A stretch of 64,000 bases of DNA from Rhodoglobus sp. (GTDB lineage Bacteria > Actinomycetota > Actinomycetes > Actinomycetales > Microbacteriaceae): the NCBI GenBank assembly GCA_025464445.1, contig JAODLY010000027.1, positions 1 to 64,000 of the forward strand. The letters are read 5' to 3'. Below the pieces are notes generated by a model. That model saw nothing but the letters and a program-made list of their open reading frames with translations. It did not search any database and was not told the DNA's origin. Shown piece by piece: positions 1 to 64,000 of this stretch; positions within the stretch are counted from its first letter, which is position 1, and the number at the start of each line of letters is the position of its first letter. Made by a program: the position numbers and the translations under genes.

Positions 1-309
1 CGCGCGAGCAAGTTCTACGCAAAGCTCTTCGGCTGGGGCGTCCAGTCGAGTCCCGGCATGGATGACTACGCACTTGTCGATACCGGCGCCGGCCCCGACG
101 CGATCGGGGGTGGAATCGGCCCGGCGCAGCCTGAGGGATCCGGCGGCGTGAAGATCTATGTGCGAGTTCCGGACCTCGAGCAATCCCTCGCGCGCGCCGA
201 AGAGCTGGGAGGCGCCCGCCTGGTACCACCCACCGAGTTGCCTGGCGACTTCGGCTCGTTCGCGATCTTCACCGATCCTGACGGCAACCAGGTTGGACTG
301 TGGGCGTAG
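1..309 (+). CDS. VOC/glyoxalase-family protein, 5' truncated by window edge
   Basis: Frame open from base 1 (RASKFYAKLFGWGVQSSPGMDDYALVDTG...); VOC-like ending 'FAIFTDPDGNQVGLW'. Confidence 0.8.
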   Translation, partial: RASKFYAKLFGWGVQSSPGMDDYALVDTGAGPDAIGGGIGPAQPEGSGGVKIYVRVPDLEQSLARAEELGGARLVPPTELPGDFGSFAIFTDPDGNQVGLWA

Positions 310-650
310 CGGCGCAGCAGCTCGCCGAGAACGAAGAAACCCTGACATTCCGCGCTCTCGCTGAGCCGCGCAGGCGAGCTATCCTGCGGCTATGCGCGAA
401 TACCGAGATCAGCGCGGGTGACATCGCCCAACGCTTCGACGTGTCGCGCACCGCGATCAGCCAGCACCTGACGATTCTGAGGGAGGCGGGGCTCGTGTCA
501 GAGCGCAAAGACGGTACACGCCGGCTCTACAGCGCCCGCGCCGAAGGGCTGCGCTCGCTTCGCGCATTGCTGAACGAGCTCTGGGCGACAGGGCTCGAGC
601 GGGCGGCGCGCCTCGCGGAGGCCGACGACGAGACCGAGTCGGTGCCGTGA
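300..650 (+). CDS. ArsR-family HTH transcriptional regulator
   Basis: LAEPRRRAILRLC...SAGDIAQRFDVSRTAISQHLTILREAGLVSERKDGTRRLY is a typical ArsR winged helix; overlaps the upstream VOC gene. Confidence 0.88.
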   Translation: MGVAAQQLAENEETLTFRALAEPRRRAILRLCANTEISAGDIAQRFDVSRTAISQHLTILREAGLVSERKDGTRRLYSARAEGLRSLRALLNELWATGLERAARLAEADDETESVP

Positions 651-1162
651 GCGCGCCCCGGCCGAACGAGAAGCTCGCGGGGGTGGCCCCGTTGGAGCGA
701 CCTCCGATCCGCCAGAGCATCGTTGTGCGACAGGGGATCGAACGAACCTTCTCGACATTCGTGAGCAGAATCGGTCAGTGGTGGCCCACGATCCCCTTCT
801 CCTTCGGACAGCACAGCATCGTTTCCGTGACCTTCGAAACCAGAGTTGGCGGCCGGATCTATGAGACCCGGGAGGATGACTCGGTCGTCGAGTGGGGAAC
901 CGTTCTGGAGTGGTCGCCGCCTCAACGTTTCGTCATGTCGTGGAACATCACGGGAGTGCCCACGGATGTCGAGGTCAGCTTCACCAGTGAATCCGATACG
1001 ACAACCCGGGTGGACCTGGAGCATCGCGGTTGGGAGCGATTGACCGAAGCGCAGCTGGGCGACGACTGTGCGCTGCCCGGCGGCTATCTCGGCGGATCAT
1101 TCACCAGGGGGTGGGCAGTGATCCTGGATCGGTTCGCGATGGCCGTCGAAGCGAGCAGTTAA
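647..1162 (+). CDS. SRPBCC/AHSA1-family protein
   Basis: ATGA-type overlap with the ArsR gene; GGRIYETREDDSVVEWGTVLEWSPPQRFVMSWNI... is AHSA1-like. Confidence 0.8.
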   Translation: MSAPRPNEKLAGVAPLERPPIRQSIVVRQGIERTFSTFVSRIGQWWPTIPFSFGQHSIVSVTFETRVGGRIYETREDDSVVEWGTVLEWSPPQRFVMSWNITGVPTDVEVSFTSESDTTTRVDLEHRGWERLTEAQLGDDCALPGGYLGGSFTRGWAVILDRFAMAVEASS

Positions 1163-1169
1163 GCCCGCA

Positions 1170-1476
1170 CCCCCTGCAGGGCCGGGGGAAGGATGGTGCC
1201 GCGGGCGTGGTTGCCCTTCACGTGCTCGCCGTTCGGGAAGCACGCAACGGCATCATGACGAATATCGTCCGCCCGGGCTTCACGCTCACGGAGAAGGCCG
1301 ATGACATCCCACGCCTTGCGGACGTTGCGGCGTTGGAAGCCGAGTCGACTCCGACGGGTCGCGTGAGCGTGCCGGCGGACGTCGCTTCGGCGGTCGTGTA
1401 CCTCGCCTCCGCCTCCAACACCCACATCAACGGGCAGACCTTGTCGATCGCCGGGGGCCGAGAACTGCGGCGGTAG
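1170..1476 (+). pseudogene. C-terminal remnant of a short-chain dehydrogenase/reductase
   Basis: Only an SDR tail is recognisable: AGVVALHVLAVREARNGIMTNIVRPGFTLTEKAD...VASAVVYLASASNTHINGQTLSIAGGRELRR. No Rossmann GxxxGxG or YxxxK part upstream. Confidence 0.65.
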
Positions 1477-1510
1477 CTGCGGGCATCTTCCCTCTCGCTT
1501 GCGCTGGGCT

Positions 1511-1843
1511 TCACGCCGGAGGCGTGACCCCGCGAACGAAGGCCAGCGCCTCGGTGGCGAGGTCGACCCATGAGTAGTCGGACTCGCTATCCAGCACCAG
1601 CCACTGCTTCATCGGCACCCCCTTGTTCGCCTCGAAGTTGGTGCCATGGCCACCCTCCACGAAATGGATGACACGCGCCGTCGGCAGCTTGACCACGAGG
1701 TTGCCCCGCACGAGCATGGCGAAGATCCTGCCGTCTACCCGCAGCGCCGACGAACCGAAACCTGAGCCGGCCCCGGGCGGCACGACGCCGGGCTCGCCGG
1801 TGAAATGACCGGCGAGATCGTCGAACCGTTCCGCGGGAAGCAT
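1511..1843 (-). CDS. TfoX/Sxy N-terminal-domain-like protein
   Basis: MLPAERFDDLAGHFTGEPGV...FGSSALRVDGRIFAMLVRGNLVVKLPTARV...MKQWLVL; internal ATG used because the longer ORF upstream is non-family-like. Confidence 0.65.
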   Translation of the reverse strand: MLPAERFDDLAGHFTGEPGVVPPGAGSGFGSSALRVDGRIFAMLVRGNLVVKLPTARVIHFVEGGHGTNFEANKGVPMKQWLVLDSESDYSWVDLATEALAFVRGVTPPA

Positions 1844-1869
1844 GCTGCGAACTTTACGGCGATCCGCCG

Positions 1870-2907
1870 TCACCCGACGGCGCTCGAACCAGCCCACAGG
1901 TTGATGCCCATGTCGACGGCGTACTCGTCGATCGCGGCCAGTTCGGCGTCGGTGAACGAGAGGTTCTGCACGGCCGCGAGGTTCGCCTCGAGCTGCGCGA
2001 CGGATGACGCGCCGACGAGCGCCGACGTCACCTCCGTGTTGCGGAGCGTCCAGGAGATCGCGAGCTGGGCGAGGCTCTGGCCGCGGCCCTGCGCGATTTC
2101 CGTCAGGGCGCGGATGCCCTTGAGCGTGTCGTCGTTGACCATCGACTTCGCCATCGAGCCTTCGCGTGCCGCGCGGGCATCCTGCGGGATGCCGCCGAGG
2201 TAACGATCGGTCAGCAAGCCCTGGGCGAGCGGGGAGAACGCGATGCAGCCGACGCCCAGTTCGCTGAGGGTGTCGAGCAGGCCATCCTCGATCCAGCGGT
2301 TGAACATCGAATACGAGGGCTGGTGGATGAGCAGCGGGGTGCCGAGGTCGGCGAGGATCTGGGCTGCCCGCCGGGTGCGCTCGGGCGAGTAGGAGGAGAT
2401 GCCCGCGTACAGCGCGCGACCCGAGGTCACCGCCGTGTGCAGTGCACCCATCGTCTCTTCGAGCGGGGTGTCCGGGTCGGCGCGGTGGGAGTAGAAGATG
2501 TCGACGTAGTCGAGTCCCATCCGCTCGAGCGACTGGTCGAGGCTCGCAAGCAGGTACTTGCGCGATCCGAGGTCGCCGTACGGCCCCGGCCACATGTCAT
2601 AGCCGGCCTTTGTGGAGATGACGAGTTCATCGCGGTGCGGCGCGAAGTCCCGGCGCATGTGCTCCCCGAAGTTGGCCTCGGCGGCGCCGTAGGGCGGCCC
2701 GTAGTTGTTGGCCAGGTCGAAGTGGGTCACGCCCAGGTCGAACGCCCTGCGCAGGATCGCCTGTTGGCGCTGCATGGGCACGTCGTCTCCGAAGTTCTGC
2801 CAGAGCCCGAGCGAGACGGCGGGCAGCTTGAGGCCGCTGCGGCCGGTTCGCCGGTATGGCATGGGTTCGTAGCGGTCGCTTGCTGCTGCATAGGTCATGG
2901 ATGTCAC
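1870..2907 (-). CDS. aldo/keto reductase (YghZ / L-glyceraldehyde-3-phosphate reductase type)
   Basis: MPYRRTGRSGLKLPAVSLGLWQNFGDD...DLANNYGPPYGAAEANFG...YVDIFYSHRADPDTPLEETMGAL. Confidence 0.9.
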   Translation of the reverse strand: MTSMTYAAASDRYEPMPYRRTGRSGLKLPAVSLGLWQNFGDDVPMQRQQAILRRAFDLGVTHFDLANNYGPPYGAAEANFGEHMRRDFAPHRDELVISTKAGYDMWPGPYGDLGSRKYLLASLDQSLERMGLDYVDIFYSHRADPDTPLEETMGALHTAVTSGRALYAGISSYSPERTRRAAQILADLGTPLLIHQPSYSMFNRWIEDGLLDTLSELGVGCIAFSPLAQGLLTDRYLGGIPQDARAAREGSMAKSMVNDDTLKGIRALTEIAQGRGQSLAQLAISWTLRNTEVTSALVGASSVAQLEANLAAVQNLSFTDAELAAIDEYAVDMGINLWAGSSAVG

Positions 2908-3761
2908 GCCGAGAGTTCGGCGATCTCCTCTGCAGTAAGGATAATCTCGAGGGCGAGCACGGAGTCAAGGATGCTCTCAGGGCGAGAAGCGCCGGGAATC
3001 GGGATGACGACGGGTGCGAGCGCGAGCTCCCAGGCGAGACAGATGCGCTGCGGGCTCACGCCACGTTCTTCGGCGATGCGCTGGAATGCCGCGTACCTGT
3101 CCCCGAGTTGCCCGGCCCGACCGATGCCGCCGAGGGGGCTCCAGGGCAGGAAGGCGAGCCCCAGCTCCGCGCACAGCTCGAGCTCAGGCTGGCTTGAGCG
3201 GAAGGCGGGGGAGAACTGGTTCTGCACAGAGACGAGCCGCCCGCCGAGGATGACCTGCGACTCACGGATCTGCTCAGGGTTGGCGTTGGAGATGCCCGCC
3301 ATCTCGATGATGCCCTCATCCAGCAGGTCGGCCAGGGCGCCGACGGAGTCGGCGTACGGCACCGTCGGGTCAGGGCGGTGGAACTGGTAAAGGCCGATGG
3401 TGTCCGTGCCTAGCCGTCGCAGCGATTCCTTGACGGCCTTCTTGATGTAGTCGGGATGCCCGTTGAGCGTCCACGAGCCGTCGCCGGGTCGAAGGTGCCC
3501 GCCTTTGGTCGCGACGAGCACGTGCGAGGTGTCGCCCGGGTAGGTGCGTAGCGCCTCGGCGATCAGGGTCTCGTTGTGGCCGACCTCGTCGGCATCCCGG
3601 TGGTAGGCGTCTGCCGTGTCGATGAGTGTCACACCGGCGTCGAGGGCGGCGTGGACCGTGGCGATCGATCGCGATTCGTCAGGTCGGCCCTCGATCGACA
3701 TCGGCATTCCGCCGAGCCCGATGGCGCTCACTGTGCGGTTTCCAATTGTTCGCGTCTGCAT
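2904..3761 (-). CDS. aldo/keto reductase
   Basis: MQTRTIGNRTVSAIGLGGMPMS...LIDTADAYHRD...IGLYQFHRPDPTVPYADSVGAL; 4-bp overlap with the downstream AKR gene. Confidence 0.9.
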   Translation of the reverse strand: MQTRTIGNRTVSAIGLGGMPMSIEGRPDESRSIATVHAALDAGVTLIDTADAYHRDADEVGHNETLIAEALRTYPGDTSHVLVATKGGHLRPGDGSWTLNGHPDYIKKAVKESLRRLGTDTIGLYQFHRPDPTVPYADSVGALADLLDEGIIEMAGISNANPEQIRESQVILGGRLVSVQNQFSPAFRSSQPELELCAELGLAFLPWSPLGGIGRAGQLGDRYAAFQRIAEERGVSPQRICLAWELALAPVVIPIPGASRPESILDSVLALEIILTAEEIAELSA

Positions 3762-3871
3762 GGAAGTCGTCCTTTCGCACGGTGCTGAGACCGTTCGGTG
3801 TTGACTTTAGGCCGGGGCTTTGCAACAGTCAAATAGGAAAGAGTCGTGCCTTTCAGAAGGATTGGTTATAA

Positions 3872-4768
3872 ATGGATTTGCGCCAGATGGAGTACTTCGT
3901 AGCCCTAGCGGAGGAGCAGCAATTCACCCGCGCCGCCGACCTGCGCCGCGTGTCGCAGTCGGGGCTCTCTGCGGGCATCCGCACCCTCGAAGACGAACTG
4001 CAGACCCCGCTCTTCACCCGCACGACCCGCAGGGTGGAGTTGACGGATGCGGGGCGGGCCCTGTTGCCGCACGCCAGGTCGCTGCTCGCGCAGGCTGCAG
4101 CGGGCAGGGACGCCGTGGTCGCCACCCGCAGCGAAGTGGTCGGGGAGTTGCGCCTCGGGGGGGAGCAGTGCCTCGGCGTCATCGACATCGCCGAGCTGCT
4201 CGGGCGCTTCCACGCGCGTTATCCGAAGGTGCGGGTCGCCTTCCATCAGGCAGGCACAGGTGAGTTGCTCGGCATGTTGCGCGCCGGCGAACTCGATGTC
4301 GCGTTCGTCGCTGTCGGCGGTGCCGGCGGGGTCGGCGCCACCGGCAAGCGTGGCGCGATAAGCCAGCGCGAACTCGCGACCGAACCGCTCGTCGTGCTGT
4401 GCTCCCCCCGATCGCCTCTCGCGAAGAAGTCGCGGGTCAGCTGGGAGGACCTGGAAGGAGAGGTCTTCGTCGACTTCAACGCATCCTGGGCGATTCGCGG
4501 CATCAACGACACGGCATTCGCTGGCAGGGGGCTCGCGAGGGATGTCGGATTCACCGTCAACGACGTGCACACCCTGCTCGACCTCGTGCACCGCGAGCTG
4601 GGCATCGCCGTCGTGCCGCGCCCGATCGCCTCGAAGCCGCAGGCGGAAGGTCTCGTGTCGATTCCGATCGTCGGCGGCGAGGCCGCGACCTGGACCCTGA
4701 GCGTCGCCTCCGCGGCAGCGTCGACCGACGCGGGCATCGCCGGCCGGCTGCTCGAGATACTGTCGTAG
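3872..4768 (+). CDS. LysR-family transcriptional regulator
   Basis: MDLRQMEYFVALAEEQQFTRAADLRRVSQSGLSAGIRTLEDELQTPLFTRTTRRVELTDAGRALL; divergent from the AKR genes. Confidence 0.93.
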   Translation: MDLRQMEYFVALAEEQQFTRAADLRRVSQSGLSAGIRTLEDELQTPLFTRTTRRVELTDAGRALLPHARSLLAQAAAGRDAVVATRSEVVGELRLGGEQCLGVIDIAELLGRFHARYPKVRVAFHQAGTGELLGMLRAGELDVAFVAVGGAGGVGATGKRGAISQRELATEPLVVLCSPRSPLAKKSRVSWEDLEGEVFVDFNASWAIRGINDTAFAGRGLARDVGFTVNDVHTLLDLVHRELGIAVVPRPIASKPQAEGLVSIPIVGGEAATWTLSVASAAASTDAGIAGRLLEILS

Positions 4769-4770
4769 CC

Positions 4771-5613
4771 GTGATCATCGACGCCCACCAACATGTCTGG
4801 GATCTCGACGCCGCCCGCTACGACTGGCTCGGCCCCGACCTGGCCCCGATCGACCGCACCATCGGGTTCGACGAAGTGCTGCCCTCCCTCACGCGGGCGG
4901 GAGTGGATGCCACCGTGCTCGTGCAATCCGCCGACAACGCCGAAGACACCGCGCTCATGCTGGCCGTGGCCGAAGCCCACCCGCAGGTGGCGGCCGTCGT
5001 CGCCTGGGTTCCGCTCGGCGATCCCGAGGGGACGGCAACCCGGCTCGCCGCCCTGCGCACCAACCCACTCGTCGTCGGGGTGCGGAACCTCATCCACACG
5101 CGGCCCGACCCCGATTGGCTGCTGCGCGCGGAGGTGGACGAGAGCCTGGGGATCCTCGAGCGCGCCGGCGTGACACTCGACTTCGTCGGCGACCTGCCGC
5201 GACACCTCGAGATCGTGCCGATCATCGCGGCGCGGCATCCCGGGCTCCGCATCGTGATCGATCACCTCAACAAGCCGCCGATCGGGCTGGAGTCCCGCGA
5301 CCCATGGTGGTCGCTCATCGCCGCCGCCGCCGAGTCGCCGATGGTGTTCGGCAAGGTGAGTGGGCTCTACTCGGCGACCGGGGACATGGCCGCGTGGAGC
5401 GTCGACGGCGTCCGCCCATTCTTCGAGCGGGCGGTCGAGGTGTTCGGCCCCGCCCGCCTGATGTATGGCGGAGACTGGCCGATCTCGGTGCTCGCCGGCG
5501 GCTACGACAGGGTGTGGGATGGGCTGAGCGTGCTCTTCGCCGAGCTCGGGGATGCCGACCGGCAGCGCGTGCTGGGTGGCACAGCCGCCGAGTTCTATGG
5601 GATCGGCAGCTAA
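4771..5613 (+). CDS. amidohydrolase-family TIM-barrel protein (fuconolactonase-like)
   Basis: GTG start; MIIDAHQHVWDLDAARYDWLGPDLAPIDRTIGFDE...RLMYGGDWPISVLAGGYD. Confidence 0.85.
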   Translation: MIIDAHQHVWDLDAARYDWLGPDLAPIDRTIGFDEVLPSLTRAGVDATVLVQSADNAEDTALMLAVAEAHPQVAAVVAWVPLGDPEGTATRLAALRTNPLVVGVRNLIHTRPDPDWLLRAEVDESLGILERAGVTLDFVGDLPRHLEIVPIIAARHPGLRIVIDHLNKPPIGLESRDPWWSLIAAAAESPMVFGKVSGLYSATGDMAAWSVDGVRPFFERAVEVFGPARLMYGGDWPISVLAGGYDRVWDGLSVLFAELGDADRQRVLGGTAAEFYGIGS

Positions 5614-5621
5614 AGCGACAC

Positions 5622-5637
5622 TCGAACATATTTTCGA
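5622..5637. promoter_or_regulatory. LexA (SOS) box-like palindrome upstream of the alkB-like gene
   Basis: TCGAACATATTTTCGA, 15/16 match to TCGAACATATGTTCGA; candidate -10 TATCCT at 5645-5650. Confidence 0.7.
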
Positions 5638-5656
5638 ATGTTGCTATCCTCGAAGC

Positions 5657-6289
5657 ATGAGCATCGCATTCCAGGCCTCGCTGTTCGACGACATCAGTTC
5701 CGAGCCCGAGCTGCGCCCACTCGGCCTCATGGTGCAGCGCATCCCGCTCGAAGAGGGCGCATGGGTCGACCTGCGGCCGGGGTGGCTGTCGAACTCCGAC
5801 GCGCTGTTCGAGCGGCTGGCGGTGGATGTGCCGTGGAAGGCCGACAAGCGCGAGATGTACGACCGGGTGGTCGCCGTGCCCCGGCTCGTGTCATGGTTCG
5901 GGCCGGGATCTGAGTTTCCCGACCCCGTGCTCAGCGCCGCGCAGGACGCGCTCAACGACCACTATGGCCGCCCGCCCGGGCAGGTGTTCCAGACCGCCGG
6001 CCTGTGCTTCTACCGCACCGGGGACGACAGCGTGGCCTGGCACGGCGACCGCGTCGGCCGCACTATCGACAGGGACACGATGGTCGCGATCCTCTCCGTC
6101 GGCGCGGAGCGCACACTTTCGCTGCGGCCGAAGGGTGGAGGCCACGCCATGAAGTTCCCGGTCGGCCACGGCGACCTCGTGGTCATGGGCGGCAGCTGCC
6201 AGCGCACCTACGAGCACGCGATCCTCAAGACCAAGCAGGCCGTTGGCCCGAGGATCAGCGTGCAGTTCCGGCCGGTCTGGCCGCGTTAG
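5657..6289 (+). CDS. AlkB-like alpha-ketoglutarate-dependent dioxygenase
   Basis: Tail RTGDDSVAWHGDRVGRTI...VAILSVGAERTLSLRPKGGG...HGDLVVMGGSCQRTYEHAI...ISVQFRPV matches the AlkB HxD...H...R fold. Confidence 0.88.
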   Translation: MSIAFQASLFDDISSEPELRPLGLMVQRIPLEEGAWVDLRPGWLSNSDALFERLAVDVPWKADKREMYDRVVAVPRLVSWFGPGSEFPDPVLSAAQDALNDHYGRPPGQVFQTAGLCFYRTGDDSVAWHGDRVGRTIDRDTMVAILSVGAERTLSLRPKGGGHAMKFPVGHGDLVVMGGSCQRTYEHAILKTKQAVGPRISVQFRPVWPR

Positions 6290-6846
6290 GCCGCCAGCCG
6301 CCGCACCTGGTCGAGCAACTGCTCGGCGACGAGATCGAACGGCTCCAGCTGCTGCTCGGCGCGGCTGAGCACGACGGCTCCTTCGCTCGCCGCGACGAGG
6401 GTTGCCGCGAAAGCGGCGGCGTGGCGCTGGGGCAGTCCACCGGCCTCGAGCAGGGCGGCGAGACGGGTTCGCCACTGCCGGAACACGGTAGCGCTGTGCT
6501 CGAGCAGCGCCGGTGACTCGGTGGCGACGGTGACCGCGAGCACTGCGCATCCTGCCTGGAAGTGTGAGCGTTCGAGCACAGTGCGCCAGATGGCGAGGAA
6601 GGATGCCGTGACTTCGGCGGGGGACTTGCCGGCCCAGCTGTCCACGAGGTCGAGGGCCCGGCCCCCGGCCAGATCGACAGCGGCGGCGACGAGCTGGTCC
6701 TTGCCATCGGGGAAGTGGTGGTACACCGAACCGCGCGGCGCCCCGGTGAGTTCGAGCACCTCCGAGAACGAAGTGCCCTGCAGTCCCTGCTGGGCGAGCA
6801 GCCGGGCCGCGCCGGCCACCATCCGGGCTTTCACGTCGCTCGCCAT
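6286..6846 (-). CDS. TetR/AcrR-family regulator (LmrA/YxaF-like)
   Basis: MASDVKARMVAGAARLLAQQGLQGTSFSEVLELTGAPRGSVYHHFPDGKDQLVAAAV. Confidence 0.9.
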   Translation of the reverse strand: MASDVKARMVAGAARLLAQQGLQGTSFSEVLELTGAPRGSVYHHFPDGKDQLVAAAVDLAGGRALDLVDSWAGKSPAEVTASFLAIWRTVLERSHFQAGCAVLAVTVATESPALLEHSATVFRQWRTRLAALLEAGGLPQRHAAAFAATLVAASEGAVVLSRAEQQLEPFDLVAEQLLDQVRRLAA

Positions 6847-6866
6847 CGGAATCTCCTTGACTATGC

Positions 6867-6888
6867 AGACCGTCATAGTTTACGGTCT
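6867..6888. promoter_or_regulatory. candidate TetR operator in the divergent intergenic region
   Basis: AGACCGT-CATAGTTT-ACGGTCT: perfect 7-bp arms, 8-bp spacer, between the tetR start and the tautomerase gene. Confidence 0.6.
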
Positions 6889-6923
6889 ATGCATCCCATC
6901 ATAGTTTCGAAGGAGCCTCTCTC

Positions 6924-7370
6924 ATGCCCATGATCGATGTCTACGCCCCAGCCGACCTGTTCCCCGCCGACGCGGATGCAGCACTCGGCACTGAACTCAC
7001 GCACGCAGTGCTGCGCGCCGAGGGTCACGTCGAGGCGGTCATCCCCGCCTTCTTCACCGACAACACGGCGGCATTCGTGCACCGCCTGCCGATCGTGACG
7101 ACAGCGGCAACACCGCAGGCGCGTTCCGTGCGCATCCAGGTGATCACCCCTCCCGGGTCGCTCAACCGTGAGGGCCAGCGCCAGCTCACGACAGAGGCGA
7201 CCGAGATCGTCGCGCGGATTGCGGGCGACGAGACGCTCCGCGCCCGCACCTGGGTGATTATCACCGAGGCGGCGGAAGGCGGTTGGGGCCTCGCGGGCAC
7301 GGCGTTCGGCAAGGAGGAGTTCGGGGCACTCGCGGCCCGCGCTGCAGCCGCCCGCGCCGCAGCGCAGTAG
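6924..7370 (+). CDS. tautomerase-like protein
   Basis: MPMIDVYAPADLFPADADAALGTELTHAVLRAEG...TWVIITEAAEGGWGLAGTAFGKEE. Confidence 0.65.
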   Translation: MPMIDVYAPADLFPADADAALGTELTHAVLRAEGHVEAVIPAFFTDNTAAFVHRLPIVTTAATPQARSVRIQVITPPGSLNREGQRQLTTEATEIVARIAGDETLRARTWVIITEAAEGGWGLAGTAFGKEEFGALAARAAAARAAAQ

Positions 7371-7425
7371 CGCGGCAGTAGCGTGGGGGCATGAGTGCTC
7401 CCGCGGCGCCGGACGCCGTCAGCTG

Positions 7426-8439
7426 ATGGATCCGGTCGACGCCCTGGCCGAGATCGCCTACTGGCTCGAACGCGACCTGGCATCCCCGTTCAAGACCAAG
7501 GCGTTCCGCAGGGCCGCCGAGGTGATCTCGCCGCTGCCCAAAGCAGAGCTGGGTGAACTCGCGCTGGGTGGCGGGCTCGCCGGCATGAAAGGCATTGGCG
7601 GTACCACCCTCGAGGTGATCCGCCAGGCCGCAGAGGGACGGGTTCCCGACTATCTCGCCGACGTGCGTGCCCGGTTGGACAAACCCCTCGTGACGGGCGG
7701 AACCGAACTGCGCGCCCAGCTCAAGGGCGACCTGCACAGCCACAGCGACTGGTCCGACGGCACGACATCCATCGAGCTCATGGCCCAGACCGCCCGCTGG
7801 CTCGGACACGACTACCTCGTGCTCACCGACCACTCCCCGCACCTGAAGGTGGCGAACGGGCTGACCGCGGAACGCCTGCGCACCCAGCTGGGCGTCGTCG
7901 CGGCGATCAATGCGGAGCACGACGGCTTCCGCCTGCTCTCCGGTATCGAGGTCGACATCCTCGATGACGGCGCGCTCGACCAGTCTCGGGAGCTGCTCGA
8001 GCGCCTCGATGTTGTCGTGGCGAGCGTTCACTCGAAGCTGCGCATGGACAAGGCAGAGATGACCGCGCGGATGCTGCGTGCGATCGCCGATCCGAACACC
8101 AACGTGTTGGGGCACTGCACCGGCCGTCTCGTCGAGGGATCACGCGGCACCCGCCCCCCATCCCAGTTCGATGCCCGTGCCGTGTTCGAGGCGTGCGCAG
8201 AGCACGGCGTGGCTGTGGAGATCAACGCCAGGCCGGAGCGGCGGGACCCGCCGAGCGCCCTCATCCGGCTGGCCCTCGAGGTGGGCTGCCTGTTCAGCAT
8301 CGACAGCGACGCGCACGCACCGGGCCAGCTCGGCCTCATCGACTACGGTGCGGCGCGCGCGGTGTCGAACGGCGTGCCGCCCGAGCGGATTGTGACTACC
8401 TGGCCGCTCGAGCGGCTGCTCGGCTGGGCAGCGGCCTGA
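7426..8439 (+). CDS. PHP-domain metal-dependent phosphoesterase (PolX C-terminal-like)
   Basis: KGDLHSHSDWSDGTTSIELMAQTARWLGHDYLVLTDHSPHLKVANGL...EVDILDDG...SVHSKLRMD...INARPERRDPP...SIDSDAHAPGQL. Confidence 0.9.
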   Translation: MDPVDALAEIAYWLERDLASPFKTKAFRRAAEVISPLPKAELGELALGGGLAGMKGIGGTTLEVIRQAAEGRVPDYLADVRARLDKPLVTGGTELRAQLKGDLHSHSDWSDGTTSIELMAQTARWLGHDYLVLTDHSPHLKVANGLTAERLRTQLGVVAAINAEHDGFRLLSGIEVDILDDGALDQSRELLERLDVVVASVHSKLRMDKAEMTARMLRAIADPNTNVLGHCTGRLVEGSRGTRPPSQFDARAVFEACAEHGVAVEINARPERRDPPSALIRLALEVGCLFSIDSDAHAPGQLGLIDYGAARAVSNGVPPERIVTTWPLERLLGWAAA

Positions 8440-9397
8440 GCGACTGGGCTGCATCCAACTCCACCAGGCGGGTGGCCGTCTGCTCGTCGATCACGAGATG
8501 GGTGATCACGCCGGCGCGCAGGGCCGCGAGCAAGGGAAGCGCCTTGCTGTCTCCCGCGACGGCACACACCCGCCGGGGCATCCTGCGCAGTTCGGCGGGG
8601 GTGGGGCCGGTTGCACGTTCGTTCAGGGACAGGTCTTCATACGTGCCGTCGGCACGCAGGAAGACAGTGCAAACATCACCGACGACGCCTTCGGCTTCGA
8701 GTATGTCGATGTCTTCTTTCTCGAGGTAACCCGCCGAATAGACGTGGCTCGGCACCTCCCCTGCGACGGCGCCGATCGAGAACAGGGCAATGTCCGCACG
8801 TCGTTGCACGTCGAGCACCCGCGCGATCGAGCGCTCCCGCCACATTGCGCGGCGGGTCTCCGCGTAGTCGAAGAAGGCGGGAACCGGGAACAGGTTCACA
8901 CTCGCGTCGAACGCGTCGCCGAACCGCGAGATGAGGCTGCCGACGTATTCGACGCCGGATGTGCGGTTGTTCGCGGCCCCGTTGAGCTGCACTATCGAGC
9001 TGCCGCGGGTGGGCTTCTTGCCGAGATGCTTCGCGATCGCGGCCAGGGTTGTACCCCAGGCGACCCCGAGAACCATGTCCGAATCGAACATGCCGGTCAC
9101 CATCCTGGCCGTCGCGAGTGCTACCTGTTCGAGCCGTTCGGCGACGGAGGCGGAGTCGGCAATGGGCACGACGTAGACCTCGACGCCGAACGCGGAGGAG
9201 ATGTAGCTGCCGACTCCTGGCGCTCGGCTCGGGGTCGGCCGCAGGGTGATTTCGACGACGCCGGTGGCGCGAGCCTCTTTGAGCAATCGCGAAACGCTCG
9301 ACCGTGACATGTGCAGGTGACCGGCTATCGTGTCCATCTTGATGTCCTGCAGGTAGTACATGGATGACGCGGCCAGCAGGCTCTCTTCCCTGTCCAT
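8396..9397 (-). CDS. SorC/DeoR-type sugar-binding transcriptional regulator
   Basis: MDREESLLAASSMYYLQDIKMDTIAGHLHMSRSSVSRLLKEARATGVVEI plus SorC sugar-binding domain (DMVLGVAWGTTLAAIAKHLGKK...VCAVAGDSKALPLLAALRAGVITHLVIDE). Confidence 0.88.
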   Translation of the reverse strand: MDREESLLAASSMYYLQDIKMDTIAGHLHMSRSSVSRLLKEARATGVVEITLRPTPSRAPGVGSYISSAFGVEVYVVPIADSASVAERLEQVALATARMVTGMFDSDMVLGVAWGTTLAAIAKHLGKKPTRGSSIVQLNGAANNRTSGVEYVGSLISRFGDAFDASVNLFPVPAFFDYAETRRAMWRERSIARVLDVQRRADIALFSIGAVAGEVPSHVYSAGYLEKEDIDILEAEGVVGDVCTVFLRADGTYEDLSLNERATGPTPAELRRMPRRVCAVAGDSKALPLLAALRAGVITHLVIDEQTATRLVELDAAQSLRPLPSRAAARAAR

Positions 9398-9408
9398 CGT
9401 GCTCCTTC

Positions 9409-9422
9409 TGCACATATGTGCA
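9409..9422. promoter_or_regulatory. 14-bp perfect palindrome, candidate operator between the SorC-type regulator and glpD
   Basis: TGCACATATGTGCA. Confidence 0.5.
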
Positions 9423-9517
9423 CGTTGCCTGCTCAGGTTGTCACGCGGCGGTTTCATAGTAATACGCTGCTAAACGCGACCCATGTTGCGGCCCACGATC
9501 CGAGGGAACGGGAATTC

Positions 9518-11275
9518 ATGTCTGACAGCACCCTCACCGCCGAGACCCGCGAGCGCGCGCTCGAGCGCCTCGCGGCGAGCGTGAAGCCGGGTGAAGAGCT
9601 CGACCTGCTCGTCATCGGTGGCGGCGTGACGGGCGCGGGGATCGCGCTGGATGCCGCGAGCCGCGGCCTGTCCACGGCGGTTGTCGAAGCCCAGGATTGG
9701 GCGGCGGGCACCTCGAGTCGCTCGAGCAAACTCGTGCACGGCGGGCTGCGCTACCTGCAGATGCTCGACTTCAAACTCGTGCTCGAGGCGCTCAAGGAGC
9801 GCGACCTGCTGCTCACCGCGGTCGCCCCGCACCTCGTGCGTCCGCTTCCGTTCTTGTACCCCTTGCGCCACCGGGTCTGGGAGCGCGCGTTCGTCGGTGC
9901 CGGCATCCTGCTCTATGACCTGCTCGCGAGCATCCGCCGCGGGCGCCGTGCGTTGCCGTTCCACAGGCACCTCTCCCGCCGAGGCCTCGCCGCCGCGTTT
10001 CCGGACTTCGCGAAGCAGGCAGCCGTCGGAGCGATCGAGTACTGGGACGCGAATGTCGACGACGCACGCTTCGTCATGACGCTCATGCGCACAGCTGTCG
10101 GCTTCGGGGTGCACGCTGCGTCACGCACGCAGGTGGTCGAACTCACCAAGAACGCCGAAGGGGCTGTGGACGGGGCCGTGCTCGAGAATCTCGAGACCGG
10201 CACCCGCTTCGCGGCGAAGGCGCGCGTCGTGATCAGTTCGACAGGGGTGTGGACCGAAGAGTCGCAGGCGCTCGCCGACGACAACGGTGGCCTTCGGGTG
10301 CTCGCGTCGAAGGGCATCCACATCGTCGTTCCCCGCGACCGGATAAAGGGCACGCCGGGCCTCATCCTGCAGACAGCGAAGAGCGTGCTGTTCGTCATCC
10401 CGTGGTCGCGGTACTGGGTGATCGGCACCACGGACACCCCCTGGCACCAGGAGCTCATGAATCCCGTGGCCACGGCCGCGGACATCGACTATGTCATCGC
10501 CGAGGCCAACAAGGTGCTCGCGCATCCGATCGGCAGCAAAGACATCATCGGCACCTGGGCCGGCTTGCGACCCCTGCTGCAGCCGGGAACGAAGGAGGGC
10601 ACCCAGTCGGCAAAGGTCTCGCGCGAGCACACCGTCGCCTCACCCGTGCCCGGACTCGTCGCCATCGCCGGCGGCAAGTTCACCACCTACCGGGTGATGG
10701 CACGCGACGCCGTCGACTTCGCGCTGAGCGCCGAGGCTGCGAAGAACCCGTCGGTCACCGGGGGGATCCCCCTGGTCGGCGCGGCGGGCCTGGCCGCCGC
10801 GCGGCACGAACTCGCCTCGATCGTCGATGGCCTCGGCTGGGACAGCGTCGTGACCGATCACCTGCTGCACCGCTACGGCGCGAACATCCGTGACATCGCC
10901 CAGATCGCGAGGGACGATCCGGCGATGGCAGCGCCCCTTGAGCACGCCTCGGCCTACCGGCGCGCTGAGATCGTCTACGCCATGACCCACGAGGGGGCGC
11001 TGCACCTCGACGACCTCATGATGCGCCGCACGCGCATGGTCTACGAATATCCGAACGAAGCCATGGATGCCCTGCCCGAGGTCGCGGCGATCGCCCGGGC
11101 CACCCTCGGCTGGTCTGCAGAGCGCACCGCCCACGAGGTAGCCGTCTACCGGGAGCGGGCAGCGGCGGACGCGGCTGCCGCGAGGCAACCGGACGACGAG
11201 AGCGCTGCCGAGGCTCGCGAAAAGGCGCCAGACATCGTGCCGATGATCGACCTCGGGACCTCCTCAACGCCCTGA
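9518..11275 (+). CDS. glpD: glycerol-3-phosphate dehydrogenase (FAD-dependent)
   Basis: DLLVIGGGVTGAGIALDAASRGLSTAVVEAQDWAAGTSSRSSKLVHGGLRYLQMLDFKLVLEALKERDLL and a C-terminal DAO_C-like domain. Confidence 0.95.
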   Translation: MSDSTLTAETRERALERLAASVKPGEELDLLVIGGGVTGAGIALDAASRGLSTAVVEAQDWAAGTSSRSSKLVHGGLRYLQMLDFKLVLEALKERDLLLTAVAPHLVRPLPFLYPLRHRVWERAFVGAGILLYDLLASIRRGRRALPFHRHLSRRGLAAAFPDFAKQAAVGAIEYWDANVDDARFVMTLMRTAVGFGVHAASRTQVVELTKNAEGAVDGAVLENLETGTRFAAKARVVISSTGVWTEESQALADDNGGLRVLASKGIHIVVPRDRIKGTPGLILQTAKSVLFVIPWSRYWVIGTTDTPWHQELMNPVATAADIDYVIAEANKVLAHPIGSKDIIGTWAGLRPLLQPGTKEGTQSAKVSREHTVASPVPGLVAIAGGKFTTYRVMARDAVDFALSAEAAKNPSVTGGIPLVGAAGLAAARHELASIVDGLGWDSVVTDHLLHRYGANIRDIAQIARDDPAMAAPLEHASAYRRAEIVYAMTHEGALHLDDLMMRRTRMVYEYPNEAMDALPEVAAIARATLGWSAERTAHEVAVYRERAAADAAAARQPDDESAAEAREKAPDIVPMIDLGTSSTP

Positions 11276-11316
11276 GCCCGCTTCACAACAACCGCTGGAT
11301 ACCCACACGAAGGAGT

Positions 11317-13176
11317 ATGGAATCAATGAAACCCCCAATGCTGAAACGAAACGGTTTCTGGCTGGCACTGTCACTTGTGCTTGTCGTGCTGTCGTCGATA
11401 GTGGCGTCCGCAGTGCAGACGTCCGGCTACACGGTCGCGGTCAAGGACATGAGCTGGGAGACCTCATCCGGCGAATCGATGAGCGCACTGCTCTTCAAAC
11501 CGAACGGCGTGTCCGCCGACAACAAGGCCCCGGCGATCATCGTCGCCCACGGCTGGTGGAACAACAAGGAGATGCAGGACGCCAACTACGTCGAGCTCGC
11601 TCGCCGCGGTTACGTCGTGATCTCGATCGACATGTACGGCCACGGTGACTCGGACTACCTCACGAACTCGGACATCACGCTCGGCGGCACCGGCCTGTAC
11701 GACGCCGTCAAGCTGGCCGCCGACCTGCCGTACGTCGACACGAGCAAGATCGGAATCTCCGGCCACTCAAATGGTGCGCGGGCAGCGAACTTCTCCGTCG
11801 CCATCGACAACGCCGCGGACAAGCAGCTGATCGCCGCGGTATTCCTCGTGGACAACGACCCGGTGTACACGGATGCCTCGAACGACAACAAGTACTTCGA
11901 CCTGTACGGCTCCCGTGACACGGGACTGGTTGCCGACCAGTACGACGAGTTCTTCTTCCGCAGCTACAACGCGCAGGGTGTCGCCCTGACCACCCCACGT
12001 GAGTACATCGGAACGCCGAACGCGCAGTCCTTCCTGCACTACGGCGTCGACCCGTCGACAGTCTCCGATACGCGAGAGGCGGGCAAGGTGTATACCGACG
12101 GTGCCGGTGGCGCGATGCGTGTCGTCTTCACCCCCGCGCAGACGCATCCATGGGGCACCATCTCCAAAGGAACCGTCGCCGACCAGATCGACTTCTGGCA
12201 GCAGGCCTTCGGTGCGCCGAACCCGATCGACTCCGGCGCGCAGACCTGGCAGGTCAAGGAGGCATTCACGACGCTCGGCCTTATCGGGTTCGCGATCTTC
12301 CTGCTCGCTTTCGCCCGCTCGCTGCTGGGCACCCGGGCATTCGTGGCGCTCAGGCTGGAGAGCCCGCGCGCGATCACGACGAACAGCCGCAAGGGATTGG
12401 GCTGGTTCTGGGGAGCGATGGTCGTCTCGGCGCTCGTGTCGGGGATTTCCTACGTGCTCATGAGCCAGACGCCGTGGATCCAGGGAATTGCCTTCAATGT
12501 CACCCCGACGATCTTCACGCAGGGCGCGGTGTTCTTCATCGCACTGTGGGCGGCGATCAACGGCGTTGCCGCGATAGTGGTCATGACGATCTCGTACCTG
12601 CTGTTCGGTCGTAAGAACGGGCTGGACCTGCGCGAACTCGGACTGCTGCCCGGCTGGAGGAGGTTCTTCCAGGGGCTAGGGCTGGCGGCCCTGACGGTTG
12701 CCGCCGCCTACGGCATCGTGTTCTTCTTCAGCTGGCTGCTCCACACCGACTTCCGGTTCTGGGTGCTCGCTGTCAAGGACTTCGGCCCTGACAAGCTGTG
12801 GATCGCGTTGCTCTACGTGCCGTTCTTCCTCGTCTACTTCCTGGCGAACTCGGTAGCGATCAATGTGTTCAACCGCTTCACCCTGCGTGGCAAGGAATGG
12901 CTGAACACGCTCGTGCTCGCACTGGTCAACTCCCTGGCGCCGATGGTGCTCGTGATCGCGCAGTACGTGACGTTCTTCATCACGGGCGATGTCATCCCGG
13001 GGTTCGGCGGCATCTTCAGTATTTGGCTGTTCCCGGTGATCGTCATCCTGGCGGCGTCCGCAGTGCTCTCGCGCAAGCTCTACCGCGTGACCGGCAACCC
13101 CTACATCGGCGGGTTCATCAACGCGGCAGTCGTCACCCTCATCGCGGTGACGAACACGCTGACTGTCAACTATTGA
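11317..13176 (+). CDS. alpha/beta hydrolase domain fused to a multi-TM C-terminal region
   Basis: APAIIVAHGWWNNKEMQDANYVELARRGYVVISIDMYGHGDSD...GISGHSNGARAANF, then at least 6 hydrophobic segments. Confidence 0.85.
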   Translation: MESMKPPMLKRNGFWLALSLVLVVLSSIVASAVQTSGYTVAVKDMSWETSSGESMSALLFKPNGVSADNKAPAIIVAHGWWNNKEMQDANYVELARRGYVVISIDMYGHGDSDYLTNSDITLGGTGLYDAVKLAADLPYVDTSKIGISGHSNGARAANFSVAIDNAADKQLIAAVFLVDNDPVYTDASNDNKYFDLYGSRDTGLVADQYDEFFFRSYNAQGVALTTPREYIGTPNAQSFLHYGVDPSTVSDTREAGKVYTDGAGGAMRVVFTPAQTHPWGTISKGTVADQIDFWQQAFGAPNPIDSGAQTWQVKEAFTTLGLIGFAIFLLAFARSLLGTRAFVALRLESPRAITTNSRKGLGWFWGAMVVSALVSGISYVLMSQTPWIQGIAFNVTPTIFTQGAVFFIALWAAINGVAAIVVMTISYLLFGRKNGLDLRELGLLPGWRRFFQGLGLAALTVAAAYGIVFFFSWLLHTDFRFWVLAVKDFGPDKLWIALLYVPFFLVYFLANSVAINVFNRFTLRGKEWLNTLVLALVNSLAPMVLVIAQYVTFFITGDVIPGFGGIFSIWLFPVIVILAASAVLSRKLYRVTGNPYIGGFINAAVVTLIAVTNTLTVNY

Positions 13177-13198
13177 CCGCCGGATAGCTGAGCGAAGG

Positions 13199-13225
13199 AG
13201 CCCCGGTGCCGTCAGCGCCGGGGCT
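13199..13225 (+). terminator. intrinsic-terminator-like hairpin
   Basis: AGCCCCGG-tgccgtcagcg-CCGGGGCT, 23 bp after the stop of the upstream CDS; no clear U tract. Confidence 0.5.
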
Positions 13226-13266
13226 TCGGCTTGCACGCGGCGCACCGGGTGCTGGAGCATTGAGCG

Positions 13267-14079
13267 ATGACGGCATCGGAAAGTCCGAGCGCGGCCTCCT
13301 ACATCGACGGCATCGGTGCGCTCGCAAGCCCGGCCGAGGCCGAGAAATACAACCGCTACTTCAAGACCGGCGCTGGGCAGTACGCCGAAGGCGACTCCTT
13401 CGTGGGTGTGCCGATGGGCTCGGTGTTCGCCCTCGCGAAGCGGCACCTGGGCATGCCTGTCGGCGAGCTGGAAACGCTGCTCGAGAGCGGGATTCATGAG
13501 GTGCGCGCCGGCGCGCTTTCGATAATGAACGAGGAGGCGAAGCGCCGAAAGACTCCCGAGCCACGCCGCAGGGAGCTGTTCGAGCTCTACCTGCGTCGCC
13601 ACGATCGCATAAACAACTGGGACCTCGTGGATGTCGCGTGCCGCTACGTCGTGGGGGCGTACCTGTTCGACAAGCCCCGCGACATCCTCTACTCCCTTGC
13701 GGGGTCTGACAACCTGTGGGAGCGGCGTACCGCAATTGTCAGCACCTGGTACTTCATCCGCGCGGGCCAGACCGATGACGCGCTGGCGCTCTCCGGGCTG
13801 CTGATCGGGGACCGCGAGGATCTCATCCACAAGGCAACCGGCTGGATGTTGCGCTACATCGGCGACATCGACAGGCAGGTGCTCGTGTCATTCCTCGACT
13901 CCCACGCGGCGACGATGCCACGCACAGCCCTGCGCTACGCAATTGAGAAGTTCACGCCTGTCGAGCGCGCCCACTACCTGGGTGCCAGGGCGAGCGCTGG
14001 TGATACGGGAATGCGGCGACCTCGGCCAGAGTTGAACGATTCGATGCATATGCATCGAACAGAGGAGGCAGGGCAATGA
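13267..14079 (+). CDS. DNA alkylation repair protein, AlkD-like HEAT-like fold
   Basis: MGSVFALAKRHLGMPVGELETLLESGIHEVRAGALSIMNE...RHDRINNWDLVDVACRYVVGAYLFD...LWERRTAIVSTWYFIRAGQTDDAL...HKATGWMLRYIGD. Confidence 0.85.
   Translation: MTASESPSAASYIDGIGALASPAEAEKYNRYFKTGAGQYAEGDSFVGVPMGSVFALAKRHLGMPVGELETLLESGIHEVRAGALSIMNEEAKRRKTPEPRRRELFELYLRRHDRINNWDLVDVACRYVVGAYLFDKPRDILYSLAGSDNLWERRTAIVSTWYFIRAGQTDDALALSGLLIGDREDLIHKATGWMLRYIGDIDRQVLVSFLDSHAATMPRTALRYAIEKFTPVERAHYLGARASAGDTGMRRPRPELNDSMHMHRTEEAGQ
14040..14059. promoter_or_regulatory. 20-bp perfect palindrome
   Basis: TTCGATGCATATGCATCGAA, inside the 3' end of the alkD-like ORF and 16 bp before the next start codon. Confidence 0.6.
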
Positions 14080-15104
14080 CTGGCGTCGAATTCGGGCTCG
14101 ACACGTTCGGGGATGTGACGGCCGGGCTGGATGACACCCCGGTGAGCCAGGCGCAGGTGATCCGCAATCTCGTGGCAGAAGGCGTGCTCGCCGACGAACT
14201 GGGGATCGACTTCATCGGGGTCGGCGAACACCACAGGGTGGACTTCGCGGTCTCCACCCCCGAGACCGTGCTTGCGGGCATTGCGACGGTGACGAAGAAC
14301 ATCCATCTCGGGTCCGCCGTGACAGTACTCAGCTCGGATGACCCGGTGCGCGTGTACCAGCGCTTCGCGACAGTCGACGCACTCTCGAACGGCCGCGCCG
14401 AGATCATCCTCGGCCGGGGATCATTCACCGAGTCGTTCCCGCTATTCGGCTACGACCTCAGCAAGTATGAGCAACTCTTCGAGGAGAAGCTGGACCTGTT
14501 CGCGGAACTCATCAAAGAGGAGCCGGTGACCTGGCAGGGCACCCTGCGCGCGGGCCTCACCGACCAGAACGTGTATCCGCGCACCGAGGGCGGCCACCTC
14601 AAGACCTGGATCGGCGTCGGCGGCAGCCCGGAGTCCGTTGTCAGGGCAGCCAGCCACGCCATGCCGCTCGTGCTCGCGATAATCGGGGGCGACCCGGCGC
14701 GCTTCGCGCCATACGTCGACCTGTTCCACCGCGCCCTCGCGCAAATGGAGAAGCCCGACCTGCCCATCGCCGTGCACTCGCCCGGCTTCATCGCCGACAC
14801 CGACGACCTCGCCGCCGAGCAGTACTGGCCGCACCACCGCGTCATGCGCGACCGCATCGGCGCAGAGCGCGGCTGGCCGCCGTCAACCGAAGGAGAGTTC
14901 CGCAACGAGATCGAGCACGGCTCGCTCTACCTCGGCTCGCCCGAGACCGTGGCGCGCAAGCTGGCCAACACGATCAAGATCCTCGGCATCCAGCGCTTCG
15001 ACCTCAAGTACAGCGCAGGCACCCTTCCCCACGAGCTCATGATGCACTCGATCGAGCTCTACGGCTCGAAGGTGCTGCCCATGGTGAAGGACATCCTGGC
15101 CTGA
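14076..15104 (+). CDS. LLM-class flavin-dependent oxidoreductase
   Basis: VLADELGIDFIGVGEHHRVDFAVSTPETVLAGIATVTKNIHLGSAVTVLSSDDPVRVYQRFATVDALSNGRAEIILGRGSF. Confidence 0.93.
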   Translation: MTGVEFGLDTFGDVTAGLDDTPVSQAQVIRNLVAEGVLADELGIDFIGVGEHHRVDFAVSTPETVLAGIATVTKNIHLGSAVTVLSSDDPVRVYQRFATVDALSNGRAEIILGRGSFTESFPLFGYDLSKYEQLFEEKLDLFAELIKEEPVTWQGTLRAGLTDQNVYPRTEGGHLKTWIGVGGSPESVVRAASHAMPLVLAIIGGDPARFAPYVDLFHRALAQMEKPDLPIAVHSPGFIADTDDLAAEQYWPHHRVMRDRIGAERGWPPSTEGEFRNEIEHGSLYLGSPETVARKLANTIKILGIQRFDLKYSAGTLPHELMMHSIELYGSKVLPMVKDILA

Positions 15105-15150
15105 CGACGCGGAGCCGCTTCCCCGTTTTGGGGGTCCCTAGCGCAGTGCA

Positions 15151-18100
15151 GTGGCGCGTACAGTTCAGCCACCCCGCGAACCTTCGGGAAAATGCTCGAT
15201 GAGAGTTCCCATGGTCACCTCGACCAAAGCTCGTGTCCGCACCTCCACAACGCTGAAGACCACCCTGAAGGGGATGCTGGCCGCGACGGGTGCTTTCCTG
15301 CTCGAGGTGATTCTCGCATCCGTACCAATACTTCCGCTCCCCAGCGCCGTAGCTGCTCCGACGAGCGTCGACCTGGGCGCGGCGTCCGCATACTCGGTGC
15401 TGGGAGCCTCCACCGTCACCAATACCGGTGCGACGGTGGTCTCGAATGACCTGGGAGTATCGCCGGGAACTGCCATAACCGGCTTTCCCCCAGGCCTCAT
15501 CAATGGCCAGACCCATGCCGCCGACCCCAATGCCGCGGCGGCACAGGCCGCGCTCGCGACGGCATATACGGATGCCGCGGGCCGTACGCCTTCTGCTCCC
15601 GCCGTCGTCGGTGTATACGAACTCGGCGGCACGACCTTCGCGCCGGGCGTGTATGCAGGCGCAAGCTCGCTGGGTATCACCGGGACGGTGACTCTCGACG
15701 GTGGTGGCGATCCCACCGCCGTATTCGTCTTTCAAGCCGGTTCGACTCTCACCACTGCGTCGTCCAGCACCGTCCGCCTTGTGAACGGAGCCCAATCTGC
15801 AAATGTCTTCTGGCAGATCGGCAGCTCGGCAACGCTCGGCACGTACTCCACCTTCGCGGGAACGATCATGGCCCTCGCGTCGGTCACCGTGACCACGGGT
15901 GTCACGGTGTATGGCCGCGCGCTCGCGCAGACGGCTGCTGTGACTCTGGACACCGACACCTTCGTGACTGCTGCGGCGGACAACACGTCACCGTCTCTCA
16001 CCATCACCGGCGGGGCGACGGCGAGCACTACCGATTCGACGCCGACTATCTCTGGAACTTCCGACGAGCTCGGCGGCACCGTGACGGTGACGATCGAAGT
16101 CCAGGCACTGACAGCGACCGTCCAGCCGGATGGTGCCTGGTCGGTGACCGCGGCGACCCTCGCTGACGGCCCGCATACCGCTACCGCGTCGGTCTCGGAC
16201 GCGGCGGGCAATAGCGCGTCCGCCCAGCAGGTACTGACGATCGACGCCACGGCCCCGACGATCACGATCACGGGCGGGGCGACTGTCCTTACCGCCGACT
16301 CGACGCCGACCATCGTGGGAACTTCCGATGCGGTCGGCAGGACTGTGACCGTGACGATCGCGGGCCAGACACTCACCGCCGTCGTGCAATCCGGCGGTGC
16401 CTGGTCGGTCACCGCGGCGACCCTCGCTGATGGCCCGCACACCGCCGCCGCGTCGGTCTCGGACGCCGCAGGCAATGGCGCGTCCGCCCAGCAGGTGCTG
16501 ACGATCGACACGGTAGCGCCCACGGTAACGATCACGGGCGGGGCGACGGCGAGCACTGCCGACTCGACGCCAACCATCGTGGGAACGTCCGATGAGTTCG
16601 GCGCCACCGTGACCGTGACGATAGCGGGGCAGACCCTCACTGCCGTCGTGCAGCCGGACGGCAGCTGGGCTGTGACCGCGGCGACCCTTGCCGATGGCCC
16701 GCATACCGCCATCGCGTCGGTGTCTGATGCGGCGGGCAACAGTGCGTCCGCGCAGCAGGTGCTGACGATCGACGCCACGGCCCCGACGATCACGATCACC
16801 GGCGGGGCGACTGTCCTTACCGCCGACTCGACGCCGACTATCTCGGGAACGTCCGACGAGCTCGGCGCCACCGTGACGGTGACGATCGAAGGCCAGGCAC
16901 TGACAGCGACCGTCCAGCCGGATGGCAGCTGGTCGGTCACCGCGGCGACCCTTGCCGATGGCCCGCATACCGCCATCGCGTCGGTGTCTGATGCGGCGGG
17001 CAACAGTGCGTCCGCGCAGCAGGTGCTGACGATCGACGCCACGGCCCCTGCGATCACGATCACGGGCGGGGCGACTGTCCTTACCGCCGATTCGACGCCA
17101 ACCATCGTGGGAGCCTCCGATGCGGTTGGCAGGACGGTGACCGTGACGATCGCGGGCCAGACGCTCAATGCCGTCGTGCAATCTGGCGGTGCCTGGTCGG
17201 TCACCGCGGCGACCCTCGCTGACGGCCCGCACACCGCAACTGCGTCGGTGTCTGACGCCGCAGGCAATGGCGCGTCCGCCCAGCAGGTGCTGACGATCGA
17301 CGCCACGGCTCCGACGATCACGATCACGGGCGGGGCGGCGGCGAGCACTACCGATTCGACGCCGACTATCTCTGGAACTTCCGACGAGCTCGGCGGCACC
17401 GTGACGGTGACGATCGAAGGCCAGGCACTTACGGCGACAGTCCAGCCCGATGGCAGCTGGTCGGTCACCGCGGCGACCCTCGCCGATGGCCCGCACACCG
17501 CCATGGCGTCGGTGTCGGACGCGGCGGGCAATAGCGCGTCCGCCCAACAGGTGCTGACGATCGACGCCACCGCTCCTGCGATCACGATCACGGGCGGGGC
17601 GGCGGCGAGCACTGCCGATTCGACGCCAACCATCGTGGGAACTTCCGATGCGGTCGGCAGGACGGTCACCGTGACGATAGCGGGCCAGACCCTCACTGCC
17701 GTCGTGCAATCCGGCGGTGCCTGGTCGGTCACAGCGGCGACCCTCGCTGACGGCCCGCATACCGCCATCGCGTCGGTCTCGGACGCCGCAGGCAACAGCG
17801 CATCCGCCCAACAGGTGCTGACGATCGACGCCACGGCCCCTGCGATCACGATCACGGGTGGGGCGACTGTCCTTACCGCCGACTCGACGCCAACGATCTC
17901 GGGCACTTCCGATGCGTTCGCCCGGACGGTCACCGTGACGATAGCTGGCCAGACCCTCACTGCCGTCGTGCAGCCCGACGGCAGCTGGGCTGTGACCGCG
18001 GCGACCCTCGCTGACGGCCCGCATACCGCTACTGCGTCGGTCTCGGACGCGGCGGGCAACAGCGCATCCGCCCAACAGGTACTGACGATCGACGCCACGG

Positions 18101-19368
18101 CCCCGACGATCACGATCACCGGCGGGGCGACTGTCCTTACCGCCGACTCCACCCCGACCATCTCGGGCACCTCGGATGCGGTCGGTCGGACGGTCACCGT
18201 GACGATAGCGGGCCAGACCCTCACTGCCGTCGTTCAATCCGGCGGTGCCTGGTCGGTCACAGCGGCGACTGTCGCTGACGGTCCGCATACCGCCATCGCG
18301 TCGGTGTCGGACGCCGCGGGCAACAGTGCGACGGCCCAACAGGTGCTGACGATCGACACCGTAGCGCCCACAGTAACGATCACTGGCGGGGCCACGGCGA
18401 GCACTGCTGACTCGACGCCAACCATTGTGGGAACTTCCGACGAGCTCGGCGGCACCGTGACGGTGACGATCGCAGGCCAGACACTTACGGCGACAGTCCA
18501 GCCCGATGGCAGCTGGTCGGTCACCTCGGCGACCCTTGCCGATGGCCCGCATACCGCCATCGCGTCGGTGTCGGACGCCGCGGGCAATAGCGCATCCGCT
18601 CAACAGATCCTCACCACCGACACCGTCGCACCCACTGTGACTATCGATGGCGGGGCGACCGCCACCACTGGAGATCTCACGCCGCTCATCTCGGGCACCT
18701 CGGATGCGATCGGCCGCACGGTAACGGTGACGGTGGCTGGCCAGACGCTCACCGGGGTTGTCCAAACCGATGGAACCTGGTCGGTGTCTGCGGCGACCCT
18801 GACGGAAACGGCCCATACGATCACTGCCTCCGTCACCGATCCCGCGGGTAACCTCGGCTCAGTGCAGCAGGTGCTCACGGTCAACTCCACGTTGCCGGTG
18901 ATCCTCATCGCGGGCGGGGCATCGGCGCAAACCCAAGACGCGACGCCGACGATCTCTGGGACGACGGACGCACCGACCGGATCGACAGTCACCGTCACAG
19001 TGGCCGGCCAGACTCTCACGGCGATCGTTACCAGCGGCGGCGGGTGGTCCGTGACCGCCGCGGCATTGGCCGAAGGGCCACACACGGCGGTAGCGTCCGT
19101 CACCGATGGCCTAGGACACACTGGAACGGCGCAGCAGACCCTGACCATCGACACGATCGGGCCGATCTACCCGATGAGTGCGTTTGTCTCCGGGCCCGCC
19201 GCAAACCCGTCATCCGCGTCACAGGGCCTCACCCTGGTGGTGGCCGCAGACTTCTCGCGGACACTCGCGGCCACAGGCGCGGCCAGCACGGTCGTCGCGC
19301 TAGTGGGCCTGGGGCTAATCGCGGGTGGCGCGGCCGGGCTGCTACTTTTTCGTCGGCGCACCCGCTGA
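15151..19368 (+). CDS. giant surface protein: signal peptide, DUF3494 ice-binding-like domain, 12 Ig-like repeats, LAATG-type sorting tail
   Basis: VDLGAASAYSVLGASTVTNTGATVVSNDLGVSPGTAITGFPPGLINGQTHAADPNAAAAQAALATAY...VFVFQAGSTLTTASSSTVRLVNGAQSANVFWQIGSSATLGTYSTFAGTIMALASVTVTTGVTVYGRALAQTAAVTLDTD is DUF3494-like. C-terminus LAATG-hydrophobic-RRRTR. Confidence 0.88.
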   Translation: MARTVQPPREPSGKCSMRVPMVTSTKARVRTSTTLKTTLKGMLAATGAFLLEVILASVPILPLPSAVAAPTSVDLGAASAYSVLGASTVTNTGATVVSNDLGVSPGTAITGFPPGLINGQTHAADPNAAAAQAALATAYTDAAGRTPSAPAVVGVYELGGTTFAPGVYAGASSLGITGTVTLDGGGDPTAVFVFQAGSTLTTASSSTVRLVNGAQSANVFWQIGSSATLGTYSTFAGTIMALASVTVTTGVTVYGRALAQTAAVTLDTDTFVTAAADNTSPSLTITGGATASTTDSTPTISGTSDELGGTVTVTIEVQALTATVQPDGAWSVTAATLADGPHTATASVSDAAGNSASAQQVLTIDATAPTITITGGATVLTADSTPTIVGTSDAVGRTVTVTIAGQTLTAVVQSGGAWSVTAATLADGPHTAAASVSDAAGNGASAQQVLTIDTVAPTVTITGGATASTADSTPTIVGTSDEFGATVTVTIAGQTLTAVVQPDGSWAVTAATLADGPHTAIASVSDAAGNSASAQQVLTIDATAPTITITGGATVLTADSTPTISGTSDELGATVTVTIEGQALTATVQPDGSWSVTAATLADGPHTAIASVSDAAGNSASAQQVLTIDATAPAITITGGATVLTADSTPTIVGASDAVGRTVTVTIAGQTLNAVVQSGGAWSVTAATLADGPHTATASVSDAAGNGASAQQVLTIDATAPTITITGGAAASTTDSTPTISGTSDELGGTVTVTIEGQALTATVQPDGSWSVTAATLADGPHTAMASVSDAAGNSASAQQVLTIDATAPAITITGGAAASTADSTPTIVGTSDAVGRTVTVTIAGQTLTAVVQSGGAWSVTAATLADGPHTAIASVSDAAGNSASAQQVLTIDATAPAITITGGATVLTADSTPTISGTSDAFARTVTVTIAGQTLTAVVQPDGSWAVTAATLADGPHTATASVSDAAGNSASAQQVLTIDATAPTITITGGATVLTADSTPTISGTSDAVGRTVTVTIAGQTLTAVVQSGGAWSVTAATVADGPHTAIASVSDAAGNSATAQQVLTIDTVAPTVTITGGATASTADSTPTIVGTSDELGGTVTVTIAGQTLTATVQPDGSWSVTSATLADGPHTAIASVSDAAGNSASAQQILTTDTVAPTVTIDGGATATTGDLTPLISGTSDAIGRTVTVTVAGQTLTGVVQTDGTWSVSAATLTETAHTITASVTDPAGNLGSVQQVLTVNSTLPVILIAGGASAQTQDATPTISGTTDAPTGSTVTVTVAGQTLTAIVTSGGGWSVTAAALAEGPHTAVASVTDGLGHTGTAQQTLTIDTIGPIYPMSAFVSGPAANPSSASQGLTLVVAADFSRTLAATGAASTVVALVGLGLIAGGAAGLLLFRRRTR
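16003..19173 (+). repeat. 12 in-frame tandem repeats of 264 bp (88 aa) encoding Ig-like domains
   Basis: 'cggggc' anchor recurs at 16011, 16275, 16539, 16803, 17067, 17331, 17595, 17859, 18123, 18387, 18651, 18915: exact 264-bp period. The last unit has one extra codon. Confidence 0.97.
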
Positions 19369-20256
19369 GTCGGTGACGGGCGTTTCGGCCGCAACCGCGT
19401 TCGACCTGCGGCTGCGGCGCACGAGCAGGATCGTCAGCAGGGTGATCAACGCGGCGAGCACGAGCCACGGCAGCAGCACGCCGAGCGCGACTACCAACCC
19501 CGCGAAGAAGGCAACAAAGGCTGCCCAGCCGGCGGCGAGGCCGGAGACGAAGGTGTTGGGCTCGGTCACGATAGCCTGCGCCGGGGAGACGAGGTTGAGC
19601 GTGACCGTCGACATCGCCACCTGGTCGGCGAGATAGCGCTGCTGGCTCTTGAGGCTTTCGAGCTCGCCCTGCCTGTCGGAGATCGCCGTCTCGAGGGCGA
19701 TGAGGTTGGTGGTGTCTGTCGCGGTGGCGAGCAGGGCCACGAGCCGGTCGACGGATGCCGAGAGCGCCGTGATGCGAGCATCCAGGTCTTGCGTCTGCAT
19801 CGTCACGTCACTCGTGGCGAGGGACACCTCCTGCACGGTGCCGAGGGCCTTGAGCTTGTCCAGCGTGGCGTCGAGCGCCGACACCGGGATGCGCAGCGTG
19901 AGTGTCGCGCTGGCCGAGGTGGTGTCCGTCGGGGCGTACTCGTTGCGGCCGTCTACCCGCCCCCCGGCCTGCTCGGTGATGCGGGCCGCTTCGGTCGCGG
20001 CATCCAGCGGCTTATCGACGACGACTGTCACATAGCCGGTCTCGATGACCTGCCGGTCGGTGGAGAAGGCGCTACCGGACGCGCTGCTGCCGGCCGAGCT
20101 GTCCATGGCTTTGGAGCCGTCGGTCGGGGCGGTACCTGGCTGCGCCTGCGGTGCGACCTCGCTGGATGTGGCCTGCGGGGAGTTCGCCGCCGCGCAGCCG
20201 GACAGGGCGAGAGCGGAGAGAACAAGAGCCGTGGGGATAAGTAGTGTGCGCCTCAT
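19342..20256 (-). CDS. DUF4349-like lipoprotein with C-terminal TM segment
   Basis: Lipobox LALSGCAAAN; VIETGYVTVVVDKPLDAATEAARITEQAGGRVDGRNEY...VSLATSDVTMQTQDLDARITALSASVDRL. Confidence 0.8.
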   Translation of the reverse strand: MRRTLLIPTALVLSALALSGCAAANSPQATSSEVAPQAQPGTAPTDGSKAMDSSAGSSASGSAFSTDRQVIETGYVTVVVDKPLDAATEAARITEQAGGRVDGRNEYAPTDTTSASATLTLRIPVSALDATLDKLKALGTVQEVSLATSDVTMQTQDLDARITALSASVDRLVALLATATDTTNLIALETAISDRQGELESLKSQQRYLADQVAMSTVTLNLVSPAQAIVTEPNTFVSGLAAGWAAFVAFFAGLVVALGVLLPWLVLAALITLLTILLVRRSRRSNAVAAETPVTDSAGAPTKK

Positions 20257-20374
20257 GGCTTCACCGTAATGAGAGGCCCGAACAGCCGCTACCCAACATT
20301 TTCGACTTCTCGTTCGTCACTGGCCCTATCCTCGATTCATCGGCGATTGCCGCACAGAGCGGGAGGGTTACATC

Positions 20375-20581
20375 ATGGGTTTGCTTGATGACGCCAAAGA
20401 GAACGTTGCAGAAGGCCTCGACAAGGCGAAGGACACCGCCGAAGAGGTCGGCGAGTTCGTCAAAGACAAGGCGGACGACGTCACAGGGTTCGTGACAGAC
20501 AAGGCAGCAGAGATCAAGGACAGGTTCGACGGCGACGACGAGGCGGCAACTCCGCCCGCCGCCACGCCACCTGCTCCCTGA
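20375..20581 (+). CDS. small (68 aa) charged amphipathic-helical protein
   Basis: MGLLDDAKENVAEGLDKAKDTAEEVGEFVKDKADDVTGFVTDKAAEIKDRFDGDDEAATPPAATPPAP; followed by a terminator-like hairpin. Confidence 0.75.
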   Translation: MGLLDDAKENVAEGLDKAKDTAEEVGEFVKDKADDVTGFVTDKAAEIKDRFDGDDEAATPPAATPPAP

Positions 20582-20593
20582 GCGCATCGACAA

Positions 20594-20621
20594 AGGCGGG
20601 GATCCGAAAGGGTCCCCGCCT
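20594..20621 (+). terminator. intrinsic-terminator-like hairpin
   Basis: AGGCGGGGA-tccgaaaggg-TCCCCGCCT. Confidence 0.65.
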
Positions 20622-20640
20622 CCGTCGTTAAGCTGGGGAG

Positions 20641-21627
20641 ATGAAAACCCGCACAGCGTCTCGACTCGGCCGCGAAGTATCCGTCATCGGCCTCGGCACC
20701 TGGCAGCTCGGAGCCGACTGGGGGGATGTGAGCGAAGCGGATGCCGCGGCGGTGCTCGAGGCATCCGTCGAGTCTGGCGTCACGATCTTCGACACCGCCG
20801 ACGTCTACGGAGACGGCCGGAGCGAGAGCATCATCGGATCCTTCCTGGCGGCGCACCCAGAGCTCGACATCTTCGTCGCCACGAAGATGGGCCGCCGTGT
20901 CGAGCAGAGGGCAGAGTTCTACACGCGGGAGAACTTCAGGGCATGGACCGACCGCTCACGCGCCAACCTGCGCATGGACACGCTCGACCTCGTGCAGCTG
21001 CACTGCCCGCCGACAGAAGTCATCGAGAGCGACCAGGTCTACGACTGGCTCGATGAGCTCGTCGCCGACGGCAGCATCGCCCGCTACGGTGTGAGCGTGG
21101 AGACGAGCGCCCAGGCGCTCGCGGCAATCGCGCGGCCGTCGGTCGCGAGCGTGCAGGTCGTGCTCAATGCGTTCCGGCTCAAGCCGCTCGACGAGGTGCT
21201 GCCCGCCGCACGGGATGCCGGTGTCGCGATCATCGCCCGGGTGCCGCTCGCCTCGGGCCTGCTCAGCGGCAAGTACACGAAAGACACGGTCTTCGCCGCA
21301 GACGACCATCGAACCTACAACCGGCACGGGGAGGCCTTCGACGCCGGCGAGACCTTCTCCGGCGTCGACTTCGAGCAGGGGGTGGCCGCCGCCCAGGAGT
21401 TCGCCGGGTTCGCCGACTCCCAGGGCCTCACGCCGCCGGTCGCCGCCATCGCCTGGCTCGCCCAGCTTCCGGGCGTCACCACGGTGATTCCGGGCGCCCG
21501 CTCGGTGGCGCAGGCGCGCTCGAACGCCTCGGCCGGATCCGTGGCCCAGCTCACGCCGGAGTTCACCGCCCAGGTGAACGCGCTCTACGACAGGTACTTC
21601 CGCAAGGCCGTCCATTCGCGATGGTGA
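20641..21627 (+). CDS. aldo/keto reductase
   Basis: MKTRTASRLGREVSVIGLGTWQLGADWG...IFDTADVYGDGRSESIIGSFL...LDLVQLHCPP. Confidence 0.92.
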   Translation: MKTRTASRLGREVSVIGLGTWQLGADWGDVSEADAAAVLEASVESGVTIFDTADVYGDGRSESIIGSFLAAHPELDIFVATKMGRRVEQRAEFYTRENFRAWTDRSRANLRMDTLDLVQLHCPPTEVIESDQVYDWLDELVADGSIARYGVSVETSAQALAAIARPSVASVQVVLNAFRLKPLDEVLPAARDAGVAIIARVPLASGLLSGKYTKDTVFAADDHRTYNRHGEAFDAGETFSGVDFEQGVAAAQEFAGFADSQGLTPPVAAIAWLAQLPGVTTVIPGARSVAQARSNASAGSVAQLTPEFTAQVNALYDRYFRKAVHSRW

Positions 21628-21655
21628 AGCAGGCACTCGTGGGCCCACCGACCCG

Positions 21656-22381
21656 CTAGTGCTCGACTAGCCAGCTCCGGATTGCCGCGACGGTTTCCCG
21701 TGGACTGTCGCGATGCGGGGAGTGCCCCGCGCCCTCGATGACCCGATACTCGATGAGCGGGTTCGCGATCGACTCGACGGTGCCCGGGTGCAGCATCGTG
21801 TAGACCGCGGGATCCCCGGCGAGGATGAGCGTCGGGACGCGCAGCGCCGTGGCCTCGGCCGTGACATCCCATCGCCCGGTGTCGATGAATGTCTGCACGA
21901 CGGCGGCAACATGCACGCGCTGCACCCCCGTGAGCTTGCTCGCACGATCGAGCTCGTGCCAGTGCGGGCGGTCGCGGGCTATCGACTCGGCGGTGTAGTC
22001 CAGTTCCGCTACCTGGTCGGCGATGATCGCTTCGGCCTGCTCCTCAGGCACGTCGAGCAGCGGGTCGAGCAGTACGAGCCTCGCCGTGAACCCCGCGCGT
22101 TGCGCGGCGAGCACGGACACCGCACCACCGAGCGAGTGCCCGACGACGAGGTTCCAGGCGTCGCCGGGCAGGTCGCCCGCGTAGTCGGCGAGGCGGTAAC
22201 GCGTTTCGCGCGCCGCCCCGCCGTGACCGCGCAGGTCGACCGCGGTTACGTGCCAGCCGTCGAGCGCGAGCTCTTCGGCGACGTGCCACCACGAGCCGGA
22301 GTCCGAACTCAGTCCATGCACGAGCAGCGCGCGCCGCGGTGAGAGCTTGTCGCCCCAGTGGCGTCGGGGGAGTGCGGTCAT
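21656..22381 (-). CDS. alpha/beta-fold hydrolase
   Basis: RRALLVHGLSSDSGSWWHVAEELALDGWHVTAVDLRGHGGA...NLVVGHSLGGAVSVLAAQ. Confidence 0.9.
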   Translation of the reverse strand: MTALPRRHWGDKLSPRRALLVHGLSSDSGSWWHVAEELALDGWHVTAVDLRGHGGAARETRYRLADYAGDLPGDAWNLVVGHSLGGAVSVLAAQRAGFTARLVLLDPLLDVPEEQAEAIIADQVAELDYTAESIARDRPHWHELDRASKLTGVQRVHVAAVVQTFIDTGRWDVTAEATALRVPTLILAGDPAVYTMLHPGTVESIANPLIEYRVIEGAGHSPHRDSPRETVAAIRSWLVEH

Positions 22382-22426
22382 GGCGTCACGCCCGCCCCAT
22401 CGGGATGCCCGCGCCGAGGCATCCCA

Positions 22427-23020
22427 TCATCGCGGCAGGTATTTCTCGATACTCGCCAAGTACGCCTCCGAGTCGAAGTCCTTCAGGAGTGCCGACTGCA
22501 GGATGTAACCCTGCGCGGAGCCGACGAAGATGTCGGTCTGCTCCTCGCCGAGTGCGTCGGCCACCGCGGGGGACAGCCCGTGCTCGCGCTGGTGCCAGAG
22601 CGAGATGTAGCCCGAATACACGGAGTGCAGTTGCGCGATGACGCCGACCGCGAGCCGCTTGATCGTCGGGTCGGTGACGGCCTCGCCCCAGAGTTGGACG
22701 AGGATGGATGCGCTGCCCATGTCTTGCAGCATGCCCGACATGAGCACCCGCACGAGGTGGGCCGGCGACGGCATGGCCTCGGTGGTGGCGAGCGCCTCGA
22801 CCTCTCCGACACGGGACCCCACAACCCTGCTCGCGACGTCGATCACCAGTTCAGACTTGCTGCGGTAGTGGCCGTAGATCGCCCCGGCCGAGAGGCCGGA
22901 CTCGGCGATGATGTCCGCCATCGACGTGGCCTGGAATCCCTTCCGGCGAAATGCCGCCATGGCCGCGGTGGCGATCTCGTCGCGTTTGGCGCTGCGGTAC
23001 TCGTCGGTGACCCTGGGCAT
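22427..23020 (-). CDS. TetR/AcrR-family transcriptional regulator
   Basis: MPRVTDEYRSAKRDEIATAAMAAFRRKGFQATSMADIIAESGLSAGAIYGHYRSKSELVIDV. Confidence 0.92.
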   Translation of the reverse strand: MPRVTDEYRSAKRDEIATAAMAAFRRKGFQATSMADIIAESGLSAGAIYGHYRSKSELVIDVASRVVGSRVGEVEALATTEAMPSPAHLVRVLMSGMLQDMGSASILVQLWGEAVTDPTIKRLAVGVIAQLHSVYSGYISLWHQREHGLSPAVADALGEEQTDIFVGSAQGYILQSALLKDFDSEAYLASIEKYLPR

Positions 23021-23035
23021 GGGTACACGATAAAA

Positions 23036-23051
23036 AAGAATGATCATTCTT
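23036..23051. promoter_or_regulatory. candidate TetR operator 1
   Basis: AAGAATGATCATTCTT, 16-bp perfect palindrome in the divergent tetR/membrane-protein intergenic region. Confidence 0.65.
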
Positions 23052-23083
23052 GACAACTCGACGCGCCGGGTGCACCATAAAAG

Positions 23084-23097
23084 AACGAACATTCGTT
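23084..23097. promoter_or_regulatory. candidate TetR operator 2
   Basis: AACGAA-CA-TTCGTT, 47 bp centre-to-centre from operator 1. Confidence 0.6.
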
Positions 23098-23112
23098 TTG
23101 AGAGGATCTATC

Positions 23113-24159
23113 GTGTCCACGACAGTCACCCACGAGCCGCATACCCCGTGGGGTCGCCTCATCGTCGCCGGGATCGGGCTCGCGGTAGTCCTGAGCGTGC
23201 TCGTGCTTGCCTTCCTTTGGCCGACGGTCACCGCTTCCGTCAAGAACCTGCCCATCGCCGTGGTCGGGGACGCCGCCACCACGAGCCAGCTCGAGAACGC
23301 CCTCGAGCAGAAGTCGCCAGGCACCTTCGACTTCCGCGAGGCCGCCGACCGGGCGGCCGCGGAGCAGCTCATCGAGACCCGGGATGTCTACGGCGCGATC
23401 GTGCTGGGCGCCTCGCCCGAGGTGCTCATCTCGACGGCGTCCAGTCCCGTCGCGGCACAGCTTCTCAGCGGGCTTGCCCCAGCGCTGCAGGCCCAGCTCA
23501 ATGCGGCTGTTGCGGCGCAGGGCATCCAGTTGCCTTCCCCGATAGTCGTGACCGTGACGGATGTCGTGCCTCTCGCCTCGACGGACGCGCGAGGCACGGC
23601 GCTCGCCGCGTCATCCTTCCCGCTCGTTCTCGGCGGCATGATCGGCGGGATCGCCATCTCGCTAGCCGTCGTCGGAGTGTGGCGGCGCGTGACCGCGGTG
23701 CTCGTGTATTCCGTGGTCGGCGGGCTCGCCCTCGCCGGGATCATGCAGGGGCAATTCGGCGCGCTGCAGGGCAGCTACCTGGTCAACTCGGCGGCGATCG
23801 CCCTCGCACTGCTCTCCATCTCCGGCGTCATCGTCGGCTTCGTCTCACTATTCGGCCCGGCCGGCGTCGCAGTGGGGCCGGTCGTCTACCTGCTCATCGC
23901 GAACCCCATCTCCTCTGCGGCGCAGCCGTACCAGTTCCTCGCAGAGCCGTGGGGCGCGGTCGGCCAGTGGTTCCCGCCGGGGGCTGCGGCGACCCTGCTT
24001 CGCGAGCTGTCGTACTTCCCGAAGGCCGACACCACGTTCCCCTGGCTCGTGCTCGCGGCTTGGGCGGTCGGCGGGTTGCTCATCGCGCTCCTCGGCCATT
24101 TCAGGAACACCGGCGCGGCGACCCGCGCCGCGCTCGAGGTGGCGGAGGCCGCGAGCTGA
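23113..24159 (+). CDS. YhgE/Pip- or ABC-2-permease-like membrane protein
   Basis: N-terminal TM, extracytoplasmic VVGDAATTSQLENALEQKSPGTFDFREAADRAAAEQLIETRDVYGAIVLG, then about 5 TM segments; divergent from the TetR gene. Confidence 0.75.
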   Translation: MSTTVTHEPHTPWGRLIVAGIGLAVVLSVLVLAFLWPTVTASVKNLPIAVVGDAATTSQLENALEQKSPGTFDFREAADRAAAEQLIETRDVYGAIVLGASPEVLISTASSPVAAQLLSGLAPALQAQLNAAVAAQGIQLPSPIVVTVTDVVPLASTDARGTALAASSFPLVLGGMIGGIAISLAVVGVWRRVTAVLVYSVVGGLALAGIMQGQFGALQGSYLVNSAAIALALLSISGVIVGFVSLFGPAGVAVGPVVYLLIANPISSAAQPYQFLAEPWGAVGQWFPPGAAATLLRELSYFPKADTTFPWLVLAAWAVGGLLIALLGHFRNTGAATRAALEVAEAAS

Positions 24160-24166
24160 GAGTCAT

Positions 24167-24204
24167 CCCGAACTGCCCGGACCTGTGAATCCGGGCAGTT
24201 CGGG
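24167..24204 (+). terminator. strong hairpin downstream of the membrane-protein gene, terminator-like
   Basis: CCCGAACTGCCCGG-acctgtgaat-CCGGGCAGTTCGGG: perfect 14-bp stem, 10-nt loop; no U tract. Confidence 0.55.
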
Positions 24205-24238
24205 CATAGGTGACGTGTCAACAGTGTTGGATGTACAC

Positions 24239-24802
24239 ATGACCTCACTCATGATCGTTGTCGGCAGTGTCCGCCCCGGCCGTATTGGACTGCCGATTGC
24301 GGAATGGGTGAAGTCGCAGGTCGAGCAGTATGCCGGGTTCGACAGCGTCGACTTCGCCGACCTCGCCGAAATCAACCTCCCATTCATGGACGAGCCGAAT
24401 CACCCGAGCAAGCGCGAATACACAAAGCCGCACACCATCGCGTGGAGCGAGCGAGTGGATGCCGCCGACGCCTTCGTCTTCGTGACCCCCGAGTACAACC
24501 ACAGCTTCTCGCCCGCACTCAAGAACGCCTTCGACTACCTCAACCAGGAGTGGTGGCGCAAAGCCGTCGGCTTCGTCAGCTACGGAGGGGTGTCGGGAGG
24601 CTCCCGCGGGGTTGTCGCGTTCGAGCCGGCATTCACCACGCTCGGCCTTGTCAAGACCGGCGCGAACGTGGAGATCCCGTTTGCGCGCACCCTCGTGAAC
24701 GATGGGGTGTTCACCCCGGGCGACAAGGAGACCGCGATCCTGCAGAAGATGCTCGGCGAGCTCGAGTCTCTCACCGGGGCGCTCAAGCCGCTGCGGTCGT
24801 AG
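24239..24802 (+). CDS. NADPH-dependent FMN reductase-like protein
   Basis: MIVVGSVRPGRIGLPIAEWVKSQVEQ...FVFVTPEYNHSFSPALKNAFDYLNQEWWRKAVGFVSYGGVSGGSRGV. Confidence 0.92.
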   Translation: MTSLMIVVGSVRPGRIGLPIAEWVKSQVEQYAGFDSVDFADLAEINLPFMDEPNHPSKREYTKPHTIAWSERVDAADAFVFVTPEYNHSFSPALKNAFDYLNQEWWRKAVGFVSYGGVSGGSRGVVAFEPAFTTLGLVKTGANVEIPFARTLVNDGVFTPGDKETAILQKMLGELESLTGALKPLRS

Positions 24803-24868
24803 GCAGCGGCGCGGCCTCCTTCACTTGCGGACTCGGCCTCCCTCCGCAGCGGACTCGGCCTCCCTCAC

Positions 24869-24919
24869 TTGCGGACTTCCGCCGGTATGCGCGTTACGTA
24901 TGGGGGCGAAAGTCCGCAA
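24869..24919. repeat. 51-bp inverted-repeat element, copy A
   Basis: TTGCGGACTTCCGCC - 21 nt - GGCGAAAGTCCGCAA (one mismatch in a 15-bp stem). Confidence 0.8.
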
Positions 24920-24977
24920 CTGGCGGGTTGAACGTCGCCGACGGCGCGGCCTCGCCCACGGCGCGGTACTGTCAGGC

Positions 24978-25355
24978 GTGACCGAATCGATTTCAGCCCA
25001 GCCCGCAGCCGCCAAGACCCGCCAACGTCGTACCTGGGACGTGGTGCTCACGATCGTCTTACTCGTGGCCTACCTGTTAGTCACGGGCGCCGTGAGCGGC
25101 TCTGGGTTGCTCTTCGCTTTTGCCAGCGACAGCTGCGGGGCCTCAAGCGTGTGCAACACCGACCAGCTGGCCGGCGCGATGCTCTTCGTGCTCGGGGGAG
25201 TGTGGGTCCCGTTCGTTCTTCTGCTGGTCCTCGCCATAGTGCTGCTCGTCACCCGTCGGCTCGCGTTCTGGGTGCCGGTGCTCGGCTTCGTTATCGCCAT
25301 TGCGATCCTCGTCGGAGGCTTCGCGCTCGTCACGGGAGCTGTGCGCCCGGCCTGA
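24978..25355 (+). CDS. small membrane protein, 4 predicted TM
   Basis: GTG start; RRTWDVVLTIVLLVAYLLVTGAVSG...AGAMLFVLGGVWVPFVLLLVLAIVLLV...FWVPVLGFVIAIAILVGGFALVTGAVRPA. Confidence 0.75.
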   Translation: MTESISAQPAAAKTRQRRTWDVVLTIVLLVAYLLVTGAVSGSGLLFAFASDSCGASSVCNTDQLAGAMLFVLGGVWVPFVLLLVLAIVLLVTRRLAFWVPVLGFVIAIAILVGGFALVTGAVRPA

Positions 25356-25451
25356 CCCGACCTCGTCACTTCGTGACCCGGCCACGTCATTCGTGCCTCG
25401 ACTACGTCCCGTCCGACTCGACCGCGTCACTTCGTGCCTCGACCACGTCAC

Positions 25452-25502
25452 TTGCGGACTTTCGCCGGTGTGGTGGTTAGGTATGAGGGCGAAAGTCCGC
25501 AA
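25452..25502. repeat. 51-bp inverted-repeat element, copy B
   Basis: TTGCGGACTTTCGCC - 21 nt - GGCGAAAGTCCGCAA, perfect 15-bp stem; loop similar to copy A (ggt.tg..g.tta.gtatg.g). Confidence 0.85.
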
Positions 25503-25523
25503 CTGACCGGTTTGCGCCGGCAC

Positions 25524-26732
25524 TCAGCTGGGCTGGATCGGCACCGGTTCGGTGTCGGCGATCGGGCTCGCGTCCCTGCCCCTGAGGTCGGGATGCCACC
25601 GCCGGAAGAGCACAGGGAACAGGAACCCGAGCAGGGCAAGAGACGCCGCAGCCGTGAAACCGCCGATCGCCCCGCCGGCGTCGATCAGGAATCCGGCAGC
25701 CGCCGAGCCCAGCGCCGCACCGATGAGCTGGCCGGTGCCCACCCAGCCGTATGCCTCCGCGGTGTCGCTGAACTTCACGCTCGACGACACGATCGCGAAG
25801 ATCACGGCGAGGGCCGGCGCGATGCCGACGCCGGCGATGAGCAGCGCGAACGCCAGCCACCAGAAATTGAGGAAGAGCATCGCGAGCGACAGGCCGACGA
25901 ACACCACGAACATGCGGCGCGCGAGCGCCCACGGCCCGATCGGCACGTGACCGAGGGAGAGCCCCCCGATGATCGAGCCGATCGCCCAGATCGCGAGCAC
26001 GATGCCGGCCTGCGGGCCCTCCTGGCCGAATACCGAGACCACACTGGCCTCGACGGCAGCGCATGAGCCGACGAGCAGGAAGCCGGTGATCGTGGAGAGC
26101 AGCACCGTGGGCCGGCGCAGCACAGCGCCGAAAGCCCGTTTGCTGCGGGGGATGCGCACCCTGCCGAGCTCGGGACTGGAGATGAACCAGATGCCGCCGC
26201 CCACCAGGAACGCGGCGGCCACGAGGATCGCGAGCACGCTCGAAACCTGCACGGCCAGGAACGTCGTGATCACCGGTCCAGCGATCCAGATGATCTCCTG
26301 TGCCGACGCGTCGAGGGAGAAGAGCGGGGTCAGCTGTGTCGAGTTGACGATCTTCGGATAGATGGTGCGCACCGCGGGCTGCACCGGCGGGTAGCTGAGC
26401 CCGGCGATGAGCCCGACGACCATGTACATCGGCACGGTCATGGGCGCGAGCGCGATCGCGCAGATCGCCACGGCACACACCGACATCGTGAGGATGAGCA
26501 CCCTGCGCATGCCCCAGATGCCCATCCAGCGACCGGTGAGCGGCCCGGCAACGGCCTGCCCGACGCTCGTCGCCGCGAGCACGAGGCCGGCGGCACCGTA
26601 CGAGCCCTGAAGCTTTTCGATGTGGATGAGGAACGCGAGTGACAGCATCCCGCTGGGGAACCGCGCGGTGAGCTGCGCCGCGATGATGCGGCCCACCCCC
26701 GGGGTTTTCAACAGGTCGATGTAACTCTTCAC
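25524..26732 (-). CDS. MFS transporter
   Basis: About 12 TM segments; AAQLTARFPSGMLSLAFLIHIEKLQGSYGAAGLVLAATSVGQAVAGPLTGRWMGIWGMRRVLILT. Confidence 0.9.
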   Translation of the reverse strand: MKSYIDLLKTPGVGRIIAAQLTARFPSGMLSLAFLIHIEKLQGSYGAAGLVLAATSVGQAVAGPLTGRWMGIWGMRRVLILTMSVCAVAICAIALAPMTVPMYMVVGLIAGLSYPPVQPAVRTIYPKIVNSTQLTPLFSLDASAQEIIWIAGPVITTFLAVQVSSVLAILVAAAFLVGGGIWFISSPELGRVRIPRSKRAFGAVLRRPTVLLSTITGFLLVGSCAAVEASVVSVFGQEGPQAGIVLAIWAIGSIIGGLSLGHVPIGPWALARRMFVVFVGLSLAMLFLNFWWLAFALLIAGVGIAPALAVIFAIVSSSVKFSDTAEAYGWVGTGQLIGAALGSAAAGFLIDAGGAIGGFTAAASLALLGFLFPVLFRRWHPDLRGRDASPIADTEPVPIQPS

Positions 26733-26806
26733 AAGATGATCAGCTTAGACCCGGCAGAAAGCGCCAAATCAGGCGGCTGCGGCGGTGTCTGCGCCCCCGG
26801 ATAACC

Positions 26807-26845
26807 TGTGGACAAGTACGCGAACTTATGCACAGCTGTGGATGA
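26807..26845. promoter_or_regulatory. cluster of three DnaA-box-like 9-mers upstream of nrdA
   Basis: TTGTCCACA (minus, 26807-26815, exact), TTATGCACA (plus, 26826-26834, one mismatch to TTATCCACA), TCATCCACA (minus, 26837-26845, one mismatch). Confidence 0.6.
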
Positions 26846-26850
26846 CACGC

Positions 26851-26898
26851 CCACTACATCTGGTGTTGGCCCCGGGTCAGTGGCACGATATATAGTGG
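26851..26898. promoter_or_regulatory. tandem NrdR-box-like palindromes
   Basis: CCACTACATCTGGTGT (26851-26866) and GCACGATATATAGTGG (26883-26898), centres 32 bp apart; consensus used: ACACTATATATAGTGT-like. Confidence 0.72.
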
Positions 26899-26960
26899 TG
26901 GAACCGCCGGCCGGGGATTACGGTGTGGAACAGGTTTCAGGGGATTTGAGGGAGTTTTTC

Positions 26961-29399
26961 GTGGGAATTACAGTCGTCAAGCGCAGCGGCCAGCGAGAGC
27001 CGTACGACGCCAACAAGATCAACCTCGCGATCGAAGCCGCGAGCGCCGGCCTCGACGAGAACATCACCTGGGTGACCCAGATCGCGTCTGAACTCGAGCT
27101 CACACTGTTCGACGGCATCACCACCCAACAACTGGATGAGGCGGTCATCCAGGTCGCCCTGCAGAACGTGAAAGACGACCCGGCTTTCGACATCGTCGCG
27201 GCCCGGCTGCTGCTGAAGACCATCTACAAGCGCGTGCTCGGCGACTACGAGACCGCCGCAGAGCTCAAGGAGCTGCACCGCGAGCACTTCGCCGCCAATA
27301 TCGCGCGCGGCGTCGACGAGGGGTTGCTCGACTCGCGGCTCACCCAGCTCTTCGACGTCGACTATCTCGCCACCCAGCTCGAGCCGGCGCATGATGAGCT
27401 GCTCAAGTACATCGGTGTCGTGACCCTCAACAACCGCTACGGCATCAAGGGCCGCAATGGCGACGCCCTCGAGGTGCCGCAGTACTTCTGGATGCGCATC
27501 GCCATGGGGCTGTCCCTCAACGAGGCCGACCCGACGAAGGCCGCGCTCGCGTTCTACGAGAAGATGTCCAGCCTCGAGTACCTGGCCGCCGGATCCACTC
27601 TCGTCAACGCGGGCACCGTGTACCCGCAGCTCGCGAACTGCTTCGTCATGGAGATGCAGGACGACATGGAGCACATCGCGAAGACGACCCGCGACGTCAT
27701 GTGGCTGACCAAGGGCACCGGCGGCATCGGACTGTCCGTGACCAAGCTGCGCGCGCAGGGCTCGCCGATCCGCTCCAACAACACGACATCGACGGGCCCC
27801 ATCCCGTTCATGCACACGATCGACTCGATCCTGCGCGCGGTGAGCCGCGGCGGCAAGAAGTTCGGAGCGCTGTGCTTCTACATGGAGAACTGGCACCTCG
27901 ACTTCCCCGAGTTCCTGGACCTCCGCCAGAACTCCGGGGATCCCTATCGGCGCACCCGCACCGCCAACACGGCCGTGTGGATCAGCGACGAGTTCATGAA
28001 GCGCGTGCAGGCCGACGACGACTGGTACCTGTTCGACCCGCTCGAAGTGCAGGACCTCAACGAGCTCTACGGCAAGGCGTTCTCCGCCCGCTACAACGAG
28101 TACGTCGCCATGGCCGAGGCCGGCGAGCTGCGCATGTTCAAGAAGATCACGGCGCGCGAGCAGTTCAAGGCGATCCTCATCTCCTTGCAGACCACCAGTC
28201 ACCCGTGGCTGACCTGGAAAGACACGATCAACAACCGCGCCCTCAACAACAACACGGGCACGATCCACCTCTCCAACCTGTGCACAGAGATCACGCTGCC
28301 GCAGGACGAAGACAACGTCTCGGTCTGCAACCTGGCGTCGATCAACCTGTCCCAGCACCTGGACGATGCCGGTCGTTTGGACTTCTCCAAGATCGAGGCC
28401 TCCGCGCGCCTGGCCGTGCGCCAGCTCGACAACCTCATCGACATCACGCGTTCGAGCGTGAAGGAGGCGGACTTCTCCAACCAGCAGAATCGCGCGGTCG
28501 GCCTCGGGGTCATGGGCTTCACCGACATCATCGAGAAGCTCGGCATCAGCTATGAGAGCGAAGAGGCCTACGACCTCGTCGACGAGATCATGGAGCACGT
28601 CTCATACGCGGCGATCGACGCGAGCGCGGAGCTCGCCAAGGAGCGTGGCGCGTACCCGAACTTCCAGGGCAGCCGCTGGTCTGAGGGTCTCGTTCCCCTC
28701 GACTCGATAGCGCTCACCGAAGCCGACCGCGGGGTGGAGATCAAGGTCAACCGCAAGACCCGTTTGGACTGGGATGCCCTGCGCCTCAAGGTCAAGGGCG
28801 GCATGCGCAACGCGACGCTCATGGCGATCGCGCCCACGGCATCCATTGGGCTTGTCGCGGGAACCACGCCGGGGCTCGACCCGCAGTTCTCGCAGATCTT
28901 CAGCCGCGCGACGAGCAACGGCAAGTTCCTCGAGGTCAACCGCAACCTCGTCGCCGACCTGCAGAAGCTCGGGATCTGGGACTCGACGAAGGAGGCCATC
29001 CTGCGCAGCCAGGGCGACATCCAGGGCATCGCGTCGATCCCGGACGCGATCAAGGCGACGTACAAGACGAGCTTCCAGCTCTCGCCGTACGCATTCCTCG
29101 AGGTCTCCGCGCGGGCCCAGAAGTGGATCGACCAGGCGATCAGCCGCAACATGTACCTCGAGACCCGTGACCTCGGCGACATGATGGACATCTACTTCGC
29201 GGCCTGGGAGCGCGGCGTGAAGACGACGTATTACCTGCACATGAAACCGCGCCACACCGCCGAGCAGTCCACGGTCAAGGTCAACAAGTCCGAGGACATC
29301 GTTGCTTCAGCCACTCCCGTGGAGACGGCCGTCGCATCCACTGGCGCAGCTCCCGCTCGTCGCGGCTTCGGCGGACTGGCACCGAAGGCGGGCAACTGA
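26961..29399 (+). CDS. nrdA: class I ribonucleoside-diphosphate reductase alpha subunit (N-terminal ATP-cone), ORF lacking the C-terminal Cys pair
   Basis: GTG start; ATP-cone VVKRSGQREPYDANKINLAIEAAS; QLANCFVME, NLCTEITLPQDEDNVSVCNLASINLS, TTYYLHMKPR. ORF ends ...RRGFGGLAPKAGN. Confidence 0.96.
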   Translation: MGITVVKRSGQREPYDANKINLAIEAASAGLDENITWVTQIASELELTLFDGITTQQLDEAVIQVALQNVKDDPAFDIVAARLLLKTIYKRVLGDYETAAELKELHREHFAANIARGVDEGLLDSRLTQLFDVDYLATQLEPAHDELLKYIGVVTLNNRYGIKGRNGDALEVPQYFWMRIAMGLSLNEADPTKAALAFYEKMSSLEYLAAGSTLVNAGTVYPQLANCFVMEMQDDMEHIAKTTRDVMWLTKGTGGIGLSVTKLRAQGSPIRSNNTTSTGPIPFMHTIDSILRAVSRGGKKFGALCFYMENWHLDFPEFLDLRQNSGDPYRRTRTANTAVWISDEFMKRVQADDDWYLFDPLEVQDLNELYGKAFSARYNEYVAMAEAGELRMFKKITAREQFKAILISLQTTSHPWLTWKDTINNRALNNNTGTIHLSNLCTEITLPQDEDNVSVCNLASINLSQHLDDAGRLDFSKIEASARLAVRQLDNLIDITRSSVKEADFSNQQNRAVGLGVMGFTDIIEKLGISYESEEAYDLVDEIMEHVSYAAIDASAELAKERGAYPNFQGSRWSEGLVPLDSIALTEADRGVEIKVNRKTRLDWDALRLKVKGGMRNATLMAIAPTASIGLVAGTTPGLDPQFSQIFSRATSNGKFLEVNRNLVADLQKLGIWDSTKEAILRSQGDIQGIASIPDAIKATYKTSFQLSPYAFLEVSARAQKWIDQAISRNMYLETRDLGDMMDIYFAAWERGVKTTYYLHMKPRHTAEQSTVKVNKSEDIVASATPVETAVASTGAAPARRGFGGLAPKAGN

Positions 29400-29488
29400 T
29401 GGACAGGGTCGCGCTATTCAACAACACTGCCGAATACGAGGTTCCGGTCGACCCCATGGACGACCTGCAGTGCGACAGCTGCCAGTAG
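29399..29488 (+). CDS. 29-aa ORF with a CxxC tail resembling the redox-active C-terminus of class I NrdA
   Basis: ATG overlaps the nrdA stop (TGATG); MDRVALFNNTAEYEVPVDPMDDLQCDSCQ*; lies between nrdA and nrdB. Confidence 0.65.
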   Translation: MDRVALFNNTAEYEVPVDPMDDLQCDSCQ

Positions 29489-29500
29489 GAGACTGAAGTC

Positions 29501-30511
29501 ATGGGAATCCTCGGAACCGGCCTGCAAGAGGGCCTGCTGCTCAAACCCATCCGCTACCAGTGGGCGATGGACCTGTACGACCAGGCTGTCGCCAACACCT
29601 GGTTCCCCAACGAGATCCAGCTCGGGGAAGATATCGCCGACTTCAAGAAGATGACGGATGAGGAACGTCACGCCGTGACCTTCCTGATGAGCTACTTCAA
29701 CCCGAACGAACTGCTCGTCAACAAGGCACTCGCGTTCGGCGTCTACCCATACGTGAATGCGGCCGAGTGCAGCCTCTACCTCGCGAAGCAGATGTGGGAG
29801 GAGGCCAACCACTGCATGAGCTTCGAGTACGTGCTCGAGACCTTCCCCATCGATCGCGAGGCCGCCTACGGGGCGCACGCAAACATCCCGTCGATGGCCC
29901 GCAAGGAGGAGTTCGAGGTCAAGTACATCCGCCGGATGACGGAACAGACCCTCGACATCACCACCACTGAGGGCAAGAAGGACTTCGTGCGCAACCTCGT
30001 GGCGTACAACGTGATCCTCGAGGGCGTCTGGTTCTACTCGGGCTTCATGGTGGCCCTGAGCTTCCGGCAGCGCAACCTGCTGCGCAACTTCGGATCGCTC
30101 ATGGACTGGGTGGTGCGCGACGAGTCGCTGCACCTCAAGTTCGGCATCAACCTCATCCTCACCGTGCTCGAGGAGAACCCCGACCTGCAGACCGAGGAAT
30201 TCGCCACAGAGATCAAGCAGATGATCCTGGATGCCGTGGCGATGGAAGAGGAATACAACCAGGACCTGCTGCCCGGCGGCATCCTCGGCCTCAACGCCAC
30301 TTACATCAACCAGTACGTGAAGTACCTCGCCGACCGCCGGCTCGAGGAGCTCGGGTTCGAGGCGCACTACAACGTCAGCAACCCGGCGAAGTGGATGGCC
30401 GCCGCCAATGACACCCTCCAGCTCGTGAACTTCTTCGAGTCGACGAACACGTCGTACGAGTCGAACGCTTCGGCTGTTTCGAAGAGCCCGGCGTCGACGA
30501 AGAAGGAGTAG
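29501..30511 (+). CDS. nrdB: ribonucleoside-diphosphate reductase beta subunit, class Ic-like
   Basis: Ferritin-like ligands E70, E101, H104, E174, E208, H211, with F108 at the radical-Tyr position (WEEANHCMSFEYV). Confidence 0.95.
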   Translation: MGILGTGLQEGLLLKPIRYQWAMDLYDQAVANTWFPNEIQLGEDIADFKKMTDEERHAVTFLMSYFNPNELLVNKALAFGVYPYVNAAECSLYLAKQMWEEANHCMSFEYVLETFPIDREAAYGAHANIPSMARKEEFEVKYIRRMTEQTLDITTTEGKKDFVRNLVAYNVILEGVWFYSGFMVALSFRQRNLLRNFGSLMDWVVRDESLHLKFGINLILTVLEENPDLQTEEFATEIKQMILDAVAMEEEYNQDLLPGGILGLNATYINQYVKYLADRRLEELGFEAHYNVSNPAKWMAAANDTLQLVNFFESTNTSYESNASAVSKSPASTKKE

Positions 30512-31065
30512 TGCTCCGCCTCGAGACCGTCGAGTGGGGCGACCCTCGAGCGGTCGCCCTTCGCGACGCCATGAACGCGGAAACCGCCGCGATGTACGCG
30601 GAGTTCACGGCGCAGCGCACCCCGGAGCAGGTCGCGGCGATCGACGATGCGCTGTCAGTCGACCCCGCGACGATCGTGCACACGATCATCGCTCTCGACG
30701 ATGGGGTGCCGCTCGGCCACGCGGCGCTTCGCCCGGTCTCGACAAGCTCGACCAACGGCGTTGTGGGCTCGACCAACGGCGTTGCGGGCTCGACCAACGG
30801 CGTTGCGGGCTCGACCAGCGGGGTGCTCGAGGTGAAGAAAGTGTTCGTGGCGCCGCAGGCACGGGGCAGGGGCGTGGCGAAGGTGATGCTGGCAGAACTC
30901 GAGTCTTTTGCGGTGGCTCGGGGTGTGGCATCCCTCGTGCTTCAGACCGGGCCGCTACAGGTCGAGGCGATCGCCCTCTACCTCAAGCTCGGCTACCTGC
31001 CCATCGGCAAGTTCGGCAAGTACGGAGCCATACCCGGTGCCCTGTGCTACGAGAAGACCTTGTGA
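30511..31065 (+). CDS. GNAT-family N-acetyltransferase
   Basis: VLEVKKVFVAPQARGRGVAKVMLAELESFAVARGVASLVLQTGPLQVEAIALYLKLGYLPIGKFG; start overlaps the nrdB stop by 1 nt. Confidence 0.9.
   Translation: MLRLETVEWGDPRAVALRDAMNAETAAMYAEFTAQRTPEQVAAIDDALSVDPATIVHTIIALDDGVPLGHAALRPVSTSSTNGVVGSTNGVAGSTNGVAGSTSGVLEVKKVFVAPQARGRGVAKVMLAELESFAVARGVASLVLQTGPLQVEAIALYLKLGYLPIGKFGKYGAIPGALCYEKTL
30747..30830 (+). repeat. 4 x 21-bp in-frame tandem repeat inside the GNAT gene
   Basis: CTCGACCAACGGCGTTG[T/C]GGG x3 plus one degenerate unit, encoding (STNGVxG)n. Confidence 0.93.
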
Positions 31066-31115
31066 GATTCTTGCGCTGATTCGTCGTGATCTTGCTAGTG
31101 CGGGATACTGGCGAA

Positions 31116-32882
31116 GTGTCAAGTGAAGCAGCGACGATAGCCCTCCCGGTAGACAAGGACCGCCCGATCGGATCGCTCGTACGCCTGTTCCGCCCGTACC
31201 GGTGGTCGATGCTGCTGGCAAGTGTGGTGTTCATCATCAAGGACAGCCCGATCTGGATCCTGCCGGTGCTCACCGGCAACATCATCGACGTCGTGGTGAG
31301 CCACAAGCCCCTCACCCAGCTCTGGTTGTACGCGGCGATCGCCGTGGGGCTCCTGGTGCTGAACTACCCGTTCAACGTGCTGTACGTGAACCTGTTCAGC
31401 GGCGCGATCCGCCGGGTCGCCGCCGACCTGCGCACCGGGATGAGCCAGCGGCTGCAGCAGTTGTCGATCGGGTTCCATTCGCGCACGAGCGCTTCGGTCA
31501 TCCAGACAAAAGTCGTTCGGGATGCCGAAAATGTCGAGCTCGCCCTCAGCCAGTCGTATGGCGTCGGCCTGTCGGCGATCTGCGTGCTCATCGGCTCCCT
31601 CGTGCTCACCGCGATCCGGGTCCCCTCGTTCGTGTTCGTGTTCGTGCTCACCGTTCCGATCGCCGCCGGGCTCGTGATGGCCTTGCGGCGCAGCTCCGGC
31701 CGCCGCAATGAGGCGCTGCGCCGCGAGATCGAGCGGTTCTCCGCGCGGGTCGGCGAGATGGCGGCGCTCATGCCGATCACCCGGGCGCACGCGCTCGAAG
31801 ATGTCGCGCTCGAGCGGGTCTCGTCGAGCGTCGAGGATGTGCGCGAAGCCGCCCTCGCCCTCGACCGCCTCAATGGGCGCTTCGGGTCCATCACCTGGAT
31901 CAGCTACCAGACGCTCGGCGTGTTCTGCCTGGTCGCGGCGGCGTTCGCTGCGCTCACCGGCTTCCTGCCGATCACGGCCGGCGAGGTCGTGCTGCTCAGC
32001 GGGTACTTCACGATCCTCACCGGGTCGGTCGTGAGCCTGCTCAACCTCATGCCGGTCATGACGAAGGCGCGTGAGTCGATGCGTTCGATCGCCGAGGTCA
32101 TGCAAGAGCCGGACATCGAGCTCAACACGGGCAAGCGTGCGGTGCAGGCTGTCGCCGGCGAGCTCACCTTCGATCGCCTCTCGTACGGCTACCCGGGAAC
32201 GGGTTCGCTCGCCCTCGATGGCCTGGACCTCGTCATCGTCCCTGGCGAGACTGTCGCGTTTGTCGGGCCTTCAGGGTCTGGCAAGTCGACACTGCTCAAT
32301 GTCGTGCTGGGGTTCCTGCGCCCAACAGCGGGCAGACTGCTGCTCGACGGGGTGGACATGCAGACACTCGACCTGCGCACGTTCAGGACGAGCGTTTCCG
32401 TGGTTCCGCAGGAGTCGGTGCTGTTCGAGGGCTCGATAAGGGACAACGTCGCATACGGCCTTGCCGAGGTGGATGACGAGCGCGTGCTTGCCGCGCTCCG
32501 CGATGCGAACGCCCTTGAGATCGTCGATGCCCTGCCGGACGGCTGGGACACGGTGGTGGGGGAGCGTGGGGCAAGGCTGTCCGGTGGACAACGCCAGCGC
32601 ATCGCGATTGCCCGCGCGCTCATCCGCAACCCGCGCGTGCTGCTGCTCGACGAGGCGACATCCGCTCTCGACGGTGAGTCGGAAAAACTCGTGCAGGGCG
32701 CCTTTGAGCGCCTCATGGCCGGCCGGACGACGCTCATCGTCGCCCACCGGCTTTCGACGATCAGGGCCGCAGACCGCATCGTCGTGCTCGAGAAGGGCCG
32801 CATCGTCGAGGTCGGCCCGCACGAGGGCCTGCTCGCCCGCGGCGGGCGCTACACGAAGCTGTACAAGGCGCAGACCTTCTAG
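31116..32882 (+). CDS. ABC transporter, fused permease/ATP-binding protein
   Basis: VAFVGPSGSGKSTLLNVVLGFL (Walker A), LSGGQRQRIAIARAL (signature), VLLLDEATSAL (Walker B), about 6 TM N-terminal. Confidence 0.95.
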   Translation: MSSEAATIALPVDKDRPIGSLVRLFRPYRWSMLLASVVFIIKDSPIWILPVLTGNIIDVVVSHKPLTQLWLYAAIAVGLLVLNYPFNVLYVNLFSGAIRRVAADLRTGMSQRLQQLSIGFHSRTSASVIQTKVVRDAENVELALSQSYGVGLSAICVLIGSLVLTAIRVPSFVFVFVLTVPIAAGLVMALRRSSGRRNEALRREIERFSARVGEMAALMPITRAHALEDVALERVSSSVEDVREAALALDRLNGRFGSITWISYQTLGVFCLVAAAFAALTGFLPITAGEVVLLSGYFTILTGSVVSLLNLMPVMTKARESMRSIAEVMQEPDIELNTGKRAVQAVAGELTFDRLSYGYPGTGSLALDGLDLVIVPGETVAFVGPSGSGKSTLLNVVLGFLRPTAGRLLLDGVDMQTLDLRTFRTSVSVVPQESVLFEGSIRDNVAYGLAEVDDERVLAALRDANALEIVDALPDGWDTVVGERGARLSGGQRQRIAIARALIRNPRVLLLDEATSALDGESEKLVQGAFERLMAGRTTLIVAHRLSTIRAADRIVVLEKGRIVEVGPHEGLLARGGRYTKLYKAQTF

Positions 32883-32947
32883 CCAGCCGGCTCGGGCCGG
32901 CGCTACGCCAGGCCGCCCGCTGCAAGGGCGCGCCGCAAAAAAAGGGG

Positions 32948-34102
32948 CTAAAGCCGCTCGATGATCGTCGCGTTCGCCATCCCGGCGCCCTCGCACATCA
33001 CCTGGAGGCCGTAGCGGCCACCGACGAGCTCGAGCTGGTTGAGCATCGTGGTGAGCAGGCGCGTGCCCGAAGAGCCGAGCGCGTGGCCGAGCGCGATCGC
33101 CCCGCCGCGCGGATTGACGAGCGAAGGGTCCACGGCGAACTCGTGCTGCCACGCCAGCGGAACCGACGCGAACGCCTCATTCACCTCGAAGGTGTCGAAA
33201 TCGTCGATGCCGAAACCGCTGCGGTCCATGATCTTGCGGGTGGCGGGGAGGATGCCCGTCAGCATCTCGATCGGATCCGAACCCACAACGGCGAACGCAT
33301 GAAAGCGAGCCCGCGGTCGCAGGCCGAGTTCCAGCGCCCGCTCCTCACTCATGATGAGGACGGCCGAGGCGCCGTCGGTCAGCGGCGACGAGTTACCAGC
33401 GGTTACCCGCCATCCGATCTGAGGGAACCGCGCCGAGAACGCCTCGTCCTCGAATGCGGGCTTGAGGGTGGCGAGGCCCTCCACAGTCGTGCCCGGACGA
33501 ATCGTCTCGTCGGTGTCCAGCATCCCGAGCGGCAGTATCTCCGACTCGAAGTCCGCGGCCGCCGCCAACCTGTGCGAGCGGGCGGCGAACTCGTCGAGTG
33601 CGGCGCGCGACAGTCGCCAGCGCGCGGCGATGAGTTCGGCCGAGATGCCCTGGCCGACGAGCCCGTCCGGGTAGCGCTCGTGCACGAGAGGTCCCCAGTT
33701 GTCCTGGCCGAGGGTTGCCGCATTTATCGGGTTCTTGCTCATGAGTTCGACCCCGCAGGCGATCACGATGTCGTACGCGCCTGCGACAACGCCCTGCGCG
33801 GCGAAGGCTGTCGCCTGCTGGCTCGAGCCGCACTGGCGGTCGACTGTGGTTCCGGGCACAGACTCGGGGAAGCCCGCCGCGAGCGCCGCGTTGCGCGTGA
33901 TGTTGACCGACTGCTCGCCCACCTGGGACAGGCATCCGCCGATCACGTCGTCGATGAGCGCGGGGTCGAGGTCGTTGCGGGCGACAAGCTGCTTCAGCAC
34001 CGTGCCGAGCAGGTCGACCGGATGCCACGCGGAGAGGGCACCCCCGGGCTTGCCCCTGCCGGACGGGGTACGGATGGCGTCGACGATGACAGCTGTTGGC
34101 AT
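32948..34102 (-). CDS. thiolase-family acetyl-CoA C-acyltransferase
   Basis: VIVDAIRTPSGRGKPGGALSAWHPVDLLGTVLKQLV...VDRQCGSSQQA...GGAIALGHALGSSGTRLLTTML...MCEGAGMANATIIERL. Confidence 0.94.
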   Translation of the reverse strand: MPTAVIVDAIRTPSGRGKPGGALSAWHPVDLLGTVLKQLVARNDLDPALIDDVIGGCLSQVGEQSVNITRNAALAAGFPESVPGTTVDRQCGSSQQATAFAAQGVVAGAYDIVIACGVELMSKNPINAATLGQDNWGPLVHERYPDGLVGQGISAELIAARWRLSRAALDEFAARSHRLAAAADFESEILPLGMLDTDETIRPGTTVEGLATLKPAFEDEAFSARFPQIGWRVTAGNSSPLTDGASAVLIMSEERALELGLRPRARFHAFAVVGSDPIEMLTGILPATRKIMDRSGFGIDDFDTFEVNEAFASVPLAWQHEFAVDPSLVNPRGGAIALGHALGSSGTRLLTTMLNQLELVGGRYGLQVMCEGAGMANATIIERL

Positions 34103-34147
34103 GGATTCAGGCTAACCCCACCCACCCCGGCGGAGGACAATGAAACC

Positions 34148-35095
34148 ATGAGCCGCGCGATCGTCGCCCCCGAGTATGGCGAACCCGATGTCCTGCAATT
34201 CGTCGAGGTGGGCACACCGGCTCCCGGTGAGGGTGAAGTCACGATCGCGGTGCGGGCGGCGGGGGTGAACCCGGCAGACCTCAAACGGCTGCGCGGCGAG
34301 TTCGGTCGCAATGAGGCCTCGCTTCCGCTGCGGCTCGGCAGCGAGATCGCGGGCGTGGTGACGGCGGTGGGCGCGGATGCCGTCGGCCCTGCAGGTCCCG
34401 TCGCGGTGGGGGATGAGGTGATCGGCTTCAGGGTGTCGGGCGGCTACTCCGAAGAGGTGACGGTCGCCGCGGCATCCGTGCTCCCCAAGCCTGCCGGCCT
34501 GAGCTTCGAGCAGGGCGCGGGGCTGCTCGCGGTCGGCGTGACCGCCGAACACCTGCTGCAGGCGGCTGCAGTCGGTGCCGGCGACAGGGTCATCGTGCAC
34601 GGGGCATCCGGCGGGGTCGGCAGCATCGCAGTGCAGCTCGCGCTGCTCCAGGGGGCGGTCGTCGTGGGCACGGCGGGCAAGGCTCACCAGGAGGCCGTGC
34701 GGGCGCTGGGTGCCACACCTGTGGAGTACGGGCCCGGCCTCGAGGCGCGGATTCGCGCAATCTTCCCTGGCGGGGCGGATGCCGCGCTCGACACCATCGG
34801 CACCGACGAGGCCGTCGACACCTCCGTCGCCCTCGTGGACGACCGCAGGCGGATCGTGACGATCAACGCCTTCCGTCGGGCGGCGGAGCTGGGGTTCAAG
34901 TCGCTGGGCAGCGGCCCGGGCGCGGATCCGGGATCGGCCGTGCGCATGGCGGCGCGGTTGCCGCTCATCGAACTCGCGGGGAGGGGCAAGCTCGCGGTGC
35001 ACGTCGCCCGCACGTTCCCATTGGCGCAGGCCGCGGGGGCTCTCGAATTCGTGGCGTCAGGTCACCCCGGCGGCAAGGTCATCCTGTTGCCTTAG
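34148..35095 (+). CDS. zinc-independent quinone oxidoreductase / MDR-family alcohol dehydrogenase
   Basis: MSRAIVAPEYGEPDVLQFVEVGTPAPGEGEVTIAVRAAGVNPADLKRLRGEFG...GDRVIVHGASGGVGSIAVQLALLQGAVVVGTA. Confidence 0.92.
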   Translation: MSRAIVAPEYGEPDVLQFVEVGTPAPGEGEVTIAVRAAGVNPADLKRLRGEFGRNEASLPLRLGSEIAGVVTAVGADAVGPAGPVAVGDEVIGFRVSGGYSEEVTVAAASVLPKPAGLSFEQGAGLLAVGVTAEHLLQAAAVGAGDRVIVHGASGGVGSIAVQLALLQGAVVVGTAGKAHQEAVRALGATPVEYGPGLEARIRAIFPGGADAALDTIGTDEAVDTSVALVDDRRRIVTINAFRRAAELGFKSLGSGPGADPGSAVRMAARLPLIELAGRGKLAVHVARTFPLAQAAGALEFVASGHPGGKVILLP

Positions 35096-35932
35096 CTAGG
35101 CGGGCTCCACCCCGAACGCGCGAGCGAGCTTGTCGATTTTCTGCGCGCGGCCGAGCCGGGGAAGGTCGCTGCCGTCGCGCACGACACGCCCCCTCGCCTC
35201 GAAGTCGGCGAGGAAGTCCCGCGCCCATGCCACATCAGACCGCGTGGGGCTGATCACCTCGTTGATTATCGGGAGCTGCTCGATGTCGAGGCAGAGCTTG
35301 CCGGTCATTCCGAGCGCGACGGCGATGCTGCCCTGCTCGCGGAGCACAGGATGGTTCGATCCCACCGTCGGGCCGTCGATGGGTCCGGGCAGGTTGCCGA
35401 CCCTGCTGGCAATGACCAGCCGGGATCGCGGGTATGCCATGGCCATATCGTCCGCGCTCGTGCCGGTATCCCTGCGGTAGTCGCCGCTGCCGAACGCGAG
35501 CCGGTACGCGCCACGCGCCCTGGCGATCGAAGCAGCCTCCTCGATGCCGAGCGCGGACTCGACGAGGGCGATGACGGGAGTTGCCCCGTGCAGCCTGTCG
35601 AACGTCTCCGTGACGTGTGCTGCGGCCTCAGCTTTGGCCAGCATCACGCCCGCCAGACCGGGCAGGCCCACCAGCGCGTCGACATCCCCCGACCAGAAGT
35701 CACTCGTGCGATCGTTGATGCGCACCCAGCCGCTGCCACCGCCGGAGAGCCAATCCACCACGTACCCGCGGGCCTCGTCCTTGAGGCCGGGGTCGACGGC
35801 ATCCTCGATGTCGAGCACTATCTGGTCGGCCCGCGAGGCCTCGGCAGCATCGAAGGTGTCTGGCCGGTTGGCGTTGACGAGCAGCCACGACCGGGAGATT
35901 TCGGCTGACACTGTCCTCGGGACGTGCGGCAT
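35096..35932 (-). CDS. HpcH/HpaI aldolase / citrate lyase beta-subunit family protein
   Basis: SWLLVNANRPDTFDAAEASRADQIVLDIEDAVDPGLKDEAR...VRINDRTSDFWSGDVDAL...VIALVESALGIEEAASIAR; start uncertain (ORF extends to 35968). Confidence 0.9.
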   Translation of the reverse strand: MPHVPRTVSAEISRSWLLVNANRPDTFDAAEASRADQIVLDIEDAVDPGLKDEARGYVVDWLSGGGSGWVRINDRTSDFWSGDVDALVGLPGLAGVMLAKAEAAAHVTETFDRLHGATPVIALVESALGIEEAASIARARGAYRLAFGSGDYRRDTGTSADDMAMAYPRSRLVIASRVGNLPGPIDGPTVGSNHPVLREQGSIAVALGMTGKLCLDIEQLPIINEVISPTRSDVAWARDFLADFEARGRVVRDGSDLPRLGRAQKIDKLARAFGVEPA

Positions 35933-35988
35933 GACTGCTGCCTCTCTGCTTGTCATCTGGTGCCCCAACAGGCTAGCTGGACTGCATG

Positions 35989-36978
35989 TTAGAAGCGCTC
36001 GGCGAGCGCCGGCTTGTTGTCGACGATCTTCTCGATCTTCTCGATGACATCGTCGGTGAGCTTGTCTTTCGAGTCGAGGGCGGCCAGGTTATCGGCAAGC
36101 TGCGCCTTCTTCGACGCACCGAGGATCACCGTGGATACGTGCGGGTTGTGCAGGCACCAGAGCAGGGCGAGGCGATTCAGCGGCATCCCGACCTCTGCGG
36201 CGAGGGATGCCAGCTGCCTGATCTTCTCCAGCTTGTCGATGCCGTCCGGGCTCTCCCAGCGCTTCTTGAGCCACTCGTAGCCAGACAACGTCATCCTGCT
36301 GTCTTTCGGGATGCCGTCGTTGTACTTGCCGGTCAACACGCCGGAAGCCAGCGGGGAGAAGATCGTCGTGCCGAGACCGGTGAGTTCGTAGAGCGGCAGA
36401 AACTCGCTCTCCACCTTGTCGCGGCGGAACAGGTTGTATTCCGGCTGCTCCATCGTTGGCGGGGTGAGCCCCAGCTCCCGTGCGACAGCCCAGGCCTCGG
36501 TGATCTGCTGCGCCGACCATTCAGAGGTGCCCCAGTAGAGCACCTTGCCCTGGGTGATGAGGTTGTGCATCGCGCGGACGGTCTCCTCGATCGGGGTGTC
36601 CGCGTCTGGACGGTGACAGAAGTAGAGGTCGAGGTAGTCCACCCGAAGGCGCTTGAGGGCGGCGTGGCAGGCATCGGTCACGTGCTTGCGGGACAACCCG
36701 CGCTGGGTCGGCTTGTCGCCACCCCAGAACACCTTCGAAGACACCGCGTACGAATCCCGTCCCCAGCCGAGCTTCTCCAGCGCGGCGCCCATGAGCGCTT
36801 CCGATGCGCCCGCCTCGTAGCCTTCGGCGTTGTCGAAGAAGTTGATGCCCTCGTCGTAGGCGAGGGACATGAGAGCCATCGCTTCCTTCTCGTCGACCTG
36901 TTTGCCGAATGTCACCCATGACCCCAGGGACAGTTCGCTGACCTTGAGCCCGGATCGTCCCAATCGTCGGTATTCCAT
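35989..36978 (-). CDS. aldo/keto reductase (Kv-beta-like)
   Basis: MEYRRLGRSGLKVSELSLGSWVTFGKQVDEKEAMALMSLAYDEGINFFDNAEGYEAGASEALMGAAL. Confidence 0.93.
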   Translation of the reverse strand: MEYRRLGRSGLKVSELSLGSWVTFGKQVDEKEAMALMSLAYDEGINFFDNAEGYEAGASEALMGAALEKLGWGRDSYAVSSKVFWGGDKPTQRGLSRKHVTDACHAALKRLRVDYLDLYFCHRPDADTPIEETVRAMHNLITQGKVLYWGTSEWSAQQITEAWAVARELGLTPPTMEQPEYNLFRRDKVESEFLPLYELTGLGTTIFSPLASGVLTGKYNDGIPKDSRMTLSGYEWLKKRWESPDGIDKLEKIRQLASLAAEVGMPLNRLALLWCLHNPHVSTVILGASKKAQLADNLAALDSKDKLTDDVIEKIEKIVDNKPALAERF

Positions 36979-37040
36979 GCTGTGCTCTCTTTCGGGTTCG
37001 CGTACACATCTATTCTCGTCGCCCGCGGGACGCCCTGATG

Positions 37041-40000
37041 TCAGTCGGACAGTGCCTTCCAGTCGGACAGGGCCTTCGTGATCCGCTGCAGGCTCACCGG
37101 CTCTGCCGTGGGCAGCTGCTGCGCGAACAGGCTGAGCCGCAGCTCCTCCAGCATCCAGCGCACCCTGACGATCCGTGGTTCCGCGCCGACAGGGAGGGGC
37201 AGCTCGCCGCCCGCGGCACGGTATCGCTCGGTTGCCAGCTGGACTTCGGACATCCAGGCCCTGTCGCGGGAGGAGTTCTCCGCAAGCTTGCCCACCCGGT
37301 AGCTGAGCCCGTCGAGGTAGACCGGGATGCGGCGCAACCGCTCGAGGCCGGTCGCGGCGACGAACCCGGGCCCGCTCTGATTGGCCCAGACCAGGTGATC
37401 GAGCTGCTGCCTGGCGTCCCCGAGGGGACCCAGCAGCGAGATGTTCGTGGCGGCCCTGATCGCCTTGTCGGCATCCCGGGATTTCGCCACGATGCGGGAA
37501 ACGAGCGCGACAGTCTCGAAAAGCGAGTCGACGATGCCGGCGGAGACGGCATCCCGGGCTTTCTCGAATTCGGCGCGGGTCCAGATCTCACGGTCGCCGA
37601 TCACCGCGTCGATGCAGGCGGCCATGCAGTCCTCGAAGAGGGCGGCCGTCGTGCGGTACGGGCTCTGGGCGAGCACGAGTTTCTCCTGCGTGGTGAGGTG
37701 CTCCTGCACGTAGCCTGTGGGCGACGGGATGCCGAGCAGCAGCAGCCGGCGCACCCCCGGCCGGTGGGCGGCGGCCTGGTCCTCCGCCGTGCTCATGAGC
37801 CGGATCGAGACGCTCGACCCCTCATCCACGAGTGCGGGGTAGGCCCGAATGGTGTTGCCGCCGTGCTTGACGTCACGACTGCGGTCGAGGCTCTCGAAGT
37901 CCCAGGTCGTCAACCCGGCGCGCTCGAGATTGTCGCGTGGCATCTCGACGACGCGGGCCACGCTCTCCCTGGCCACCGGCTTGAGGCTGGCCTGCAGCGC
38001 GCTCAGCACCTTGCCGGTCGCGACAGTCTTGCCGCGGTCATCCTGCACGGCGAAGGTCACGCGCAGGTGGGCGGGCACGCGCTCCAGGTCGAAGTCGGCC
38101 GAGGTCACGGGCGTGAAGGTCTGCGCGGCGATCTCGCGCGCGAGAAAGTCGGTCAAGGTTGCCGTAGACGCCACGGGCGCCGCGGCCAGCAGTTTGCGCG
38201 CCCAGTCGGCGGCGGGCACGACATTGCGGCGGATGTTCTTCGGCAGCGACTTGATGAGCGCCGTGACGAGCTCCTCGCGCAGGCCGGGCACCTGCCAGTC
38301 GAAGCCGTCCTTCTTCAGGCCGGCGAGTAGCGGCAGGGGCACGGCAACGGTCACACCGTCGTCCTCTGCTCCCGGCTCGAAACGGTAGCCCAGCGCGAGC
38401 GTCTGGTCGCCCTGCGCCCAGGTGCTCGGAAACGCGTCCTCGTCCAACTCGGCGGCGTCTTCGGCCACGAGGTTCTCCGCCGTCATCGTGAGCAGGTCGG
38501 GGGTCTCGGCGCGCGCCTTCTTCCACCAGCCCTCGAAGTCGCGAGTAGACGCGACATCCCCCGGGATCCGGCGATTGTAGAAGTCGAAGATCGCCTCATC
38601 GTCGTACAGGATGTCGCGGCGCCTTGTCCGCTCCTCGAGCTCGGCCAGCTCCTTGCGTAGCTGGCGGTTCGCCCGGTCGAAGGCCTGGCTGGACTCCCAC
38701 TCGCCCTCGACGAGCGCGTGCCGGATGAACAGCTCGCGCGCGTACTGCGGGTCGATCCGGGAGAACTGCACCCGGCGCTTGACGATTATCGGCACACCGT
38801 AGAGGGTCACCCGCTCATACGCGACGACCGAGCCCTGCTTCTTCTCCCAGTGCGGCTCGGAGTAGGTGCGCTTCGCCAGTTCACCCGCGATCGGCTCCGC
38901 CCAGGCCGGGTCGATCGCGCCGTTCACCCTGGCGAACAGACGGCTCGTCTCGACCAACTCCGCGCTCATGATCGCGGCAGGCTGCTTCTTCGCGAGGGCC
39001 GAACCGGGGAAGATCACGAAGCGCGACTGCCTCGCGCCGACGTAGTCCTTCTTCGCCGCGTCCTTGAGGCCGATCTGGCTGAGCAGGCCCGAAAGCAGCG
39101 AGCGGTGGATGCCGTCCGGGTTGGCGTGGGGATCACCGACCACGAGTCCAAGCGGCTTCGCCATCCTGCTCAACTGGCGGAAGACATCCTGCCACTCCCG
39201 CACGCGCAGGTAGTTGAGGTACTCGGACTTCACGAGCCGGCGGAACGCGTTACCGGAGAGCTCCGTCTGCTTCTCCTCGAGGTAATTCCAGAGGTTGAGC
39301 AGGGTGATGAAGTCGCTCGTCGGGTCGACGAACCGCGCGTGCTGCTGGTCGGCCTGGGCGCGGCGTTCGAGCGGGCGCTCCCGCGGATCCTGGATGCTGA
39401 GCGCCGCCACGATCGCCATGACCTCGCGTGTCGTGGCGTGCTGCTTCGACTCCACGACCATGCGTGCCAGCCGCGGATCGATCGGCAGCTGGCTCAGCTG
39501 CTTGCCGACACGCGTGATGCGGGGTTCGTTTGCGCCGCCGGCCTCCACGGCGCCGAGCTCGCGCAGCAGGTCGAGGCCGTCTTTGATGCCGCGCGAATCC
39601 GGTGGCTGCAGGAACGGGAAGCTCGCGATGTCGCCGAGCCCCAACGAGATCATCTGCAGGATGACCGCCGCGAGGTTCGTGCGCAGAATCTCGGGCTCGG
39701 TGAACTCGGGGCGCCGGGCGAAGTCCTCCTCCGAGTACAGCCGGATCGCGATGCCGTCGCTCGTGCGCCCCGACCGGCCGCTGCGCTGGTTCGCGCTGGC
39801 CTGGCTGATCGCCTCGATCGGCAGCCGCTGGATCTTCGACCGCACGCTGTACCTGCTGATCCGCGCGGTGCCGGCATCGATGACATACCGGATGCCCGGC
39901 ACCGTCAACGACGTCTCCGCGACGTTTGTCGCCAGCACGATCCGTCGGCGAGTGCCCGCTACCGCTGAGGGCTGGAAGACGCGGTGCTGGTCGGCCGCGC

Positions 40001-40895
40001 TGAGTCGGCCGTAGAGGGGCAGCACCTCGGTGTTGGCGCCGATCGAGCCCGCCGAGATCCGTCCCTTGATCGCGTCCTCGGCATCCCGGATCTCGTTCTC
40101 CCCGGACAGGAACACCAGCACGTCGCCGTCGCTTTCGCGCGCAAGCTCGTCGAGGGCGTCGTTGATGCCCTGGATCGGGTCCCGGTCCGCGCTTTGGAAA
40201 TTCAGGAGTTCAGCCTCTGCGGCCGCGATTTCCACGGCGTTTCGCGCACCGGCGGCGCCCATCTCCTGAATTTCCGAAGGCTGGGTCGGAGGTGGTGCCT
40301 CCGCGACGAGCGGCCGGTAGCGGATCTCGACGGGATAGGTGCGGCCCGAGACCTCGACGATCGGCGCACCACCGAAGTGCTTGGAGAAACTCTCCGGGTC
40401 GATCGTCGCCGAGGTGATGACGACCTTGAGCTCCGGACGGCGGGGGAGCAGCTGCTTGAGGTAGCCGAGCAGGAAGTCGACGGTGAGGCTGCGCTCGTGC
40501 GCCTCGTCGATGATGATGGCGTCGTACTTCTTCAGGTCCCGGTCACGGTGGATCTCGTTGAGCAGGATGCCGTCGGTCATGAGCTTGATCTTCGTGTCTT
40601 TGCCCACCCGGTCTGTGAACCGCACCTGGTAGCCGACGAGCTGCCCGACCTCCTGGCCCAGTTCCTCGGAGATGCGCTCGGCGATCGTGCGGGCTGCGAT
40701 CCGCCGCGGCTGGGTGTGGCCGATCGAGGAGTAGCCGAGCTCGAGCAGCATCTTCGGCAGCTGGGTCGTCTTGCCCGATCCCGTGGCCCCGGCGACGATC
40801 ACCACCTGGTTGTCCCGGATGGCGCGCGAGATGTCGTCCCGGCGCTGGCTGACGGGCAGCTCGGGCGGGTAGACGATGGCGAGGGTCTCAGGCAT
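37041..40895 (-). CDS. hrpA: ATP-dependent RNA helicase HrpA
   Basis: VVIVAGATGSGKTTQLPKMLLELG, DAIIIDEAHERSL, VVITSATI, plus a long HrpA-type C-terminus (about 1285 aa). Confidence 0.95.
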   Translation of the reverse strand: MPETLAIVYPPELPVSQRRDDISRAIRDNQVVIVAGATGSGKTTQLPKMLLELGYSSIGHTQPRRIAARTIAERISEELGQEVGQLVGYQVRFTDRVGKDTKIKLMTDGILLNEIHRDRDLKKYDAIIIDEAHERSLTVDFLLGYLKQLLPRRPELKVVITSATIDPESFSKHFGGAPIVEVSGRTYPVEIRYRPLVAEAPPPTQPSEIQEMGAAGARNAVEIAAAEAELLNFQSADRDPIQGINDALDELARESDGDVLVFLSGENEIRDAEDAIKGRISAGSIGANTEVLPLYGRLSAADQHRVFQPSAVAGTRRRIVLATNVAETSLTVPGIRYVIDAGTARISRYSVRSKIQRLPIEAISQASANQRSGRSGRTSDGIAIRLYSEEDFARRPEFTEPEILRTNLAAVILQMISLGLGDIASFPFLQPPDSRGIKDGLDLLRELGAVEAGGANEPRITRVGKQLSQLPIDPRLARMVVESKQHATTREVMAIVAALSIQDPRERPLERRAQADQQHARFVDPTSDFITLLNLWNYLEEKQTELSGNAFRRLVKSEYLNYLRVREWQDVFRQLSRMAKPLGLVVGDPHANPDGIHRSLLSGLLSQIGLKDAAKKDYVGARQSRFVIFPGSALAKKQPAAIMSAELVETSRLFARVNGAIDPAWAEPIAGELAKRTYSEPHWEKKQGSVVAYERVTLYGVPIIVKRRVQFSRIDPQYARELFIRHALVEGEWESSQAFDRANRQLRKELAELEERTRRRDILYDDEAIFDFYNRRIPGDVASTRDFEGWWKKARAETPDLLTMTAENLVAEDAAELDEDAFPSTWAQGDQTLALGYRFEPGAEDDGVTVAVPLPLLAGLKKDGFDWQVPGLREELVTALIKSLPKNIRRNVVPAADWARKLLAAAPVASTATLTDFLAREIAAQTFTPVTSADFDLERVPAHLRVTFAVQDDRGKTVATGKVLSALQASLKPVARESVARVVEMPRDNLERAGLTTWDFESLDRSRDVKHGGNTIRAYPALVDEGSSVSIRLMSTAEDQAAAHRPGVRRLLLLGIPSPTGYVQEHLTTQEKLVLAQSPYRTTAALFEDCMAACIDAVIGDREIWTRAEFEKARDAVSAGIVDSLFETVALVSRIVAKSRDADKAIRAATNISLLGPLGDARQQLDHLVWANQSGPGFVAATGLERLRRIPVYLDGLSYRVGKLAENSSRDRAWMSEVQLATERYRAAGGELPLPVGAEPRIVRVRWMLEELRLSLFAQQLPTAEPVSLQRITKALSDWKALSD

Positions 40896-40936
40896 CAGCC
40901 TTCCATCGTAAGGCCGCCCTGTGCTGCAATAGGCGA

Positions 40937-41716
40937 GTGATGAGATTGCCCATTGCGGCACGGGCTCCGCTGCTCCACGTCGCGGAGGAGCGCGGGGAGG
41001 GGCCGACCGTGGTACTCATCCACGGGGTCGCCTCATCCTCTGTCACCTTCCAGAACGTCTTTCCCCTCATCGAGGACAGGCATCGCTGCATCGCCATCGA
41101 CCTGCTCGGCTTCGGCGGGTCTCCCGCGCCAGAGACATCGGAGTACACGCTTACGGAGCACACCGCAGCGATCGAACGGACCGTGGCATCCCTCCGGCTG
41201 AAAGAGCCATTCACCCTGGTCGGCCATTCGATGGGTTCGCTCATCGGGGCGCGGTTCGCCGCACGCTACCCGAGGCGGGTCTCCAAGCTCGTGCTCGTGA
41301 GCCCGCCGGTGTACCTCTCGCCGCAGGAGCTGACGGACAGGTTGGAACGCGCGAAACTGGACATGCACCTCAAGGCTTACCAGTACTTCCGCGAGAACAG
41401 GGAGTTCACGCTGCGTCATGCGCAGGTCGTGGAGCGGTTTCTGCCGATCCCCAAGGCCATGGACATCAACGAGCGCAACTGGACGCCGTTCGTGAAGTCA
41501 CTGCAGAACTCGATCGAGTCGCAGACCACCATCAGCGACCTCGCGGCCGTGAAGTCGCCGGTAGAGGTGGTCTACGGCGATCTCGACGAGTTCCACTCCG
41601 AGGGCGTGCTGCGTATCGTCGCCCGCATGAGTGGCGTCACAGTTCACCGGGTCAGGGGAACCGATCACCTCATCGGCAAGCGCCTGGCGAGGGTTGTGGC
41701 ATCCGCGATCGGCTGA
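40937..41716 (+). CDS. alpha/beta hydrolase
   Basis: TVVLIHGVASSSVTFQNVFPLIEDRHRCIAIDLLGFGGSPAP...FTLVGHSMGSLIGARFA. Confidence 0.92.
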   Translation: MMRLPIAARAPLLHVAEERGEGPTVVLIHGVASSSVTFQNVFPLIEDRHRCIAIDLLGFGGSPAPETSEYTLTEHTAAIERTVASLRLKEPFTLVGHSMGSLIGARFAARYPRRVSKLVLVSPPVYLSPQELTDRLERAKLDMHLKAYQYFRENREFTLRHAQVVERFLPIPKAMDINERNWTPFVKSLQNSIESQTTISDLAAVKSPVEVVYGDLDEFHSEGVLRIVARMSGVTVHRVRGTDHLIGKRLARVVASAIG

Positions 41717-41754
41717 GCGGCGTGCGTTCCGCGAGCCGAAAGTAAGCTGACTGG

Positions 41755-43266
41755 GTGCAACTTCATGAGGTAAGGGTCCACCGCAGCGACGAGAACCTGC
41801 CCCGAGAGGGCCAGCTGGCCTGGAAGATCGCCGAGGTCGCGTCCGAGCGGATCGAGCCCACGGATGAGGTGGCCGAGATGGTCATCAACCGCATCATCGA
41901 CAACGCGGCCGTCGCCACCGCATCCCTGACGCGTTCGCCGGTGATCGCCGCGCGGGCGCAGGCCGAGGCGCATCCCGTGTCCCGTAACGGTTCGGGCGGC
42001 ACAGTGTTCGGCAGCGGCCAGAAGACGAGCCCGGAGTGGGCGGCCTGGGCCAACGGGGTCGCGGTGCGCGAGCTGGACTTCCACGACACGTTCCTGGCCG
42101 CGGAGTATTCGCACCCGGGAGACAACATCCCGCCCATCCTCGCGGTGGCCCAGCACACCGGCGCGACGGGCGCCGAACTGCTGCGCGGCATCGTCACGGG
42201 TTACGAGATCCAGATCGACCTCGTGAAGGCGATAAGCCTGCACGCCCACAAGATCGACCATGTCGCGCACCTCGGGCCTTCGGCGGCGGCCGGCATCGGC
42301 ACCCTGCTCGGCCTCGACACGGGAACGATCTTCCAATCGATCGGGCAGGCACTGCACACCACGACGGCGACCCGCCAGTCGCGCAAGGGCGAGATCTCCA
42401 CCTGGAAGGCCTACGCCCCCGCCTTTGCCGGCAAGATGGCCGTCGAGGCCGTCGACAGGGCGATGCGCGGCCAGACAAGCCCCACCCCGATCTACGAGGG
42501 CGAGGACGGCGTCATCGCGTGGCTGCTCGACGGCCCGGATGCCCGGTACGAGGTTCCCCTGCCCGAAGCCGGCGAGGCGCGCACCGCCATCCTCGACAGC
42601 TACACGAAAGAGCACTCCGCCGAATACCAGGCGCAGGCGTGGGTCGACCTGGCGCGCAAGCTCAAGCACGAGCATCCCGGGCTGTCCGAGGCGACGATCA
42701 CCAGGGTGGTGCTGCACACCAGCCATCACACCCACTTCGTCATCGGCTCGGGAGCCAACGATCCGCAGAAGTACGATCCGGCGGCCAGCCGCGAGACCCT
42801 GGACCACTCGCTTCCCTACATCTTCACCGTCGCACTGCAGGACGGCGAGTGGCACCACGAACGTTCCTACGCCCCCGAGCGCGCCGCCCGCGCCGACACT
42901 GTCGCGCTGTGGAAACGCGTGAGAACCGTCGAGGGCGAGGAATGGACGCGTCGCTATCACTCGAAGGAGGACACCGACCAGGCCTTCGGCGGCCGGGTCG
43001 AGATCGAGCTGACCGACGGGTCGCGCATCGTCGAGGAGATCGCGGTCGCCGACGCCCACCCGCTGGGGGCGAGGCCGTTCGGGCGTGAGCAGTACATCCA
43101 GAAGTTCCGCGTGCTCGCCGAGGGTGTGCTCGCCACGAAGGAGATCGAGCGCTTCCTCGACACGGCGCAGTCTCTCGCCTCGCTCACCGACCTCTCCGGG
43201 CTCACCGTCAACGGTGGCGCATTAACCGGCAACAGGTCCGCGATCACCCCGAAGGGAATCTTCTGA
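41755..43266 (+). CDS. prpD: MmgE/PrpD family, 2-methylcitrate dehydratase
   Basis: [77 protein letters not shown]; followed by prpB and prpC. Confidence 0.95.
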
Positions 43267-44159
43267 TGCTGTACTCCACGGTCACCCCGGCCGAGAAGCG
43301 TGCCGCTTTCCGCGCGCAGCTCGCGAGCGGCGAGCTGCTGCGCTTCCCTGGCGCGTTCAACCCGCTTTCGGCGAAGCTCATCCAGGACAAGGGTTTCGAG
43401 GGCGTCTACATCTCGGGCGCGGTGATCGCCGCGGACCTCGGGCTTCCGGATGTCGGGCTCACGACGCTCACCGAGGTCGCCACTCGGGGCCGCCAGATCG
43501 CCCGCATGACCGACCTCCCGACCCTCATCGACGCGGACACCGGCTTCGGCGAGCCGATGAACGTCGCACGCACCGTGCAGGATCTCGAGGATGCCGGGGT
43601 CGCCGGCCTGCACATCGAGGACCAGGTGAATCCCAAGCGCTGCGGCCACCTCGATGGCAAGGCCGTTGTGGACACCGACACGGCGCTCAAGCGCATCCGT
43701 GCGGCGGCGGATGCCCGGCGCGACCCGAACCTGCTCATCATGGCGCGCACCGACATCCGGGCGATCGACGGCCTGCAGGCGGCCATCGACAGGGCGAAGC
43801 AGCTCGTGGATGCCGGCGCGGACGCGATCTTCCCCGAGGCGATGGCCGACCTCAGCGAGTTCGAGGCGGTGCGCAAGGCCATCGATGTGCCGATGCTGGC
43901 AAACATGACAGAGTTCGGCAAGAGCGACCTGTTCACGACGCAGCAGTTGAAGGATGTCGGGGTGAATATCGTGATCTACCCGGTGTCGCTTCTGCGGCTC
44001 GCGATGGGCGCCGCCGAGCGCGGCCTGGACACGCTCGTGGTGCAGGGCACACTGAAGTCGACAGTGGAAGACATGCAGACCCGCGCCCGGTTGTACGAAC
44101 TGCTCGACTACGAGGGCTACACGGCGTTCGACACCTCGGTGTTCAACTTCAGCCTGTAG
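43266..44159 (+). CDS. prpB: methylisocitrate lyase
   Basis: FPGAFNPLSAKLIQDKGFEGVYISGAVIAADLGLPDVGLTTLTEVATRGRQI...DADTGFGEPMNVARTVQDLEDAGVAGLHIEDQVNPKRCGHLDGK. Confidence 0.96.
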   Translation: MLYSTVTPAEKRAAFRAQLASGELLRFPGAFNPLSAKLIQDKGFEGVYISGAVIAADLGLPDVGLTTLTEVATRGRQIARMTDLPTLIDADTGFGEPMNVARTVQDLEDAGVAGLHIEDQVNPKRCGHLDGKAVVDTDTALKRIRAAADARRDPNLLIMARTDIRAIDGLQAAIDRAKQLVDAGADAIFPEAMADLSEFEAVRKAIDVPMLANMTEFGKSDLFTTQQLKDVGVNIVIYPVSLLRLAMGAAERGLDTLVVQGTLKSTVEDMQTRARLYELLDYEGYTAFDTSVFNFSL

Positions 44160-44197
44160 TCGTACTGTGTTGAACGAATCCCCACGAAGGAGCACCG

Positions 44198-45337
44198 ATG
44201 CCTGATACCGACATTCACAAGGGACTCGCGGGGGTCGTCGTCGACACCACCTCGGTCTCCAAGGTCAACCCGGACACGAACTCGCTGCTGTACAGGGGTT
44301 ACCCCGTGCAGGAGCTCGCGGCGAACTGCACGTTCGAGGAGGTCGCCTACCTGCTCTGGAACGGTGAGCTGCCCGACGCGAAACAGCTCGCCGAGTTCGA
44401 GACGCGCGAGCGATCGCTGCGCCAGCTCGACGAACGGGTCAAGCGGGTGATCGACGACCTGCCGGTCGAAGCGCATCCGATGGATCTGGTGCGCACCGCC
44501 GTGAGCGTGCTCGGCGCGATCGACCCCACCCTCAACCAGGAGGGCGGAACCATCGACCGCACGCTCAACGAGGGTCGCGCGATGTACCTGCTCGCACAGC
44601 TGCCCACCATCGTGGCCTACATCCAGCGCCGCCGCAGGGGCGAGCACCTCATGGAGCCGCGGGACGATCTGGGCTATTCGGCGAACTTCCTGTTCATGAC
44701 GTTCGGCGACGTGCCGGACGAGGTCGTGGTGAACGCTTTCGACGTGTCGATGATCCTCTACGCCGAGCACTCGTTCAACGCGTCCACATTCACCGCCCGC
44801 GTCATCACTTCGACGCTCGCCGACCTGTACTCGGCTGTCGTCGGTGCCATCGGCGCGCTCAAGGGCCCGCTGCACGGCGGCGCGAACGAGGCAGTGATGC
44901 ATGCATTCGACGAGATCGGCACAGCTGACAAAGCGGCCGCCTGGCTCGATACCGCTCTCGCAGGCAAGCGCAAGATCATGGGCTTCGGGCACCGCGTCTA
45001 CAAGCGCGGCGACTCCAGGGTGCCCACGATGAAAGCGGCGCTCGACACGCTCGTCGTCGAGTACAAACAGCCAGAACTGCTCGCGCTGTATGACGCACTC
45101 GAGCAGGCGATGGCGTCGCGCAAGAACATCCTGCCCAATCTCGACTACCCGAGCGGGCCCGCGTACCACCTCATCGGATTCGACACCGAGCTGTTCACGC
45201 CCCTGTTCGTCGCCTCGCGAGTGACCGGCTGGACCGCGCACATCATGGAGCAGCTCGAATCGAACGCGCTCATTCGGCCGCTGAGCGAGTACGTCGGCCC
45301 CGCGGAGCGGCACGTTCCGGCTGGCGGTGCCGACTGA
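44198..45337 (+). CDS. prpC: 2-methylcitrate synthase / citrate synthase
   Basis: LLYRGYPVQELAANCTFEEVAYLLWNGELP...LYAEHSFNASTFTARVITSTLADLYSAVVGAIGALKGPLHGGANEAVM...IMGFGHRVYKRGDSR. Confidence 0.96.
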   Translation: MPDTDIHKGLAGVVVDTTSVSKVNPDTNSLLYRGYPVQELAANCTFEEVAYLLWNGELPDAKQLAEFETRERSLRQLDERVKRVIDDLPVEAHPMDLVRTAVSVLGAIDPTLNQEGGTIDRTLNEGRAMYLLAQLPTIVAYIQRRRRGEHLMEPRDDLGYSANFLFMTFGDVPDEVVVNAFDVSMILYAEHSFNASTFTARVITSTLADLYSAVVGAIGALKGPLHGGANEAVMHAFDEIGTADKAAAWLDTALAGKRKIMGFGHRVYKRGDSRVPTMKAALDTLVVEYKQPELLALYDALEQAMASRKNILPNLDYPSGPAYHLIGFDTELFTPLFVASRVTGWTAHIMEQLESNALIRPLSEYVGPAERHVPAGGAD

Positions 45338-45358
45338 CGACCGGCTTAGCATGGGAGT

Positions 45359-46189
45359 ATGACTGTTCCCACTATCGCTCTCAATGACGGCCGCACAATT
45401 CCGCAACTCGGTTTCGGGGTGTTTCGCGTCGACCCTGAGCAGACCGAGCGGATCGTCACGGATGCCCTCGAGGTCGGCTATCGCCACATCGACACGGCCG
45501 CGATCTACGGCAACGAGGTCGGCGTCGGCAAGGCGATCGAGGCGTCCGGCATCCCGCGCGATGAGCTGTTCGTCACGACGAAGCTGTACAACTCCGACCA
45601 GGGCAGGCAGTCCGCGTTCGACGCGATCGACCTGAGCCTGGAGAGGCTCGGCCTTGAGAGTGTCGACCTCTACCTCATCCACTGGCCGGTGCCCTCGCGG
45701 GACCTGTTCGTGGAGAGCTGGCTCGCGCTCGAGGAGATCAAGGCCGCGGGCAAAACGGCGTCGATCGGGGTGTCGAACTTTAGGGTGCAGGACCTCGAGC
45801 GGGTGATCAAGGAGAGCTCGACGACTCCCGCGGTGAACCAGATCGAACTGCATCCTGCATTCACCCAGGTCGAGCTGCGAGCCGTGGATGCCTCCTACGG
45901 GGTCGCGACCGAATCGTGGGGGCCGCTAGGCCACGCGAAGGTCAACCTCATGGACGAGGGACCGATCGCGGCGGCCGCGGCCGCGCACGGTGTCGCGCCC
46001 GCCCAGGCGATCATCCGCTGGCACATCCAGCACGGCCTCGTCGTGATCCCCAAGTCGAACGATCGCGGCCGCATGGCCCAGAACTTCGACGTCTTCGGGT
46101 TCGAGCTCACGCCCTCCGAGATGGACGCGATCGATGGCCTCGACACCGGCGTGCGCGTCGGCGGCGACCCGAGCCTGGTCGGGGCCTGA
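45359..46189 (+). CDS. aldo/keto reductase (2,5-diketogluconate reductase-like)
   Basis: MTVPTIALNDGRTIPQLGFGVFRVDPEQTERIVTDALEVGYRHIDTAAIYGNEVGVGKAI...DLYLIHWPVP. Confidence 0.94.
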   Translation: MTVPTIALNDGRTIPQLGFGVFRVDPEQTERIVTDALEVGYRHIDTAAIYGNEVGVGKAIEASGIPRDELFVTTKLYNSDQGRQSAFDAIDLSLERLGLESVDLYLIHWPVPSRDLFVESWLALEEIKAAGKTASIGVSNFRVQDLERVIKESSTTPAVNQIELHPAFTQVELRAVDASYGVATESWGPLGHAKVNLMDEGPIAAAAAAHGVAPAQAIIRWHIQHGLVVIPKSNDRGRMAQNFDVFGFELTPSEMDAIDGLDTGVRVGGDPSLVGA

Positions 46190-46237
46190 GCTCCTCCTCC
46201 ACCGGGCCGCTCGTCACGGGCAACTGCTGTTTTGCTA

Positions 46238-46271
46238 TGTCAGTTCGCGCGAACGTTCGGGCGAACTGACA
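46238..46271. promoter_or_regulatory. 34-bp near-perfect nested palindrome, candidate autoregulatory operator
   Basis: TGTCAGTTCGCGCGAACGTTCGGGCGAACTGACA: 16/17 symmetric pairs, 10 bp upstream of the regulator start. Confidence 0.72.
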
Positions 46272-46281
46272 CAGTGAAAAC

Positions 46282-46674
46282 GTGCATCCGTTTGAAGTGA
46301 TGAGCGAGCCGATCAGGCGACGCATCGTCGAGATGTTGGCCAGCGGCGAGCACCTGTCCGGCGAGATCGAGGCCGTCATCATCCACGAGTTCGGAGTCGG
46401 CAGGTCCGCGGTACAACACCATCTCGCAATTCTTCGCCGTCTCGATTGGGTCATCGTGCGCGACGACTGGAACATGCGTGGCTATCGTCTCAACGGCGAG
46501 GTCGTGACCAGGTTGGCGTCGGAGGTGCGGCGCATCCGCCGTCGCTGGAACCGGAGGATCGGGTGGGTCGACGGCGTGAAGCCGCCTGCACCGTCCAAAC
46601 TTGTCCTCAGCCGCAAGGGTCGCAGGGGGCGGGGGATGGACCCCGACGACCCGTGGCGTGTGCTCAGCGACTAG
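46282..46674 (+). CDS. ArsR-like winged-helix regulator
   Basis: MHPFEVMSEPIRRRIVEMLASGEHLSGEIEAVIIHEFGVGRSAVQHHLAILRRLDWVIVRDDWNMRGYRL; basic C-terminal tail. Confidence 0.8.
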   Translation: MHPFEVMSEPIRRRIVEMLASGEHLSGEIEAVIIHEFGVGRSAVQHHLAILRRLDWVIVRDDWNMRGYRLNGEVVTRLASEVRRIRRRWNRRIGWVDGVKPPAPSKLVLSRKGRRGRGMDPDDPWRVLSD

Positions 46675-47423
46675 TCGAGCGAGACGGTGACACCGCGCGG
46701 GGTCGCCACGAGCAGGCCGGTGCCCGCGAAAGCGGCCTCGAGCTGTTCGCGTGACTCGGAGAAGTGGGTCCAGTCCTCAGTGTGCACGCCCACGACGGCG
46801 CGAGCGCCGAGGATGCCCGCGGCTCGTGCCGCGTCCGGTGAGGTGAGTGTGAGCGCGGCATCGAGCCCGGCAACCCGGGCAGCGCCCGCGAAGAGCACGG
46901 CGATCGCGACATCCGGAAACCGGCTCGCGATCTGCTCGACGAGCGGGATCGAGGCGTTGTCGCCGCTCACATAGACGGTCGGCTCGCCCGCTGCCTCCAG
47001 CACGAAACCGGTGACAGGGCCGACGAAACGTTCGCTGCCGGGCGGTCCATGAAGCGCGGGGACCGCCGTGACCGTGACCGGACCGAGGTCGTGCGTCTCC
47101 CAGGAGTCGAGACCGATCACGGATCCGCCGAACAGGTCGGCCGCGGCATCCCGGGTCGACAGCGTGGGAACGCCGGTCGCGATGAGCTCGAGGCCCTCAT
47201 AGTCGAGGTTGTCTTTGTGGCCGTGGTGGCTCAGGAGCACGGCGTCCACGGGGCCCAGGTCGGACCTGTCGAACGCGGGGCCCGCTGTCTTGACGAGCAC
47301 ACTCTCACCGGGGTCTTGGTACGAGCCGGGCGGGTCGAAAGTCGGGTCGGTGACGATGCGCAACCCCGCGTATTCGAGCACGGCGGTTGGGCCACCGATC
47401 CAGGTGATGGTCGTCGTCGACAT
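46671..47423 (-). CDS. MBL-fold metallohydrolase (UlaG-like)
   Basis: [31 protein letters not shown]...[22 protein letters not shown]. Confidence 0.88.
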
Positions 47424-47434
47424 ACCCTGAGACT

Positions 47435-49207
47435 ATGCCCAACCGTTTGGCGAACGCTGCGAGCCCCTACCTGCGCTCGCACGCCGAGAACCCAGTGGAC
47501 TGGTGGGCCTGGGGGCCGGAACCGTTCGCGGAAGCCGCCCGCAGGGACGTGCCGGTTTTCGTGTCGATCGGCTACTCCACATGCCACTGGTGCCATGTGA
47601 TGGCGCGCGAGAGTTTCAGCGACCCCGCCATCGCGGAGGTCATGAACAAGAACCTCGTCAGCATCAAAGTCGACCGCGAGGAGCACGCCGAAGTCGACGC
47701 CACTTACCTCGCCGCGGCCGCGGCATTCACGCGTGACCTGGGGTGGCCGCTCAACGTGTTCGTCACCCCGCAGGGCCGCATGTTCTTCGCGGGAACCTAC
47801 TGGCCGCCGACCCAGGTCGGCGACCACCCACCGTTCGCGTCGGTGCTCGGCGCCGTACTCGAAGCGTGGAACGAGCGGCGCGCCGACATCGAGCGCAGTG
47901 GTGCGGCGATCGTCGAGGCACTCGCTCACCTGCCCGACGACCCGGTGGCCGCAGACGTCGACTTCGACGCCGTCGTCGGCGCGCTCGAGGGCTACGAAGA
48001 CACCGAGTTCGGCGGTTTCGGCACCTCACCGAAGTTCCCGGTGGCGCCCGTACTGCGCTTCCTGGTCTCGCGGGACGGGCGTTCACGTGCCCTCGCGACG
48101 CGCACACTCGACGCCATGGCGTCATCTGCCCTGCGTGACCTCGATGGGGGCTTCTTCCGCTACGCCACGAGGCGCGACTGGACCGAGCCCCACTACGAGC
48201 GCATGCTCTACGACAACGGCCAGCTGCTCGCGAGCTACGCGCTCGCCGGGCGCCCCGAGGTTGCTGGCGGGATCGCTGACTTCCTGCTGGGCACGATGCA
48301 GTTGCCGGGCGGCGGCTTCGCTTCCGCGCAGGACAGCGAGAGCACTGTCGACGGCGTGCGGGTCGAAGGCGAGTACTACCTGCTCGACGCCGGCGCCCGC
48401 AGGGCTCAGCCGGCCCCTGCCCTGGACGAGAAGGTACTCACCGGCTGGAACGGGCTCGCCATCGAGGGCCTCGCCATCGCCGGCACGCTGTTCGAGCGCC
48501 CGGAGTGGATCGCCGCCGCGCGGCGATCGGCCGACTTCCTGCTCGAACACCACGTGCTGCCCGACCGCCTGGTGCGCGCCTCAATCGGCGGGGTGTTATC
48601 CGATGCCCCTGCCACGCTCGAAGACCACGGGATGCTCGCAAGCGGTCTGCTGCACCTCGCGACAGCGACCGGGGAGGTTCGGTACGCCGCCGCCGCCCGA
48701 TCCCTCGTGGACGGGAGTCTCGGGGATGGCGACTTCCGCGTCCCTGACGGTCAGGATCCGGTGCTCGCAGCGCAGGGAATCGTCATGACCCGGGAGGAGA
48801 GCGATGGCGCCTACCCGTCCGGATCCAGCGCCATGGCATCCGCCGCTCACCGGCTGTACCTGCTCACCGCGCACGCGCGGTACCGGGTGGCGGCGGAGGC
48901 TGCGATGGCACGCCTGAGCGCTGCAGCTGTCGCCCAGCCGGCATCGTACGGCTCGGCCCTTGCCGTGCTCTCCGCGCTCGCGGAGCCGGTGCGCCAGCTC
49001 GTCGTGGTCGGGAAAGCCCTGGGCCCGATCGCGCGCCACTGGCGCGGCGGGCTGTCATCTGTGGTCAGCACCGGGCAGGCCGAAGCCTTCGCGCGCGCGG
49101 GGTTCGAACTCTATGCGGGCCGTTCGGTCGAGGCGGCCTACGTCTGCGAGAACTTCGTCTGTTACCTGCCGGTCACGACCGAGGCCGAATTGCTCAGGCT
49201 GTTGTGA
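47435..49207 (+). CDS. DUF255 thioredoxin-domain protein (YyaL/SPATA20-like)
   Basis: [92 protein letters not shown]. Confidence 0.95.
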
Positions 49208-50066
49208 CCAGCTCGGCGGTCGCGTCTGCCGCCCACTCGTTGAGCGAGCCGTCGTAGATCGCCACGTTGCGGTGACCGAGCAGGGTTAGGGCGAGCGCGT
49301 CCGCGGCCGCGGCGATGCCGCCGTTGCAGTAGGTGACGATGCGCTCATCGGAGAGCACAGGAGCGAACGATTCGCGCAGCCGGCCGGTGTCGAGAAACGC
49401 GTTCGTGGCGCGGTCGACGAGCCTGCCGGCGGGCACGCTGTGGCTCCCAGGGATGTGGCCGCGGCGGGCGCGTGATCCTTCTTCGCCGGTGAACTCTTTC
49501 GGCGGGATGCCGCACACGAGGGCCCCCGCAGCGTCGCCGTTCACGATCGCAGCGACATCCGCCTTCGTCACCCACAGCTCCGGTCGCTCCACTGCGGTGA
49601 AGCTCACAGCGGACGGCTCTACGTGCCCGATGTCCGTCTCGCGCTCCTCAGCCACCCACTTGGCGTACCCGCCATCCAGCACGGCGACCCTGTCGTATCC
49701 GAACGCGCGGAAAAGCCACCACAGCCGGGATGCCCACTGGTTCGCGACGGCGTCGTAGACGACGACGGTCGTGCCGTTGTCGATCCCGAGGGCGCCCGCC
49801 GCGATCGCGAACCCGTCGGCGGAGGGGCTGGTGAACGGGTATGAGCCTTCAGGGTCGGAGAACTCGTCGACAAGATCTGCGAAGACCGCGCCCGGGATGT
49901 GCCCATTGACGACATAGCTTTCGTGGCCGCTCAGGTATCCGGGCCGCCCGCTGGGCTGCGTGTAAGGAAGGACGGTGGCGTCCACGACGACGAACTGGTC
50001 GGCGCCGAGATGGTCGGCGAGCCACTGGGTCGAGACGAGGGGGGAGTCGATGAGCGGACCGGTCAT
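49194..50066 (-). CDS. rhodanese-type sulfurtransferase (thiosulfate/3-mercaptopyruvate)
   Basis: [24 protein letters not shown]...[23 protein letters not shown]...[37 protein letters not shown]...[11 protein letters not shown]. Confidence 0.93.
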
Positions 50067-50068
50067 GA

Positions 50069-50662
50069 CTACCTCACGGTTTTGCGGGAGGTGATCACTC
50101 CCGTGTCGAAGCCGAGCAGGTGCAGCCCGCCGTGGAAGCGGGCGTGTTCGATCTTTATGCAGCGGTCCATGACCACCGCGAGGCCCTTCGACTCGCCGTA
50201 GATCGCGGCATCCTGGTTCCAGATGCCCAATTGCACCCAGATGGTCTTGGCACCGACGGCGAGCACCTCATCGATGACCGAGGGGATGTCGCTGCCCTTG
50301 CGGAACACGTCCACGATGTCTGGCACCTCGGGCAGGTCGGCGAGGGACTTGTACGACTTCTGGCCGAGGATCTCGTCGACCATCGGGTTGACGAAGTAGA
50401 CGCGGTAGTCGCTGGACTGCAGCAGGTAGGTGGCGACGAAGTAGCTCGAGCGTGCCGCGTTCGGTGATGCGCCGACGATCGCTATCGACTTGGCGCGACG
50501 CAGGATACCGAGACGCTCTTTTGCGCTGGGACCTACCCAACTGCGCTGCGACTTGAGCAGCTTCGCAAGCGGCGAACTCGCCGGGATGTCACAGGTCAGC
50601 CCGTTTGCCATGACAACTGTCTCGTTGGTCGAGTCTGTCGAGACCTGGGTAGCAGTACTCAT
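50069..50662 (-). CDS. CoA-binding protein (YccU-like)
   Basis: LGILRRAKSIAIVGASPNAARSSYFVATYLLQSSDYRVYFVNPMVDEILGQKSYKSLADLPEVPDIVDVFRKGSDIPSVIDEVLAVGAKTIWVQLGIWNQDAA. Confidence 0.94.
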   Translation of the reverse strand: MSTATQVSTDSTNETVVMANGLTCDIPASSPLAKLLKSQRSWVGPSAKERLGILRRAKSIAIVGASPNAARSSYFVATYLLQSSDYRVYFVNPMVDEILGQKSYKSLADLPEVPDIVDVFRKGSDIPSVIDEVLAVGAKTIWVQLGIWNQDAAIYGESKGLAVVMDRCIKIEHARFHGGLHLLGFDTGVITSRKTVR

Positions 50663-50664
50663 CG

Positions 50665-51966
50665 TCAGCCCTTCGTCGCCGCGGCCAAAGCCTGGTCAAG
50701 GTCATCAACTATGTCTTCGGGGTCTTCTATTCCCACGCTGATGCGCACGACGCCGGGCAGCACACCGGCGTCGAGCAGCTGCTGCTCCGTGAGTTGCGCG
50801 TGGGTGGTGGACGCGGGATGGATCACCAACGTCTTCGCGTCACCGATGTTGGCGAGGTGGCTGGCCAGGTTCACCGACTCGATGAACGCCTGGCCCGCCT
50901 CGCGGCCGCCCTTGACCACGAAGGAGAACACGGAGCCCGGTCCCTTCGGCAGGTACTTCTGCGCGCGGTCGTGGTGCGGGTGAGCCGGCAGACCGGCCCA
51001 GAACACCGTCTCGATGCGCGGGTCGGCGTCCAGCCACTCGGCGACGATGCGCGCGTTGTCGACGTGCGCCTGCATGCGGAACGGCAGCGTCTCGACCCCA
51101 GTCGCGAGCAGCCATGCCGAGTGTGGCGCGAGTGTCGGGCCGATATCGCGCAGCTGCTCGGCGCGCAGGCGAGTGAGGAATGCGTACTCGCCGAAGTTGC
51201 CGTGCCAGTTGAGTCCGCCGTAGGTGGCGACGGGCTCGTCGAACAGCGGGAAGTGCTCGTTGGCCCAGTGGAACCGGCCGCTCTCCACGACGACACCGCC
51301 GAGGGTCGTGCCGGCGCCGCCGAGGAACTTCGTCGCCGAGTGGATGACGACGTCTGCTCCCCACTCGATCGGCCGGTTGAGGTAGGGGGTCGCGACAGTC
51401 GAGTCGATGATGAGCGGCAGGTGATGCGCGTGGGCGACGGCCGCGAGACCCTCGATGTCGGCGATCTCGCCGGACGGGTTCGCGATGGTCTCCGCGAAGA
51501 TGAACTTCGTCTTGTCGGTGATCGCCGCGTCGTAGTCTGCGGGGTCTGAGGAGCGGATGAACGTGGTGTCGATGCCGAAACGGCGCAGCGTGACATCCAG
51601 CTGGGTGATCGAGCCGCCGTACAGGTTGGCCGAGGACACGACGTGGTCCCCCGCGCCCGCCAGGGACGCGAAGGTGATGAACTGCGCGCTCAGCCCGCTC
51701 GCCGTGGCGACGGCGCCGAGCCCGCCCTCGAGGGAGGCGACCCGCTCCTCGAAGCTCGCGACAGTCGGGTTGGCCAGGCGGGAGTAGATGTTGCCGTACT
51801 TCTGCAGGGCGAAACGGGCAGCGGCATCCGCCGTGTCATCGAAGACGAAGGCGCTTGTTTGGTAGATCGGCAGTGCCCGGGCACCGGTGACCGCGTCGGG
51901 AATGTTGCCAGCGTGGATCGCCCTGGTGCGGAAGCCGTATTCACGGTCCGTCGAGTTTTCTGCCAT
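50665..51966 (-). CDS. metY: O-acetylhomoserine sulfhydrylase (PLP-dependent)
   Basis: YGFRTRAIHAGNIPDAVTGARALPIYQTSAFVFDDTADAAARFALQKYGNIYSRLANPTVASFEERVASLEGG...DVVIHSATKFLGGAGTTLGGVVVE. Confidence 0.95.
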   Translation of the reverse strand: MAENSTDREYGFRTRAIHAGNIPDAVTGARALPIYQTSAFVFDDTADAAARFALQKYGNIYSRLANPTVASFEERVASLEGGLGAVATASGLSAQFITFASLAGAGDHVVSSANLYGGSITQLDVTLRRFGIDTTFIRSSDPADYDAAITDKTKFIFAETIANPSGEIADIEGLAAVAHAHHLPLIIDSTVATPYLNRPIEWGADVVIHSATKFLGGAGTTLGGVVVESGRFHWANEHFPLFDEPVATYGGLNWHGNFGEYAFLTRLRAEQLRDIGPTLAPHSAWLLATGVETLPFRMQAHVDNARIVAEWLDADPRIETVFWAGLPAHPHHDRAQKYLPKGPGSVFSFVVKGGREAGQAFIESVNLASHLANIGDAKTLVIHPASTTHAQLTEQQLLDAGVLPGVVRISVGIEDPEDIVDDLDQALAAATKG

Positions 51967-52023
51967 TGGATCAGGCTACCGAATCAGTAACACGGCTCCG
52001 GTCGCGTGACGTAATCGGTCGTA

Positions 52024-55000
52024 TCAGAGGTCGTCGCCGACGGCGACCCGATCGTCTTCTTCGGCGACCTCGGGCCCGTGCAGTTCTTCTTCATCGTGAT
52101 GCTCGGGCGCCAGGAATCGGAAGTAGAGATAAATGCTGACGCAGATCGCACCGAAAATGGCCACCGCCGTGAACCATGGCCAGAATGAGTCCCCGAGTTC
52201 GCGCCAGTTGCCCTCCCACGGCACCACCGCGAGGATGAACACCACGAGCAGCGCCATGTAGGCCACAGCCCAAAGCAGCTTCGATCGACGGTAGAGGCGT
52301 TCGCCCTCCAGCAGGTGGAAGGGCAGCAGCTCGATGAGCAGCATGACCACGCCTTCGGTGACGATCGCAACGAACAGCTCGAGCACGAGTTCGCCCCAGA
52401 ATGTCGGATCGTGGTGCACGCCAGGCGCAATCGAGCTGTACACGATCCAGGCGATGACGCCGAAGGCGACGATCAGGGACGTGCGGATGAGTACGGCTTT
52501 CCACGCCTGCTTCGCCGCCGCGTGGGTTGCGATCGAGAGCCCGATGGCCAGCCCGATCAGGAAGCCGGGAGAGAAGTCGAGGATGCGGGAGAGCACGACG
52601 CCGATAACTGTGAGCACGAGGCCCAGCGGCCGGATCGAGACCACGACATCCACGTTCCAGGCCCGCCGCAGGATCGCGCCGGTGATCGCGTTCGCCAGGT
52701 AGGTCACGATGAACAGCGCTGCCGCCAACGCGATCACAAGCCGAAGGGAGTGCAGGTTGAGGCCGAACGACGGGTCTGCGAAGCCGAACAGGAAGGCGCT
52801 GACCGCTGTCAGGATGAGCCCGCCAAGCACCGGTGCCCTGGTGAGCATAGAGCGGGCCGCCACGTACCAGCGCGGTTGCGTCCGCAGGCGCGGCACTCGG
52901 CGAGCGAGCCGCTCGTACTGCTCACCGATCGTCGCGTTGAGCAGGTGGGCGGGCATGATCGCGAAGAGCAGCAGCACGAGGCCGGCGGCGAACGCCGCGG
53001 GCACGCGACCCGGGTCGGCGAAGATCTGGGCTATCGGATTGAGCGAGTCGGTGAGGATGTTGGGAGCGACGAGTTCGTGGGCCGCGTCAGTGCCGTGCGC
53101 GCTCGATCCGCCCGCGGACGTGGTGCCAGAGGTGCTCTCCGAGCCCGAACTCGTCGTAGCTTCGCCCGCGACGGTGATGGCCTTCTCGGCAACGGACGGG
53201 GCGCTGCCAGGGGCGGTGAGGGTCGCAACGATGTGGTGCGCACCCGGCTCGACGTTGGAGGGGATTGTGCCGTTGAGCGTGAACGTGCCGCCCGGGCTCA
53301 CCGTCACCGTGCCCAGGATGATCGGGGCCGAGTGCAGTTCGATGGTGATGACAGATCCGGCGGGCAGGCCCGATCCGCTGATCGTGAAGGTGTCGCCCGG
53401 ATGAACGTTGTTCAGGTCGAGGCCCTTGAGGTCGAACGACCACGCTGGGGAGGTCGGAGTGGGTGTCGGGGTGGGGGACGGGCTCAGTGTCGGACCGGGA
53501 TTCGGAGGGGTGCTCGGCCCGCTCGTCGCGAGCGCCGGCAGGGTAACGCCGAAGCTGGGAGTGCTCAGCGCGGACAGCCCGCCGCCCAAGTACCTCGGCC
53601 ACCAGCCATCTGAGCCGTACGTGCGGTCTTCGACGGCGGCCCGGATCGTGTACGTCCCCCCGGGCAGGGGCGCCGTTGTGCAGTGCCAGGTCAGGTCGTC
53701 GTGCACGATCGCCGTGCACAGGGTCGCGGTGCCGTTGTAGACATGCACGACGTCTCCGCTGGCACCGCGGTAGTCGCTGTAGTAGTAGGGAGGGGCATCG
53801 CCGAGATCGCCGGAGATCGTGACGGCGTTCAGGCTGTTGCCGCTCACGACAGCGATGATGGGAGCCTCGGGAATGAAGAACTCGCGGTCCACGCTCGACT
53901 TGGCCCTGGTCTGCCCGTCACCGGAGTCCTGGTAGGACCTCACCTGCCATGGGCCCGGCTGCAGGTCAGCGAAGGTGCAGACCGACTGCCCGGAAGGGAC
54001 ACCGTCGAAATAGCCCCCGCCCTCGTTGAGGTTTGGGCACCCAGCTGGCGTGTCGGCCTCAGGCGAAGAGTACGGATTGGGAGTCAATTGCGTGTTGACG
54101 ACAGTTGCGGGGTCGGTGGGCGTTCCTGTGACCGCGAGGCCGCCGGGGGTGAAATGGTATGAGACGTTCGGAATCGAGATCTCGGTAAGAGCAGAGAGGC
54201 CGCCGCTCACGTACGTCGAATCAAGCGCGAACGCCTCGGCGAAGTTCTCGTTTACGTAGTAACTTCCCTCGAAATCCTGGTCATCCTGTGCGCTGACGAA
54301 GAAGTCGCGCACGCTCGAGTCCAGTTGTCCGTCGCTTTCGCACGACCACTGGTTGCCGCCCTCGTCGTAGCTCACGGTCGTGTCCGTGCAGATCACGTTG
54401 CCGTCGGCATCCTTCACGGTGATGTGGTCGTTGGTGCCGTCGCTGTAGCCCCAGAACGCCACAACGCCGTCCGCCTGCGGGTCGGCGTAAGCCACGGGAG
54501 CCGCGGGGATCCTGAAGTTGTAGGAACTGGTGGTGGGGTTTGTCTCGGCGTCACCCCAATTCTGGGTAGCGCGAACCTCCCAGAGGCCCGGGTCCACAGC
54601 GATCGTGCACGCGGCGGGGGTGACGGCGAGATCGCAGGATCCGGGGGTGTCCTCCGACCCGGTCGAGGCCTGCGGGCCGCTTTCGTCGTTCCAGGAGTAC
54701 AGCTGCGTGGTTCCCGCCGAGGCGGCGCCGGTCAGCCCTCCGGTCACCGAGACCTGGCCGTAGTCGAAGAGCGGGGCTTCAAGGTAGGGCGACACCGAGT
54801 AGTCGAACACCGTGAACTGGAGGGTGTACACCTTCCCGGACACTGTGACGTCGACGTGGCCAGGGCCCCAGGGGAAGCCGACATCACTCGTGGTCGCACA
54901 CGACCACAGGGAGGCGTCCTCCGGGTCGTAGCTGACCTCGCAGTTCGCTGTATCGGCATTGGAGAAGGTGATCGTCGCGGCGCTGATCTCTGCGGCGACC

Positions 55001-55713
55001 GTGCCGCTGAATCCGATGCTCGAGTCAGATGAGTAGATCGCGCCGGGCGCGTCGAAGACCAGGGCGGGCAGCACTGAGAAGCCTTCTTGTGCGGTTCCGC
55101 CGCCGACGAACGAGAAGTCGAGGGTCGCGGCACCGACGGGCAACCCGGCGGGGTTCGAGTAGTCGCACGACCAGAGCGATGGGTCGTCTCCGGTGGACAC
55201 CGTGCATTCGCCGCTCGACTCGTCCGCGAAGGTGATCGAGATACCGGAGATCTCACGGTTTGTCGTGCCGGTGAAGCCCAGCTCGGTGTCGATGTCGTAG
55301 ATCGCACCTGGATCGTTCAGGCCGATTGTCGGGTCGGGCAGGGGAGTCTCTGGCGCCGCGACAGTGAAGGTGGCGGTCTCGGGCGCGAAATTGGGGTCGA
55401 CGAATTCGAAGTAGAGCTGGCCCTGGCCTACGGCGAGGGTGGATTGAACGTCGTAGTTGCAGGACCAGCTGGGGGGGTCGGGAGCCGGGACGGTGCAGAC
55501 ACCAGACGATTCGTCAGCGAACGTGATCGTGATCGTCGAGATCGTGGTCTCGGTCGTGCCACTGAAATTCAGGACTGTGTCAGTCGTCAGAATCGCGCCG
55601 GGATCGTCCAGACTGACGACCGGCTGCGCCGCGGCGGGCAGGGCACCAATCAATGACACGCCGAGCCCAAGCCCTATGGCAAGAGCGGCAGCGACAACTT
55701 TTGGTGTGCGCAT
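52024..55713 (-). CDS. large secreted/surface protein: Ig-like ectodomain plus multi-TM C-terminal domain (paralog 1)
   Basis: Signal peptide; three related N-terminal repeats (DDPGAIxxxDTxLxFTGTT...ITFADESSGxCTV...WSC); PT-rich linker; about 8-9 TM (ADPGRVPAAFAAGLVLLLFAIMPAHLLNATIGEQYERLARRVPRLR...SRILDFSPGFLIGLAIGLS...ELLPFHLLEGE). Confidence 0.87.
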   Translation of the reverse strand: MRTPKVVAAALAIGLGLGVSLIGALPAAAQPVVSLDDPGAILTTDTVLNFSGTTETTISTITITFADESSGVCTVPAPDPPSWSCNYDVQSTLAVGQGQLYFEFVDPNFAPETATFTVAAPETPLPDPTIGLNDPGAIYDIDTELGFTGTTNREISGISITFADESSGECTVSTGDDPSLWSCDYSNPAGLPVGAATLDFSFVGGGTAQEGFSVLPALVFDAPGAIYSSDSSIGFSGTVAAEISAATITFSNADTANCEVSYDPEDASLWSCATTSDVGFPWGPGHVDVTVSGKVYTLQFTVFDYSVSPYLEAPLFDYGQVSVTGGLTGAASAGTTQLYSWNDESGPQASTGSEDTPGSCDLAVTPAACTIAVDPGLWEVRATQNWGDAETNPTTSSYNFRIPAAPVAYADPQADGVVAFWGYSDGTNDHITVKDADGNVICTDTTVSYDEGGNQWSCESDGQLDSSVRDFFVSAQDDQDFEGSYYVNENFAEAFALDSTYVSGGLSALTEISIPNVSYHFTPGGLAVTGTPTDPATVVNTQLTPNPYSSPEADTPAGCPNLNEGGGYFDGVPSGQSVCTFADLQPGPWQVRSYQDSGDGQTRAKSSVDREFFIPEAPIIAVVSGNSLNAVTISGDLGDAPPYYYSDYRGASGDVVHVYNGTATLCTAIVHDDLTWHCTTAPLPGGTYTIRAAVEDRTYGSDGWWPRYLGGGLSALSTPSFGVTLPALATSGPSTPPNPGPTLSPSPTPTPTPTSPAWSFDLKGLDLNNVHPGDTFTISGSGLPAGSVITIELHSAPIILGTVTVSPGGTFTLNGTIPSNVEPGAHHIVATLTAPGSAPSVAEKAITVAGEATTSSGSESTSGTTSAGGSSAHGTDAAHELVAPNILTDSLNPIAQIFADPGRVPAAFAAGLVLLLFAIMPAHLLNATIGEQYERLARRVPRLRTQPRWYVAARSMLTRAPVLGGLILTAVSAFLFGFADPSFGLNLHSLRLVIALAAALFIVTYLANAITGAILRRAWNVDVVVSIRPLGLVLTVIGVVLSRILDFSPGFLIGLAIGLSIATHAAAKQAWKAVLIRTSLIVAFGVIAWIVYSSIAPGVHHDPTFWGELVLELFVAIVTEGVVMLLIELLPFHLLEGERLYRRSKLLWAVAYMALLVVFILAVVPWEGNWRELGDSFWPWFTAVAIFGAICVSIYLYFRFLAPEHHDEEELHGPEVAEEDDRVAVGDDL

Positions 55714-55846
55714 GATTCCTCGGGCTTGGGCGACTGAGTCGGGTACTCGGGATGTGGCCAAAGATACTGGGTCAAAGCTAGGCCCTCAGTAGGGGGGTGG
55801 AACAGCCCGGGATTCCACTGTTTACACGCTTGTTACAGGGGAAGTC

Positions 55847-58753
55847 TCACTTACTGGCGACGACCACGGGCACCTCGGCGCCGCTCTCCTCCTCGTCCAA
55901 TGCCGGCGCCCAGAATCTGAAGTAGAGATAGATGCCCAAAGCGACCACCGCGAACCCGCCGACGACGGACACCCATAGCCACAGCGAGCCCGTCACCTGC
56001 CCCCAGCTCGTGGGCAGCACAACCAGGAGGAAAGCCACTGCCGAGAGCACGAAACTCGCCGCCCAGATGACACGCGAGAAGGCGAATACGCTCTGGCCGT
56101 CCAGGAATCGGAAGGGCAGCATCCCGATGAATAGTGCAGTCAGCCCTTCGGTCGTGACGGCGACCAACGTGTCGAAGGCGAGTGCCGAACCAAAACTGTT
56201 GGGGGCTGTGGTTGCAGAGAGGATGCTGTAGCCGACCCATCCGAGCATCGCCAGCACGAACACAGCCCCGGCCTGCACGAGCGTCGCCTTCGCGCGTTCG
56301 GCGACGGTTGTGCTGCCGACAAGGCTGATACCGAGGATGAGGCCGAGCATGAAGCCGGGAGAGAAGTCCAGGATGCGCGACATGACCACGCCGATCACCG
56401 CGAGGATGAGGCCGAGCGGCTTGAGTTCCATGGTGGTGGACAGCGCCCAACGCCGGCGGATGACGACGCCGGCGATCGAGCTGGCAAGGTATCCGACGAT
56501 GAAGAGCGCGATCGCACACGAAAGTACGAGGCGCAGCGAGGTGACGTCGAAGCCGAAGCCCGGGTCCGCGAAGCCGAAGATCACCGCTGCGGCGATGGTG
56601 ACGCCGAGACCGCCGAGCAGGGGCGCCCTGCCCAGCCAGGCAGCGAACCGGCGTAGCCAGCCACCCCGAAGGCGGGGAAGGTGTCGGGCAAAACGGCGGT
56701 ACTGCTCCGAGATTGTCGAATTGAGCAACTCGGCGGGGAATGCGACAAGCAGCAGGAGGGCAAGGCCCGCGGCCGCCGCCGCGCCGACGACTACCGGATT
56801 GCTGAACAGTTCGCCGAGCGTGCCGATCGAGTGGGTCAGCGAACTGGCGGCGGCGGGATCGTCCCTCTCGGTGCCGAAGGCTCCTCCCGGGGATGTCGTC
56901 GTCGTCGGATTCTTCACGGGGCCGGCTGCCACTTCTTTAGGCGCGGGCAGGACGGTCGCGGGCACGTCGACAACCGAAGGCGCCTCGCCGGGAGGCGTCA
57001 CAGTCACCACGAAGTGATGCGCACCAGGCGGGGTATCCGCCGGAATCGTCACGTGCATGAGGAATGTGCCGTCGGGTTGCACCATCGTCGACCCGAGGTT
57101 GACAGGCACAGAGTGGAACTCCGCCGAGACGACGGAACCGGGAGGGAGTCCGCTGCTGCTGAGCTCGACGGTGGCTCCCGGCAGGAAGTCAGTCACTCCG
57201 CCGGTGTTGAGCTTCCAGGTAAGGGGGGCCTTGGGCGCGGGCGGTGCCGGCGGAAGGGCGATGGTGAGGAGTATGGCGTCGCTCTTCGCCGAGACGTTGG
57301 TCGCGGCATCCCGCTGGAAGGCGCGCACGGAGTAGCTGTCGGGGTCGAGCGAGGTCGCGACGGTGCATTGCCAGAGTCCCCCACTGTCGACCAGGCCGGT
57401 AGCGCTCGCGCACGGGGTCGCTATGCCGTCGATCAGCAGCGTGACCTGTGCGCCGGGCTCGCCGTTGCCGAAGAAGGTCGGGGTGCGGTCGGTCGTCGTG
57501 CCGGCCGGGCCGACGACGACGGGAGCTGCGGGCGCTACCGTGTCGATGGTGATCGTGTGATTTGCGGATGACACGTACTGCCCGGGTGATGCGTCGGCGA
57601 AGTAGGTGTACGTGCCGTCGGCGAGGTTGGAGGCCGTGCACTGCCAGGCCCCTTGGGCGACTTCGGCACCGCACAGGTTGCCCTCGCCGCCGTACCACAG
57701 GGTGATGTTGTTGCCCGTTGCCGTGGTCCCGCTGAACGTCGGGCTGCTGTTGTTCGTCACGAAGCCATCTGCCGGACTGTCGATCGTGGGATCGGGAACC
57801 ACGGTGATGGTGATGCCCTCACCCTGCACCGAGGTGTCACCGTTGGAGTTGCTCCCGGTGGCAGTCAGGGAGTTCAGGCCGAGGGGCAGGGCCGCCCCGT
57901 TCGGGTTTGGGCAAAACCAGATCGTGGCGGCGGGGTCGAGACCGGTGAGGGTGCAGTACGGGACCCCCGAGGCAGCGACCACGATGCTCGTGACGTCGGC
58001 GTCTTTGTCGCCCTGGATTGACGGAGAGCGTTGGGAGGTCACCCACGGGTTGTAGGTCTGGTTGATGATTGGCGGACTCGGGGGGTCGATGGTGAAGTCC
58101 ACGTTCCCGCTGTAAGTAACGCCGCTGCCGAAGTCGATGCCTCTCGCGAGAAAGCCGGTATACGAGCCGAGGGGCAACGGCGCCAGGTCGCACCCCCAGG
58201 TTCCGTCCGTCGCCACGGGAACGCTGCTGCAGTAGGTGTTGTTAGAACCGTCCTTGATATCGACGGTGCCACCGATGGGCCCGGTTCCGCCGAAGTGGGG
58301 CGTGGAGTCCGTCGTTTTCGCCGGAGGATAGCTCGTGAGGTTGACGGCTGTCGTGTCGTAGACGGTGACCGAGATGGACGCAGAGTCACTCGTACCCGCA
58401 CCGGGATTGGCTGTGAGATAGGCATGGGCTGTGAAGGTGCTCACCCCGAGCGGCAGCACGGGTAGTGAACCCGAGCAAGTGCCGAGGGACCAAACGGTGT
58501 TCGGACCGCCTGGCAGCGTCGTCGTCGTGCAGTAAGGGTTGGTCCCGTTGGAATTGGTGACGGTAACGTCTATCGTGTTGTCCCCGTCGGCGTTGCCGGT
58601 GATCGCCGGGCTGCCGGAGAGGTACGCCCCTTGTGCCGGGCTCGTGATGACGGGCGGGTTTGGCGCGGCGCTGGCAGGCAGTGCCTCGCCGAAAATCGAC
58701 ACGCCAACGAGCGCGATTACCGCGGCGATGGCCGCTGAACGTCCTTTACGCAT
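55847..58753 (-). CDS. large secreted/surface protein: Ig-like ectodomain plus multi-TM C-terminal domain (paralog 2)
   Basis: Signal peptide; Ig-like modules with C...WxC pairs; TM core SNPVVVGAAAAAGLALLLLVAFPAELLNSTISEQYRRFARHLPRLR...SRILDFSPGFMLGLILGIS...GMLPFRFLDGQ homologous to paralog 1. Confidence 0.87.
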   Translation of the reverse strand: MRKGRSAAIAAVIALVGVSIFGEALPASAAPNPPVITSPAQGAYLSGSPAITGNADGDNTIDVTVTNSNGTNPYCTTTTLPGGPNTVWSLGTCSGSLPVLPLGVSTFTAHAYLTANPGAGTSDSASISVTVYDTTAVNLTSYPPAKTTDSTPHFGGTGPIGGTVDIKDGSNNTYCSSVPVATDGTWGCDLAPLPLGSYTGFLARGIDFGSGVTYSGNVDFTIDPPSPPIINQTYNPWVTSQRSPSIQGDKDADVTSIVVAASGVPYCTLTGLDPAATIWFCPNPNGAALPLGLNSLTATGSNSNGDTSVQGEGITITVVPDPTIDSPADGFVTNNSSPTFSGTTATGNNITLWYGGEGNLCGAEVAQGAWQCTASNLADGTYTYFADASPGQYVSSANHTITIDTVAPAAPVVVGPAGTTTDRTPTFFGNGEPGAQVTLLIDGIATPCASATGLVDSGGLWQCTVATSLDPDSYSVRAFQRDAATNVSAKSDAILLTIALPPAPPAPKAPLTWKLNTGGVTDFLPGATVELSSSGLPPGSVVSAEFHSVPVNLGSTMVQPDGTFLMHVTIPADTPPGAHHFVVTVTPPGEAPSVVDVPATVLPAPKEVAAGPVKNPTTTTSPGGAFGTERDDPAAASSLTHSIGTLGELFSNPVVVGAAAAAGLALLLLVAFPAELLNSTISEQYRRFARHLPRLRGGWLRRFAAWLGRAPLLGGLGVTIAAAVIFGFADPGFGFDVTSLRLVLSCAIALFIVGYLASSIAGVVIRRRWALSTTMELKPLGLILAVIGVVMSRILDFSPGFMLGLILGISLVGSTTVAERAKATLVQAGAVFVLAMLGWVGYSILSATTAPNSFGSALAFDTLVAVTTEGLTALFIGMLPFRFLDGQSVFAFSRVIWAASFVLSAVAFLLVVLPTSWGQVTGSLWLWVSVVGGFAVVALGIYLYFRFWAPALDEEESGAEVPVVVASK

Positions 58754-58823
58754 GGGTCGAAGGCTTTCGCTGATGGCTAGGCGGGTGCCGCCAATATATC
58801 CGCTTGCGCGTTTGGGCGGTACT

Positions 58824-60458
58824 TCAACGCCACGTGGGCAACCACCAGTGCGCCGCCAGGAACCAGTAGTCGAGCTGCATGCCCGTCCACAACGGCCAGT
58901 AGAAGATGCTGAGCACCGCCGCGATGCCGAAGAAGATGAGCACTAGCCGGATGCCGCTCGCCCGTTTCCAGCGGGCATCGTGCGGGCTGCCAAGCACCAG
59001 CCCGATCACGAATGTGAGCGCAAGCAGCAGGTACGGCTCGAAGGCGATCGTGTAGAACTGGAACACCGTGCGGTTCAGGTACAGCAGCCAGGGCAGGTAG
59101 CCGGCAGCGACTCCCGCGAGGATGAGCCCCACCCGCCACTCCCGGTAACGCACGAGGCGGTAGACGAGGTAGAACACCGCGGCGGTCGCAGCCCACCAGA
59201 TAATCGGGTTCGCGATCCCGGTGATGGATGCGCCGCAGCCGTCGACCACGCAGCCGTTCTCGCCGAGGGCAGAGCCCTGGTAGTACATGCTCGTGGGCCG
59301 CACCATGAACAGCCAGGTCAGCGGATTTGCCTGGTAGGCGTGCGGGCGCATCTCGCCGACGTTGTACTTGTACACCTCGACCTCGAAATGCCAGAAGCTC
59401 TGGATGGTGTGCGGCACCCAGGCGAGCGGTCCCGTCCAGGCGTTGCCGACACCATCGGCCCAGTGCCGGCCGTAGCCGTTGGACGACAGGAACCAGCCCG
59501 TCCAGGTGGCGAGGTATCCGGCGATCGCGACCGGAACGGTGAGCAGGAACGTGACGGGCCCCTGCTTGAAGATCGTGCCGGTGATCCAGAACGGCACGCC
59601 CAGCCTGCGCCGGGCTACCGCATCGACGATGAGGGTATAGACAGCGAATGCCGCGAGAAAATACAGGCCACTCCACTTCACGGCCGCGGTGAGTCCGAAG
59701 GCGAGGCCCGCGGCGATGAGCCAGGGCCGCCACCAGAGTGCAGGGCCCCAGTCGATGCCGCGTTTTGCATCCTCCCGGCTCGCCACCCACAGTCCAAGGC
59801 GTTCTGATGCCCAGCGGCAGTCGAGCAGGATCGCCCCGAACCCGAGCAGCGCGAAGAACATCACCGAGTTGTCGAGCAGGGCGACCCGGCTCATCACTAT
59901 CGCGTTGCCCTCGATGGCCATGAGCAGGCCGGCGATTGTTGCGAGCAGTGTCGACCTGAAGAGCGCCCGGGCGACCACCATGAGCAATACCACCGCGAGG
60001 ATGCCGATGATCGCCGTCGAGATACGCCAGCCGAACGGGTTGTCGGCACCGAACGCCTGCATGCCCAGGCCGATGATCCATTTGCCCAGCGGCGGGTGGA
60101 CGATGAATGCGGGCTCGGAGAGGTACCCGTTCACCTGCCCGGCGTTGAACAGCGGGTCGTACTCCGCCGGCCATCTGGCTTCGAAGCCGAGGTTCCAGAG
60201 CGTCCAGGCATCCTTCACATAAAATGTCTCGTCGAAGACGAGCGACCGGGGGCTGCCGAGGTTCCACAGCCGCGTGACCGCCGCGATGACCACGACGAGC
60301 GCGGGGGCGACCCAGCGCAGAACCCGTCGCGTCGCCGGGGCGAGTCGCTCCCACCAATCGTCGATGCGGGAGCCGCCCAGCTCGACATCCTCGTCCAGTT
60401 CGCCATAGGGGTCGACCTCGACGATGTCGTCGAAGTCTCTGCCGGCGGGAATGCTCAC
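58824..60458 (-). CDS. Pmt-type dolichyl/polyprenyl-phosphate-mannose protein mannosyltransferase (GT39)
   Basis: LVFDETFYVKDAWTLWNLGFEARW...FIVHPPLGKWIIGLGMQAFG...WRISTAIIGILAVVLLMVVARALFRSTLLATIAGLLMAIEGNAIVMSRVALLDNSVMFFALLGF. Confidence 0.94.
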   Translation of the reverse strand: MSIPAGRDFDDIVEVDPYGELDEDVELGGSRIDDWWERLAPATRRVLRWVAPALVVVIAAVTRLWNLGSPRSLVFDETFYVKDAWTLWNLGFEARWPAEYDPLFNAGQVNGYLSEPAFIVHPPLGKWIIGLGMQAFGADNPFGWRISTAIIGILAVVLLMVVARALFRSTLLATIAGLLMAIEGNAIVMSRVALLDNSVMFFALLGFGAILLDCRWASERLGLWVASREDAKRGIDWGPALWWRPWLIAAGLAFGLTAAVKWSGLYFLAAFAVYTLIVDAVARRRLGVPFWITGTIFKQGPVTFLLTVPVAIAGYLATWTGWFLSSNGYGRHWADGVGNAWTGPLAWVPHTIQSFWHFEVEVYKYNVGEMRPHAYQANPLTWLFMVRPTSMYYQGSALGENGCVVDGCGASITGIANPIIWWAATAAVFYLVYRLVRYREWRVGLILAGVAAGYLPWLLYLNRTVFQFYTIAFEPYLLLALTFVIGLVLGSPHDARWKRASGIRLVLIFFGIAAVLSIFYWPLWTGMQLDYWFLAAHWWLPTWR

Positions 60459-60476
60459 CCCGCAATGCTATTTGGT

Positions 60477-60588
60477 GCGAAATGCAGGAGATCCGCGTCG
60501 AACCCGGCGGCGAACACCGCAAACTCCTGGGTGGGGCCACGCCACTCCTGCGTTTCGAACCCGACGCTCCTGCGTTTCGCGCCCGACG
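60477..60588. repeat. intergenic repeat cluster: 22-bp tandem plus an inverted partial copy
   Basis: CTCCTGCGTTTCGAACCCGACG / CTCCTGCGTTTCGCGCCCGACG at 60545-60588; GCGAAATGCAGGAG (inverse, 13/14) at 60477-60490. Confidence 0.75.
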
Positions 60589-60603
60589 CGGGAGAATGAC
60601 CGG

Positions 60604-61413
60604 GTGATCATCCTCGCGGCGACGCCGATCGGCAATCTCGGCGACGCGTCGCGACGACTCATCGAGGCGCTCACCAACGCCGAGGTCATCGCGAGCGAGG
60701 ACACCCGCACGACCATCCACCTCATGCGCGCGCTCGGCATCGAGAACCGCCCGCGGCTCATCGCGCTGCACGAACACAACGAGACCGAGAAGGCCACCGA
60801 GATCGTCGAGCTTGCGAGAACCGTGGATGTGCTCGTGCTGAGCGACGCGGGAATGCCCGCGATCAGCGACCCCGGGTTCCCTCTCGTGGCGGCCGCGGCT
60901 GCTGCGGGGGTCACGGTCACGGCGCTGCCCGGACCGTCCGCGGTGCTCACCGCCCTCGCGGTCTCCGGGCTGCCCACCGACAGGTTCACGTTCGAGGGTT
61001 TCCTGCCGCGCAAGTCGCGCGTGGCCTACTTTGACGCGCTGAAGCGGGAACCCCGCACGATGGTCTTCTTCGAGTCGCCCAACCGGTTGCCGGCCGCGCT
61101 GAAAGACCTCGCGGCCGCCCTCGGCGACGACCGGCGGGTTGTGGTGTGCCGCGAGTTGACAAAGCTCCATGAGGAAGTTGCGCGGGGGAGCGCGGCCGAG
61201 CTGGCCGAGCGGTTCAAGGACGGCGCGCGCGGGGAGATCTGCATCGTCGTCGAAGGGGCTGAGGCGGCGGCATCCGACCTGCCGACGGCGATCGCGCAGG
61301 TGCTCGCCCTCGTGGCGTCCGGTTCGCGCCTCAAGGAGGCGTCGGCCGAGGTCGCGGAGGCGACCGGGCTGAGCAGGCGCGACCTGTATGAGGGCGCGCT
61401 CGCTACGAAGTAA
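60604..61413 (+). CDS. rsmI: 16S rRNA (cytidine(1402)-2'-O)-methyltransferase
   Basis: VIILAATPIGNLGDASRRLIEALTNAEVIASEDTRTTIHLMRALGIENRPRLIALHEHNE...VLSDAGMPAISDPGFPLVAAAAAAGVTVTALPGPSAVLTAL. Confidence 0.97.
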   Translation: MIILAATPIGNLGDASRRLIEALTNAEVIASEDTRTTIHLMRALGIENRPRLIALHEHNETEKATEIVELARTVDVLVLSDAGMPAISDPGFPLVAAAAAAGVTVTALPGPSAVLTALAVSGLPTDRFTFEGFLPRKSRVAYFDALKREPRTMVFFESPNRLPAALKDLAAALGDDRRVVVCRELTKLHEEVARGSAAELAERFKDGARGEICIVVEGAEAAASDLPTAIAQVLALVASGSRLKEASAEVAEATGLSRRDLYEGALATK

Positions 61414-61444
61414 CAGGCGGAGGAGGGCCGGTACGCTTAACCCC

Positions 61445-63007
61445 ATGGCCGCGGGCGACTCCTTCTACATCACGACGCCCATCTTCTACGTCAACGATGT
61501 GCCACATATCGGCCACGCGTACACGGAGGTGGCCAGCGACGTGCTCGCCCGCTGGCACCGCCAGCGCGGCGACGACACGTGGTTGCTGACCGGCACCGAT
61601 GAGCACGGGCAGAAGATCCTGCGCACGGCTGTCGCAAACGACACCTCGCCGCAGGCCTGGGCCGACACCCTCGTGGAGAGCGCATGGAAGCCGCTGCTGG
61701 CGACCATCGACATCCACAATGACGACTTCATCCGCACGACAGACGAGCGCCACGAGAAGGCCGTCACGATCTTCCTGCAGAAGCTCTACGACGACGGCCA
61801 CATCTACTCCGGCGAATACGAGGGCTATTACTGTGTGGGCTGCGAGGAGTACAAGCAGCTCGACGACCTCATGGAGACGCCGGATGGCGACTATGCCGGC
61901 CAGCTGGTCTGCAAGATCCACGGGCGCCCGATCGAGATTCTGAAGGAGAAGAACTACTTCTTCCGCATGAGTGCGTTCCAGCAGCAGCTGCTCGACCTCT
62001 ACGCGAACCAGCCCGACTTCGTGCAGCCGGCGAGCGTGCGCAACGAGATCGTCTCGTTCGTGAGCGCGGGGCTCAACGATCTCTCCATCTCCCGGTCGAG
62101 TTTCGACTGGGGAATCAAGGTGCCGTGGGACGACAGCCATGTCGTCTACGTCTGGTTCGACGCGCTGCTCAACTACGTCACCGCGGTCGGCTACGGCGTG
62201 GACGACGCGCAGTTCCAGCGCCGCTGGCCGGCCGTGCACATCGTCGGCAAAGACATCGCGCGCTTCCACGCGGTCATCTGGCCGGCGATGCTCATGGCCG
62301 CGGGGCTAGAGGTGCCGCGCGCGGTGTTCGGGCATGGCTGGCTACTGGTCGGCGGCGAGAAGATGTCCAAGTCGAAGCTCACCGGCATCGCGCCCAACGA
62401 GATCACCGACACCTTCGGCTCTGACGCGTTCCGCTACTACTTCCTCTCCGCGATCACGTTCGGGCAGGACGGATCCTTCTCGTGGGAGGACCTGAGCGCG
62501 CGCTACCAGGCCGAACTCGCGAACGGGTTCGGCAACCTGGCATCCCGGGTCATCGCCATGGTCACGCGCTACTTCGACGGCGCCATCCCGGTGGCGGAGC
62601 CGGACGCCGCGATCCTCGCCGTCGCGAAGAAGGCGACGGATGCCGCGAACCGGGCGATCGACGCGTTCGCGATCAATGAGGCGCTCTCCGCGACCTGGCA
62701 GCTCGTCGACGCCCTCAACGGATACATCACCGAGCGCGAGCCCTGGGCGCTCGCCAAGGATCCGGCCGACCGCGGCAAACTCGAGGTCGTGCTCGCGACG
62801 GCGGTGCGCGGCTTGGGCACGCTCGCGGTGTTGCTCTCGCCCGTGCTGACGAAAGCGACGGAGAAACTCTGGGCTTCGCTCGGTGGCACGGGGGCCATCG
62901 ACGCGCAGCCGATCGACCGCGCCTGGGAGTGGACGGGCGGCCCTTCGGTCACCCCGCTCGACGGCACCCTGTTCCCGCGAATCGAAGCCGAGGCGCCCGC
63001 AGAGTGA
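61445..63007 (+). CDS. metG: methionyl-tRNA synthetase
   Basis: FYITTPIFYVNDVPHIGHAYTEVASDVLARWHRQRGDDTWLLTGTDEHGQKI...GHGWLLVGGEKMSKSK. Confidence 0.97.
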   Translation: MAAGDSFYITTPIFYVNDVPHIGHAYTEVASDVLARWHRQRGDDTWLLTGTDEHGQKILRTAVANDTSPQAWADTLVESAWKPLLATIDIHNDDFIRTTDERHEKAVTIFLQKLYDDGHIYSGEYEGYYCVGCEEYKQLDDLMETPDGDYAGQLVCKIHGRPIEILKEKNYFFRMSAFQQQLLDLYANQPDFVQPASVRNEIVSFVSAGLNDLSISRSSFDWGIKVPWDDSHVVYVWFDALLNYVTAVGYGVDDAQFQRRWPAVHIVGKDIARFHAVIWPAMLMAAGLEVPRAVFGHGWLLVGGEKMSKSKLTGIAPNEITDTFGSDAFRYYFLSAITFGQDGSFSWEDLSARYQAELANGFGNLASRVIAMVTRYFDGAIPVAEPDAAILAVAKKATDAANRAIDAFAINEALSATWQLVDALNGYITEREPWALAKDPADRGKLEVVLATAVRGLGTLAVLLSPVLTKATEKLWASLGGTGAIDAQPIDRAWEWTGGPSVTPLDGTLFPRIEAEAPAE

Positions 63008-63933
63008 CCGATGCGCATATCCGCCACCGCGGATCAGACGGCTACAGGGACCTCGAGTACCCACCGATACCCGAGGCCCTCACCGTCGGCGTCTACGACA
63101 ACCACACCCACCTCGAGATCTCCGACGGCGCTCCCGGCGGTGAGCTGGATTATCGCGAGCAGCTCGACCGCGCGTCGAGCGTCGGTGTCCGCGGCGTCGT
63201 GCAGGTTGGAGGCGACCTGGAGACGAGCCGTTGGTCTGCCGAGGTCGCGGCGCGGGAGCCGCGTGTGCTCGCAGCGGTGGCCCTGCACCCGAACGAGGTG
63301 CCGGCGTACGCGTCATCCGGAACGCTCGACGCGGCGCTGGCCGAGATCGACGAGCTGGCAGGGCGACCACGGGTGCGCGCCGTGGGCGAGACGGGCCTGG
63401 ACTTCTTCCGCACGACCGCCGACGAGGATCGTCGCGCGCAGTTGTACTCCTTCGAGGCGCACATCGAGATCGCGAAGCGGCACGGCATCGCGCTGCAGAT
63501 CCACGACCGGGATGCCCACGCCGAGGTCATCGCGACCCTCCGCAGGGTGGGTGCGCCGGAGCGCACGGTATTCCACTGCTTCTCGGGCGACGCGGACATG
63601 GCGCGCATCTGCGCCGACAACGGCTGGTACCTGTCCTTCGCCGGAACCGTCACGTTCAAGAATGCGATGGGGCTGCGCGAGGCACTGTCGGTCATCCCGA
63701 GGGCGCGCATCCTCGTCGAGACGGATGCCCCGTTCCTGACGCCGCACCCGTTCCGCGGGCGACCCAACTCGTCGTACCTCATCCCGTACACCTTGCGCGC
63801 GATGGCCGCGCATCTCGAGACGGACGTCACGATGCTCGCCGCGCAGATCTCGACGACGACCGAAGAGGTCTACGGCAAGTGGGATTCGGAGTCGGTCACG
63901 GTCAACGACGGCCCGTTCTCGGACCTGGCGTGA
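63004..63933 (+). CDS. TatD-family DNase/hydrolase
   Basis: YDNHTHLEI...AVGETGLDFFRTTADEDRRAQLYSFEAHIEIAKRHGIALQIHDRDAH...VFHCFSGDADMARICADNGWYLSFAGTVTFKNA...ILVETDAPFLTPHPFRGRPNSS. Confidence 0.95.
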   Translation: MTDAHIRHRGSDGYRDLEYPPIPEALTVGVYDNHTHLEISDGAPGGELDYREQLDRASSVGVRGVVQVGGDLETSRWSAEVAAREPRVLAAVALHPNEVPAYASSGTLDAALAEIDELAGRPRVRAVGETGLDFFRTTADEDRRAQLYSFEAHIEIAKRHGIALQIHDRDAHAEVIATLRRVGAPERTVFHCFSGDADMARICADNGWYLSFAGTVTFKNAMGLREALSVIPRARILVETDAPFLTPHPFRGRPNSSYLIPYTLRAMAAHLETDVTMLAAQISTTTEEVYGKWDSESVTVNDGPFSDLA

Positions 63934-64000
63934 GTTCGCCGCCGCTTGGGCCGGCGTCGGGCGGCAGCCTGCTTGGGCCTGCACAGATCCGGGATCTCGC
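63930..64000 (+). CDS. rsmA: 16S rRNA dimethyladenosine transferase, 5' end only
   Basis: GTGA overlap with tatD; VSSPPLGPASGGSLLGPAQIRDLA resembles the RsmA N-terminus, with metG-tatD-rsmA synteny. Confidence 0.75.
   Translation, partial: MSSPPLGPASGGSLLGPAQIRDL

Follow-up and report, generated by a model that had tools for sequence, protein, structure and literature searches.

Class I ribonucleotide reductase (RNR) of many Microbacteriaceae appears to work with a redox tail that is detached from its catalytic subunit. The nrdA–nrdB locus (Table 1) in the 64,000-nt window, by which we mean the whole stretch of DNA analyzed here, is best explained by the combination of a class Ic-type NrdB, an NrdA without its tail, and a redox tail that would act in trans as a microprotein, copies of which occur on phages and plasmids. 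We put the probability of this reading, drawn from sequence comparison, at roughly 0.8. For the family at large, we regard it as probable that the redox arm of class I RNR is a free, trans-acting microprotein that is encoded at more than one locus, controlled by NrdR, and acquired by phages and plasmids, for which it would be a minimal auxiliary gene with which to boost or take over dNTP synthesis in the host.

Table 1. Features of the nrdA–nrdB locus, in window coordinates
Feature	Position	Strand	Basis
nrdA, R1 catalytic subunit with ATP cone, without C-terminal CxxC tail	26808..29399	+	profile matches, Cys listing
NrdR-like box 1, CCACTACATCTGGTGT, upstream of nrdA	26851..26866	+	weight-matrix pair score
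NrdR-like box 2, CACGATATATAGTGGT	26884..26899	+	16 bp spacer to box 1, in NrdR register
Possible ribosome-binding site of tail ORF, GAAGGCGGG	29384..29392	+	inside nrdA end; by eye only
Tail microprotein ORF, MDRVALFNNTAEYEVPVDPMDDLQCDSCQ (stop)	29399..29488	+	29 codons, −1 frame relative to nrdA, start overlaps nrdA stop (TGATG)
nrdB, R2 subunit with class Ic-type site	29501..30511	+	translation, profile matches, alignment to Chlamydia R2c

In class I RNR, turnover is generally taken to include the reduction of the active-site disulfide by a covalent tail. Ordinary enzymes of this class re-reduce the active site through a CxxC on a flexible tail at the C-terminus (PMC5704485, PMC9669993), and a CXXC was present in 1737 of 2022 class I sequences (PMC9531940). 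The NrdA encoded in the window belongs to class I by its match to NCBIfam NF005101 and by the adjacent R2 gene. Its C-terminus reads ...PARRGFGGLAPKAGN up to the stop codon (ending in ...GGLAPKAGN) and contains no CxxC. Past the likely start, cysteines occur at positions 278, 356, 492, and 507 (ORF numbering) with none after 507, and the covalent C-terminal CxxC of a class I NrdA is absent here. The listed start codon, GTG 26808, precedes the pair of NrdR boxes, and translation probably begins at or near GTG 26925 instead, which would give an NrdA of about 824 residues. Outside Microbacteriaceae, a near-identical motif forms the end of NrdA itself, as in ...GGVACPVDPMEALQCESCQ (genome G045) and ...CPVDPQERLQCESCQ, and it is likewise fused to NrdA in Demequina, Actinotalea, an Aeromicrobium MAG, and a Ktedonobacteraceae MAG. 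What the window shares with ordinary class I enzymes is the terminal CxxC, near-identical to the motif fused in sister families; what differs is that the tail is not covalently part of NrdA. A third cysteine (A-C-P-[VI]-D-P) is found in the fused tails (L029, L057–L078) and in many viral copies (such as L154, L155, and L173), at the place where the chromosomal microproteins read V-P-V-D-P.

The partner subunit, NrdB (336 residues), matches NCBIfam NF007186 with 405 bits (cut-off 237) as well as Pfam PF00268. The translation confirms the ligand positions Glu70, Glu101, His104, Glu174, Glu208, and His211 given by the first-pass annotation, including Glu instead of Asp as the first ligand beside the other five, and places Phe108 where a radical tyrosine would stand. 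The same annotation had described the spacings as identical to those of class Ic R2 from Chlamydia trachomatis (R2c). The alignment bears this out: a phmmer comparison with R2c (1syy, E 3.7e-70) contains a single two-residue gap before Glu70 and none after, and residues 70, 101, 104, 108, 174, 208, and 211 fall on Chlamydia Glu89, Glu120, His123, Phe127, Glu193, Glu227, and His230. All seven residues are kept in 76 of 76 other loci of the NrdB clade (80–98% identity, six actinobacterial families), and because of this invariance the pattern is not due to chance. An alignment shift that supplies a radical tyrosine, which had been named as part of what would overturn the assignment, did not emerge; Tyr110, two residues past Phe108, aligns with a tyrosine at the same place in Chlamydia R2c and was rejected as a shifted radical tyrosine on that ground. 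In the genome (2.84 Mb, 99.6% complete), this nrdAB is the only class I RNR detected, with one R2 gene and one R1 gene. Trp34 and Tyr319 align with Chlamydia Trp51 and Tyr338, and Trp203 takes the place of Chlamydia Tyr222, which Jiang and co-workers reportedly identified in 2008 as an electron relay in cofactor activation. Neither this exchange nor the tail-less NrdA had been described in the first-pass annotation.

R2 proteins of class Ic carry the pair Phe/Glu, those of class Id Tyr/Glu, and those of classes Ia and Ib Tyr/Asp (PMC8463856). With Phe108 at the radical-tyrosine position and Glu70 as first of six ligands, NrdB carries neither the Tyr/Glu pair of class Id nor the Tyr/Asp pair of classes Ia and Ib and is assigned by this sequence criterion to class Ic. 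Since Phe/Glu defines this class, the oxidant of NrdB is very likely metal-based and free of a tyrosyl radical. The nearest solved proteins by sequence are C. trachomatis R2c (240 bits) and then the R2 protein of Saccharopolyspora erythraea (6y2n, 222 bits), followed by other R2 proteins at 129 bits or less among the matches listed. The same two folds come closest to an AlphaFold2 model of NrdB, which is supporting evidence only, given its low confidence (mean pLDDT 60). With Chlamydia R2c (1syy, 4d8f, 4m1i), NrdB shares all ligands, the phenylalanine, the first-ligand glutamate, the spacings, and the equivalents of Trp51 and Tyr338; it differs in overall sequence (37% identity) and in Trp203 for Tyr222. 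Glu/Phe also occurs in a second actinobacterial R2 group, 35% identical (L079, L080, L082–L084), and presumably in 6y2n, and Asp/Tyr in an actinobacterial class Ia-like group (L081 and others).

Phylogenetic placement, which had been proposed as a check, sets the window clade apart without deciding its closest relatives. A tree of 37 R2 proteins resolves three clades: that of the window, one of Chlamydia and actinobacterial Phe/Glu proteins, and one of Tyr/Asp proteins. An approximately unbiased (AU) test rejects neither the union of all Phe/Glu R2 proteins in one clade (p 0.47) nor a sister relation of the window clade to the Tyr/Asp actinobacterial R2 proteins (p 0.62), so the biochemistry of the Chlamydia enzyme cannot be transferred by descent alone. 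Of the earlier proposal of a Mn(IV)/Fe(III) or other tyrosyl-free cofactor, the tyrosyl-free part is supported by the invariant Phe/Glu pair and by R2c as nearest solved protein, and the identity of the metals is read from the sequence, where Mn/Fe appears most likely. A tyrosyl-free NrdB with a Mn/Mn or Fe/Fe pair seems a rather unlikely alternative. It would fit the position of the clade apart from that of Chlamydia and the replacement of Tyr222 by Trp203, and class Id shows that a metal-based Mn2 oxidant is possible; class Id, however, carries Tyr/Glu (PMC8463856), whereas both the Phe/Glu pair and the spacings of NrdB match the Mn/Fe enzyme, its nearest solved protein.

One further likeness concerns Tropheryma whipplei, which we take to belong to the same GTDB family as the window: the NrdB of G064, a genome of T. 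whipplei size, is 85% identical to the window protein. The RNR of T. whipplei was previously listed as class Ic (PMC4009431), so the class Ic claim for NrdB alone is close to what is known. What it adds is a large actinobacterial branch, which may represent an independent origin of a tyrosyl-free R2. To our knowledge, there is no biochemistry on this branch.

The CxxC missing from NrdA is found in the small ORF between nrdA and nrdB, the product of which has 29 residues with a single pair of cysteines and ends in ...PVDPMDDLQCDSCQ. This split form, with the tail ORF separate from NrdA, is present at 87 loci in about 40 genera of Microbacteriaceae, with family and genus assigned from record titles and GTDB groupings. 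The ORF lies in the −1 frame relative to nrdA at 76 of these loci, in frame behind the stop at 7, and in the +1 frame at 4. Its start codon, taken as the one nearest the nrdA stop, is located at −1 or +2 nt from the first base of this stop in 66 of the 87 cases and nearby in the remainder. The microproteins range from 20 to 57 residues (median 27). Over the last 17 codons, pS is 0.59 and pN 0.11, a ratio of 0.19 that contrasts with 1.87 and 2.46 in the other frames, and P, D, P, M, C, C, and Q are invariant. These values point to a real gene under purifying selection. Searches of the microprotein against Pfam, PHROGs, NCBIfam, and PDB gave no match above threshold (weak Pfam matches fell below cut-off), and the genes are mostly unannotated or called hypothetical.

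Tail and NrdB go together across the family. The tail motif was detected in 135 of 300 genomes, comprising every one of the 132 that have this NrdB and 3 of the 168 that lack it, counts that are lower bounds since the search sees only tails fitting one pattern; a reversed-pattern control yielded zero among the matches listed. Fisher's test gives p 4e-83 for the co-occurrence, a value that ignores relatedness, and mosaics within genera agree: G019, G171, and G181 have an R1 of about 30% identity and no tail motif. The three motif-positive genomes without this NrdB are 77–93% complete, and none of them yielded an NrdA of this type. As a separate observation, the type of RNR is mosaic in the family, with this NrdB in 132 of the 300 genomes. 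G019, from the window's own genus, is among those without it and contains an NrdF-like R2 (about 24% identical) and an R1 (31% identical) with no tail motif.

Most motif-positive genomes contain at least two copies of the tail. The second copy in the genome of the window lies on another contig (G000:C8:12022-12060, L140; MDNDSDNVGGYAVPVDPMDLLQCDSCQ, then stop) and has the layout of a stand-alone gene, with a ribosome-binding site, a pair of NrdR boxes, and a GC-rich hairpin followed by T residues downstream. Loss of the operonic copy is seen in G064 (0.93 Mb), the NrdA of which, like that of four g76 genomes, has no cysteine in its C-terminal region. No operonic tail was found between nrdA and nrdB in G064 or G172. 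A single exact tail match was found in each of G064, G103, G226, and G273; for G064 and G103, this match is the stand-alone gene. In G172, one additional match lies on a different contig (L144). G064 thus differs from the window in having no tail ORF between nrdA and nrdB and in keeping only the stand-alone copy.

NrdA and stand-alone tail genes share a putative control by NrdR. The box pair upstream of nrdA scores 38.9, as against 8.0 for the best of 200 shuffles, and is the only NrdR-box pair that a regex search found in the window. The stand-alone tail genes examined score 29–55 (8 for the best shuffle of 200); as these copies served to build the matrix, their own scores are partly circular, and the nrdA promoters are the independent test. 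Most other nrdA genes of the family also carry a box pair, whereas tail copies of other kinds score below 0 with the same matrix. A strict-regex search upstream of these other nrdA genes detected no boxes; the weight matrix with flexible spacing did. In NrdR register, the spacer measures 17 bp (as at L140; in some cases 16) at the stand-alone gene and 16 bp at most nrdA genes; the optimal spacing of NrdR boxes is 15–17 bp (PMC12051234). NrdR itself is encoded in the genome (G000:C10:30373-30798; 149 bits, cut-off 124.65). With a box pair, a spacer of 15–17 bp, and NrdR present, nrdA and the stand-alone tail gene are both predicted members of an NrdR regulon.

The tail is also carried by mobile elements. 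Its pattern occurs on at least 120 stretches of IMG/VR contigs, and 78 of the 80 stretches that were read show no similarity to nrdA or nrdB within the fetched stretch. Among isolated phages, Clavibacter phages CMP1 (MGDGEYTVPQDPMDEFQCDSCQ) and CN1A and Pontimonas phage phiPsal1 contain an unannotated tail. CMP1 encodes a thymidylate synthase, and the parts of it that were searched show no similarity to NrdA or NrdB. With 22–30 residues, the tail gene of such phages is among the smallest candidate phage auxiliary metabolic genes. About 20 plasmids, including those from Clavibacter, Leifsonia, and Gryllotalpicola, have copies as well. On two Clavibacter plasmids, the gene follows an ArdC-like gene and directly precedes the gene for a single-stranded DNA-binding protein, and one plasmid copy of 33 residues is annotated as ribonucleotide-diphosphate reductase subunit beta. 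On several contigs (L293, L295, L296, L299, L309, L405, and L412), the motif ends a small protein that is larger than the tail and looks unrelated (e.g. MSTLITDSNAVLTFTGQW...), where the tail has the look of a portable module. Pseudanabaena phage Pan2 (L451, record 21250-21333) has a similar ORF of 27 residues (MDDFDTIDGFACPNDPADLVSCESCQ) annotated as hypothetical; judging from this cyanobacterial phage, free tails may exist outside actinobacteria.

We envisage the following mechanism. NrdB would store an oxidizing equivalent on its metal pair, most likely Mn/Fe, and pass it to NrdA via Trp34 and Tyr319. NrdA holds the catalytic cysteines but not the CxxC arm by which the active-site disulfide is ordinarily reduced again after each turnover. 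This arm would be made separately from two kinds of gene, the operonic one, where ribosomes probably reinitiate at the nrdA stop, and the stand-alone one behind NrdR boxes. The microprotein could then dock on NrdA, with the conserved Y-x-V-P-x-D-P-M-D-x-L-Q segment as its contact, and its CxSCQ end would reduce the disulfide; thioredoxin or another redoxin of this sort would recycle it. Phage and plasmid copies would presumably raise the dNTP supply. Translation of the tail, its binding to NrdA, and its redox role, like the metals of NrdB, are features that we infer. Two considerations count against a trans-acting tail: once free, it would have to make up for the high local concentration that a tethered tail enjoys, and phiPsal1 has CTSC instead of C[DE]SC.

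The microprotein could instead have evolved from the tail into a regulator of RNR, such as an inhibitor or an assembly factor, with NrdA reduced directly by a redoxin. Its tiny size, several copies per genome, phage and plasmid copies, and predicted control by NrdR would suit this role, yet its CxSCQ end hardly differs from that of the catalytic tails fused to NrdA in sister families, and every genome with a tail-less NrdA keeps at least one copy; we judge this quite unlikely. A conventional enzyme, with tail and NrdA joined during translation through programmed −1 frameshifting or readthrough of the stop codon, seems very improbable. The prevalence of the −1 frame close to the nrdA stop speaks for such a route, but the mixture with frames 0 and +1, the retained start codons, and the stops directly or a few codons before the start at some loci (L037, L092, L106) make it unlikely as a general one, as do the stand-alone copies far from nrdA, which are the sole copies found in several genomes. 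That an assembly or sequencing error broke nrdA has next to no likelihood: one genome alone would resemble a frameshifted nrdA, and L028 is probably such an indel, but the comparative data (87 loci in about 40 genera, the low pN/pS, and a second copy elsewhere behind boxes of its own) contradict this reading.

The nearest precedent for a detached tail is the split class II RNR NrdJa+b of Pseudomonas aeruginosa, where re-reduction of the active site likewise falls to a separately encoded part (PMC5704485). That system belongs to class II, with a B12-dependent subunit and a folded cysteine-rich domain as the detached part, whereas we find a class I NrdA, an adjacent R2, and a 29-residue tail in the window, and peptides of 20–57 residues, predicted NrdR control, and phage and plasmid copies for the tail in general. 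In the literature searched, which covered few subscription journals, we found no previous account of a class I tail encoded apart from NrdA. A large part of one bacterial family would appear to make its DNA precursors in this way, and the detachment makes the function of the tail testable by addition of a peptide.

Several minor observations concern the surroundings of the locus. The gene for a GNAT acetyltransferase (window 30511-31065) overlaps the stop region of nrdB at its last base (TAGTG) and may be translationally coupled to nrdB. Within this gene, a tandem repeat of GCTCGACCAACGGCGTTGCGG (3.6 copies, 30737-30821) opens with TCTCGACAAGCTCGACCAACGG, to which there is one diverged match at 50622. 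Inside an ORF of 1405 residues (15151-19368), which probably encodes a repetitive surface protein, a 264-bp unit is repeated in tandem about 10 times (16031-18606).
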